Assembly (NCBI GenBank): GCA_035279405.1
Contig: DATEHU010000052.1
Location: 1 to 49,105 of the forward strand
Length of the DNA: 49,105 nt
Direction of reading: 5' to 3'
From: Gammaproteobacteria bacterium
GTDB lineage: Bacteria; Pseudomonadota; Gammaproteobacteria; Natronospirales; REEB76
Below are positions 1 through 49,105 of the stretch, one piece after another. The position numbers and the translations under genes are program-made. Position 1 is the stretch's first letter. Each line of letters begins with the position of its first letter. The notes beneath the pieces are model-generated. The model did no database searches. It was not told the DNA's origin and saw only the letters and a list, made by a program, of their open reading frames with translations.

Positions 1-37
1 GCGAGGGTCGGGGGTTCGAACCCCTCAGCACCCACCA
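1..37 (+). tRNA. tRNA-Val, 3' part only
   Basis: This is the 3' end of a tRNA cut by the left edge of the window. It shows the 3' strand of the anticodon stem, a T arm with the TTCGAAC loop at 14-20, the acceptor strand AGCACCC at 26-32 and an encoded CCA at 35-37. The anticodon is outside the window. The valine assignment is an inference: the acceptor strand fits the GGGTGCT/AGCACCC type, and tRNA-Val directly before tRNA-Asp and ppiD is a common gammaproteobacterial order. Confidence 0.75.
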
Positions 38-58
38 GGCGCTGCGGAGTGCTGCTGC

Positions 59-135
59 GGAGTGGTAGTTCAGCTGGTTAGAATACCGGCCTGTCACGCC
101 GGGGGTCGCGGGTTCGAATCCCGTCCACTCCGCCA
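59..135 (+). tRNA. tRNA-Asp (GTC)
   Basis: A complete 77-nt cloverleaf. The acceptor GGAGTGG (59-65) pairs fully with CCACTCC (125-131), followed by G and an encoded CCA. The anticodon stem CCGGC/GCCGG (86-90 with 98-102) encloses the loop CTGTCAC, giving anticodon GTC at 93-95. The T loop is TTCGAAT. It lies 21 nt after the tRNA-Val end, and both are probably processed from one transcript. Confidence 0.97.
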
Positions 136-152
136 TACCCAAGTCCTTTCCC

Positions 153-179
153 AGGGCGCCCGCGTGGCGCCCTTTTCTG
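153..179 (+). terminator. Intrinsic terminator after the tRNA pair
   Basis: A perfect 8-bp stem, AGGGCGCC (153-160) with GGCGCCCT (166-173), encloses the loop CGCGT and runs into TTTCTGTT. It ends the transcript carrying the two tRNAs. It lies only 40 nt before the ppiD start, so ppiD needs read-through or its own weak promoter in that gap. Confidence 0.85.
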
Positions 180-218
180 TTGGCCGGTGGAGTGTCCGGC
201 GCCGAGGGTCGTGCAGCG

Positions 219-2138
219 ATGGTCATACAGGCATTTCGCGACAATATCCCCAAATGGCTGACCGGCATCATCCTGGTGCTGATCATCGGTCCGTTCGCGC
301 TCTGGGGCATCAATTCCTATTTTTCCGCCTCCACCGACACTTCGGTGGCCAAAGTTAACGGCAGCGAGATTTCCCCCCAGGATTTCCAGCAAGCCTACCA
401 GAGGCGCTATGAACAGATGCAGCAACAGTTGGGCGCGGCCTTCAAGCCGGAGATGATCGACGAAAAGCAGCTGCGCCAGGAGGTGCTGCGCCAGCTCGTG
501 AACAGTACCCTGCTCGACCAGCAGGTGGCCAAGCAGCATTACGCCATCGGCAATGCCGATCTGGTGGCGGCCGTACAGCAGATTCCCGCCTTTCAGGTGG
601 ACGGCAAATTCTCGACCCAGGCTTACCAGGCCACGCTGACCGCAAATGGGCTGACACCGGCGGCTTTCGAAGAGCGCGAACGCCAGGATCTGGTGGTAAC
701 GCAACTGCAAAATGCCGTCATGCTGAGTGCCTTCGCCACGCCGCAGCAGCTGGAGATCAACCAGCAGGTGCAGGGCGAGGAGCGCGAGATCGGCTACCTT
801 ACGATTGCGGCGGCCCCTTACCTGAAATCGGCCACGGTTTCCGGGCAGGAATTAGCCGCGTATTACCAGGCGCACGCCAAGGAATTCATGACGCCCGAGA
901 AGCTCACGCTGGCATATGTGGAACTGGACGAGGCGCAATTGGCGAAGAGTGTGACCGCCACGGACGAGCAACTGCAGGCCCTGTATCAGCAGCAGCTTGC
1001 ATCTTTCGGACAGGGGGCAGCGCGTGAAGCCCAGCACATTCTGATTGCAGTGGGCGGAAAGGACGCCAAAACGGATGCCGCCGCCAACGCCAAGGCGCAA
1101 GACATCCTGAAGCAGCTCAAGGCGGGTGCGGACTTTGCCACGCTGGCCAGGCAGTATTCGGACGATGCGGGTTCAGCCGCGAATGGCGGCAACCTGGGCT
1201 GGATTACCCGCGGCAGCACCGACAAGAGTTTCGAGGATGCGCTGTTCGGCATTGCCAAGGTCGGAGGCCTGGTGGGGCCGGTAAAACTTGCGGACGGCTA
1301 CGACATCATCAAGCTGGATGGCATCCGTGCCCCCAGTACCAAGTCGTTTGCCGAGGTGCGCAGCCAGTTGCTGGCGCAATACCAGCAGAAGAAAGCGGAT
1401 GACGAATACTTCGCGCTCGGCGATCAGCTCGCGAATCTGGCCTACGAGCACCCCGACTCGCTGCAGGCGGTGAGCAAGCAGCTCAATCTGCCGATTCAAA
1501 CCGTGAACAATGTGACGCGCGACAACGGCAGCGGTATTGCCGCGGACCCCACAGTGCGCCAGAAGGCTTTCAGTGACGAAGTCCTGACCCAGGGCAACAA
1601 CAGCGATCCGATAAAAATCGGCCCGAATCACGTGGTGGTGATCCGCGTACAAGGCCATGTGCCGAGCACGCCGGAGTCGCTGGCCGCGGTGCGCGACCGG
1701 ATCAGCGCCATGCTCAAGCAGCAGCAGGCCATGCAGCAGGCACGCAAGGTTGCCGGCAAGGTGCAGGCCGCGCTCGATTCCGGTAAATCTGCGGCGCAGG
1801 TCGCCGCCAGTTTCCAGCTCAAATTCACCCCGGGCAAATTCGTGACGCGCAACGATGCGAGCGTGCCCGCAGCGGTGCTGAGCGCGGCGTTTGCAGCCCC
1901 GCCACCCGGCAACAAAGCACTCCGGGCCGGCGTGGTGACGCTCCCGGGAGGCGATCAGGCGGTGTTTGAAGTATCGGCGATGAAGACAGGCGGCGTGTCC
2001 GGCTGGGACAAGGCACAGCGCATTGCCGGGCTGCAGCAACTCATGCGTGCGAATGCACAGGCCGAGTTTTTTGCCTATCTTGAAACCTTGCGTCAGCACG
2101 CCAAGGTCAAGATTAATTCCGCAAACATCCAGGAATAA
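219..2138 (+). CDS. ppiD: Periplasmic folding chaperone / peptidyl-prolyl isomerase PpiD
   Basis: A 639-residue inner-membrane-anchored chaperone that helps secreted and outer-membrane proteins fold as they leave the Sec translocon. The sequence shows a short cytoplasmic N-terminus, one membrane segment at about residues 12-34, a SurA-like N-domain and a parvulin (PpiC) domain at about 270-368 with the family motif GGNLGW. A C-terminal rotamase-like region follows. The start at 219 (ATG) gives the family N-terminus MVIQAFRDN; a longer in-frame TTG start at 180 would overlap the terminator and add a non-conserved extension. E. coli PpiD is 623 residues. The tRNA-Val/tRNA-Asp/ppiD order supports the name. 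Confidence 0.95.
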   Translation: MVIQAFRDNIPKWLTGIILVLIIGPFALWGINSYFSASTDTSVAKVNGSEISPQDFQQAYQRRYEQMQQQLGAAFKPEMIDEKQLRQEVLRQLVNSTLLDQQVAKQHYAIGNADLVAAVQQIPAFQVDGKFSTQAYQATLTANGLTPAAFEERERQDLVVTQLQNAVMLSAFATPQQLEINQQVQGEEREIGYLTIAAAPYLKSATVSGQELAAYYQAHAKEFMTPEKLTLAYVELDEAQLAKSVTATDEQLQALYQQQLASFGQGAAREAQHILIAVGGKDAKTDAAANAKAQDILKQLKAGADFATLARQYSDDAGSAANGGNLGWITRGSTDKSFEDALFGIAKVGGLVGPVKLADGYDIIKLDGIRAPSTKSFAEVRSQLLAQYQQKKADDEYFALGDQLANLAYEHPDSLQAVSKQLNLPIQTVNNVTRDNGSGIAADPTVRQKAFSDEVLTQGNNSDPIKIGPNHVVVIRVQGHVPSTPESLAAVRDRISAMLKQQQAMQQARKVAGKVQAALDSGKSAAQVAASFQLKFTPGKFVTRNDASVPAAVLSAAFAAPPPGNKALRAGVVTLPGGDQAVFEVSAMKTGGVSGWDKAQRIAGLQQLMRANAQAEFFAYLETLRQHAKVKINSANIQE

Positions 2139-2218
2139 ATCCACGGGTGCATGTGCACCGTGTGCGGTCAATGCCGGTCATGGCCATGTAGTTTGCAGAC
2201 TAGTGTGGCGCGCGCCGC

Positions 2219-3001
2219 TCAATTCAAGTTCATGCCCACATGGCTGTAGCCGGCATCCACATAGAGGATTTCACCGGTGATGCCGGCCGCCATTTCGGAA
2301 CACAGAAACGCCGCGGCGTTGCCGACGTCTTCGATCGTCACATTCCTGCGCAGCGGCGTCATGTTCTGTACATGTTCCAGAATGCTGCGGAAGCGCCCGA
2401 TGCCGGCCGCCGCCAGAGTCTTGATGGGACCGGCCGAGATGCCGTTGACACGGATGCCTTCGGGCCCGAGAGCGTTGGCGAGAAAACGCACGTTGGCTTC
2501 CAGACTGGCCTTGGCCGGGCCCATGACGTTGTAGTTGGGAATCGCGCGTACCGCGCCGAGGTAAGTCAAGGTGAGGATGGCCGAGGGGTGTGCGCGCATC
2601 AGCGGCCGGGAGGCCTTGGCGAGCGCCGCCAGACTGTAGGCGCTGACGTCGTGGGCGATGCGGAACCCCTCGCGCGTGACCACGTCGGCATAGTTGCCGC
2701 TCAACTGCTCACGCGGTGCGAAAGCCACCGAATGCACCAGGATGTCGAGCGCACTCCATTGACGCTGCAGCGCCGCAAAGGCGGCGTCGATTTCGCCGTC
2801 GCTCGCCACATCCATGGGGAACACCAGCGTCGAGCCAAATTCCCGGGCCATGACCTCGACCCGTTCGCGCAGGCGCTCGCCCTGATAGGTAAACGCCAGC
2901 TCCGCGCCCTCGCGTTTGAAAGCGGCGGCTATGCCATAGGCTATGGAGCGCTCACTGGCCAGGCCGACAATCAGTGCGCGTTTTCCGGAAAGCAAAGCCA
3001 T
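2219..3001 (-). CDS. fabI: Enoyl-[acyl-carrier-protein] reductase [NADH] FabI
   Basis: Catalyses the last step of each fatty-acid elongation cycle, NADH-dependent reduction of trans-2-enoyl-ACP, in the cytoplasm. The 260-residue protein is a short-chain dehydrogenase with the FabI form of the nucleotide-binding start ([13 protein letters not shown], residues 13-25). The FabI catalytic set is visible: Tyr147, Tyr157, Met160 and Lys164 (Y-N-V-M-G-P-A-K). The length matches E. coli FabI (262). It is the last gene of a minus-strand run gloB-mltD-fabI and starts 52 nt after mltD, with GGA about 10 nt before the ATG. It is convergent with ppiD, with 80 nt between. FabI is the target of triclosan and isoniazid-like inhibitors. 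Confidence 0.97.
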
Positions 3002-3053
3002 GCAAGTATCCTGCGGTAAGCTGAACGCCGGACCGGTGAGGAGCGCCTGCGGA

Positions 3054-4751
3054 TCAACTGCTGGTGGACTGGTCGGTCACGTCCACGTACAGTTTCAGGC
3101 GTTCACCGGCATGCAGATAGTCTGCGGTGTTGATGCCATTCCAGCCGGCAATCTGCACCACGCTCACGTTGAAGCGCGCCGAGATCGAGGATAGCGAGTC
3201 GCCGCTGCGCACCCGGTAATACACCACGCGCTGGGTGTCAGGCGCGCCGGCCGGCAATTCATAGGCGGTATCCAGAACCTGCGCGTGTTGCTGGTGGATC
3301 GTCAATCTCTGACCAACGTGCAGCACGCTGTGCAGATTGAGCCCGTTCCATTGCGCCAATTGTGCAACCTTGACGCCGTAGCGGCGCGCAATCGTCGACA
3401 GCGATTCGCCGCTGTGTACATGGTGCACGATACGGCCGCCGGGCTCGTAGCGATCGCGGCCAGGGCCATGCCGGCGGGCCAAGCGGGCTTCCGCCACCAG
3501 CGTGGCGTCCGCCAAGGTCTTGCGTGCCACCGGGATGAGCAGCACCTGATGCACATGGAGGATGTTGCCGTGCAGGCCATTGAGCGTGCGAATCACCGCC
3601 ACTGTGGTGTGATGGCGGCGCGCAATTGCCCCCAGCGTGTCGCCGGACTGCACGCGGTGCGTGGCCCATTGCACCCGGTCATGCGCCGGCAGGTGCGCGA
3701 ATGCCGTTTCAAATTGAGTTTGCGTGTCGAGTGGTACCAGCAGGGTGGTTGGACCTGAAGGGTCGGTGGCCCAGCGGTTGAAGCCGGGATTCAGCAGATA
3801 CATTTGCTGGGTGGTGATGCCGGCGAGTTTGGCGGCGGTCGCCAGATCAATCTGGCCGCCGACGTTCACCTGCGCGAGATAGGCCTGATTGGGAATCGCC
3901 GGCAGGGTCACGCCGAGGTGCCCGGACGTGGCGACCAGTTGGCAGATGGCCAGCAGCCTGGGCACATACGCGCGCGTTTCGGCCGGCAGGTCGAGGTGCC
4001 AGAAATCCGTCGGCAGGCCGCGGCGCGCGTTGTAATCAATGGCGCGCTGCACCGTGCCGCCGCCGGAGTTGTAGGCCGCCAGCGCCAGCAGCCAGTCATC
4101 GTGGAATTGGCCGTGCAGGTACTCGAGATAATCCAGCGCCGCGCGCGTCGAGGCCACCACGTCGCGGCGGCCGTCATACCACCAGTCCTGTTTGAGATCC
4201 CAGCTGCGTCCGGTGCCGGGAATGAACTGCCACAAGCCCGCAGCGCGACCGTTGGAATAGGCGAACGGATCGAAAGCGCTTTCCACCACCGGCAAGAGTG
4301 CGATGTCGAGCGGCATTTTGCGCGCTTCAACTTGCTGCACGATGTAATACAGATAAGGGCGCGCGCGATTGGCAACCCGCTCCAGGTACGCGCCGTGTTG
4401 TGCGTACCAACTCAGCTCGTTCTGTACCCGGCCATCGCCCTCAGCCGCCGACAGGCTGAAATGCTTGCCGAGGTAATCCCAGAGATCGGCATATTCGGTT
4501 TGCGCTGGCGTGATATTGAGGTTTTCCCACTCAATCAGCGGCGAGTTGTCGTTGAGATCCGGAATGGGAGTGCCGCTCACATTGACCGGCGTCGCCACGC
4601 TGCTGGCAGGCGGTGCAGCCGAGGTCACGGCCACGGCAGGCGGCGTGTGGCTGGCCGCCGCAACCGCGGGAGAGTGATTCATGGACGCACAACCGACGCC
4701 GGCCAAAGCCGAGGCGCACACCAGCAACAGCGAAATCGTGCGTCGGGTCAT
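3054..4751 (-). CDS. mltD: Membrane-bound lytic murein transglycosylase D with three LysM repeats
   Basis: Cleaves the glycan strands of peptidoglycan, forming 1,6-anhydro ends. The 565-residue protein begins with an export signal and a lipobox-like L-A-G-V-G-C, suggesting lipidation at Cys21; the -3 position is atypical. After a proline/alanine-rich linker comes an SLT domain with the catalytic Glu157 in the motif VVESAFDP and the following [13 protein letters not shown] block. Three LysM peptidoglycan-binding repeats follow in the C-terminal half, each with an xVxSGDxL core. E. coli MltD (452 residues) has two LysM repeats, so one more is present here. It starts 14 nt after gloB, as part of the gloB-mltD-fabI run. 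Confidence 0.95.
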
Positions 4752-4765
4752 TGGCAGCAGTTCCT

Positions 4766-5536
4766 TCAGGTCAAGGTATCCTTCCAGCTTCGAATCACGG
4801 CAAACACCTCGATCTCGTCTGCGGGCGTATGTCCCGCATGTCCGGTCGCGGCGGCGATCACCGCGGGTTCACGGCAGCGCAAGAACGGGTTCACCTGCCG
4901 CTCGCGCACCAAATTTGAAGGCAACGTGGGCAGGTTTTGCCGGCGCCGCTGCGCGGCTTGTGCGGCGTATGTGCGTATCTCCCGGTTCTGCGGTTCGACC
5001 AGCTGCGCGAAGCGCAGGTTGGCCACGGTGTATTCATGTCCACAACACACGCTGGTTGCATCCGGCAATGCCGCAAGTTTGCCCAGAGATTGGCTCATTT
5101 GCGCTGCGCTGCCTTCGAACAGGCGACCGCAACCGGCGCTGAACAGCGTGTCGCCGCAGAATACTATATTGTGGCCGTGGTAGGCGATATGCCCGGCCGT
5201 GTGGCCGGGGATGTCGAGCACCTGGAAACGGGCCTGGAGCGCGGGAATTTCCGCGCATTGCCCCGCTTGCATCGGGTGATTTACCGCGGCGATGGACTCG
5301 CGGGCCGGTCCGTACACCGGACAGCCGTTGATTGCGGCCAGACGAGCGGCGCCGCTCATGTGGTCGGCGTGATGATGGGTAATGAAAATTGCCGCAAGGA
5401 CCAAATGCCGGTCCGCAAGCGCCCGCAGTGCCGGACCGGGCTCGCCGGGATCCACCACGATAGCCGCCTGCTCGCCGGCCAGCAGCCAGATGTAATTGTC
5501 ACGCAGTGCGGGCAGCGGTATCAGATTGAAGCGCAT
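4766..5536 (-). CDS. gloB: Hydroxyacylglutathione hydrolase (glyoxalase II)
   Basis: Hydrolyses S-D-lactoylglutathione to D-lactate and glutathione, the second step of methylglyoxal detoxification. The 256-residue metallo-beta-lactamase-fold protein has the binuclear metal motif THHHADH, a downstream GHTAGH histidine, the FCGDTLF aspartate and the CGHEYT block typical of GloB, and a C-terminal domain with a glutathione-binding R-x5-NPF (RERQVNPF). I chose the ATG at 5536 because it gives the conserved MRFNLIPLPALRDNY; an in-frame start 14 codons upstream adds no conserved sequence. It is first in the minus-strand run and divergent from the methyltransferase gene 82 nt away. Confidence 0.95.
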   Translation of the reverse strand: MRFNLIPLPALRDNYIWLLAGEQAAIVVDPGEPGPALRALADRHLVLAAIFITHHHADHMSGAARLAAINGCPVYGPARESIAAVNHPMQAGQCAEIPALQARFQVLDIPGHTAGHIAYHGHNIVFCGDTLFSAGCGRLFEGSAAQMSQSLGKLAALPDATSVCCGHEYTVANLRFAQLVEPQNREIRTYAAQAAQRRRQNLPTLPSNLVRERQVNPFLRCREPAVIAAATGHAGHTPADEIEVFAVIRSWKDTLT

Positions 5537-5618
5537 GCCGGCATGGTAACCAAGCCGGCCGCGGCCGCCAAACCGCACAGGCTTGTGCTAGTGTCCCGGC
5601 GGCCGGAGACAGATTGAA

Positions 5619-6326
5619 ATGACGGACTGCAGCACGCTGAGGCGGCGGAATTCCTGGTTTGCGGAACGCACCGGTGCTTATCTGTTGCGCCAGGAGCGCG
5701 CTGTGTTGGCCGAAGCGCTGCCGACGATGTTTGGTTATTTTCTGGTGCAAGTGGGCATGTGGGGTCCGGCAGGGGGGTTGTTGCATGCCAGCCCGATCCG
5801 CGCGCAGTTCGTGCTGGCTCCGGAGCCCGACGCCGCGTTGCAGGTGCGCACCGAACCCGAGGCGTTGCCGCTGGCCACCGATGCGGTGGATGCCATGCTG
5901 TTGCCGCACACGTTGGAACACGCACGCGATCCGCACAGTGTCTTGCGCGAGGCGGAGCGGGTAATGGTCGGCGAAGCACACCTGGTCATTCTCGGATTTC
6001 ACCCCTGGGGCTGCTGGGCATTGCAGCAGCGTGCAGGCGCTCCGACGCCATGGGCGGGACGCTACGTGGGTGTGCGACGCCTGCGTGAATGGCTGGCGGT
6101 GCTGGGGTTCGAGACCGTGCACGTGCGTCACTATCTCTTCCGTCCGCCGTTTGCGCGCGGTCTGCTGGTGCGCAGTGCATTTCTGGATCGCTGGCGCTGG
6201 CGCATCACCGCCGGCGCCTATATGCTGGTGGCACGCAAGCGTGTATTCGGCGTGACTCCGCTGCGCCTCAGACATGTCACGCCCAAACGCGCGTTCGTGG
6301 ATGTGGCCAATCCAACGGCACGGTGA
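5619..6326 (+). CDS. SAM-dependent methyltransferase, YafS-like
   Basis: A 235-residue class I methyltransferase of the Methyltransf_11 type with unknown substrate. The segment around [23 protein letters not shown] (about residues 86-108) is the motif II/III region seen in this family (D-A-V-D...H-x-L-E-H). The glycine-rich SAM loop is poorly conserved. Its position between gloB (divergent) and rnhA-dnaQ matches E. coli yafS, which supports the identity by synteny. It ends 4 nt before the rnhA start, so the two are surely co-transcribed. Confidence 0.85.
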
Positions 6327-6330
6327 CGGG

Positions 6331-6783
6331 ATGGACTCGGTGGAAATCTATACGGACGGTGCGTGCCGCGGCAATCCCGGTCCGGGGGGCTGGGCGGCGG
6401 TTCTGCGCAGCGGCGCACACGAAAAAACCCTGCAGGGGAGCGCAGCGCAAACCACCAACAACCGCATGGAACTGACCGCGGCGCTGTCCGCATTGCAGGC
6501 GCTCACGCGCCCGGCAAGCGTCGTGGTGTACACGGATTCCAAGTACGTGCAGCAGGGGATCAGCGAGTGGCTGCCGTCGTGGCGCGCACGCGGCTGGAAG
6601 ACCGCCGGCAAGAAGCCGGTCAAGAATCTCGACCTGTGGCAGGCGCTGCACCAGGCGACGACCGGACACGCGATCGAATGGCGCTGGGTACGCGGGCATG
6701 CCGGGAACCCGTACAACGAAATGGTGGACCAGCTGGCCAACGCGGCGATTGACGCAATGCTGGGCGCGGGGAGCAACGCATGA
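6331..6783 (+). CDS. rnhA: Ribonuclease HI
   Basis: Degrades the RNA strand of RNA-DNA hybrids such as R-loops and primers. The 150-residue protein starts [17 protein letters not shown] and keeps the four catalytic acids: Asp8 (YTDGA), Glu in NNRMELTAA, Asp in VYTDSKYV and Asp in NEMVDQLA, plus the loop His in GHAGNP. The ATG at 6331 lies 4 nt after the methyltransferase stop; a longer in-frame start upstream would overlap that gene. The stop overlaps the dnaQ start (ATGA). Confidence 0.97.
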
Positions 6784-7481
6784 GACAGGTGGTTCTGGAT
6801 ACCGAGACCACCGGACTCGAGCCCGCCGAGGGACATCGCATCATCGAAATCGGGTGCGTGGAACTGCTTGATCGACGCGTCACGCAGCGCAACTTTCATC
6901 AATATATAAATCCGGAGCGCGGCGTGGATGCCGGCGCCGCCGAAATCCACAACCTGAGCGAGGAGTTTCTGACGGGCAAACCGCGGTTTGCGCAGATTGC
7001 CGCGGAGTTCCTCAAGTTTGTCGAGGGCGCGGAGCTGGTGATCCACAACGCGGCTTTCGACGTCGCGTTTCTCAACAGCGAATTGCGCCGGTTGGGTGAC
7101 GCGCAGGCGGACATCACCCGCCAATGCCGCGTACTGGACACGCTGGAATTGGCGCGCGGGCTGCATCCCGGTCAGAAGAACAGCCTCGACGCCTTGTGCA
7201 AGCGTTATCACGTGGACAACAGCACGCGTGAATATCACGGCGCGTTGCTGGATGCGCAACTGCTGGCCGAGGTGTATCTGGCCATGACCGGCGGGCAAGC
7301 CAGCCTGTCGCTGGATGCGTCTGCCGGAAAATCCGGCACGCACGCCAGTACGCCGCTACCCGTGGATCGCACGGGGATTTCCCTGGCCGTGATTCATGCA
7401 TCCGACCAGGAATTTCAGGCGCATCGTGACCGTCTTGCCGCCATCCGCAAGCGCAGCGGCAAGTGCCTGTGGACGGAGTGA
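6780..7481 (+). CDS. dnaQ: DNA polymerase III subunit epsilon (3'-5' proofreading exonuclease)
   Basis: The proofreading subunit of the replicative polymerase. The 233-residue protein opens with Exo I ([12 protein letters not shown]) and continues with Exo II ([17 protein letters not shown]) and Exo III-epsilon ([16 protein letters not shown]), the DEDDh signature. The C-terminal tail, which binds the alpha subunit in the family, is less conserved. It overlaps rnhA by four bases (ATGA), so translation is coupled. The rnhA-dnaQ pair is usually divergent in enterics, but here both genes read the same way. Confidence 0.95.
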
Positions 7482-7505
7482 ATGCGTAGGCAGGGGCGCT
7501 GAGCC

Positions 7506-8963
7506 ATGCGTGTGTGGCACAGCCTGCACGGCCTGTTTCTCGGTGCTGCGCCCGGCTGGTACAAGCTGTGTGTGCTCGCATTTCTGATTGTCAATCCGCT
7601 GGTGTTTTTCGCCGCCGGCGCGTTCACGGCCGGTTGGCTGCTGGTGGTGGAGTTCATCTTCACGCTCGCCATGGCCCTCAAATGCTATCCGCTGCAGGCC
7701 GGCGGATTGCTGGCGCTGGAAGCCGTGCTCATCGGCATGGCGGGTCCGAGCGCCGTGTATCAGGAGGTGGCGCACAACTTGCCGGTGCTGTTGCTGCTGA
7801 TGTTCATGGTGGCCGGGATTTTCTTCATGCAAGATTTGCTGCTGGCGGTATTTACCCGGCTGTTGCTCGGCCTGCGACGCAAGTGGCTGTTGAGTTTGTG
7901 TTTTTGCCTGGTAGCGGCGTTTCTGGCCGCGTTTCTCGATGCCTTGACGGTAATTGCCGTGGTGATCACCGTCGTAGGCGGTTTTTACGCGGTGTATCAG
8001 CGCACGGCCGCATCCGGCGGGAGCCAGTTGGACCCGAAGGAGCTGGAGCAGTTCCGCGCGTTTTTGCGCAGCCTGATGATGCACGCGGCCGTGGGCACGA
8101 CCCTGGGCGGCGTGTACACGCTCGTGGGTCAGCCGCAAAACCTGCTGGTCGGCGACATCATGGGCTGGAATTTCGGCGAGTTCGTGCGGCGCATGACGCC
8201 GGTGGCGCTGCCGGTGATTGCGGCCGGGTTGTGCCTGGTGGTGGTGCTGGAAAAATCGCGGCTGTTTGGTTACGGCGCGGCCCTACCCGACAGCGTGCGT
8301 CAAATACTGCATGTGCATGCGCGCACCGGTCTGGATCAGGACATGACACGCAAGCGCGTGATTATCGCGATCCAGGCCGTTGCCGGTTTGTTGTTGATAG
8401 TCGCGCTGGCGCTGCATCTCGCGGAAGTCGGGCTCATCGGCCTGGCGTTGCTTTTGACCGTGACGGCCTTTACCGGTGTCACCGAGGAGAAGCGCCTGGG
8501 TCAGGCATTTCACGAGGCCATGCCGTTTGCCGCCCTGCTGGTGGTGTTCTTCGCGGTGGTGGCGGTGATTCAGCAGGCCGATTTATTCACGCCGGTGATC
8601 AACTGGGTGCTGCATTTCGAGGGCCGCGCGCAACTGGCGCTGCTGTATGTGGCCAATGGCCTGCTGTCCGCGGTCAGCGACAACGTGTTTGTGGCTACGG
8701 TGTATATCAAGCAGGCGCAGGATGTGTTTTTAGCGCACCACATCAGCCGCGCGCAGTTCGAGTTGTTTGCCGTGGCCATCAACAGCGGCACCAATATTCC
8801 AAGCATCGCCACGCCCAATGGCCAAGCGGCCTTCCTGTTTCTGTTGACCTCGGGGGTGGCACCGCTGCTGCGGCTGTCCTATCTGCGCATGGTGTGGATG
8901 GCGCTGCCGTTCACCGTGGTTCTGACATCGGTGGGACTGCTGGCATTGGTATTTCTCGTGTGA
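7506..8963 (+). CDS. nhaB: Na+/H+ antiporter NhaB
   Basis: Exports Na+ in exchange for H+ across the inner membrane, keeping cytoplasmic sodium and pH in range. The 485-residue protein is almost entirely hydrophobic, with about a dozen predicted membrane segments, and has the NhaB-like N-terminus (P-G-W-Y-K, then NPLVFF). Conserved blocks such as [34 protein letters not shown] and [11 protein letters not shown] are visible. E. coli NhaB is 513 residues. The gene starts 24 nt after dnaQ and may be read from the same transcript. Confidence 0.93.
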
Positions 8964-9036
8964 CGGTCGCGGATGGGCTAAACTGATGCGCCCCGGGCCC
9001 GCCAACGTCCACCGATCACGCTCAAAGAGGTGCGTC

Positions 9037-9699
9037 ATGTCGAAGACAATTGCAGGACTGTGCAGCGCCTGTGTGATACTGATTTGGCCACTGGCGTGTG
9101 TCGCCCAACAGACGAGTCCCGCGCAGGGTCAGTCGCTGCAACCGAGCGTCGATCAGTCCTCGGCGCCAGCGCAGCCCGCGACGCCGCAGGATGTGTTCAG
9201 CTACAGTTATCTGCAGGTTGATCGTCTGTCCGAACAATCCTTTGCGTTCAACAGTCTGTCGGCGGGCAATGGCCTGCGATTCGCCTATGATTTTCCCGAT
9301 CAGGTGTATCTGTTCGGCGAATGGAACTCAATGGATTTCGACCGTCTGCCCGGCAGCCACGATCTTGCGGGCCTGGGCGTCGGCGCCCATCAGCAGTACA
9401 ACGCCTCGACATCCTTTTACGTGAACCTGTCGTATCTGCGCGATCAACTGAGCGGAAGTCTGGGCGGTGCCCGCGATTACTACTGGCGCCTGAGCTATGG
9501 TTTCCAGAGCCAGCTGTCGAGCTTTATCGGGCTGACAGCGGCGATTCTCACCGAGCGCAATACCGATTTCGGCCGCCGTCCGTTCGGCGAGCGGCTCGGC
9601 CTGATCTTTGGCGGCCGCACCGCGGCCCTGACGGTGTCCGCTGAACACACCAATAACGGCAACCGTCTGGAGGCCGCGCTCACCTGGTATTACAGGTAA
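9037..9699 (+). CDS. Secreted beta-strand-rich protein, probably outer-membrane barrel
   Basis: A 220-residue protein with an N-terminal signal peptide ending near residue 23 (WPLACVAQQ) and a Gln/Pro/Ala-rich linker. A body of alternating aromatic and polar strands follows, such as FSYSYLQVD, YLFGEWNSM, SFYVNLSYL and YYWRLSYGFQS. The last residues are a strand (AALTWYYR), without the usual terminal Phe. It resembles small outer-membrane barrels of uncertain function; I do not recognise a named family. The start at 9037 has AAAGAGG at 9024-9030; an upstream in-frame ATG at 8986 would place the signal peptide internally. It lies 73 nt after nhaB. Confidence 0.8.
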   Translation: MSKTIAGLCSACVILIWPLACVAQQTSPAQGQSLQPSVDQSSAPAQPATPQDVFSYSYLQVDRLSEQSFAFNSLSAGNGLRFAYDFPDQVYLFGEWNSMDFDRLPGSHDLAGLGVGAHQQYNASTSFYVNLSYLRDQLSGSLGGARDYYWRLSYGFQSQLSSFIGLTAAILTERNTDFGRRPFGERLGLIFGGRTAALTVSAEHTNNGNRLEAALTWYYR

Positions 9700-9736
9700 C
9701 CCTGTGCATTGATTCCGGCTCGCCCGGCCGCGCCGC

Positions 9737-10972
9737 ATGAAACGTCCTGCTGATTTTGCCAAGCTTCCCGATGCGGGCCTGCCCGCACGCATGCAGCGCG
9801 TGTATGCGGGTTTGCGGCACGATCTGCATCTGGATTTGTGGTTCCCGCGGGCGCCGCTGGCTGTTGCGGTCGCGCTCTTTGGCCTGCTGAGGATTTCCCC
9901 GGAGATTCCCCGCGCCCTGGGCCTGCATCTGATCAATGCCGGCGGTACGGTGCAGTCCGCAGCGCTCATGCATTCGGTGGCGCACGGCGTACCCGCCATC
10001 GTGATCGGGGTATTTCTGATCATCATGGCCATCGGCCTGCAGTTGCGTTCGCGGCTCGCCTGGGTGATCGTGCTGCTGATTCTGGCCACGGATCTGGCGC
10101 TCGGCATCGCGGATTATTCCGCGACGTCGGGCTACATGCTGGCCGCCAACGCGATCCTGCTGGTGGCCACGCTCGCCGCGTATCGCAGTTTCCAGCGCAG
10201 CAGCGTGGCTGCCGGCACCTTGTTCGCGGTTACCAGCATCGCCTTGCTGTTGGCGTACGCGGTGTTCGGTAGCTATGAGCTGGGCGCGGAATTCAAGCCG
10301 CCGATCACCGATCTCGCAACCGCGCTGTATTTTTCCGTGGTCACCATGACCACCGTGGGTTACGGCGACATCACGCCGCAGACCATCGAAGCCAAACTGT
10401 TCGTCGTCTCGTTCATCATACTGGCGGTGGCCATATTTGCCGTATCCTTGGGAGCCATCCTGGTTCCGGTCATCAACGGGCGGATTGCCTCGCTTTTGCG
10501 GCCCGGGGAGCGAAAAATGCAGCGCAGCGACCATTACGTCATCGTCGGCAAGACGCCACTGGGTTACAACACCTGCAAAGAGTTGCGTGCGCGCGGCCAG
10601 CAAGTCACTTTCATCCACGACTCGACCGCTCGCGCGGAGACGGACATCGAACTCGACGTCGTGACCGGCAACCCTAGCGATCTGGATGTGCTGCGCCGTG
10701 CCGGCGCCGAACGCGCACGCGCCGTGCTGGCGCTGAGCGAGGACGACGCTGAAAACGCTTTCGTGGTGCTGGCCATGCGCGAGTTGGCGGAAAAGGTCAA
10801 GACCGTGGCCGTGGTGCATCACAGCCGCAACCTGGCCAGCGTCAAGCGCGTGCGCCCGGATCTCATCGTGTCGCCGCAGGTTCTGGGCGGCGAACTGCTG
10901 GCCATGGCCTTGAGCGGAGAAGACATCAATACCGATACCCTGCTGGACCAATTGCTGCATTTCCGCGCCTGA
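9737..10972 (+). CDS. kch: Voltage-gated-type K+ channel with RCK domain (Kch-like)
   Basis: An inner-membrane potassium channel. In the 411-residue protein about six membrane segments occupy residues 30-250. The selectivity filter T-V-G-Y-G-D is at 206-211 (after MT-T), followed by the last pore helix. A cytoplasmic RCK/TrkA-N domain begins near residue 265 with the nucleotide-binding VIVGKTPLG and runs to the end. E. coli Kch is 417 residues with the same architecture. The S4-like segment has few arginines, so real voltage sensing is not evident. Kch is a name by architecture; other two-part RCK channels share it. Confidence 0.88.
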   Translation: MKRPADFAKLPDAGLPARMQRVYAGLRHDLHLDLWFPRAPLAVAVALFGLLRISPEIPRALGLHLINAGGTVQSAALMHSVAHGVPAIVIGVFLIIMAIGLQLRSRLAWVIVLLILATDLALGIADYSATSGYMLAANAILLVATLAAYRSFQRSSVAAGTLFAVTSIALLLAYAVFGSYELGAEFKPPITDLATALYFSVVTMTTVGYGDITPQTIEAKLFVVSFIILAVAIFAVSLGAILVPVINGRIASLLRPGERKMQRSDHYVIVGKTPLGYNTCKELRARGQQVTFIHDSTARAETDIELDVVTGNPSDLDVLRRAGAERARAVLALSEDDAENAFVVLAMRELAEKVKTVAVVHHSRNLASVKRVRPDLIVSPQVLGGELLAMALSGEDINTDTLLDQLLHFRA

Positions 10973-10988
10973 AGCAGCCGCCCGCGTG

Positions 10989-10994
10989 TAAAAT
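10989..10994 (+). promoter_or_regulatory. Possible -10 element for gltX
   Basis: The hexamer TAAAAT lies 30 nt before the gltX start in the short gap after the channel gene. No good -35 sits 16-18 bases upstream, so this is a weak call resting on the -10 match and position only. Confidence 0.35.
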
Positions 10995-11024
10995 GCGCAC
11001 CCGGATTTACCTCCCGTACCCCGC

Positions 11025-12431
11025 ATGACTGTCCGCACCCGCTTCGCTCCGAGTCCCACCGGCTACCTGCACATCGGCGGCGCGCGCACCGCACTGTTCT
11101 GCTGGCTGTACGCACGCCATCACGGCGGCACGTTCGTGCTGCGTATCGAGGACACGGATCGCGAGCGCTCCACGCCCGAGGCGGTGCAGGCCATTCTCGA
11201 CGGCATGGCATGGCTGGAGCTCAGGCCTGATGAGGGCCCGTATTATCAGACGCGGCGCTTTGACCGCTATCGCGAGGTAGCCGCCCAGCTGCTGCAATCG
11301 GGGCACGCGTATCACTGCTATTGCACCAAGCAGGAACTCGAACAGATGCGCACCGAACAGCTGGCGCACAAGCGCAAGCCGCGCTACGACGGACGTTGCC
11401 GCGGGCGCCACGAGCCGCGCCCCGGTGTCGCACCGGTATTGCGCTTCAAGAATCCGCAGACCGGCCAGACGGTGGTGAATGATCTGGTACGTGGCCGGGT
11501 GGTATTCGACAACGCGGAACTCGATGATCTCATCATCCAGCGTTCGGACGGCGCGCCCACCTACAATTTCAGCGTGGTTGTAGACGACATGGACATGCGC
11601 ATCACGCATGTGATCCGCGGCGACGATCATCTGAACAACACGCCGCGCCAAATCAACATCTTCAAGGCGCTGGGGGCGGAGTCGCCCGAGTATGCGCACC
11701 TGCCGATGATCCTGGGCCCGGATGGCGCCAAGCTTTCCAAGCGCCACGGTGCGGTGAGCGTGATGCAATACCGCGAGGACGGCTTTCTGTCCGCGGCACT
11801 GCTGAATTATCTGGTGCGTCTCGGCTGGTCACACGGCGACCAGGAAATCTTCACGCGTGAACAGATGATCGCGTATTTCGAGCTGGGCGACGTGAATCAG
11901 TCGGCCTCGGCCATCAATCCCGAAAAACTCCTGTGGCTGAACCAGCAGTACATCAAAAGCGCCGATCCGCAGCGGCTCGCGGCCGAGTTGCGCTGGCATC
12001 TGTCGCGACTGGGTATCGAGACCGATGATGCCGCCAAGCTGGCTGCCGTGGTGCGTGCCCAAGCGGAGCGCGTCAAGACGCTCAAGGAGATGGCGGAGCA
12101 CAGCCGGTTCTTCTTCCAGAATTTTGCCGAATACGAACCAGGAGCGGCGCGCAAGCAGCTCACGGCCGAATCCCTGCCGGCACTCGAGGCGCTGCGCGCG
12201 CGGTTTGCCGCGCTCGGTGATTGGTCGGCCACGACCATTCACACAATTCTGGACGACATCGCTGCCGCGGCAGGCGGGAAGCTCGGCAAGGTTGCACAAC
12301 CGCTGCGCGTCGCGGTATCCGGTGGCACTGTGTCGCCGCCCATAGACCTGACGCTGGAAATCCTCGGCCGTGATGTCACGCTGCGCCGACTGGATCGCGC
12401 GCTCGCCTGGATCAGGACGCCAAACGCCTGA
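11025..12431 (+). CDS. gltX: Glutamate--tRNA ligase
   Basis: Charges tRNA-Glu with glutamate in the cytoplasm. The 468-residue class I synthetase has the HIGH-type motif H16-I-G-G near the N-terminus (SPTGYLHIGG) and the KMSKS-type motif K236-L-S-K-R. A zinc-knuckle-like C-Y-C...GRC block lies around residue 100. Length matches E. coli GltX (471). It is a single gene with a probable promoter in the 52-nt gap before it. A tRNA-Glu gene lies 490 nt downstream, which is a suggestive but not required pairing. Confidence 0.97.
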   Translation: MTVRTRFAPSPTGYLHIGGARTALFCWLYARHHGGTFVLRIEDTDRERSTPEAVQAILDGMAWLELRPDEGPYYQTRRFDRYREVAAQLLQSGHAYHCYCTKQELEQMRTEQLAHKRKPRYDGRCRGRHEPRPGVAPVLRFKNPQTGQTVVNDLVRGRVVFDNAELDDLIIQRSDGAPTYNFSVVVDDMDMRITHVIRGDDHLNNTPRQINIFKALGAESPEYAHLPMILGPDGAKLSKRHGAVSVMQYREDGFLSAALLNYLVRLGWSHGDQEIFTREQMIAYFELGDVNQSASAINPEKLLWLNQQYIKSADPQRLAAELRWHLSRLGIETDDAAKLAAVVRAQAERVKTLKEMAEHSRFFFQNFAEYEPGAARKQLTAESLPALEALRARFAALGDWSATTIHTILDDIAAAAGGKLGKVAQPLRVAVSGGTVSPPIDLTLEILGRDVTLRRLDRALAWIRTPNA

Positions 12432-12447
12432 CGCAGCAGCGATTTGA

Positions 12448-12476
12448 TTGACAGCCCGCATGGCAGGCCGGAAAAT
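12448..12476 (+). promoter_or_regulatory. Promoter of tRNA-Ala
   Basis: A perfect -35 TTGACA (12448-12453) is followed after 17 bases by GAAAAT (12471-12476). Transcription would begin near 12483, a few bases before the mature tRNA-Ala 5' end at 12490. Confidence 0.7.
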
Positions 12477-12489
12477 ACGCGCCCCGCGT

Positions 12490-12565
12490 GGGGCTATAGC
12501 TCAGCTGGGAGAGCGCCTGCATGGCATGCAGGAGGTCGCCGGTTCGATCCCGGCTAGCTCCACCA
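12490..12565 (+). tRNA. tRNA-Ala (GGC)
   Basis: A complete 76-nt cloverleaf. The acceptor GGGGCTA pairs with TAGCTCC, including the G3:U70 pair that identifies alanine tRNAs. The anticodon loop ATGGCAT (12521-12527) gives GGC at 12523-12525. The T loop is TTCGATC and the CCA end is encoded. Confidence 0.97.
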
Positions 12566-12591
12566 GGATTGGAATCTTGGTTGGCACAGAA

Positions 12592-12852
12592 CCATCCATG
12601 GTGCGAAGTCCGGAGCCGCCATCCACGGCGGCTCGTTCGTCGCGGTGCGACGAACCCTTGGCGCGCAGTCCGGCCCGGACATCCTGTCCGGGCACTCGGC
12701 GGGGCGAAGCAGTGCTTCGACGAGTAGCAGCAGATTTGACCTGCTCGTAGAAATGTTTGTGTGGAGGGTTAATTGACCGTCCATGGTGCGCCTACCGGCC
12801 GCGACGTCCCTGTCGCTGCACTCGGCGGGGCGAAGCGATGCTTCGCCTGATA
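12592..12852 (+). repeat. Two copies of a hairpin-rich intergenic repeat between tRNA-Ala and tRNA-Glu
   Basis: Two related units, at about 12592-12722 and 12777-12852, share TCCATGGTGCG near their starts and an identical 19-mer (GCACTCGGCGGGGCGAAGC) at 12692-12710 and 12818-12836. Each then has TGCTTCG, which pairs with CGAAGCA or CGAAGC. The first unit carries extra hairpins: GCCGCC/GGCGGC and TTCGTCG/CGACGAA. No coding sequence is convincing. It looks like a dispersed non-coding repeat; the rest of the 354-nt gap (12566-12919) shows nothing else I recognise. Confidence 0.7.
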
Positions 12853-12919
12853 GTCTGGTCGGGAGCGAGCTCACCACTTGCGTCGACTTATGGTGATTTC
12901 GGAGACGTTTTTCCGCCTC

Positions 12920-12995
12920 GTCCCCATCGTCTAGAGGCCCAGGACATCGCCCTTTCACGGCGGTAACGGGGGTTCGAATCCCCCTGGGGACGCCA
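12920..12995 (+). tRNA. tRNA-Glu (TTC)
   Basis: A complete 76-nt cloverleaf. The acceptor GTCCCCA pairs with TGGGGAC. The anticodon stem TCGCC/GGCGG contains one wobble pair and encloses CTTTCAC, giving anticodon TTC at 12954-12956. The T loop is TTCGAAT and the CCA is encoded. No clear -35/-10 pair is visible just before it; it may be read with tRNA-Ala through the repeat. Confidence 0.97.
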
Positions 12996-13052
12996 ATTGC
13001 CGCTTATGCCACCGCCCGCGGCCTGTTTGCAGCCGCACGGGAAACCGTGATT

Positions 13053-13082
13053 TTGAGCGCGCCTGGGTATTGGGCGTACAAT
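13053..13082 (+). promoter_or_regulatory. Promoter of kup
   Basis: TTGAGC (13053-13058) and TACAAT (13077-13082) are separated by 18 bases. Transcription would start near 13089 and give a leader of about 130 nt before kup. Confidence 0.6.
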
Positions 13083-13152
13083 GCGCGCCCGAAACCGTAC
13101 AAAAATTGGCGCTAGCGCCGCAGAAATCTTCAGCAACGATCCATCGAGGTGT

Positions 13153-13191
13153 ACCGGCTGGTGCTCGCATGAGACCGGCCGGTTGTGTTTT
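13153..13191 (+). promoter_or_regulatory. Long hairpin in the kup leader, possible attenuator
   Basis: ACCGGCTGGT (13153-13162) pairs over all ten bases with ACCGGCCGGT (13174-13183), and an inner CTC/GAG extends the stem around a GCAT loop. TGTGTTTT follows. The shape is like an intrinsic terminator with an imperfect T run. It ends 29 nt before the kup start, so it sits inside the mRNA leader rather than at a gene end. A function in attenuation is inference. Confidence 0.5.
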
Positions 13192-13219
13192 GGGTATGGC
13201 CGGACGGGCGAGGCGCTGA

Positions 13220-15220
13220 GTGAACAAGCCGGAATCATATAGCGTCAGCCACGGCCTGCGATCCGGCATCGCTAACGGCGACACCGCGGGCCGCAAGCGT
13301 TTGTTGGGCCTGAGTCTCGGCGCCTTGGGGGTGGTATACGGCGACATCGGTACCAGTCCGCTGTACGTAATGTCGAGTGCGTTTTCCGGCGGCTATGGAC
13401 TCAGCATGACGCCGGAAAACGTGCTCGGCGTGGTGTCACTGGTACTTTGGACGCTGATCATCATCGTCTGCATCAAATACCAGGTGTTCGTCATGCGCGC
13501 CGACAACAAGGGCGAAGGCGGCATACTGGCGCTGCTGTCGTTGCTCGATCCCTGGCGCCTGCGGCGCAGCAAGCGCTCGCGCGTACTGGTCGCGATCGGG
13601 GTGTTCGGAGCCGCGCTGCTGTACGGGGACGGCATGCTCACGCCGGCGATTTCGGTGTTGAGCGCCATGGAAGGTCTGCAGGTCGCGACCCCGACGATCA
13701 GCCGCTCGGTGATCATCGCGGTCACCGTGATTGTGTTGTTGCTGCTATTTGTGTTCCAGAAGAACGGCACGCGACGCGTAGGTTTTGTATTCGGGCCGAT
13801 CATGATGATCTGGTTTGTGGTCATCGGACTGCTGGGCCTGATTGCCATCATCCAGTATCCGGCGGTGCTGGTGGCCATAAATCCGGCGTATGCGCTGGAT
13901 TTCATTTTCCATCACGGTTTCGCCGACATCGTGGTGCTGGGCGCAGTGTTTCTGTGCGTCACCGGTGCGGAAGCGCTGTATGCGGATGTCGGGCATTTCG
14001 GCAAGGCACCGATACGCTTTTCGTGGTTTTTCTATGTAATGCCGGCGCTGCTGCTGAATTACTTCGGCCAGGCCGCTGCGATTCTCGCGCATCCCGGCCA
14101 GACCGTGGCGCAGCCGTTCTACAATCTTGCGCCGTCCTGGTTCCTGTATCCCATGGTGGTGCTGGCCACGGCCGCCGCCGTGATTGCTTCGCAGGCGATC
14201 ATCTCCGGTGCGTTCTCGCTCATGAGCCAGGCCATCCAGCTCGGACAGAGCCCGCGCCTGACCATTGTGCGCACCTCGGCGGACAAGGAAGGCCAGATTT
14301 ACATTCCCTCGCTCAACTGGATACTGGGTATCGCCACGATCCTGATCGTGCTCGGATTCAAAAGCTCCGAACACCTCGCCGCGGCCTACGGCGTGGCGGT
14401 GAGTTCCACGATGCTGCTCACCACCATGCTGCTGTTTCTCGTCATGCGCGAGCACTGGCGCTGGCCCATGGCGGTGGTGGCGCCGATCATCGGCTGTTTT
14501 CTCATCGTGGATTTTGTCTACTTCCTCGCCAACATCTTCAAAATCTGGGATGGCGGCTGGTTTCCGCTGCTGGTCGGACTGGTGGGCTTCACCATCATGA
14601 CCACCTGGGCCACCGGACGGCAGAATCTCATTGACCGGCTGCGCGCCAGTACCCAGCCGCTGGACGCTTTTCTGGATCATATCCGCAGTCTGCAGCCGGT
14701 GCGCGTGCCCGGTACCGGGATTTTCATGACTGCGCCCAATCTCGGCACGCCGCCCATGCTGCAGCATCACCTGGAGCACAATCAGGTGCTGCACGAGCAG
14801 GTGGTGCTGCTCACCGTGCTTACCGAGGACGTGCCGTTCGTGCATCCGCAGCGCCGCCTGCAGGTGGAGCGGCTGGAACTTGGCTTTTACCGCGTGCTTG
14901 CGCATTACGGCTTCATGCAGATTCCCAATGTGCCGCAGGCACTGCGGCGTGCGCGGGATTTTGGCCTCAACATTGACCCGGATACCACCACCTACTATAT
15001 CGGTCGGGAAACGCTGGTGCCCACGCGCAACATGCCCACGATGATGGCGTGGCGCGAAAGGTTGTTCTCCTACATGTCGCGCAATGCCATCCGTGCCACC
15101 GACTTCTACCAGATTCCTCCGGACCGTACCGTGGAACTGGGCCTGCGGCTGCGGTTTGCGGAGATCCGGCCGTCGCGCATGACGCCGCCGCCACCCCCGC
15201 CGCCGCCGTCAAAATTGTGA
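13220..15220 (+). CDS. kup: Low-affinity K+ uptake protein Kup
   Basis: A K+/H+ symporter of the KUP/HAK family in the inner membrane. The 666-residue protein has the family's N-terminal signature GVVYGDIGTSPLYV (about residues 38-51), the block YGDGMLTPAISVLSA, about 12 membrane segments to residue 480 and a long cytoplasmic C-terminal domain. E. coli Kup is 622 residues. The start is GTG with only a weak Shine-Dalgarno (GAGGCG). The C-terminus ends in a run of eight prolines and SKL, unusual and likely to need EF-P for translation. The stop is 7 nt before the DedA gene. Confidence 0.95.
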   Translation: MNKPESYSVSHGLRSGIANGDTAGRKRLLGLSLGALGVVYGDIGTSPLYVMSSAFSGGYGLSMTPENVLGVVSLVLWTLIIIVCIKYQVFVMRADNKGEGGILALLSLLDPWRLRRSKRSRVLVAIGVFGAALLYGDGMLTPAISVLSAMEGLQVATPTISRSVIIAVTVIVLLLLFVFQKNGTRRVGFVFGPIMMIWFVVIGLLGLIAIIQYPAVLVAINPAYALDFIFHHGFADIVVLGAVFLCVTGAEALYADVGHFGKAPIRFSWFFYVMPALLLNYFGQAAAILAHPGQTVAQPFYNLAPSWFLYPMVVLATAAAVIASQAIISGAFSLMSQAIQLGQSPRLTIVRTSADKEGQIYIPSLNWILGIATILIVLGFKSSEHLAAAYGVAVSSTMLLTTMLLFLVMREHWRWPMAVVAPIIGCFLIVDFVYFLANIFKIWDGGWFPLLVGLVGFTIMTTWATGRQNLIDRLRASTQPLDAFLDHIRSLQPVRVPGTGIFMTAPNLGTPPMLQHHLEHNQVLHEQVVLLTVLTEDVPFVHPQRRLQVERLELGFYRVLAHYGFMQIPNVPQALRRARDFGLNIDPDTTTYYIGRETLVPTRNMPTMMAWRERLFSYMSRNAIRATDFYQIPPDRTVELGLRLRFAEIRPSRMTPPPPPPPPSKL

Positions 15221-15227
15221 GAGCCGG

Positions 15228-15860
15228 ATGATCGCCAAACTGGTGGCGCTCGTCGCCGGCTTCATCGTCGCGACAATCTCGACGCTCGGTTACGGCGGCG
15301 TGGTGCTGCTCATGGCCATCGAGAGCGCCTGCATTCCGTTGCCCTCGGAAATCATCATGCCGTTCGCCGGCTACCTGGTATTCCGCGGCGAGCTGCACCT
15401 GTGGTTGGTGGCCTGTGCCGGAGGCCTGGGCTGCGTGCTGGGTTCGCTGGTGGCCTACTGGGTCGGCGCCTGGGGCGGGCGGCCGCTGGTGGAGAAGTAC
15501 GGCCGCTATATATTGGTATCGCATCACGATCTGGATGTGGCCGACCGCTGGTTTCAGCGTCACGGCGACATCATCGTTTTCGTCGGCCGCTTGCTGCCGC
15601 TGGTGCGCACCTTCATTGCCTTTCCCGCGGGCGTGGCGCGCATGCCGCTGGTCAAGTTCATCGTCTATACCTTCATCGGTTCCTTCATCTGGTGCTGGGC
15701 GCTCGCCTGGATCGGTCTGCGCCTGGGCGAGCACTGGGATACGCTCGGCCCGTGGTTTCACCGCTTCGATACCGTGATCGTGGTGATCGTGGTGTTGGGC
15801 TTTCTCTGGTATGTGTGGAGGCATGTGCGCAACCTGCGCCGCCCGCGGGTTGACAGCTAG
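15228..15860 (+). CDS. DedA family membrane protein (VTT domain)
   Basis: A 210-residue inner-membrane protein of the DedA/SNARE-associated family, whose members act in lipid carrier (undecaprenyl phosphate, phospholipid) translocation and envelope integrity. Visible are the re-entrant-loop block ESACIPLPSEIIMPFAGYL (about 28-46) with the family Glu and Pro, GSLVAYWVGAWGGR, and the arginine motif FVGRLLPLVRTFIAFPAGVARM (about 119-140). It lies 7 nt after kup and is probably co-transcribed. The metF promoter overlaps its last codons. Confidence 0.9.
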   Translation: MIAKLVALVAGFIVATISTLGYGGVVLLMAIESACIPLPSEIIMPFAGYLVFRGELHLWLVACAGGLGCVLGSLVAYWVGAWGGRPLVEKYGRYILVSHHDLDVADRWFQRHGDIIVFVGRLLPLVRTFIAFPAGVARMPLVKFIVYTFIGSFIWCWALAWIGLRLGEHWDTLGPWFHRFDTVIVVIVVLGFLWYVWRHVRNLRRPRVDS

Positions 15861-15878
15861 GACCTGAGAGTTAATAAT
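15850..15878 (+). promoter_or_regulatory. Promoter of the metF-metH riboswitch transcript
   Basis: A perfect -35 TTGACA (15850-15855) and AATAAT (15873-15878), a 5-of-6 match to the -10 consensus, are separated by the ideal 17 bases. Transcription should begin near 15885, exactly where the aptamer begins. The -35 lies inside the last codons of the DedA gene. Confidence 0.8.
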
Positions 15879-15884
15879 TCTCCC

Positions 15885-15940
15885 TGCGCCGATTTGATAC
15901 TCAGCTTGCGGGCGCCTTATAAATACGGCTAAAGCGGGGT
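15885..15940 (+). promoter_or_regulatory. SAM-II-like riboswitch aptamer
   Basis: This 56-nt element matches what I know of the SAM-II class block by block: P1 GCGCC (15886-15890) with GGCGC (15911-15915), GATTTGA at 15891-15897, CTTGC in the loop, an A/T-rich joiner with TAAA, and GCTAAA at 15928-15933. A pseudoknot helix is possible between 15899-15905 (ACTCAGC) and 15934-15940 (GCGGGGT), with one A-G mismatch. SAM-II binds S-adenosylmethionine and represses methionine genes. The following gene pair, metF-metH, fits. Most known examples are from alphaproteobacteria. SAM-I and SAH classes were considered and do not fit the motifs. Identification is by eye, without a covariance search. Confidence 0.85.
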
Positions 15941-15948
15941 CGCAAATG

Positions 15949-15980
15949 ACCTGCTTGGCAAACGCTGAGCGGGTTTTTTT
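15949..15980 (+). terminator. Riboswitch-controlled intrinsic terminator
   Basis: ACCTGCTTGGC (15949-15959) pairs over 11 positions (three G-U) with GCTGAGCGGGT (15964-15974) around an AAAC loop, then a T run to 15980. A competing antiterminator exists: AGCGGGGTC (15933-15941) pairs with GACCTGCT (15948-15955) around GCAAAT. Its 5' strand is the 3' strand of the aptamer pseudoknot. When ligand holds that strand, the antiterminator cannot form and the terminator should, so metF-metH would be off with high SAM. Confidence 0.85.
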
Positions 15981-16032
15981 GTGTCCGTGATTGAGCGGGT
16001 GGGCGGAAGTCGGGCTTGACTGGCGTGCGCGC

Positions 16033-16955
16033 ATGAACCAGCTATCTACCTCTTGGGATCGCCAGGCGTTCCCGGTGCCTCCGGCGGTCTCTTTTGAATT
16101 CTTTCCGCCGAACACTGAGCAGTTGCAACAGAAATTGTGGCAGGCATTCGAGCGCTTGGCGCCGCTCGCGCCGCGCTTCGTGTCGGTCACCTACGGCGCC
16201 GGGGGTTCGACCCGCGAGCGCACCCACGAAACCGTCGTCAGCATCCAGCGCGAGCTCGGCCTGGTGCCGGCGGCGCATCTCACCTGCGTGGGCTCCGATA
16301 AAACCGAAATTGAATCTATTGCGCATCGTTACTGGCAGGCTGGCATACGTCACATCGTGGCATTGCGCGGTGATCCGCCGGAAGGCGAGGGCAAATTTGC
16401 ACCGCATCCACATGGTTATACCTGTGCCGCTGAATTGGTAGCCGGACTCAAGAAGATCGCTGATTTCGAAATCAGCGTGGCAGCCCATCCGGAAACCCAT
16501 CCCGACGCAGTGTCGGCACAAGCCGATCTGGAAAATCTCAAGCGCAAGCAGGACGCCGGCGCGGCCCGCGGCATCACCCAGTTCTTCTTCGACGTGGAAG
16601 TGTTCCTGCGTTTCCGCGACAAGGCCGCCAAGGCCGGCGTCAGCATGCCGCTGGTGCCGGGCATTCTGCCGGTTACCAACTTCCGGCAGGTGCGCAAGTT
16701 CGCCGTGCGCTGCGGCGCGAGCGTACCGCCGGCGCTGGCGCGCCACTTCGAGGGACTGGATGACGACCCCGAAACCCGCATGCTCGTGGCGGCGCATGTG
16801 GCGGGCGAGCAGTGCCGCCGGCTGCAGGCCGAAGGGGTGCAGGAGTTTCATTTCTACACGCTCAACCGCGCGGAATTGACGCGCGCCATCTGTCATCTGC
16901 TCGGCATGCGTGCTGGGCAAGCTGTGGTGCAAAACCACAGCGCCTCCGGCGTCTG

Positions 16956-16956
<1 letters not shown>
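16033..16956 (+). CDS. metF: 5,10-methylenetetrahydrofolate reductase
   Basis: Reduces methylene-THF to 5-methyl-THF, the methyl donor for MetH, using an FAD cofactor in the cytoplasm. The 307-residue protein begins near [15 protein letters not shown], the family start with the catalytic Glu, and keeps [30 protein letters not shown] and [13 protein letters not shown]. coli MetF is 296 residues. I chose the ATG at 16033; an in-frame TTG at 15991 sits just after the terminator and adds a non-conserved stretch. The stop TGA overlaps the metH start by one base (TGATG), so translation is coupled. Confidence 0.95.
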
Positions 16957-20645
<3,689 letters not shown>

Positions 20646-20708
20646 GAAAGCAGCGGGCGATGATCCTCGTGCCCCGCGGGCAGAGGGGTGGCGCCAACGG
20701 CCGATGAA

Positions 20709-20740
20709 CGCCGGGTTTACCGCCGGCCTGTCTTTTTTTT
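20709..20740 (+). terminator. Intrinsic terminator after metH
   Basis: A short stem GCCGG/CCGGC within 20710-20728 is followed by CTGTC and eight T residues (20733-20740). It is the only good stop signal between metH and the next gene. Confidence 0.7.
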
Positions 20741-20833
20741 CCTTCGGCCGCCGTCAACCCATACCCGGCAGGCCCGTTTTCGCACCCAAGGCCGGGAAAC
20801 CCCGCCGACATCAACCTTGAGGAGATTGAGACC

Positions 20834-21196
20834 ATGAAACTGACAACTGCACTCGTTGCCGGCACGCTGCTGGCCCTGTCTGCCAGCCCGCTGGTGTTTG
20901 CCCAGCAGACCCCGAGCGCGGCTCCGGCCGTGACCCCGGCTCCGGCGACCACACCCCAGCAGAAAGAAACCCGCAAGATCCACCGGGACAACCGCGACAT
21001 CCGCGCGGACAAGCGCGACGTGCGCCAGGATCAGCGCCAGGTCAACAAGGACGTGAGCCAGGGCAAGTTCAAGAAAGCCCAGGCCCAGGAAAAGGACATG
21101 CGCCAGGACAAGAAGGACATCCGTCAAGACAAGAAAAACCGCCGTCATCTGCGCCACGAGCGCCACAAGCAGAATCACCCAGGTCATCGCGGGTAA
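20834..21196 (+). CDS. Small secreted protein with charged heptad-like repeats
   Basis: A 120-residue protein of unknown function. A clear signal peptide (residues 1-23, ending LVFAQQ) is followed by a Pro/Ala/Thr linker to about 40. A very basic repeat region follows with units of the form (N/K)RD(I/V)R(A/Q)D recurring every seven residues: NRDIRAD, KRDVRQD, QRQVNKD, then KDMRQDK and KDIRQDK. The end is His- and Arg-rich (HLRHERHKQNHPGH). Such a pattern should form a long charged helix or coiled coil in the periplasm and might bind acidic polymers or metals; this is inference. GAGGAG about 10 nt before the ATG supports the start. I do not recognise a named family. Confidence 0.8.
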   Translation: MKLTTALVAGTLLALSASPLVFAQQTPSAAPAVTPAPATTPQQKETRKIHRDNRDIRADKRDVRQDQRQVNKDVSQGKFKKAQAQEKDMRQDKKDIRQDKKNRRHLRHERHKQNHPGHRG

Positions 21197-21221
21197 TCTG
21201 ACTTAAGAGACCCTCGCGGTC

Positions 21222-21458
21222 ATGACCGCCGTCATCACACCGGGCAAGCGTAGTCGGCTGCCGGTGCTGGTGACGGCGGTTTTATTTTGTCTGCTGCTGG
21301 GCAGCGTGCGTGCGTCCACCGATGCGCAGGCACTGCATGTGCTGAACCGGCTGGCATTCGGCCCCGCACCCGGCGAGGTGCAGCGCGTGGCGGCCATGGG
21401 CGCTGATCAATGCATGCAGCAGCAACCGGACCCTGATCCCATTCTTTGGCACGCTTGA
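21222..21458 (+). pseudogene. Truncated N-terminus of a DUF1800-type protein
   Basis: An open frame of 78 codons starts with a signal-anchor-like segment (LPVLVTAVLFCLLLGSV) and then the typical DUF1800 entry, DAQALHVLNRLAFGPAPGEVQRVAAMGAD. Full DUF1800 proteins are about 450-600 residues. Here the similarity breaks off after about residue 65 and the frame ends 14 residues later. The downstream 280 nt hold no continuation in any frame, so it is a remnant from a deletion. The initiation codon and signal look intact, so a short peptide could still be made. Family recognition is from memory of the conserved HxLNRLxFGPxPGE block. Confidence 0.65.
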
Positions 21459-21660
21459 GATTCAGCCACTGCTTGTTGCACTCGATACATTCAACCGCCG
21501 CATCGCAAGACCAAGCGGGTGGTTTGACCCTTGATCTCTACATCAGTGATGGTGCAGTGCTGACGGCAGCGCGGGATCGAGTGCGGCCTGCCTATTTTTG
21601 CGCGCGGATGCGGCGTACAAACTACAATTGGGGCAGCCTTCCATTGCGTTGGATTCTCGC

Positions 21661-21694
21661 TTGTGAGCCTTGTCTGAAAGCAGGATAATCCTGC
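21661..21694 (+). promoter_or_regulatory. Promoter of the M16 protease gene with a palindrome over the -10
   Basis: TTGTGA (21661-21666), 17 bases, and GATAAT (21684-21689) form a good promoter. A perfect odd palindrome, GCAGGAT-A-ATCCTGC (21680-21694), covers the -10 and would be a natural repressor site. The rest of 21459-21738 holds no gene I can support. Confidence 0.6.
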
Positions 21695-21738
21695 GGCCCG
21701 CCACCCGGCGGTGCCCCCCTGAATCTCGGAGGACTCCC

Positions 21739-24411
21739 ATGTCGCGCCATGTGATACGCAGTCTTTTCCTGTTCCTGTTGCTCTCTCTTGGCCTGTCGCA
21801 CGCAGTTTTCGCCAAGGCTGGCAATGTGGACGTAGCGCGCGCCACGCTCAAGAATGGCCTGCGCGTGGTGATCGTGAGGAATAACCTGGCGCCGGTAGTG
21901 ACCACCGAGATGAACTATCTGGTGGGTTCCAACGAGGCGCCGGCCGGTTTTCCCGGCACCGCGCACGCGGTCGAACACATGATGTTCCGCGGCGGACCCG
22001 GGCTGTCCAAAGACCAACTGGCGGAAATCAGCGCCGCCTTGGGCGGCGATTTCAACGCCGATACCACCCAGACCGTCACCCAGTATTACTTCACGGTGCC
22101 CGCCGACGACGTGGACGTGGCGCTGCACATCGCGGCGGCGCGCATGCGCGGCGTGGACATGAGCCAGGCCGAGTGGGCAAAAGAACGCGGCGCCATCGAG
22201 CAGGAAGTGGCGCGTGACATGTCCAACCCGCAATACATGATGTTCAAGCAGATGCAGGCCGCGCTGTTCAAGGGCACGCCCTATGAGCATGACGCGCTGG
22301 GTACGCGCCCATCCTTCGACAAGACCAGCGCCGCCATGCTCAAGCAGTTCCACAGCACCTGGTATGTGCCCAACAACGCGATTTTCGTGATCGTGGGCGA
22401 CGTGGACCCGGCCAAGGTGATGACGCAGGTCAAGAGCCTGTTCGGCGGCATTCCTGCCCGGAAACTGCCGCAACGCCCGGCGGTGAATCTGGGGCCGGTG
22501 CAGGCGCAAACCCTGCAGCTGCCCACCGACCTGCCGTATGGCCTGGTAGTGTTTTCCTACCGTTTCCCGGGATTGCACGCCAAGGATTACGCCGCCAGCC
22601 AGATTCTCGGTGATGTACTCGCCAGCAAGCGCGGCAGCCTGTACGCGCTGGTGCCGCAAGGCAAGGCCCTGTATGCGGGCTTCATCGGCGGGATCACTTT
22701 CCCGCAAACCGGCATGGGGCTGGGCTTCGGGATATTCCCCAAAGGCGCGGATTCGGCTGCGCTCATGCAGGACATGCAGAACGTGCTCACGGATAGCGTG
22801 AAGAGCGGCGTGTCCGCGGATCTGGTGCAAGCCGCCAAACGCCAGGAAATCGCGCAACTCGAGTTCCAGAAGAATTCCGTGGCTGGACTCGCCAACGCCT
22901 GGTCGCAGGCACTGGCGTTCCAGGGTTTGCAGTCGCCGGATGAAATGCAGGCGGCGTATGAGGCGGTGACGGTGGCGGATGTGAATCGCGTGGCCAAGGA
23001 GTATTTGAACTCGGGTCAATCCATCAGCGCCGTCCTCACGCCGGAAAGCTCTGGCAAGCCGGTAGCTTCCAAGGGTTTCGGTGGCGCGGAATCCTTCAGT
23101 GCCGCACCTGAAAAGGCCGTGACCTTGCCCAAGTGGGCGCAGACCGCGCTCGCGCGTCTCAATCTGCCGAAATCCACCTTGCATCCGACCGAAATCACTC
23201 TGGCAAACGGCGTCAAGCTGATCGTGCAGCCCACGGACGTGAGCGACACCGTGAGCGTGTACGGCCGGATAAAGAACCAGCCGGAGTTGCAGCAACCCCA
23301 CGGCCAGGATGGGGTCGGCGATGTGCTCAACGGCCTGTTCGAATACGGCACCACGACGCTGGACCGCGTGGCTTTCCAGACAGCGCTGGATGACATTGCC
23401 GCGCAGGAAACCGCCGGCACCGAGTTCTCGGTGCAGGCGCCGGCCGTGCATTTCGAGCGTGCCGTGCAACTGCTGGCTGACAACGAACTGCATCCTGCGC
23501 TGCCGGCGCAGGCGTTCCAGATCGTGCAGATGCAGACTGCGCGCCTCACGGCCGGACAACTGGAAAGCCCGGATTACCTGTTCCAGCGTGCCATCACCAA
23601 GGCGCTGGTGCCGGCGGACGATCCGAGCTTGCGTGAAGCCACGCCGCAATCCGTCATGGGGCTGACGCTGGATCAGGTGCAGGCCTATTACGCACAGGCG
23701 TTCCGCCCGGACCTCACCAGTATCGTTGTGGTGGGCAAGGTCACGCCGCAAGAAGCCAAGGCGGTCATCGAAAAGTACTTCGGCGGCTGGAAAGCCAGCG
23801 GACCGAAACCGGATACCACGCTGGCGGCGATTCCGGCCAACAAGACCTCGAGCGCGGTGGTGCCGGACAGGACCAGCGTGCAGGACACTGTGACTCTGTC
23901 GCAGACGCTCGGCGTGAACCTGTTCAGCCCCGACCGCTACGCACTGGCACTCGGCAATCAGGTACTGGGGCAGGGTTTTTACGCCTCGCGCCTGTACCGC
24001 GACCTGCGCGAGAAAACCGGTCTGGTGTACAACGTGAGTTCAGTGTTCCATCTCACCCAGACTCGCGGCGTGTTCCAGGTGACCTACGGCTGCGATCCGG
24101 ACAAGGTGAATCAGGCGCGCGACCTGGTGATCCGCGACTTGATGCAGATGCAAAGCGCGCCGGTCACGGAGGTGGAGTTGCGCCGCGCCAAGGCACTCGC
24201 CCTGCGCAGCATCCCGCTGCGGCAATCCAGCGTGGACAGCATCGGTGAAAGCCTGTTGGGCTACTCGCTGGACGGTCTGCCACTGGATGAGCCGATGATT
24301 GCGGCCCGGCACTACCTGCAGCTTACAGCGGAGCAGGTGCAGGCGGCATATAGACACTGGCTGCGACCGGATGGGCTGGCGGAAGTCGTGAAGGGGCCGA
24401 CGCCGAAGTAA
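21739..24411 (+). CDS. Periplasmic M16-family zinc metallopeptidase (two-domain)
   Basis: An 890-residue pitrilysin/insulinase-type protease. A signal peptide (about 1-24, ending AVFAKAG) directs export. The inverted zinc motif H76-A-V-E79-H80 and the distal Glu in ERGAIEQEV lie in the first M16 unit (about 30-250). A second, inactive-type M16 unit occupies roughly 480-890, with the HKxYR-like block replaced by YRDLREKTGLVY. Members of this family degrade peptides in the periplasm. A strong Shine-Dalgarno GGAGGA (21728-21733) precedes the ATG at 21739; an in-frame start 23 codons upstream lies inside the promoter region. It is a single gene with its own promoter and terminator. Confidence 0.92.
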   Translation: MSRHVIRSLFLFLLLSLGLSHAVFAKAGNVDVARATLKNGLRVVIVRNNLAPVVTTEMNYLVGSNEAPAGFPGTAHAVEHMMFRGGPGLSKDQLAEISAALGGDFNADTTQTVTQYYFTVPADDVDVALHIAAARMRGVDMSQAEWAKERGAIEQEVARDMSNPQYMMFKQMQAALFKGTPYEHDALGTRPSFDKTSAAMLKQFHSTWYVPNNAIFVIVGDVDPAKVMTQVKSLFGGIPARKLPQRPAVNLGPVQAQTLQLPTDLPYGLVVFSYRFPGLHAKDYAASQILGDVLASKRGSLYALVPQGKALYAGFIGGITFPQTGMGLGFGIFPKGADSAALMQDMQNVLTDSVKSGVSADLVQAAKRQEIAQLEFQKNSVAGLANAWSQALAFQGLQSPDEMQAAYEAVTVADVNRVAKEYLNSGQSISAVLTPESSGKPVASKGFGGAESFSAAPEKAVTLPKWAQTALARLNLPKSTLHPTEITLANGVKLIVQPTDVSDTVSVYGRIKNQPELQQPHGQDGVGDVLNGLFEYGTTTLDRVAFQTALDDIAAQETAGTEFSVQAPAVHFERAVQLLADNELHPALPAQAFQIVQMQTARLTAGQLESPDYLFQRAITKALVPADDPSLREATPQSVMGLTLDQVQAYYAQAFRPDLTSIVVVGKVTPQEAKAVIEKYFGGWKASGPKPDTTLAAIPANKTSSAVVPDRTSVQDTVTLSQTLGVNLFSPDRYALALGNQVLGQGFYASRLYRDLREKTGLVYNVSSVFHLTQTRGVFQVTYGCDPDKVNQARDLVIRDLMQMQSAPVTEVELRRAKALALRSIPLRQSSVDSIGESLLGYSLDGLPLDEPMIAARHYLQLTAEQVQAAYRHWLRPDGLAEVVKGPTPK

Positions 24412-24445
24412 GAAGTGAGGGGTGGGGTGAGGCGTGAGGAGTAAG
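24412..24445 (+). repeat. Degenerate GTGAGGC-type short tandem repeat, left copy
   Basis: The stretch after the M16 protease stop consists of variants of GTGAGGNG: GTGAGGGGTGGGGTGAGGCG, then TGAGGAGTAAGGG. The same motif recurs in a cleaner form at 27630-27666, just after mgtA, so mgtA and its leader lie between two related arrays. It is not a CRISPR. Confidence 0.6.
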
Positions 24446-24460
24446 GGAGAACAAAGATGC

Positions 24461-24493
24461 AAAACGCCGGCTGTGAGCCGGCGTTTTCTTTTT
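24461..24493 (+). terminator. Intrinsic terminator after the M16 protease gene
   Basis: AAAACGCCGGCT (24461-24472) pairs perfectly with AGCCGGCGTTTT (24476-24487) around GTG and is followed by CTTTTT. The A and T runs on both sides make it usable from either strand. Confidence 0.95.
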
Positions 24494-24549
24494 GATGTCG
24501 GCTTGGAACTTTTAGAGGAAGTTTTTCCAAAAACTGTGCAAAAATCCGT

Positions 24550-24578
24550 TGACACCCTGAAGACCGGGGTCTAGCATC
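24550..24578 (+). promoter_or_regulatory. Promoter of mgtA
   Basis: A perfect -35 TTGACA (24550-24555) and TAGCAT (24573-24578) are spaced by 17 bases. Transcription from here (about 24585) gives an unusually long leader of about 320 nt before mgtA. Confidence 0.75.
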
Positions 24579-24584
24579 CGCGCC

Positions 24585-24905
24585 GGTTTGGTCATTGGAG
24601 GCGCCCGAATGGGCAGTTGCGGTAGTCACTGTAAACACATGACCGTCTGACGGTCGCGCTTCCCCGCCGCATTTCGCATTTCCGCGTGGGCGCGTGCCGT
24701 CAGGCACACGGAGTATCCATGCGGACCACGCCAGTATCCGGAATTACAGCAGCCGACAGGTTATGCCAGCGTACACCTGCGCATGGCGTTGGCTTGCCTG
24801 TCAGTCGCTGCACGGTTTATGGGCGCGGCCGCCCGGTGGCCGAAGACAATTCCCGCGTGGAACGTCGGTCTTTGGGGCGGACACGCCCGGATGTGCAGTA
24901 AGGTC
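24585..24905 (+). promoter_or_regulatory. Long mgtA 5' leader
   Basis: About 320 nt separate the predicted start of transcription from the mgtA ATG. The leader has several short hairpins: GCCC/GGGC near 24605-24615, GACCGTC/GACGGTC near 24643-24656, and GTGCC/GGCAC at 24694-24707, just before a Shine-Dalgarno GGAG at 24710-24713. Mg2+ transporter leaders in other bacteria often sense Mg2+ or translation. I could not match this one to the M-box or the Salmonella mgtA leader by eye, so regulation here is inference. Confidence 0.5.
24719..24901 (+). CDS. Possible 60-residue leader peptide upstream of mgtA
   Basis: An ATG at 24719, six bases after a good GGAG, opens a 60-codon frame rich in Arg and Pro. 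Its TAA (24899-24901) ends just 4 nt before the mgtA ATG, so mgtA translation could be coupled to it. The mgtA start itself has only a weak site overlapping this stop. Third-position GC looks lower than in neighbouring genes, which weakens the case for a conserved protein. In Salmonella a 17-residue leader peptide, MgtL, precedes mgtA, but this peptide has no resemblance to it. Confidence 0.35.
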   Translation: MRTTPVSGITAADRLCQRTPAHGVGLPVSRCTVYGRGRPVAEDNSRVERRSLGRTRPDVQ

Positions 24906-27629
24906 ATGGAACGCAAAGTGGGCAATACCCTGTTGAATGCCTTCAGCCCGGGGCGCGGTGCCCGCGCCGGCCGGGAGAACCTGTCCGTGCAGGTGCATGC
25001 GCGCCTGGTTGAGGTCTGCAGCCGGGGTGCGCAGGAGGCGCTCGACAAATTCCGCACCAGCATTCAGGGCCTGACCGTCCCCGAGGCCGCCGAACGTCTC
25101 GAACAATATGGCCAGAATACGGTGGCGCGGGAAAAGAAGAAGCACGGGCTGACGCAACTGTTCATCCGTTTGCGCAATCCCCTGAATGTGTTGCTGATCA
25201 TCCTGTCGGTAATGTCGCTGGTAACGGGTGATACCACCGGCGCCGGCATCATCGCCCTGATGGTGGTGGTGGCCGTGGCGCTCGCCTGGATTCAGGAAGC
25301 GCGCTCCAGCCGTGCAGCGGAGAAGCTGCATGCCATGGTCAAGACCACGGCCACGGTGCTGCGCCAGGAACTTGTGGAGGACGCAATTCCCGTTCCAGAC
25401 GATGCACGCGGAGACGCGGCCGGTCCACCCGAATTGCTGTTCAGGCCGGCGCGCAAGCAGGTGCCATTGGATGAACTGGTGCCGGGCGATCTGGTGCAGC
25501 TTTCCGCCGGTGACATGGTTCCCGCGGACGTGCGCTTGCTGTCGGCCAAGGATTTATTCGTCAACCAATCGGCGCTCACCGGCGAGTCCCTGCCCGTGGA
25601 AAAGTTCGCCGCCGCCGTCGAGAACGCCGGCAGCAACGCACTGGAGTTGAACAACCTGTGTTTCATGGGCACCAACGTGGTCAGCGGTACTGCGATCGCA
25701 CTGGTGGTGACCACCGGCACCCAGACGTATTTCGGTGCGCTTGCCGATACGCTGGTGCGGGAGCGCATACAGACCAGCTTCGACCGCGGCGTGCAGCGTT
25801 TCACCTGGCTCATGATCCGTTTCATGCTGGTCATGGTGCCATTGGTGTTCGTGATCAATGGACTGTTCAAGCATGACTGGGTGGAGTCGCTGATGTTCGC
25901 GCTCTCGGTGGCCGTGGGCCTGACGCCGGAGATGTTGCCGGTGATCGTCACCATGAATCTCGCCAAGGGCGCGCTCGCCATGTCGCGCAAGAAGGTGATC
26001 GTCAAGCGCCTGCATTCCATCCAGAACTTCGGCGCCATAGACATTCTGTGCACCGACAAGACCGGAACGCTCACCCAGGACAAGGTGTTCCTGGAAAAGC
26101 ACGTGGACCTGAACGGCAACGACAACGAACAGGTGCTGGAGCTGGCGTTCCTCAACAGCTATTACCAGTCCGGTCTGCGCAACCTGCTGGATGTGGCGGT
26201 GCTGGAGAAGGTCGAGATGTACGCCGACCTGCATCCCGAGCGCAACTACCGCAAGGTGGACGAAATTCCCTTCGATTTCCAGCGCCGTCGCATGTCGGTG
26301 GTGGTGGAAGAGCAGCACCAGCGGCATCTGTTGATCTGCAAGGGGGCGGTGGAGGAGATCTTCAACATCTGTTCGCATGCCGAGGTGGAAGGTCATCGCA
26401 AGCCGCTGGTGCCGGAAGATCTGACGCACCTTCAAGAGGTGACCCGGGCGCTCAATCAGGATGGCTTCCGGGTGATCGCGGTGGCTTTCAAGGAAATCAT
26501 CGAGCCCAGGCGCACCTATGCGGTCGCCGACGAACAGGACATGGTGCTCATCGGCTACATCGCGTTCCTCGATCCGCCCAAGGAATCCGCCGCTGAGGCC
26601 ATCGCCAAGCTGCGCGCACACGGCATCAAGGTGAAGGTGTTGACCGGCGACAACGACGCCGTCACCCGCAAGATCTGCTCGCAGGTGGGCCTGGAGGTGG
26701 AACACATCGTGTTGGGTGGCGACATCGAAAAAATGAGCGATGAGGCGCTCGCCGACGTGGCCGAAGGCGCAGCGGTATTCGCCAAGCTTTCGCCCGAACA
26801 GAAAGCCCGCGTGATCCGCGCGCTGCACAGCCGCCAGCACGTGGTCGGCTTCCTGGGTGACGGCATCAATGATGGTCCGGCGCTCAAGACCGCGGATGTC
26901 GGCATTTCAGTGGATACCGCGGTGGATATCGCCAAGGAATCCGCCGACATCATCCTGCTGGAAAAGAGTCTGATGGTGCTGGAGGAGGGCGTCCTCGAGG
27001 GCCGCAAGGTGTTTGGCAACATCATCAAGTACATCAAGATGGGTGCTAGCTCGAATTTCGGCAACATGTTCAGCGTGCTGGGTGCGAGCATCTTTCTGCC
27101 GTTCCTGCCGATGGCGCCGATCCAGATCCTGGTGAATAATCTGTTATACGATTTTTCCCAGACGGCGATTCCCACCGACAATGTGGATCCGGAGTACCTG
27201 GGCCAGCCGCGCAAGTGGGACCTGAAGAACATCGGCTGGTACATGGTGGTCATCGGTCCGCTCAGTTCGGTGTTCGACTACATCACCTTCGGCATTTTGA
27301 TTTTATTCTTCGGCGGCTGGCACAACGCACCGCTTTTTCAGACCGGCTGGTTCATCGAGTCGTTGCTCACCCAGACACTCATCGTGCACGTGATCCGCAC
27401 CGCCAAGGTACCGTTCATTCAGAGCTGGCCGAGCTGGTCGCTGCTCGGCACCACGACGCTGATTTGCCTGATCGGCATCTGGCTGCCGTTCAGTTTCTTT
27501 GCCCACGGGTTCCAGATGGTGCCGGTGCCGGTGTCGTTCCTGCTGCTCATGCCGCTCATCATGATGGGTTACATCGCGCTTACCCAGTGGGCCAAGGGAC
27601 GACTGGTGCGGCGCTTTGGCTTGAATTAA
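24906..27629 (+). CDS. mgtA: Mg2+-importing P-type ATPase MgtA/MgtB
   Basis: Imports Mg2+ across the inner membrane using ATP when external Mg2+ is low. The 907-residue protein is a P3B ATPase with the actuator motif LTGES, the phosphorylation site D384-K-T-G-T-L-T, the nucleotide-domain KGA(VEEI) block, LTGDN and the hinge GDGINDGPALK. Four C-terminal membrane helices follow. E. coli MgtA is 898 residues. The ATG at 24906 gives the usual N-terminal length; earlier in-frame starts reach into the leader. It has its own promoter and leader. Confidence 0.95.
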   Translation: MERKVGNTLLNAFSPGRGARAGRENLSVQVHARLVEVCSRGAQEALDKFRTSIQGLTVPEAAERLEQYGQNTVAREKKKHGLTQLFIRLRNPLNVLLIILSVMSLVTGDTTGAGIIALMVVVAVALAWIQEARSSRAAEKLHAMVKTTATVLRQELVEDAIPVPDDARGDAAGPPELLFRPARKQVPLDELVPGDLVQLSAGDMVPADVRLLSAKDLFVNQSALTGESLPVEKFAAAVENAGSNALELNNLCFMGTNVVSGTAIALVVTTGTQTYFGALADTLVRERIQTSFDRGVQRFTWLMIRFMLVMVPLVFVINGLFKHDWVESLMFALSVAVGLTPEMLPVIVTMNLAKGALAMSRKKVIVKRLHSIQNFGAIDILCTDKTGTLTQDKVFLEKHVDLNGNDNEQVLELAFLNSYYQSGLRNLLDVAVLEKVEMYADLHPERNYRKVDEIPFDFQRRRMSVVVEEQHQRHLLICKGAVEEIFNICSHAEVEGHRKPLVPEDLTHLQEVTRALNQDGFRVIAVAFKEIIEPRRTYAVADEQDMVLIGYIAFLDPPKESAAEAIAKLRAHGIKVKVLTGDNDAVTRKICSQVGLEVEHIVLGGDIEKMSDEALADVAEGAAVFAKLSPEQKARVIRALHSRQHVVGFLGDGINDGPALKTADVGISVDTAVDIAKESADIILLEKSLMVLEEGVLEGRKVFGNIIKYIKMGASSNFGNMFSVLGASIFLPFLPMAPIQILVNNLLYDFSQTAIPTDNVDPEYLGQPRKWDLKNIGWYMVVIGPLSSVFDYITFGILILFFGGWHNAPLFQTGWFIESLLTQTLIVHVIRTAKVPFIQSWPSWSLLGTTTLICLIGIWLPFSFFAHGFQMVPVPVSFLLLMPLIMMGYIALTQWAKGRLVRRFGLN

Positions 27630-27666
27630 GAGGTGAGGCGTGAGGCGTGAGGCGTGAGGCGTGAGG
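27630..27666 (+). repeat. GTGAGGC tandem repeat, right copy
   Basis: Directly after the mgtA stop the heptamer GTGAGGC recurs four times almost perfectly and decays into GAGGAAGG. It is the cleaner partner of the array at 24412-24445. The remaining 80 nt to the porin start show no strong promoter; GCTATG near 27721 is at best a weak -10. Confidence 0.8.
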
Positions 27667-27748
27667 AAGGTAGGATGCGCTGGCGTACCGGATCTTGCAC
27701 CGTCAGGCACATTGTTTTTGCTATGCGGGACAGCGGCCGGAAGTGCGC

Positions 27749-29086
27749 ATGAATGTCCTCAAAACGACGCTTTGGATTGCTCCGCTGCTGTGCGGCGTGC
27801 TGAGCAATACGACCATGGCGAATAACGAGGTTGCATCGCTCTGGATTCCGCAACTGTTGGGCGCCCAGTACACCGGCGTCCGCCAGCATCTGTATCCCTT
27901 CGGCGCCGCCTACTCGGGGCCACTGAGCCTCACGCCCAACGGCGACACTCAGACCAGTCAGACTTTCGGCGTCTACTTCGGCATGCAGATGCCCGCGCAC
28001 CTGCAAGCCTACTTGGACATGGAAATGTTCAAGGGCGCGGGTATCGGTAACGGCACGGGGCTTGCCGGCATCACCAACGGCGACGTGGTGCGCGCCGGCG
28101 GCGGCCTGCCCAAGACTCCTTACGTGGCGCGTGCCTATCTGCAGTACACGCTGCCACTCAGTGACGAAGCGGCGCACGTGAACCGGGCGATGGATCAGTT
28201 GCCGGGCGCAGTCCCTGACGGCAGCTTCATGGTTAAACTCGGCAAGCTATCGGTGGCGGACGACTTCGATCAAAACCGTTACGCCAACACTACCCGTACC
28301 CAGTTCGAGAATTGGGCGCTCATCAACGACGCCGCCTGGGATTACGCCGCCGACACCCGCGGCTACACCGACGGTCTGGTGCTGGCTTGGGAAGAGCCCG
28401 TGTGGGCGCTGAAGTTCGGCGTGTACCGCATGCCGGAACGCGCCAATCAGGAGGCGCTGGAATGGCCCATCACGCGGGCGCACGGCGAAAACCTGGAACT
28501 GGATCTGCTGCCCGATGCTTCCGGTACGGTAGTCCGGCTGCTCGCGTACAGCAATGTGGCACGCATGGGCATCTACAGCGACGCCATCGCCATTGCCGAG
28601 ATCAATCAGGCCCAGCCGGATATCGTGGCCGATGACGCGGAAGGTCGGGTGAAGCACGGTTTCGCCCTGAATCTGGAACAGCCGCTGGCGGACCACGGCG
28701 ACACCGGCTTGTTCCTGCGTCTCGGCTGGAACGACGGCCGCACGGAATCCTTCGTCTATACGGAAGCCGACCGCGCCGCCAGTGCGGGCGTGCAGGTGTC
28801 TGGCGTGCATTGGGGCCGCGCAGCGGACCGTCTGGGTTTCGCCGTGGCGTACAACGCCTTATCCTCGGAGCACAAGCAGTATCTCGCAGCCGGCGGCTGC
28901 GGCTTCGTGCTCTGCGACGGCGCCCTCAATTACGGCTATGAGAAGATCGTGGAGTTCTACTACCGTATCCAGGCGGGCAGGTATGTCCAGATCAGCCCGG
29001 ACATCCAGTTCATCAGCAACCTAGGGTATAACCGCGACCGCGGGCCGGCGCGCGTCATCGGCCTGCGCCTGCACGCCAGTTACTAG
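27749..29086 (+). CDS. Outer-membrane porin, OprB-like (carbohydrate-selective family)
   Basis: A 445-residue outer-membrane barrel. A signal peptide (about 1-24) is followed by blocks typical of OprB-type porins: GAQYTGVRQHLYPFGAAYSGPLSL, KLGKLSVADDFDQNRYANTTRTQFENWAL and LFLRLGWNDGRTESF. The end (GLRLHASY) is a barrel strand closing in an aromatic residue. OprB members admit sugars in Pseudomonas, but the substrate cannot be read from sequence. The ATG at 27749 was preferred over one 18 codons upstream because it begins directly at the signal peptide. No sugar-use genes lie nearby. Confidence 0.82.
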   Translation: MNVLKTTLWIAPLLCGVLSNTTMANNEVASLWIPQLLGAQYTGVRQHLYPFGAAYSGPLSLTPNGDTQTSQTFGVYFGMQMPAHLQAYLDMEMFKGAGIGNGTGLAGITNGDVVRAGGGLPKTPYVARAYLQYTLPLSDEAAHVNRAMDQLPGAVPDGSFMVKLGKLSVADDFDQNRYANTTRTQFENWALINDAAWDYAADTRGYTDGLVLAWEEPVWALKFGVYRMPERANQEALEWPITRAHGENLELDLLPDASGTVVRLLAYSNVARMGIYSDAIAIAEINQAQPDIVADDAEGRVKHGFALNLEQPLADHGDTGLFLRLGWNDGRTESFVYTEADRAASAGVQVSGVHWGRAADRLGFAVAYNALSSEHKQYLAAGGCGFVLCDGALNYGYEKIVEFYYRIQAGRYVQISPDIQFISNLGYNRDRGPARVIGLRLHASY

Positions 29087-29103
29087 GCATCATGTTTGTC
29101 TCG

Positions 29104-29174
29104 TCGTCATTCCGGCGAAGGCCGGAATCCAGATTATTAAAATGCCTGGACCCCTGGTTTCACAGGGGTGACGA
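29104..29174. repeat. 71-bp mini inverted-repeat element
   Basis: The element starts TCGTCA (29104-29109) and ends with its inverse TGACGA (29169-29174). Inside are two perfect hairpins: ATTCCGGC/GCCGGAAT (29109-29128) and CCCCTG/CAGGGG around GTTTCA. The layout matches a family of intergenic elements (CGTCATTCCxGCGAAxGCxGGAAT...) scattered in many proteobacterial genomes. It has no coding capacity. Confidence 0.8.
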
Positions 29175-29210
29175 ATAATTATGGCTTCCGCAAATACGGT
29201 TTGGCTGGGC

Positions 29211-29240
29211 TTGACAGCCATGTTAGGCTGCCAACATAAC
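29211..29240 (+). promoter_or_regulatory. Probable promoter of the CxxC protein / TonB receptor pair
   Basis: A perfect -35 TTGACA (29211-29216) is followed at 18 bases by CATAAC (29235-29240). An interrupted inverted repeat, ATGTT...AACAT, lies between and over these elements (29220-29237) and could be an operator; which regulator would bind it is unknown. Confidence 0.5.
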
Positions 29241-29296
29241 TTACGAAGCCTAGCAGTCGGATCATTCATCACGAACGCACAGATTTGTTCTGACGC

Positions 29297-29641
29297 ATGA
29301 CCACTACCCAGCAAACAACCCGCAATCTCTATCCTGCTCTCCGGCGGACGCGCTGGCGCCGCTGGCTGGTGATCGCCGCGCTGGTGTGCGTGGTCGGCAT
29401 ATATTCCATCGAGCTGACGCACGACCACAAAACCACGGCAGCGGAGCTGGCCTGTCCCGTGTGCCATGTCTTGGCGCATGGCGCACCGAATCTGCTCAAG
29501 GCCAATCTTACGCCGCTGGTGAGGTTTGCCGGCTGGTATCGCCATATCCTGCCGCGCCTGGATTTTTCAGCCGTTTCCCTTCGCTTCAACCTCAAACCCC
29601 AGCCCCGCGCCCCGCCCATCGTCGCTCCTTCTCTGGTTTGA
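29297..29641 (+). CDS. Small membrane protein with a CPVCH motif
   Basis: A 114-residue protein. Basic residues precede one hydrophobic segment (about 22-40, WLVIAALVCVVGIYSIEL), which anchors it or acts as an uncleaved signal. The exported part contains H-D-H, then A-C-P-V-C-H-V-L-A-H-G-A, a possible metal or heme site, and a proline-rich tail (PRAPPIVAP). It stands 107 nt before a TonB receptor, and small Cys/His membrane proteins of this look often precede metal-related receptors. That role is inference; I do not recognise a named family with certainty. Its start lies about 55 nt after the -10. Confidence 0.7.
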   Translation: MTTTQQTTRNLYPALRRTRWRRWLVIAALVCVVGIYSIELTHDHKTTAAELACPVCHVLAHGAPNLLKANLTPLVRFAGWYRHILPRLDFSAVSLRFNLKPQPRAPPIVAPSLV

Positions 29642-29748
29642 ACAGGGCCGCTTGAGCGGCCAGCCGCACGCCTTTGATGCGACTGAACCTATTGATCTGG
29701 CCGGATGCGTCTGTTTGACGCACCACTCCGGCACTCAAGGAGCACAAG

Positions 29749-31917
29749 ATGAAACGCTTTTTTTCGACGCTGCCAGTATTGGCGGGCGCTTTGTTTGTCA
29801 TGGTCCAAAGCCATGCGGCGGAAACCGCAAGCACCCAACCCGCACCCGCCGCAACGCTGTCCCCGGTGGCCGCTACCACCGGGAAAGCGGCGAGCGTTGC
29901 CGAAACCGTCCATCTCGGCATGGTGCAGGTGCAGGGCGAACGTCTCAACGTGGCGCGCGACACCCTCAATCCGGCAACCGGCACCAGCAGCTACCATTTC
30001 GACGTGCAATCCATCGCGGCGCTGCCGCAGGGCTACAACGCGCCCCTGCAGCAAGTGCTGCTGCAGGCGCCGGGCGTGGCCCAGGATTCCTTCGGCCAGT
30101 TGCACGTGCGCGGCGACCACGCCGACATCCAGTACCGCATCAACGGCGTGATCCTGCCGGAACCCATCAGCGGTTTCGGCGACACTCTCGGCACGCGCTT
30201 CATCAGCAAGATTGACTTCCTGACCGGGGCGCTGCCGGCGCAGTACGGCTACCGCACCGCCGGCATCGTCAACATCACCACCAACGACGGCTTGCCGCAG
30301 AGCGGCGGTACCGTGGACCTGTACGGCGGCAGCCACGGGACCCTCCAACCGAGCGTGGATTACGGCGCCGTCGCCGGTAAGCTGGATTACTACGTGACCG
30401 GCAGCTATCTGCAAAGCGACCTCGGTATCGAGTCGCCCACGCCGTCCAATCCGATCCACGACCGCACCGAGCAAAATAGAGCTTTCGGTTATGCCTCGTA
30501 TCTGCTCAATTCGGATCTGCGGCTGAGCGTCATTGCCGGCCATGCGCTCGGCAATTTTCAGATTCCCAATAATCCTGACCAGCAGCCGGCCTATCAACTG
30601 CAGGGCGTGAGCAGCTATCCCTCGGCCAATCTCAACGAGACGCAGCGGGAACTGAATGACTACGGCATCGTTTCGTTGCAGGGCATCCGTGGCGCGCTCA
30701 ATTATCAGGTATCGCTGTTCAGCCGGTATTCCAGCATTGAATATCATCCCGATCCGATCGGCGACCTGATCTACAACGGTGTGGCCGCCGAGGTGTTCCG
30801 CCGCAACATTGCCACCGGCCTTCAGGAAGACACCAGTTACGCGCTCAACGACCGGCACACGCTGCGCTGGGGCCTGTTCGTGGATCAAGAGCGCACCGCC
30901 AGCAACAACAACTCGGCGGTGTTCCCGGCCGATGCCGCAGGCAATCAGACGAGCGATGTGCCGTTCACCATCGCGGACAACACCGACAAGAACGGCGAAC
31001 TGTACGGCGCCTACCTGCAGGACCAGTGGCAGGCCAGCGAACGCTTCACCCTCAATTACGGTCTGCGCTACGACATCTCCAACGGCTACGTGCGCGAGGC
31101 TCAGTTGAGCCCGCGGCTCAATTTCGTGTACCGGCTGAGTGAAGCCACCAGCCTGCACGGCGGCTACTCACGCTATTTCACGCCGCCCACGCTCGAGTTG
31201 ATCGCACCGCGCGACATCGCGTTGTTCCAGAACACCACCAATGCGCTGCCCAGCAACGCCAACACCGAGGTGCGCGCTGAGCGCGACAATTACTACGATG
31301 TGGGCGTGAGCCATGCGCTCACATCAAAATGGCAGGTGGGCGTGGACGGTTACTACAAGGACGCGCGCAATCTGCTGGATGAGGGCCAGTTCGGCCAGGC
31401 GCTGGTGTTTTCACCTTTCAACTATGCCCGCGGCCGTATCTGGGGCGTGGAATTCACCACCAGCTACCAGGATGAAAACCTGTCGTCCTATTTCAATGTC
31501 GCTTACAGCCGCGCGCTCGGCAACCAGGTGGTCTCAGGTCAGTACAACTTTGATGCGGCCGAACTTGCCTACATCAGCAACCACTTCGTGCATCTGGATC
31601 ACGACCAGACCTGGACCGCCTCGGGCGGCGCGGCTTACCGCTGGGCCGGCACGCGCTACGGTCTCGATGCCATCTTTGGCAGCGGCTTGCGCACGGATTT
31701 CGCCAACACCGGGAGCCTGCCGTCCTACGCGCAGTTCGACGCCAGCGCCAGCCGCAATTTCAGTCTTCCGGGCGTGGGTGACCTGACCGCGCGCTTCGTG
31801 ATCGTCAACCTATTTGACCGGGTTTATGAAATCCGCAACGGCACCGGCATCGGTGTGGGTGCGCCGCAGTACGGTCCGCGGCGCGGGTTTTTCCTGGGCC
31901 TGACCAAGTCGTTCTGA
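29749..31917 (+). CDS. TonB-dependent outer-membrane receptor
   Basis: A 722-residue receptor that imports a scarce ligand across the outer membrane with TonB-ExbBD energy. A signal peptide ends near residue 23 (SHAAET) and an Ala/Pro/Thr linker follows. The plug domain (about 60-190) has LQQVLLQAPGVAQDSFGQLHVRG, IQYRINGV and GYRTAGIVNITT, then a 22-strand-type barrel runs to the C-terminal Phe (GLTKSF). The ligand cannot be told; the CPVCH protein before it hints at a metal. AAGGAG about 10 nt before the ATG supports the start. Confidence 0.93.
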   Translation: MKRFFSTLPVLAGALFVMVQSHAAETASTQPAPAATLSPVAATTGKAASVAETVHLGMVQVQGERLNVARDTLNPATGTSSYHFDVQSIAALPQGYNAPLQQVLLQAPGVAQDSFGQLHVRGDHADIQYRINGVILPEPISGFGDTLGTRFISKIDFLTGALPAQYGYRTAGIVNITTNDGLPQSGGTVDLYGGSHGTLQPSVDYGAVAGKLDYYVTGSYLQSDLGIESPTPSNPIHDRTEQNRAFGYASYLLNSDLRLSVIAGHALGNFQIPNNPDQQPAYQLQGVSSYPSANLNETQRELNDYGIVSLQGIRGALNYQVSLFSRYSSIEYHPDPIGDLIYNGVAAEVFRRNIATGLQEDTSYALNDRHTLRWGLFVDQERTASNNNSAVFPADAAGNQTSDVPFTIADNTDKNGELYGAYLQDQWQASERFTLNYGLRYDISNGYVREAQLSPRLNFVYRLSEATSLHGGYSRYFTPPTLELIAPRDIALFQNTTNALPSNANTEVRAERDNYYDVGVSHALTSKWQVGVDGYYKDARNLLDEGQFGQALVFSPFNYARGRIWGVEFTTSYQDENLSSYFNVAYSRALGNQVVSGQYNFDAAELAYISNHFVHLDHDQTWTASGGAAYRWAGTRYGLDAIFGSGLRTDFANTGSLPSYAQFDASASRNFSLPGVGDLTARFVIVNLFDRVYEIRNGTGIGVGAPQYGPRRGFFLGLTKSF

Positions 31918-31997
31918 TTTTTCTCATCGTTATGCGGACCGCCAAGGCGGCGATTGCAACGCAATGGTGGCTCTAGCCGCGAAGTCGCTTGCCTCGT

Positions 31998-32130
31998 TCT
32001 CCCTTGATGGGAGAGAGCTCATCGCAGAGCGATGAGCGGGCTGTCAGGGATGACGGCCCAGGGTTTTCAGGCGATGCAGGAATGCATAGCCTGAAAAGTG
32101 ACAAATCGCGGCTGAAGCCGCTCCTACAAT
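31998..32130. repeat. Cluster of five consecutive hairpins (REP/BIME-like)
   Basis: Five hairpins stand almost head to tail: TCTCCC/GGGAGA (31998-32014); GCTCATCGC/GCGATGAGC (32017-32037); GGGCTGTCA/TGACGGCCC (32038-32059); TTTTCAGGC-g-ATGCA with TGCAT-a-GCCTGAAAA (32064-32097); and GCGGCT/AGCCGC (32108-32121). The last sits in a REP-like core, ATCGCGGCTGAAGCCGCTCCTACA, of a type common in Pseudomonas and Xanthomonadales. The cluster lies about 80 nt after the TonB receptor stop and may also protect or end its transcript. Confidence 0.75.
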
Positions 32131-32133
32131 TTG

Positions 32134-32798
32134 CCCGTTCTTGGCCTGCGTGCTGCTCAGAAGCTCATGTGCTGGCCCAGGTAAATGCCATTGCGGTGCG
32201 CGCATATTCCGTGTGCGGGAGGGCGCGACTTTCCGCGGCGCACACTGCGATGTTTGTGCGTTTTCGCGACGCCGCTCTGTGCACGCTTGCGAATCCTTCG
32301 CAACTGGGCAAGTACTAAGACTTCGGTATATCTTTTCCGGACAATCGTCATATCACTCGGGCAAACACTGTAAGTACAAACACTTGGCCGACAACGTCCA
32401 TTCCCAAATCGTCAGGGAAGTCCTCGCGTGGGCGCACGTCGAGTTCTGCATACCAAGCGCTCTGCGCGTGTGTGCTAAGCTTCCATGCGCGGGCTGCACG
32501 GCCCAAACTACAGTGTGGAACTTGATGTCCGGGTGGTGCTGCAGCTTGGCATTTTTGGCAGGGTGAGTGAGCTTACTGCCCGTGGCCGGGGTCGCGGACG
32601 CAAGTGGGGAGAATCGGGATGGCGGCGTGCCATTGCGCCCAGGCAAATGCTTGCATTTGAGCACCAGCATTGGGGCCGGGAAACCAGCGCGCGGCTTGCC
32701 CCGAGTTGCCGGGCCGGGCCGCATTCCAATCCGGGCGGCAAAGCCGCCGGCAATCAGGCAAGGGTAACCCAGGGCGTGCCAAGAGGGGACTTCAGGGC
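32134..32798. other. 665 nt without a supportable gene
   Basis: Frames here are short, rich in Arg, Cys and His, and show none of the strong third-position GC seen in the neighbouring genes. Base composition is more even (for example 32320-32420) than in the flanks. On the minus strand near 32160-32215 the end of one frame reads HRNGIYLGQHMSF and stop, which looks like an outer-membrane C-terminus and resembles the end of the PAP2 protein (HGIYVGLRVTF); it may be a decayed gene. No promoter for the downstream permease is obvious. Confidence 0.5.
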
Positions 32799-33959
32799 GT
32801 GAACGCTTTTACCATCATCTGGGCGGCGATCAAACGCAGCAAGGGCCGCTCGATTTTCACCTGGTTGTCAGTAGTCGGGGCGTTCATTCTGTTCGGGGTC
32901 CTGGCGGCGGTGCGCTACGGCATGCTCGGCCAGTTGAATATCATCAACGCGGAGCGCCTGGTTACCAACAATCTGGTTACTCGGGGCAATCCCATGCCCG
33001 TGAGCTATTACGACAAGATCATCACCGTGCCGGGCGTGAAAGCCGCGATTTACTTTGAGGGTCTGCAGGGTTATTTCAAGGATCAGAAGCAGACGTTCGC
33101 AATTCTGTTTACCAATGTGCACAGCGTCATGCGGGTGTTTCCAGAATTTACGGTGGATTCCGGCCGCGTTCAGACCTGGCTTGGTGACCGACAAGGGGCC
33201 ATTGCGGGACCGGCGTTGGCAAAGCGCATGGGATGGACTGTGGGTGAGACCATTCCGGTGAAATCGCAGGTTGCACAAACGGACGGCAGTACCACATGGT
33301 ATTTCCACCTGGACGGTATTTACCAGACCAATTTACCGTCGGCCTATCAGGAGTTTTTCATCGGTCATTACCAGTATTTCAACCAGAGCGTGGCCGATCC
33401 ACGCCTGCATGACGTGGTATTCCGTTACTTCGAACGCATTGATGATCCACGCAACGCCACACGCATTTCCAACGCCATAGATGCGCAATTTGCGAATTCC
33501 TCACCGCAGACCCTGACGCAACCGGAAACTCAGGAAGTCGTCAGCCTGATACGGCAATTCGGCAATATCAGCGCGATGGTCGTGTACGTGGGCATTGCGG
33601 TGTTCTTCACGTTGCTGCTGATTGTCAGCAACGCGCAGGCTCAGTCGGTGCGCGAACGGGTCAGCGAATTCGCGCTGTTGAGGGCCGTGGGTTTCAAGCC
33701 CGGCCGGATCATGCGGCTGGTCATCAGCGAGTCGCTGCTGCTGTTGGTTTCCGGCGCCATTGTGGGATTGTTCCTGAGCTGGCTGGTCACGCATGCGCTG
33801 TATCCGCTGGTGGGGAATTTTCTGGGCACCTTCGAACTGACCTGGCGTGCGACCGGTGCGGGCGTGATTCTGGCCATCGTGTTTGGGGTGCTGGCGGCGC
33901 TGGTGCCGGGGTGGGCGCTTATGCGTCTGCGCGTTGCGGAGGCCCTGAGAAAATCCTGA
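32799..33959 (+). CDS. Orphan FtsX/MacB-like ABC transporter permease
   Basis: A 386-residue inner-membrane protein. One N-terminal membrane segment (about 18-40, FTWLSVVGAFILFGVLAAV) is followed by a periplasmic MacB_PCD-type domain (about 45-265) and an FtsX domain with three membrane segments (about 280-386), including the coupling block SVRERVSEFALLRAVGFKPGRIMRLVISES. Such permeases work with an ATPase, usually in the same operon and often as a permease pair. Neither is present here. The start is GTG with GAGGGGAC upstream; upstream codons are non-conserved. It may serve an ATPase encoded elsewhere, or be left over from a broken operon. Confidence 0.85.
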   Translation: MNAFTIIWAAIKRSKGRSIFTWLSVVGAFILFGVLAAVRYGMLGQLNIINAERLVTNNLVTRGNPMPVSYYDKIITVPGVKAAIYFEGLQGYFKDQKQTFAILFTNVHSVMRVFPEFTVDSGRVQTWLGDRQGAIAGPALAKRMGWTVGETIPVKSQVAQTDGSTTWYFHLDGIYQTNLPSAYQEFFIGHYQYFNQSVADPRLHDVVFRYFERIDDPRNATRISNAIDAQFANSSPQTLTQPETQEVVSLIRQFGNISAMVVYVGIAVFFTLLLIVSNAQAQSVRERVSEFALLRAVGFKPGRIMRLVISESLLLLVSGAIVGLFLSWLVTHALYPLVGNFLGTFELTWRATGAGVILAIVFGVLAALVPGWALMRLRVAEALRKS

Positions 33960-34132
33960 CGGCGCTCCTGTTGCCCGCGGCTTCCCGCCAGTCTCGGCGG
34001 CTGGTCGCATTACTTTGCTGCAGGATTGGCTGTCCTGTTTTATTTAATCTGGGCACTTCTAACTCCTGCGACCGGAGCTGCACGTTCAAAATACGGCGCA
34101 TCCAACCAAGAGCGTTGGGTCCTCCGGCCCCG

Positions 34133-34188
34133 CTGTCACACAAATTTAATGCAGCTGTCATATCCGCGTCATCTTGCACCCGTAATCT
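34133..34188 (+). promoter_or_regulatory. Array of Pho-box half-sites and -10
   Basis: Half-sites like CTGTCAT recur with an exact 11-bp step: CTGTCAC at 34133, a weak one at 34144, CTGTCAT at 34155 and GCGTCAT at 34166. This is the layout of PhoB sites, in which the array replaces the -35. A -10-like TAATCT lies at 34183-34188. It would place the porin and pstS under phosphate-starvation control. No other gene is seen in the 300-nt gap 33960-34259. Confidence 0.8.
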
Positions 34189-34259
34189 TGCGCCGCGTCA
34201 GGCCTGTCACGGTCTGACGTGAGGCACAACCAAAGAATTTCCTGAAGGAGAGGAACCAT

Positions 34260-35288
34260 ATGCGCGAGATTTACGGGATTTTGGTCTTGTTAATGGGGAT
34301 TGTGCTGTTCCTGGGGCAGGCACGGGCCGACAACGTGCCCGGCAGCACCACCTTGAGCGGCACGCTGTTTACCGATTGGACTTACCTCAATCAGCAACAG
34401 AACGGCGCCGACACCGGCGCTACAGGCTACGGCATTGATGTCAAGCGTTTCTATCTGGGTGTGGATCATGGTTTCGACGACATCTGGTCGGCAAACTTGA
34501 CCACCGACTTCAATTACCTGAAGTCGGACGGTGAGACCCAGTTGTTCGTCAAGAAAGCCTTTGTGCAGGCAAAACTCAGTCAGGCCGCGGCGTTCCGCCT
34601 GGGCTCGGCCGACATGCCGTGGATTCCGTTCGACGAGAGCATTTATGGCTACCGATTCGTGGAGAACACCTTGATTGACCGGCTGCATTTCGGCAACTCC
34701 GCCGATTGGGGCGTGCATTTCCTGGGCAGCAACGGCTGGAGCAACTACGCCGTGTCGCTGGTCAACGGCGGCGGCTACAAAAACCCCAGCCGCAGCAAGA
34801 GCATGGACTGGGAAGGGCGGTGGGCGTTCTACCCGGTAAGCGGATTAGTGATTGCGATAGGCGGCTATACCGGTGACCTGGGCCAAAATACCGCCACCAC
34901 GCCGGCTCTGCATACCGCCACCCGCCAGGATGCCCTGATTGCGTACAAGACGGCGGTAGTTACCTTGGGGGCGGAGTATTTTCACGCCAGCAATTTCACC
35001 CCTGCGGCGATCACCACCAACGCGACCGATTCAGCCAGCGGCTATTCGCTGTTCGGCTCGGTGCAAATCGCCGCAAACGGTACCGCGCTGTTTGCGCGCT
35101 ACGACAACGCTGACCCCAGCAAGGACCTGGATCCTTCGAAGAAGGACAAGTACTACAACGCCGGTATCTCGTTTCCGGCCAACCGCAACATCACCTGGGC
35201 CGTAGTCTATAAATATGAGGACCTCGCCGATAACACCACGGACCTCAAGAACCGGGAAATTGGCCTGTGGGCGCAGATCAAGTTCTGA
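34260..35288 (+). CDS. Pho-regulated outer-membrane porin (OprO/OprP-like fold)
   Basis: A 342-residue porin. The signal peptide ends near residue 23 (LGQARADN). The body has porin strands such as FYLGVDHGFDDIWSANLTTDFNY, the AFVQAKLSQAAAFRLGSADMPWIPFDE block seen in phosphate-selective porin families, and a terminal Phe (WAQIKF). With a PhoB array in front and pstS behind, a role in taking phosphate or phosphate esters through the outer membrane is likely; selectivity is inference. A strong Shine-Dalgarno (AAGGAGAGG) lies just before the ATG. Confidence 0.85.
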   Translation: MREIYGILVLLMGIVLFLGQARADNVPGSTTLSGTLFTDWTYLNQQQNGADTGATGYGIDVKRFYLGVDHGFDDIWSANLTTDFNYLKSDGETQLFVKKAFVQAKLSQAAAFRLGSADMPWIPFDESIYGYRFVENTLIDRLHFGNSADWGVHFLGSNGWSNYAVSLVNGGGYKNPSRSKSMDWEGRWAFYPVSGLVIAIGGYTGDLGQNTATTPALHTATRQDALIAYKTAVVTLGAEYFHASNFTPAAITTNATDSASGYSLFGSVQIAANGTALFARYDNADPSKDLDPSKKDKYYNAGISFPANRNITWAVVYKYEDLADNTTDLKNREIGLWAQIKF

Positions 35289-35317
35289 TTTCTCTCAATT
35301 CATTTGGAGTAGCGCAG

Positions 35318-36343
35318 ATGTATAAACTCATGAAGCTAATTGCAGTTTTGTTGACAGTCGCCGGTGCCGGAGCGATGGCGCCGAGTTCCTGGGCCGGAAA
35401 TAGCCTCACAGGTGCCGGCAGCACCTGGGTGTACCCGCTGATAGCCAAGTGGGCCACAGCTTACGCCCAGCAAACCGGCATTCAGGTCAACTATCAGCCG
35501 ATCGGCTCCGGCGCCGGCATCGCCCAGATCAAGGCCGGGATCGTGGACTTCGGCGCCAGCGACATGCCGCTCAAACCCGAGGAGCTGACCGCCGCGCACC
35601 TGATCCAGTTCCCGACCGCGATTGCCGGTGAGGACATGGTAGTGAACCTGCCGGGCATCAAACCGGGTGAACTGATCCTGAGTGGCGCGGTGATCGCGGA
35701 CATTTATCTCGGCAAGATCAAAAAGTGGAACGCCCCTGCGGTTCAAGCGCTCAATAAGGGTATGACGCTGCCCGACATGGACATTACAGTTGTGCATCGG
35801 GCCGACGGTTCTGGCACCACGTTCACCTTCGCCAATTACCTGTCCAAGATCAGTCCGGAATGGGCGGCGAAAATCGGTGCCGACACGTCCCTGAACTGGC
35901 CAGTAGGGGTGGGCGGCAAGGGCAATGCGGGCGTCGCCGCTTATGTGCAGCGCATCCGTGGCGCCATCGGTTATGTGGAATACGCTTATATTCTTGAGAA
36001 CCACCTGACCTACGTGCGCATGTACAACCGCGACGGCAAACTGGTCAGCCCCAGCCTCAAGGGATTCCAGGCCGCCGCCGCGCACGTGGATTTCACCAAG
36101 GCCAGGGATTTTTACGTGATCCTCACCGATCAGCCCGGCGCGGATACCTGGCCGATCTCGGGCTGTACCTGGCAGATTCTGCGCACCGACGCTTCCAGGG
36201 TCACGAACCAGGCGGTCACGCGCTTCTTCCTGTGGGGTTTCGAGCATGGTCAGGCGATGGCGGAGTCCATCGCGTTTGGACCGCTGCCCGCCAGCACGAT
36301 GCATGCTATCAAAGTCTATTGGAGGAAGAACCTGGGTATCTGA
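35318..36343 (+). CDS. pstS: Phosphate ABC transporter substrate-binding protein PstS
   Basis: The periplasmic phosphate-binding protein of the Pst high-affinity importer. The 341-residue protein has a signal peptide (ending PSSWAGNS) and the PstS signatures: LTGAGSTWVYPLIAKWA at the start of the mature form, GSGAGIAQIKAGIVDFGASDMPL, VHRADGSGTTFTFANYLS and VGGKGNAGVAAYVQRIRGAIGYVEYAY. E. coli PstS is 346 residues. The first ATG (35318) has GGAG upstream; a second ATG four codons later is possible. It lies 29 nt after the porin stop. The usual pstC, pstA, pstB and phoU do not follow, so the rest of the importer must be elsewhere. Confidence 0.95.
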   Translation: MYKLMKLIAVLLTVAGAGAMAPSSWAGNSLTGAGSTWVYPLIAKWATAYAQQTGIQVNYQPIGSGAGIAQIKAGIVDFGASDMPLKPEELTAAHLIQFPTAIAGEDMVVNLPGIKPGELILSGAVIADIYLGKIKKWNAPAVQALNKGMTLPDMDITVVHRADGSGTTFTFANYLSKISPEWAAKIGADTSLNWPVGVGGKGNAGVAAYVQRIRGAIGYVEYAYILENHLTYVRMYNRDGKLVSPSLKGFQAAAAHVDFTKARDFYVILTDQPGADTWPISGCTWQILRTDASRVTNQAVTRFFLWGFEHGQAMAESIAFGPLPASTMHAIKVYWRKNLGI

Positions 36344-36483
36344 TCAGTGTTTCAGATTGGAACGACAGGGACGTTGTTCCGCTGATTTGTAGAAGTGTCG
36401 CAAGAAACCTCATGCAACCCGACTTGGGGCTAAGCGGGTGGAAGAAACTGGAACCACGCCACTTCTTGGTTGCGTAAAATCGT

Positions 36484-37299
36484 TCACTTGCTTTCCAGCG
36501 CATTCATTAAATCCGCCATGGCGTGATCCGTGGATATTTGCAGCAACTGGTCTTGTGTGACAGCGTTCATGTGCCAGACGTTGGCCCAATGCCAGTCGGC
36601 CAGACCGGTTTCGCTGTCATGCCACAGCACTTTGCCGGTTTTACCGTCCACCAGGTCCGCCTCAATGCGCACTGGTCGTGACAGGCGGTTGAGCAGCCAG
36701 AAACCGGCGTAACCCTCGCTGAATTCCTCGATGCTTTCCTGGGCGAGATACGGCGCGACGAGCACCTGCGTTGCCGTATGCACGTACAACCAAGCGCCGA
36801 TGGCCAGTGTTGTCACCACCTCAAAGCCGACATAGGCGCCTTTCCAGCTTTGCGGCGTCTGGCCGTAATCGGTGACCTGCACCAGCAGGTAGGCATCGGC
36901 CGGATGCGTCGCCTGTAAAGCGGCAAGATCCGCGGAACTGACGGGTTGGCCGATGGCGAGGTCCTGCGCATCGTCAAGCGACGTGACTGTCGCAGAGGTG
37001 AGCGGGGTATCTGTGGCATGCGTCAGGGCCTGTTGTAATGCGCCATCTACTAACTGCGCCACATGCTGTCGGTCGGCCGCCAACGTTTTGGCAGGGATTT
37101 TTTCTTTAGTCCCGGCATGGAACAAGCGACGCAGCGAAGCATCGGTCACACTTGGAGGGAGTTCGAGTACCTGCAAGCGGGCAGCAGGATGCAGAATCGC
37201 GACTGCCGGGGCCACGGGCTGCGCGGCGCAACCGACCAGCATGGCAAGCGCGCCGGCGCAGGCGCCGCCACGCCTTAGAACTCTCAGTGTGCCAGTCAT
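36484..37299 (-). CDS. Putative lipoprotein of unknown function
   Basis: A 271-residue protein with a signal peptide and lipobox L-V-G-C, with lipidation at about Cys24. The mature part shows a block reminiscent of outer-membrane-associated lipoproteins that sense or maintain the envelope (DAYLLVQVTDYGQTPQSWKGAYVGFEV). A hydrophobic stretch (VTTLAIGAWLYVH, about 165-177) and a C-terminal segment DGKTGKVLWHDSETG follow, typical of the GNA1162/DUF799 style of lipoprotein; this family call is tentative. It is convergent with pstS and downstream of the PAP2 gene on the same strand, 84 nt away. Confidence 0.75.
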   Translation of the reverse strand: MTGTLRVLRRGGACAGALAMLVGCAAQPVAPAVAILHPAARLQVLELPPSVTDASLRRLFHAGTKEKIPAKTLAADRQHVAQLVDGALQQALTHATDTPLTSATVTSLDDAQDLAIGQPVSSADLAALQATHPADAYLLVQVTDYGQTPQSWKGAYVGFEVVTTLAIGAWLYVHTATQVLVAPYLAQESIEEFSEGYAGFWLLNRLSRPVRIEADLVDGKTGKVLWHDSETGLADWHWANVWHMNAVTQDQLLQISTDHAMADLMNALESK

Positions 37300-37383
37300 G
37301 ATCAGCGCATGTTCAACACGCGATGGACGGTCGAGGTTTCCGTATCCGCGTCATCTTGATACTTTGTTTGAATGGTCAGGCAT

Positions 37384-38001
37384 CTAGAACGTCACGCGCA
37401 GGCCGACGTAAATCCCGTGCGGCATGACACCCAGGATAAGCGGCGTTTGCCGGTCGTGCGCATAGATGCCCCAGAGCGTGCCCACGGCCCAGCCGGCGAG
37501 CACATCGGTCTGCCAGTGGCCTTGCGTCTTCATGCGAGCCACCGCGTCGTAGGCGGGCAGGGCTTCCAACGCCCATACCCAAGGATGTTCCTGCTGGTAT
37601 TCGAGAATAAACGGGGTGACAAAGCTCGCCTGCAGAGCCACTTCGCCGCTCGGAAAGCTCTGGCCGCCCTTGAACCATTCGTTGGGATTGTCGGTCTGTG
37701 AAGGCCGCTCACGGCCGAAGGCGTATTTCATGCCTTGCACGGTGAGCGCAGTGAAGGCCGAAGAGTCAATGGATTGCCAGAAAGTTTTGCCGAGCTGATT
37801 CTGGCCGCCGAGCCAGAGCGCACCGCCCAGTTCCGTAAGGATCACGCCGTCTTCCAGCAGCAACTGGTTGTGCCTCGCCCAGATGCCTGAATTGTCGTAG
37901 GGCAGGCGGTGGTCTATGCCAAGCGGCCCGCCGGCGGCGTCGGCGTTGAATGCCAGGCTCGCAAAAATCAGAAGCAACAGGCCTGACAACAGTGACCGCA
38001 T
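37384..38001 (-). CDS. PAP2-like phosphatase with an altered catalytic motif
   Basis: A 205-residue exported protein (signal peptide ending near residue 22, NADAAGG). It has the three PAP2 motifs, but with a change: C1 is K-Y-A-F-G-R-E-R-P; C2 reads P-S-G-E120 where the family has P-S-G-H; C3 reads A-R-M-K-T-Q-G-H-W-Q-T-D with its Arg, His and Asp kept. The C2 His normally gives a proton to the leaving group, so activity may differ. The end (HGIYVGLRVTF) is a barrel-like strand with terminal Phe, suggesting outer-membrane association. The start ATG overlaps the kinase stop (TGATG), so it is translated with the two-component system. Confidence 0.85.
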   Translation of the reverse strand: MRSLLSGLLLLIFASLAFNADAAGGPLGIDHRLPYDNSGIWARHNQLLLEDGVILTELGGALWLGGQNQLGKTFWQSIDSSAFTALTVQGMKYAFGRERPSQTDNPNEWFKGGQSFPSGEVALQASFVTPFILEYQQEHPWVWALEALPAYDAVARMKTQGHWQTDVLAGWAVGTLWGIYAHDRQTPLILGVMPHGIYVGLRVTF

Positions 38002-39419
38002 CAACCCGCCTGTCCCTGGAAAATCAGACTGACACGCAGTCCGGGTTGATTATCTTCCATTTTGAGCATAGCACCGTGGTGTTCAGCTACGGCTTTCACC
38101 AGCGACAAACCGAGTCCGTTGCCGGGCTGACTGCGGCTGGCGTCGAGGCGCACGAAACGCTGCAGGGCTTTCTCGCGTAATTCTGGCGGGATGCCTGGCC
38201 CGGTATCCATAATTGTGATCACAGGTTGGGTAGTGTTTGTCGCAAGACTGAGCGTGATACGTCCATCAGCCGGTGTGTACTTGATGGCGTTGTCCAGCAG
38301 GTTGCCGATGGCCTGGGCAATCAGTTGACGGTTGCCTTGCACTGACTCGGCACTGCTGATATCCGTGGTAAAGCGCAGATGTTTTTCTTCAGCCAGCGGT
38401 TCGTACAGCTCGGCGGCGTCACGACACACCGCCGTCAGATCCACGTCGTTCCAGTCGCGGCGCGTGCCGGATTCGATTTGGGCGATGCTGAGAATCGCAT
38501 TCAGAGTAGCGACGATAGTGTCGGTTTCCTCGATGGCTTTTTGCAGTGCTTCTTTTTGTCGCCCCAGATCATTGCCCTTCATCAATGCCATTTCCGCGCG
38601 GCCACGCAGGCGGGTGAGCGGGCTGCGCAAATCGTGCGCCACATTTTCGGTCACCTCGCGAGTGCTTTTCATGAGCTGCTCGATACGCTCTAGCATGGCG
38701 TTGAGTTTGGCAGCGAGTGCGTCGAATTCATCCTCGCCGTGCTCCTCGGGAATGCGCTGCGACAGATCTCCGGCCATGATGGTGTCGGCGGTGCGTGTCA
38801 CGTTCTGCAAACGCCGCAGAACTCCGCGGCCAACCAGCACTCCACCCAGCATGCCAACGATTAGCACCAAAATGACTGCTGCAACCGTGAGCGCGAGTAT
38901 GGTGTTGCGCAGCTCGGTCAACTCATCCAGTGACTGGCCCACTAGCAGGTGATAGCCGCCGGGCAGCGCGAGCGCCACGGCGCGCATTCCAAAGTGGTGA
39001 TGTTCGGCGTCAAGTTCAAGCTGGTTCGCGGGCGCGCGTAGCCGCAAGGTGGCCCAGACTTCGTTCCGAGTGGCGATCCTTTTCGGCCAATATGACAACG
39101 AACCTGCAAGAGGCCGAAAGTTTGCGTCAGTCAACAAATACTGGCGCGGACCGGCGTCGCCGGTGTCGCTGGCGGCGAGACCCTTGGTACTGCTGAGCGC
39201 GGCAATGGTTTCGCGCAGGCCGGCGATGCCTTTGAGTGCGTACAGCCGTGTGAGCGCGGTGCTTTCGGCGCGCAGGCCGGCGTCAATCTGGGTGTTGAGT
39301 TGCGAGATCGTGACCCAGTAGATGATGGCGAAGCACACCACGGTGAGTAGACACACGAAGCCGGTATAGCGCAGCGCCAGACGGAAGACGGTGGTATGGG
39401 CCAGTCGAATCCGATTCAC
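38001..39419 (-). CDS. Two-component sensor histidine kinase
   Basis: A 472-residue inner-membrane kinase. Two membrane segments (about 16-36 and 170-195) flank a periplasmic sensor region of about 130 residues. A HAMP domain follows (RRLQNVTRTADTIMAGDLSQRI). The dimerisation helix carries the phosphorylated His262 in VAHDLRSPLTRL, and the ATPase domain has the N-box LLDNAIKYTP, DTGPGIPP and GLGLSLVKAV. It starts with GTG, overlapping the regulator stop (GTGA), and its own stop overlaps the phosphatase start. The layout resembles metal- and antibiotic-responsive kinases next to RND pumps, but the signal is unknown. Confidence 0.93.
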   Translation of the reverse strand: MNRIRLAHTTVFRLALRYTGFVCLLTVVCFAIIYWVTISQLNTQIDAGLRAESTALTRLYALKGIAGLRETIAALSSTKGLAASDTGDAGPRQYLLTDANFRPLAGSLSYWPKRIATRNEVWATLRLRAPANQLELDAEHHHFGMRAVALALPGGYHLLVGQSLDELTELRNTILALTVAAVILVLIVGMLGGVLVGRGVLRRLQNVTRTADTIMAGDLSQRIPEEHGEDEFDALAAKLNAMLERIEQLMKSTREVTENVAHDLRSPLTRLRGRAEMALMKGNDLGRQKEALQKAIEETDTIVATLNAILSIAQIESGTRRDWNDVDLTAVCRDAAELYEPLAEEKHLRFTTDISSAESVQGNRQLIAQAIGNLLDNAIKYTPADGRITLSLATNTTQPVITIMDTGPGIPPELREKALQRFVRLDASRSQPGNGLGLSLVKAVAEHHGAMLKMEDNQPGLRVSLIFQGQAG

Positions 39420-40096
39420 GGCGTCGGGGCGTGCAGGCAGTAACCGGTGCCACGCACCGTGTGGATCAGCGGCTGCGCGGAATGCTTGTCTATTTTGGTG
39501 CGCAGCCGGCTCATGTGCACATCAATCACGTTGGTCTGCGGATCGAAGTGATAGCCCCAGACCTGTTCCAGCAGCATGGCACGCGTCAGCGTTTGACCGG
39601 CGTGCAGCATCAGGTACTCGAGCAGGCGGAATTCGCGCGCCTGCAGATCTACGTGCTGGCCGGCACGCGTGACGTTGCGCGTGAGCCGGTTCATTTCAAG
39701 ATCCGCGACCCTGAGCCGCATCTCGCCGGCCGGGGCACTGCGGCGTCGCACGATGGCTTCAATCCTAGCCAGCAATTCGGCAAACGCAAACGGCTTGGCG
39801 AGATAGTCATCACCACCGTTCTGCAGACCGGTAACCCGGTCGTCCACGTCCGCGAGCGCTGTCAGAAACAACACCGGTGTGCCGTTGCCTTCAGCGCGCA
39901 GTTTCCTGACCAGGCTCAAGCCATCCAGGCCCGGCAGCATGCGATCCACGATCAGCGCGTCGTAACTGGATGTTTGCGCGCGCTTCAGGCCGTCCGGACC
40001 GGTGGCCGCGTGTTCCACCACGTAGCTGCTTTCCTGCAAACCCTTCACCAGATAGGCGGCGGTTTCCAGATCGTCTTCGATAACCAGTAGGCGCAT
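39416..40096 (-). CDS. OmpR/PhoB-family response regulator
   Basis: A 226-residue DNA-binding regulator. The receiver domain has the acidic pair Asp8-Asp9, phosphoacceptor Asp51 (LIVDRMLPG), the T/L-T-A block and the DDYLAKPF lysine. The C-terminal winged helix (about 130-222) contains LQAREFRLLEYLMLHAGQTLTRAMLLEQVW and the wing VRGTGYCL. The ATG at 40096 was chosen since it gives MRLLVIEDD; a longer in-frame frame upstream crosses the intergenic region. It is divergent from the efflux operon and overlaps the kinase gene by four bases, so it probably controls the pump. Confidence 0.94.
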   Translation of the reverse strand: MRLLVIEDDLETAAYLVKGLQESSYVVEHAATGPDGLKRAQTSSYDALIVDRMLPGLDGLSLVRKLRAEGNGTPVLFLTALADVDDRVTGLQNGGDDYLAKPFAFAELLARIEAIVRRRSAPAGEMRLRVADLEMNRLTRNVTRAGQHVDLQAREFRLLEYLMLHAGQTLTRAMLLEQVWGYHFDPQTNVIDVHMSRLRTKIDKHSAQPLIHTVRGTGYCLHAPTP

Positions 40097-40148
40097 GCAC
40101 ACAGCATAGGGCAAATCAGCGTCCATCAGCCACCCGGACAACCACAAG

Positions 40149-40164
40149 ATTAACAAGTGTTAAT
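40149..40164. promoter_or_regulatory. Palindromic operator candidate between regulator and efflux operon
   Basis: A perfect inverted repeat, ATTAACA-AG-TGTTAAT, with 7-bp arms and a 2-bp centre, lies in the 150-bp divergent gap, about 53 nt from the regulator start and 83 nt from the efflux start. It is well placed to control both directions. OmpR-type regulators more often use direct repeats, so another repressor is also possible. Confidence 0.6.
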
Positions 40165-40246
40165 TTCCAAACCGGCCTGGCGCCTGCCAGTAAAACTTAA
40201 AATGGCGTCGCCCGCCCGGTTGGCGGAATGACATCCTTGGACGCCG

Positions 40247-41632
40247 ATGATTCGCTGGCCTGAAAACCGGTTGGGGTTTGTATGTGTGCTGTCAGCCTGT
40301 CTAGGGGGATGCGCCCTGTATCACGCCCGGCCCCTTCCGCAACGACCTGATTTGACAGCCCGACTTGAGCCGCTGCGAGTGGACGTGAGCAGGATTCATC
40401 TTCCGGGCCTCAAGCCGCATCCATTTGATCCGTCGAGAGGACTCGATGCCACGGATGTGGCGATTCTGGCGGTGGTGAACAATCCGGCGCTCAAGACCGC
40501 GCGCGCCCAGGCACAGGCCGGCGAAGCGCAGGCGTTCGTGGCCGGAATGTTGCCGGGGCCGCAGCTCAGCTACAGCCTGGATCATCCTACCCATCAGCCA
40601 CCGCAGTACACCAATGCCCACAGTGCGGGGCTGGCCTACGACATCACGGCATTGGTGACGCATCCTGCTGCCGAGTCCGCAGTCCGGGCGACTGCGAAAC
40701 AAATTGATCTCAATCTTTTGTGGCAGGAATGGCAGGTGGCCCAGCAGGCGCAGCTGCTGTATGTGGATTGCCTGAACAACAGCCGCAAGCTGGGTTTGCT
40801 TACGAAGCTGCGCGACAACATGGAAAGCCGCTATCAGGCAGAGCAGCGCGCTTATGCGGCCGGCGATCTGGCGCTGGCGGATCTGGGGCTGGGACTTGCC
40901 GCCTTGCAGAACGTACAAACTCTCGCGAGTACTACGGCCACGGCGCGCAACGCCGGCTGCCGCTCCCTGAATGAAATTTTGGGCCTGCAGCCGGATGTGG
41001 TGCTTAATTTGATGCCGGATAACGACCCCCTACCTACGCCTACCGCAGCGGTACTGCAACAGGATCTGGCAGAACTATCGCAACGGCGTCCCGATCTAGT
41101 GGCACTGCGATACGGTTACAAAAGCCAGGACGAAGAAGTGTGGCGTGCGGTGCTGGCGCAGTTTCCGGGCATCAGCTTCGGCATCAACCGCGCCCAGGAC
41201 ACCAGCGACGTGCATACCACGGGTTTCAGCGTAAGCATCAACTTCCCCTTCCTGAGTGGCGGCGCGGCGGCGGTGCACGCCGCCGAAGCCACCCGCGATG
41301 CGCTCTGGCAACAATACCAGCAGCGGCTGGACGCAGCGGTGAGCGAGGTACATCTCATCCATGCCGATCTCGGCGTGCTGGACCGGGAGCTTGCGCAAGC
41401 TGGTGCCAGCTCGGTGGATACACAGCAAATGCTGATCGGCGCGCGCAATGCCTATGAGCGCGGCGACCTTACGGCGCCGGCCTATTACGACATCAGCATT
41501 GCGATTCAGAATCGCAAGCTTGCCAACATGGACATCCAAGCCCAGCGGCAGCAACTGCGGATTGCCCTGGAAACCTTGCTGGGCCTGCCGGCTGAGGATC
41601 TTCAACACCCGGTAAATGAGAAGCAGCCATGA
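40247..41632 (+). CDS. Outer-membrane efflux channel, TolC/OprM family lipoprotein
   Basis: A 461-residue outer-membrane channel of a tripartite efflux pump. The lipobox L-G-G-C (Cys22) makes it a lipoprotein. Two OEP repeats follow, rich in Ala/Gln/Leu helices that form the periplasmic tunnel; for example LAILAVVNNPALKTARAQAQAGEAQAF is the usual start of the first. It resembles CusC/OprM-type channels. Its stop overlaps the adaptor start by four bases (ATGA). Confidence 0.9.
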   Translation: MIRWPENRLGFVCVLSACLGGCALYHARPLPQRPDLTARLEPLRVDVSRIHLPGLKPHPFDPSRGLDATDVAILAVVNNPALKTARAQAQAGEAQAFVAGMLPGPQLSYSLDHPTHQPPQYTNAHSAGLAYDITALVTHPAAESAVRATAKQIDLNLLWQEWQVAQQAQLLYVDCLNNSRKLGLLTKLRDNMESRYQAEQRAYAAGDLALADLGLGLAALQNVQTLASTTATARNAGCRSLNEILGLQPDVVLNLMPDNDPLPTPTAAVLQQDLAELSQRRPDLVALRYGYKSQDEEVWRAVLAQFPGISFGINRAQDTSDVHTTGFSVSINFPFLSGGAAAVHAAEATRDALWQQYQQRLDAAVSEVHLIHADLGVLDRELAQAGASSVDTQQMLIGARNAYERGDLTAPAYYDISIAIQNRKLANMDIQAQRQQLRIALETLLGLPAEDLQHPVNEKQP

Positions 41633-42669
41633 AACGTCCGTATCTATGCCTGTGTGTAATCGCCCTGGCTGTCGCATCGCTGGCGGATGCGGCCACGGCA
41701 GCCGGTGGCCCGGCAGTCAGTGCGCTGGTACAGACCGCGGCAGTGACCAGGCGCAGCGTGGCGGAGAGTATGCCGGTGTACGGCATAGTGGTACCCGAGC
41801 CGCGGGAAATTCTTACATTGGCCGCGCCACGGGAAAGCATCATTGCCGGGGTGGCGGTGAACAGCGGTGAGCGCGTGCACAAAGGACAGGTGCTGGTCAC
41901 ACTTTTGCCCACGCCCGCGAGCCGCATGGTCTTCGTGCAGGCAAAGTCGACGGAGCACGACGCTGCCACGGTGCTCACCCATACTCGCGCCTTATATAAG
42001 GAGCATCTGGCCACTCGCGACCAGGTGACCGCGGCAGAAAAGGCTCTCACCGATGCCCAGGCCGCGCTGGCCGCGGCGGAACAGGCGGGCGGTGGCGGTG
42101 CATTGCGCTTGCGCGCACCCGGGGACGCAGTGGTGACTGGCGTGACGGTGACTACCGGAGAGCGTGTGGCCGCCAACACCACTTTGCTCGTGCTGGCCAT
42201 ACGGGGCGGTCAGCAGGTACGGCTCGGTGTGGCTCCGGAACAGGCGGGCGCCGTACATGTCGGCCTGCCCGTGACGGTGACTTCGGTATTCGACACGCAG
42301 GTCACAGCCAGAGGAAAAATCACCGGCGTCGGCGGCATGCTGGATTCCGGCACCGGTCTGGTGGATGTGTTCGTACCGTTGCCGCGAACGGCTCAGGGTT
42401 TCCTGCCCGGCGCAGCCGTGCACGGAGTAATCATCCTGCAGGACAATCGCAGTCTGGCGGTGCCACGCTCCGCGGTGTTGCGGGACGGGCAGGGCGCTTA
42501 CGTATTCATCGTCAGGAATCACATGGCGCATCGCGTCAACGTCAAGACGGGCGCCGACGACGGCACCTGGATAGCGGTCAGCGGCGACCTCAAGGCCGGT
42601 GACCAAGTGGTCACACTCGGCAATTACGAACTCACCGACGGTATGGCGATTCGGGAGCCGGCGCCTTGA
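41629..42669 (+). CDS. RND efflux periplasmic adaptor (membrane fusion protein)
   Basis: A 346-residue adaptor linking the RND pump to the outer-membrane channel. A signal peptide (ending DAATAAGG) is followed by the lipoyl/hairpin region (about 60-150). The first lipoyl half is at ESIIAGVAVNSGERVHKGQVLVTL and the second at APGDAVVTGVTVTTGERVAANTTLL. Beta-barrel and membrane-proximal domains follow to the end. The coiled coil between the lipoyl halves is short. Overlaps at both ends (ATGA, TTGA) show translational coupling with the flanking pump genes. Confidence 0.9.
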   Translation: MKRPYLCLCVIALAVASLADAATAAGGPAVSALVQTAAVTRRSVAESMPVYGIVVPEPREILTLAAPRESIIAGVAVNSGERVHKGQVLVTLLPTPASRMVFVQAKSTEHDAATVLTHTRALYKEHLATRDQVTAAEKALTDAQAALAAAEQAGGGGALRLRAPGDAVVTGVTVTTGERVAANTTLLVLAIRGGQQVRLGVAPEQAGAVHVGLPVTVTSVFDTQVTARGKITGVGGMLDSGTGLVDVFVPLPRTAQGFLPGAAVHGVIILQDNRSLAVPRSAVLRDGQGAYVFIVRNHMAHRVNVKTGADDGTWIAVSGDLKAGDQVVTLGNYELTDGMAIREPAP

Positions 42670-45600
42670 ATTTTCAGGCGTTCCTGCAACGCCATCGCCG
42701 CTCGCTGGTATTCCTGGCGGCAGCCTTGGTCATCGGCGGGATATTTGCGGCCGTCAAACTGCCGGTTGCCATGCTGCCGGACGTGCAATCACCGCGCATC
42801 CTGGTGTTGCTGGACGCCGGCGATCGCCCCGCTTCACAGATGGAATTGCAGGTCACGCGCCCGGTGGAAATTGCGGTGCGCTCCATTCCCGGCGTGAAAT
42901 CGGTGCGCTCCATCACCAGCCGCGGCAGCGCCCAGATTTCAGTCAACTATGCCTGGGGGCAGAACATGTACCAGGCGCTGCTGGAAGTCGAAGCCAAGAT
43001 CAGCCTGATGTTGCCGGATCTGCCGGCGGATACGCGCTTCACGGTGGAGCGGCGTGATCCTACCGAATTCCCGGTCATCGCCTACAGCCTGACCTCGAAT
43101 ACCGTGAGCCTGGTGGAGTTGCGTGACCTCGGGCTTTACCAGTTGCGGCCGCTGTTGTCGCGTGTCAGCGGCGTGGCGCGCGTCGAGGTACAGGGCGGCC
43201 ATGAAGCGGAATACCACGTGGACGTGAATCCGGCGAAGCTGCGCGCTCTGCATCTGTCGCTGGCCGATGTGGTGAACGTGGTTTCCGCCGGAAATGTACT
43301 TACAGCTGTTGGACGGTTCGAGGATCACTACAAGCTCTATCTGCTGGTATCGGATACGCGCCTGCAGGACATCAATAAACTCAAGCAGGTGGTGCTGCGG
43401 CGCGGCGCCAATGGCATTGTCACCGTAGGCGACGTGGCCCAGGTGAGCCTGTCCACCGTACCCCAATGGATACGCATCACTGCGAACGGCACAAATGCGG
43501 TGCTGCTCAATATTTTTCAGCAGCCCGGCGCCAATACGGTGCAAATTGACCAAGGCGTCGAACAACTGCTGCAGACTTATAAGCAAAAACTCCCGCCGGA
43601 TGTGCACATCAGCAAATGGTACGACCAGAGCGGGTTGATTGTGGCTTCCACCCACAGCGTGCGCGACGCCATTCTGATTGGTGTGATCCTGGCGGCGCTG
43701 GTGCTGTTTATATTCCTGCGCAATTACAAGATCACCATCATCAGCATTCTGATCGTGCCCTCGGCGATTGCCATATCCATCCTGCTCCTCTATGTATTAG
43801 GGTTGAGCTTCAATATCATGACCTTGGGCGGCATCGCCGCGGCCGTGGGACTGGTGATTGATGACGTAGTGGTGATGTGCGAGCACATCGTACGCCGGCT
43901 GCGTGAGAAACGTGAACAGCCGCCTCACGAGCGCATCATGTGGGCGGCCCGGGAATTCACCCGGCCGCTCATGGGTTCCTCGGCGTCCACCATCATCATC
44001 TTCATACCGCTGGCGTTCCTGGGCGGCATCACCGGCGCATTCTTCAAATCCCTGTCCCTGACCATGGCCAGCACGCTGGTGTTTTCGTTTCTGCTGGCGT
44101 GGCTGGTGGTGCCGGTGCTGGCGGGCTGGTGGCTCAGGGACAAGGACGGCCAACCGGAGCATTTTGGCTGGCTGGCGCGCCATGCGCACCGTTTCTACTT
44201 CTGGCTCATACCGCATTTGCTGCGCCGGCCGGTATGGCTGCTGGCCGGCCTGATTCCGCTGGCTGCGTTAGGTATTCTCGGTTATCACTACGTGGGCACC
44301 GGCTTCCTGCCACGCATGGACCAGGGTGGCTTCACTTTCGACTACATCGCCCCGCCCGGCACCTCGCTGACGGAAACCGACCGCATGCTGCGTCAGGTGG
44401 AGCATATTTTGCAAACCAACCCCAATGTGGAAAGCTACTCACGGCGCACGGGCACGCAATTGGGTGGCGGCGTGACCGAAGCGAATTCCGGCGATATTTT
44501 CGTGAACCTCAAGCCCTTCCCGCGGGAGCCCATCGAGAAGGTCATGAGCGAGGTGCGCGACGCGGTCAACGCCCAGGTGCCGGGCCTGCGGATTGATCTG
44601 TCCCAACTGCTTGAGGACATGATCGGCGACATGACCTCGGTGCCGCAGCCGGTGGAGATCAAGCTGTTCAGTGACAATACTGACGAGATTTTGCAGCTTG
44701 CTCCCAGGGTGGCCGATGCCATCAGCAAGGTGCCGGGCATCGTGGACGTGAATGACGGGGTGGTGGATGCCGGCGATGCTCTGGATATCCATATAAACCT
44801 GGTCAAGGCCGGATTGCTGGGCCTGGATCCCGCCGGCATCACACAGCAACTGGATACCTATCTTCAGGGCACGGTGGCGGCGCAGGTGCAGCAGGGTGTG
44901 AAGTTCGTGGGCATCCGTGTGTGGACGCCGCCAACGTTGCGCTTGCGCACCGGCCAGCTTGGCGAAATACCGATCCGTGCGCCGGATGGCAAAGTGTTCC
45001 CTCTGTCTGAAGTGGCCACCGTTACCACCGTCACCGGCCAGCCGGAGATTGACCGGGACAATTTGAAGCGCCTGTTTGCGGTCACCGCGCGTATCAGCGG
45101 CCGCAGCCTCGGCACCACCATCAGTGATGTGAAGAAAGTCCTGGCTACACCCGGACTGATTCCGAAGGGAGTGGATGTGCAACTTGGCGGCCTCTACAAA
45201 CAGCAGCAGATTGCATTCCGGGGCCTGGCGATCGTGTTCGCCGCAGCCGTGGCGCTGATTTTCGCGTTGCTGCTGTTCCTGTATGAAGGCTTCCGGGTGG
45301 TGCTGTCCATCATGACTGCACCGCTCATGGCGGTGGGCATGGTGTTTTTTGCCCTGTGGATCGTCGGTATCGAACTCAACATCACCGCGATCATGGGCAT
45401 GACCATGATTGTCGGCATCGTCACCGAGGTGGCGATCTTCTATTTCTCGGAATTCATGGAACTGAAGCACGCGGAAAACTTTGAAAAAGCACTGGTGGAC
45501 GCGGGATTGAACCGCATGCGCGCCATCGCACTCACCACCCTGACCACCATCCTGGCTCTCTTGCCGCTGGCTTTGGACATCGGCCAGGGGGCCGCCATGC

Positions 45601-45755
45601 AGCAGCCGCTCGCGGTCGCGATCATCGCCGGCGAAGCGATACAACTGCCGCTGGTGCTGATCGTGATGCCGGTGATTTATTACCTGCTCATGGGTGGCCG
45701 CCGCCGTTTGCCAGGTGCGCCGCCGGGTCAACAGGGGTCAATGGAAATGACGTAA
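42666..45755 (+). CDS. RND efflux transporter, inner-membrane pump
   Basis: A 1029-residue proton-driven RND pump. Twelve membrane segments are arranged as 1+5+1+5 around two large periplasmic loops. Proton-relay aspartates Asp399 and Asp400 (GLVIDDVVVM) are present in TM4, as is the usual TM1 P-V-A-M-L-P-D start. Sequence features sit nearer the HAE-1 (organic compound) type than to the CzcA/CusA metal type, since I see no clear metal-pump signature; the substrate remains unknown. The start is TTG, overlapping the adaptor stop. Its last about 37 codons exist a second time downstream (46226-46337). Confidence 0.92.
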   Translation: MNFQAFLQRHRRSLVFLAAALVIGGIFAAVKLPVAMLPDVQSPRILVLLDAGDRPASQMELQVTRPVEIAVRSIPGVKSVRSITSRGSAQISVNYAWGQNMYQALLEVEAKISLMLPDLPADTRFTVERRDPTEFPVIAYSLTSNTVSLVELRDLGLYQLRPLLSRVSGVARVEVQGGHEAEYHVDVNPAKLRALHLSLADVVNVVSAGNVLTAVGRFEDHYKLYLLVSDTRLQDINKLKQVVLRRGANGIVTVGDVAQVSLSTVPQWIRITANGTNAVLLNIFQQPGANTVQIDQGVEQLLQTYKQKLPPDVHISKWYDQSGLIVASTHSVRDAILIGVILAALVLFIFLRNYKITIISILIVPSAIAISILLLYVLGLSFNIMTLGGIAAAVGLVIDDVVVMCEHIVRRLREKREQPPHERIMWAAREFTRPLMGSSASTIIIFIPLAFLGGITGAFFKSLSLTMASTLVFSFLLAWLVVPVLAGWWLRDKDGQPEHFGWLARHAHRFYFWLIPHLLRRPVWLLAGLIPLAALGILGYHYVGTGFLPRMDQGGFTFDYIAPPGTSLTETDRMLRQVEHILQTNPNVESYSRRTGTQLGGGVTEANSGDIFVNLKPFPREPIEKVMSEVRDAVNAQVPGLRIDLSQLLEDMIGDMTSVPQPVEIKLFSDNTDEILQLAPRVADAISKVPGIVDVNDGVVDAGDALDIHINLVKAGLLGLDPAGITQQLDTYLQGTVAAQVQQGVKFVGIRVWTPPTLRLRTGQLGEIPIRAPDGKVFPLSEVATVTTVTGQPEIDRDNLKRLFAVTARISGRSLGTTISDVKKVLATPGLIPKGVDVQLGGLYKQQQIAFRGLAIVFAAAVALIFALLLFLYEGFRVVLSIMTAPLMAVGMVFFALWIVGIELNITAIMGMTMIVGIVTEVAIFYFSEFMELKHAENFEKALVDAGLNRMRAIALTTLTTILALLPLALDIGQGAAMQQPLAVAIIAGEAIQLPLVLIVMPVIYYLLMGGRRRLPGAPPGQQGSMEMT

Positions 45756-46268
45756 ATGTTCCGTGCTGCATCCCTCGCAAGGAATCTGCATCGTCTCTTC
45801 TGGGTAACCGTCGTCGTTCACGGTCTGGACGGATTGCTGGAGATCATCGGGGCGAGTCTCATGCTGGTGGCAAGTCACGTGGATCTGGTCAATTTAGCCG
45901 TGTATCTCACGGCCCCGGAATTGGCGGAAGATCCGGATGATCTGGTTGCCAATTATTTGCGCCACGCCGTGATCCACTTGTCGGCAAATACCAAATCATT
46001 TGTCACGGTGTATCTCCTGTTCCATGGCTTGGTCAAGCTGTCGCTGATGATCGGAATAGTGCGCGGGAAGCTGTGGGCCTATCCGACTGCGTGTGGTCTT
46101 ATAGGGCTGTTTGTCTGTTATCAGGCCTACCGCATAAGCCACACCCACTCAGTAGCCCTTCTGGTCTTCATGCTTATAGAGATGCTGACGCTGTATCTGA
46201 TATGGCGCGAATACCGGCTGCGCATCCGCCATGCCGCAGCCGCTGGCGGTCGCGATCATCGCCGGTGA
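45756..46268 (+). CDS. DUF2127 family membrane protein with a replaced C-terminus
   Basis: A 170-residue protein with about four membrane segments and the DUF2127 pattern: LLFHGLVKLSLMIGIVRGKLWAYP (about 87-110), FVCYQAYRISHTHS and LTLYLIWREYR. Function unknown. The ATG follows the RND stop with no gap. The normal family end appears to be WREYRLR; the last dozen codons (HAAAAGGRDHRR) are an out-of-frame reading of a duplicated RND gene tail, so the natural C-terminus was probably lost or replaced when the segment arrived. Confidence 0.85.
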   Translation: MFRAASLARNLHRLFWVTVVVHGLDGLLEIIGASLMLVASHVDLVNLAVYLTAPELAEDPDDLVANYLRHAVIHLSANTKSFVTVYLLFHGLVKLSLMIGIVRGKLWAYPTACGLIGLFVCYQAYRISHTHSVALLVFMLIEMLTLYLIWREYRLRIRHAAAAGGRDHRR

Positions 46269-46353
46269 AGCGGTGCAACTGCCGCTGGTGCTGATCGTGA
46301 TGCCGGTGATCTACTTTCTGCTGATGCGCGGCCGGCAGCCGCAGGCGGTATAA
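46226..46353 (+). pseudogene. Remnant of an RND pump gene 3' end
   Basis: Bases 46226-46337 match 45592-45703, the end of the RND gene, with about 12 differences in some 110 positions, all at an offset of 634. In the RND frame from 46231 it reads MPQPLAVAIIAGEAVQLPLV and continues to GRQPQAV and TAA at 46351-46353. Most differences are silent or conservative, as in a tail that evolved as a coding sequence, not a fresh copy. It overlaps the last codons of the DUF2127 gene in another frame. No start or 5' part is present. Confidence 0.85.
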
Positions 46354-46357
46354 ATTC

Positions 46358-46434
46358 TTGTGGGAGCGGCCGGCGGACCTATGGGTCCACGCCGCGATTC
46401 CGAATCATCGTGACAGAGACCGTCGCTCCCACAA
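46358..46434. repeat. Paired REP (BIME-like) inverted repeat
   Basis: TTGTGGGAGCG (46358-46368) and its exact inverse CGCTCCCACAA (46424-46434) bracket an inner hairpin GGACC/GGTCC and GCGGC/GCCGC. The arms belong to the GTGGGAGCGGC...GCCGCGA family; the unit at 32101-32130 is a close relative. It sits between the efflux operon and the convergent BNR gene and may serve as a transcript end for both. Confidence 0.8.
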
Positions 46435-46461
46435 TTTTGCCGCCCACAATGCACAAGGCAG

Positions 46462-49105
46462 TCAGGGTTTCAGCAGCTCCTCCACTTGGTGGATGTCCTG
46501 TTGCAGCCTGGCTTCACCGGCGTGCGCCCGGCCGGAGAGAATCGCAAAGCCTTGCTCCTGGACCTGTGTCAACGGCATGTAGTTGATTTCGATGTCGTTG
46601 GCGAGCAGCGCCAAATGACTGCGTAGTTTCGGCTCATAGACAAGGTCGCCTTCGCTGGATTTGATCTTGAGCTGCACCAGGTCGGCAATGTCGCGGTCGA
46701 GTGCCGCCAGGGCGGTGCGCGCACGGCGTGTGGAGACCTTGCCGTCGGTCACGGCTTTTTGCAGCGCAGTGCGTGCGCCTATCGCCTGGTTGAGCTTGTT
46801 GTTCAGGCTGTCGAGCGTGTCATGGATCTGCATGAGCAGATGGAAACGCGCCTGCAATTGCTCCGGCGTGGTTTTGAGTCTAGGATCCAGCCGCACCTCG
46901 AAGGGCTGTTTCGACACCGTGCCGTGGTAGTCGAGCACGGAAAAATAGGTGCCGGGCAGGACATCCGGACCGGTGAGCTGGTCGTCATAGCCGTCATCCA
47001 CGAAGGGCGGATGAAAACCGGTGACCTCGATGGCATCCGGATAACGCAGATTCCACTGGAAGCGGTTCATGCCGGGGTGCAATTTCGGCTTTGCTTTCTC
47101 GTCCTTCTTGGCGGGCAGCGGCAAGTTGAAGCTGTTGATGACCTTGCCCTGCGCGTCCGTGAAGCTCAGTTTCACCTGGGTATGACCGTCATAGTCCGCG
47201 GGCAGGTTGAAAAATACCGTGGCGCCCGGCACGTGGTTCTCGCCTTCGTCCGGCCGCGTGAACTCGCCGAGCGAGCGCTTGACCAGCCAGGTCTGCTGCG
47301 GGGCGAAGAGATACGCCTCATCGCTCGCAGCCTGCGCGGTACCCAGCTGTTCGAGGAATTGCAGATTGTCCATTACCCAGAACGCGCGGCCGTGCGTAGC
47401 CAGCACCACCGCATGCTGGTCCGGCTGGATGGCAATATCGCTGACGCGTACCGCAGGCAGATTGAGCGCGAGCGACGCCCAGTGTGAGCCGGTGTCAAAG
47501 CTCACGAATACCGTCTTGCTGGTGCCGAGGAACAGCAGGCTGGGATCATTCGGGTCCTGGCGGATGCTTTCCAGATACTGGTCATCCGCCAGCCCGGAAG
47601 TGAGCGCGGTCCAGTGCTTACCGTAGTCGGTAGTCTTGTACGCATAGGGCCTGAAGTCGTCCCATTGGTAACGGCTGGCGGTGAGATACGCGGTACCGGG
47701 ATCGGCGTGCGAAGCCTCGATGCAGGTCACGGTGGACCAGGTCGGCAGACTCGGCGGCCGCACCGGAGTCCAGTGGCCGCCGTTATCGGTGGTCAGATAC
47801 ACGAGGCCATCGCCGGAGCCGGTCCAGATGATGCTGTCATTGATGGGCGAAACCGCCATGGCGGTGATGGTGGGAAAGACCTCGGCGCCGGAAACATCCG
47901 CGCTGATGGGGCCGCCGGGGCGGCCCTGGGTGCTCTTGTCGTCGCGCGTGAGATCCGGGCTGATGACGGTCCAAATCATGCCGTAATCCAGGCTGCGCAG
48001 CACGTATTGCGCGCCGATCAGCAGTTTCTGCGGATTGCCGGGCGCAAACAGGATCGGATGGTGAATCCAGCCGAAGCGGTATTGGAGCTTCTCGGCGGCC
48101 GCGCCGTCGTAGTAGATAGGCGCGGGTGTGATGCTTTGCACCACGCCGGCGCGCCGATCGTCGCGGAACATCAGCGCGTAGTAGCCGCTCGCATAGGTGA
48201 TCCACGGGGCATCGGGCTGCGGCACCACCCAGCTGCTTTCGCCACCGCGCACGTCCTGCCAGGCGGTTGTCGGGATGCCGCCGTCGGGCACCGCGCTCGG
48301 CCCTTCGGTGGAGCCTTCGTCCTGCTGGGCGCCGTAGATGTGGAACGGAAACTGGTTGTCCAGGTTCACGTGATAGAACTGGCCGGTGGGCTGGTTGTGC
48401 TCCTGACTCCAGGTCTTGCCGCCGTCCTGTGTGACCGTGGCTCCGCCGTCATTGCCCTCGATCATGATCTGCGGATTATAGGGATTGATCCACAGCGCAT
48501 GATTGTCACCGTGAGGCGTGTGCAGTTTGCTGAAGGTTTTGCCGCCGTCGTGCGATACCCAGAGCGCGGCAACCTGCGGCGCATACACGGTGTTCGGATC
48601 CTTGGGGTCCACGAACAGTGTCGAATAATAGAAGGCGCGCTGCGTCAGGCTCATGGAGTTGTTGACCAGGGCCCAATGTATGCCGGCGTCGTCGGAACGG
48701 AACAATCCGCCGGCTTCGCCCTGATATTGGGCCTGGATGATGGCGTACAGAACATCGGGCTGGCTGGGCGCGATCGCCAGACCCACGCGGCCGAAGATGC
48801 CGGTCGGCAATCCCGCGCTGTGCGTGATGTTCGTCCAGGTGGCACCGCCATCGGTGCTTTTATAGATGCCGCTGCCGGATCCACCACTCGAGAGTGTCCA
48901 GGGCCGGCGATAGGCCTCCCACATCGCGGCATACAGAATCTGAGGATTGGCCGGGTCCATGGTGAGATCAATGGTGCCGGTCTCGTCGTTGACGTAAAGA
49001 ATCTTTTTCCAGGTTTTGCCGCCATCCGTGCTTTTATACACGCCGCGTTCGGAATTGGGTGCCCACACGTGACCCATGGCCGCGACATACACGATGTCGG
49101 GATTG
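46462..49105 (-). CDS. BNR/sortilin-like beta-propeller protein (5' end outside window)
   Basis: At least 880 residues of a large protein annotated in this family as glycosyl hydrolase-like or VPS10/sortilin-type. Its N-terminal part lies beyond the right edge; the frame is open to 49105. It carries many Asp-box/BNR repeats of the form S-x-D-x-G-x-x-W: YKSTDGGKTW, YKSTDGGATW, WVSHDGGKTF, YLTTDNGGHW, YKTTDYGKHW. These build two beta-propellers over the first two thirds. A C-terminal fibronectin-like and helical part follows (FNLPADYDGHTQVKLSF, then a helical bundle). Actual hydrolase activity is not shown for the family. It is convergent with the efflux operon. Confidence 0.88.
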   Translation of the reverse strand, partial: NPDIVYVAAMGHVWAPNSERGVYKSTDGGKTWKKILYVNDETGTIDLTMDPANPQILYAAMWEAYRRPWTLSSGGSGSGIYKSTDGGATWTNITHSAGLPTGIFGRVGLAIAPSQPDVLYAIIQAQYQGEAGGLFRSDDAGIHWALVNNSMSLTQRAFYYSTLFVDPKDPNTVYAPQVAALWVSHDGGKTFSKLHTPHGDNHALWINPYNPQIMIEGNDGGATVTQDGGKTWSQEHNQPTGQFYHVNLDNQFPFHIYGAQQDEGSTEGPSAVPDGGIPTTAWQDVRGGESSWVVPQPDAPWITYASGYYALMFRDDRRAGVVQSITPAPIYYDGAAAEKLQYRFGWIHHPILFAPGNPQKLLIGAQYVLRSLDYGMIWTVISPDLTRDDKSTQGRPGGPISADVSGAEVFPTITAMAVSPINDSIIWTGSGDGLVYLTTDNGGHWTPVRPPSLPTWSTVTCIEASHADPGTAYLTASRYQWDDFRPYAYKTTDYGKHWTALTSGLADDQYLESIRQDPNDPSLLFLGTSKTVFVSFDTGSHWASLALNLPAVRVSDIAIQPDQHAVVLATHGRAFWVMDNLQFLEQLGTAQAASDEAYLFAPQQTWLVKRSLGEFTRPDEGENHVPGATVFFNLPADYDGHTQVKLSFTDAQGKVINSFNLPLPAKKDEKAKPKLHPGMNRFQWNLRYPDAIEVTGFHPPFVDDGYDDQLTGPDVLPGTYFSVLDYHGTVSKQPFEVRLDPRLKTTPEQLQARFHLLMQIHDTLDSLNNKLNQAIGARTALQKAVTDGKVSTRRARTALAALDRDIADLVQLKIKSSEGDLVYEPKLRSHLALLANDIEINYMPLTQVQEQGFAILSGRAHAGEARLQQDIHQVEELLKP

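Follow-up and report, generated by a model that had tools for sequence, protein, structure and literature searches.

An orphan fragment of an RND permease gene (T2) lies behind the DUF2127 gene of an efflux pump operon in the window, the whole 49,105-nucleotide stretch of DNA that was analysed. The locus is an ordinary, well-documented rearrangement scar and not the capture of a new gene. T2 is probably a dead fragment of another copy of the permease gene RND-A. Its junction with DUF2127 would have come about when two versions of the locus underwent an illegitimate crossover.

Results

An RND-A tail recurs behind DUF2127

The features of the locus are listed in Table 1. RND-A matches ACR_tran over its full length (PF00873, residues 5-1008), as is expected of an RND (AcrB/AcrD/AcrF) permease; no NCBIfam subfamily cut-off was reached. 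It is the sole full copy in its own genome (G000), and its best matches in 8 genomes of the genus range from 78-97%. DUF2127 is likewise a full-length member of its family (PF09900 at residues 17-153, profile positions 4-140 of 140, 84 bits vs a gathering score of 24.3), and the two genes are probably co-transcribed.

Table 1. Features of the pump operon and of the rearranged region, with positions in the window.
Feature	Position	Strand	Remarks
OMP1, outer-membrane efflux protein of pump operon	40247..41632	+	PF02321; conserved in genus
MFP1, periplasmic adaptor of pump operon	41629..42669	+	PF13437/PF16576; TIGR01730
RND-A, AcrB-family permease, intact, 1029 aa	42666..45755	+	PF00873, E 5.7e-212
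T1	45592..45700	+	repeat copy inside live RND-A gene
Left joint, RND-A C-tail and DUF2127 start	45693..45783	+	DNA search matches G000 and G004 only; breakpoint somewhere within this span
DUF2127 membrane protein gene, 170 codons	45756..46268	+	PF09900, E 1.6e-23; ATG abuts RND-A stop
T2, orphan RND-A tail fragment with own stop	46226..46353	+	DUF2127 joint at 46226; 95% to G004 T2
RND-A ending of T2 version			IYFLLMRGRQPQAV
REP-like palindrome, dispersed repeat	46357..46450	+	directly after T2 stop; hairpin z = -4.05
BNR/glycosylhydrolase-like repeat protein gene	46462..49104	-	NF045728 below cut-off; cut by contig end

A direct repeat of 109 nt (45592-45700 and 46226-46334) is 89% identical at a spacing of 634, with a match (E about 1e-35) that rules out chance. 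The initial annotation, made from the sequence alone, had described an RND tail recurring 634 bases on at about 89% identity, and this is borne out. It had placed the repeat at the very end of the RND gene, as its last 110 bases, but RND-A runs on past the repeat, its last 55 bases (C-tail ...LPGAPPGQQGSMEMT) falling outside. The other features it had reported of the second copy hold: the 128 bases of T2 are open in the RND frame up to a TAA of their own at 46351-46353, and the final 13 codons and stop of DUF2127 sit within T2 in another frame. The C-terminal ending of T2 is ...MRGRQPQAV, of which the RGRQPQAV part is wholly unlike T1. That the tails differ mostly at silent positions is only partly so, since 8 of the first 33 codons of G000 differ between T1 and T2, 5 of them silently and 3 by replacement (Q>P, I>V, Y>F), the second of these being a change on the T1 side. 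Overall, the fragment and live RND-A have diverged by about 10%; T2 lacks its own start and is presumably without function.

Gene order in related genomes

Ten other genomes of the genus (G001-G010) were searched. On contig C151 of G004 (MAG REEB89) the order is RND-A, DUF2127, T2, BNR gene and PstB, with both joints present, the BNR gene thus standing between DUF2127 and pst. DNA identity to G000 is 95% for T2 and 97% for DUF2127. An assembly artefact is rejected, because the same order and both joints occur in this second genome, which is 3-11% different. Since two different genomes carry both joints, the structure is real, and it is either older than the split of G000 and G004 or has spread between them.

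The arrangement is not common to all relatives, a possibility that had been held open as a ground against the initial annotation's reading. Seven genomes (G001, G002, G006, G007, G008, G009, G010) fit the order RND-A - RR2 - HK2 - OMP2 - MFP2 - RND-B - DUF2127, with some of these orders pieced together from separate contigs or lacking the DUF2127 end. PstB comes next after DUF2127 in G001, G008 and G010, and in G006 the contig stops short of that point and DUF2127 was not found. In G005, RND-A is followed after a 17-base gap by DUF2127 and pst (PstB), with no pump cassette. Neither a close RND-A nor a DUF2127 was found in G003. The second pump cassette (OMP-MFP-RND-B) is absent from G000, G004 C151 and G005. 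A Pho-box-like CTGTCATATTTCTGTCATATT lies shortly 3′ of DUF2127 in several relatives, and its counterpart in G004 comes only after the BNR gene. As DUF2127 stands before pst in relatives, the part that appears out of place is the T2-REP-BNR block after DUF2127, and the part that appears to be missing is the RND-B cassette before it.

DUF2127 is native to the locus: wherever found in the genus it occupies this same locus, immediately ahead of the pst promoter in those contigs that show it and usually following a second pump cassette. In the 197 bases that could be compared, the G000 gene and the native gene of G002 have 95% DNA identity. Because it holds its place before pst in relatives, DUF2127 was resident there already. 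The gene orders of relatives weigh against the proposal that recombination introduced it as a new operon member.

Joints and flanking elements

At the left joint, similarity to G002 ends at 45692 and restarts at 45784. A search for the source of this stretch (45690-45795) in the genus genomes gave no match besides G000 and G004. Judged from the DUF2127 genes of relatives, any microhomology with the RND-A tail at the right joint (46226) would amount to CCG or CCGC at most. No Rfam match to a structured RNA was obtained in the joint region. The REP-like palindrome has further partial matches elsewhere in G000 and in other genomes of the genus. The BNR gene (window 46462-49104, L151) stops at the contig edge; in G000, contigs C23 and C26 carry identical short ends and a 75% paralogue, which suggests that an array of BNR genes broke the assembly.

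Origin of T2

In a tree of the tails, a comparison that the initial annotation had called for, the T2 copies of G000 and G004 cluster together with a support of 0.98, separate from both T1 copies. As the T2 copies group with each other across genomes, there has been no homogenisation of tails inside single genomes, and gene conversion of that kind, the other ground that the initial annotation had named against its reading, is rejected. With only 128 bases in T2, both the trees and the substitution counts are weak. Those changes that the two T2 copies share are for the most part silent. Between the T2 of G000 and that of G004, 3 of 42 codons differ silently and 3 by replacement, L>R and R>C among them, which looks like a lack of constraint in a small sample; the L>R falls in a stretch that corresponds to a membrane helix in RND-A. 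The ratio of replacing to silent changes since the split is about 4:3, vs 17:69 codons in the adjacent RND-A (P about 0.03, from few events). Since the shared changes are mostly silent and the later ones mostly not, T2 looks to have belonged to a live RND-A up to its separation and to have been dead since then. This agrees with the earlier suggestion that it came from another RND copy evolving under coding selection, the divergence being mostly coding-constrained.

T2 is about 8% different from the G002 tail, so its source would be a close relative or a paralogue. G004 contains two RND-A versions, 93.3% alike over 1453 bases, on contigs C22 and C151 (L060, L129), and a paralogous source is therefore possible; C22 ends 22 bases into the repeat. 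A strain mixture behind the two versions is not obvious, as one 14.7-kb region was checked and had no second near-identical copy. RND-A is itself a mosaic. Identity between G000 and G004 C22 is about 90% at RND-A 401-1200 (window 43066-43865) and mostly 96-98% on either side, a dip that suggests recombination with another lineage, and the patchy identity among relatives indicates that recombination is common at the locus. In window 38001-39615, the HK1/RR1 boundary marks a fall in identity to G004 C22, about 95% on one side and 82% on the other, and is likely another recombination edge.

Discussion

Recombination at RND tails, as first proposed from the sequence, is the likely cause of the structure. 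In the reading we favour, two versions of the locus recombined, either in the lineage ancestral to both G000 and G004 or in just one of these genomes with later spread. One version would have been RND-A(T1)-DUF2127-pst after an earlier loss of the RND-B cassette; the other would have had an RND-A tail (T2) followed by the REP element and the BNR gene. The exchange may have been anchored by homology, either in RND-A upstream or on the pst side downstream. At the other end a single illegitimate crossover would have joined the 3′ end of DUF2127 to RND-A coding sequence some 40 codons before its stop. DUF2127 would thereby have lost its native last codons and the intergenic region, coming to stop out of frame in T2, while RND-A and DUF2127 stayed intact and adjacent. 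The second parent in this scheme, RND-A(T2) directly before REP-BNR, was found in none of the genomes.

A joint between the end of DUF2127 and an RND-A tail is also the expected product of a tandem duplication that takes in the RND-A tail, the cassette and DUF2127, which counts against the crossover. Deletions would then have taken both cassette copies and the second DUF2127, and the cassette is indeed missing from the three genomes named above. This history is unlikely: it takes at least three events, T2 would have begun as T1 and drifted freely, yet its shared changes are mostly silent, and its last residues bear no resemblance to T1. It is doubtful, too, that two tandem RND-A paralogues once flanked DUF2127 and that the body of the second was deleted to leave its tail, a course that would make foreign DNA unnecessary. 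The two diverged RND-A versions of G004, with no obvious strain mixture, speak for it, but RND-A follows DUF2127 in no genome, only a single MFP1 copy was found in G004, and C22 stops inside the repeat, so that the context beyond is not visible.

The view first taken of this DNA, with DUF2127 as a newcomer introduced by recombination between RND tails, is the impression that G000 alone gives. Moreover, the T1 C-tail and DUF2127 are about 97% identical between G000 and G004 and the RND body 94% (Fisher P 0.006), so this stretch may have travelled. Set against the position of DUF2127 before pst in relatives and its close identity to the native gene of G002, such a capture is very improbable, and the T2 locus does not demonstrate that capture gave rise to a new operon member. 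What the crossover between two locus versions would offer is an example, dated relative to the species split, of illegitimate recombination at a pump operon leaving gene scraps, in which the C-terminus of a neighbour was rewritten without obvious harm.

The locus also points to gain and loss of entire efflux cassettes at a site specific to the genus. Relative to the G001 copy, RND-B identity is 53% in G002 and about 30% in G009, and RR2-HK2 is conserved (L045:7341-15657, L046:7165-15301, L176, L059:3579-11215). A further RR1-HK1-RR2-HK2-OMP-MFP-RND set lies on G004 C179. It is conceivable, if unlikely, that the site between RND-A with the two-component genes and DUF2127-pst serves the genus for exchange of pump cassettes, holding at least three distinct OMP-MFP-RND kinds or standing empty, that DUF2127 is a general accessory retained next to any RND pump that happens to be there, and that T2 is the scar of one such exchange. 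DUF2127 follows pumps of different kinds within the genus. None was seen near RND-A homologues in the loci scanned outside the genus, so the idea that DUF2127 generally accompanies this RND subfamily is rejected and a general accessory role is only a guess. A literature search on DUF2127 gave no more than two passing mentions.

The operon resembles other RND tripartite efflux operons (OMP-MFP-RND, PF00873) in its OMP1-MFP1-RND-A order with divergent two-component genes RR1-HK1. It differs in that DUF2127 follows, and that most relatives have a second, varying pump cassette next. The proposed crossover recalls homology-facilitated illegitimate recombination, which passages of PMC6382021 describe, citing the original work, for the transformation of Acinetobacter, Streptococcus pneumoniae and Pseudomonas stutzeri. 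There, one side of the exchange is anchored by homology, the other has little or none, and hybrid joints are left. RND-A would suit as an anchor, being homologous and mosaic, but no parent of the T2 version was found, and of the 3-10 bp of microhomology, CCG or CCGC is possible at 46226 from the comparison with relatives. The difference is that only a fossil is present here. The locus is also akin to partial gene-duplicate scars and to the gene remnants left where rearrangements join, in that a truncated, promoterless 3′ fragment of a neighbouring gene lies beside the live gene. The present fragment differs from these in its divergence from the adjacent gene, which makes a fresh copy of that gene improbable.
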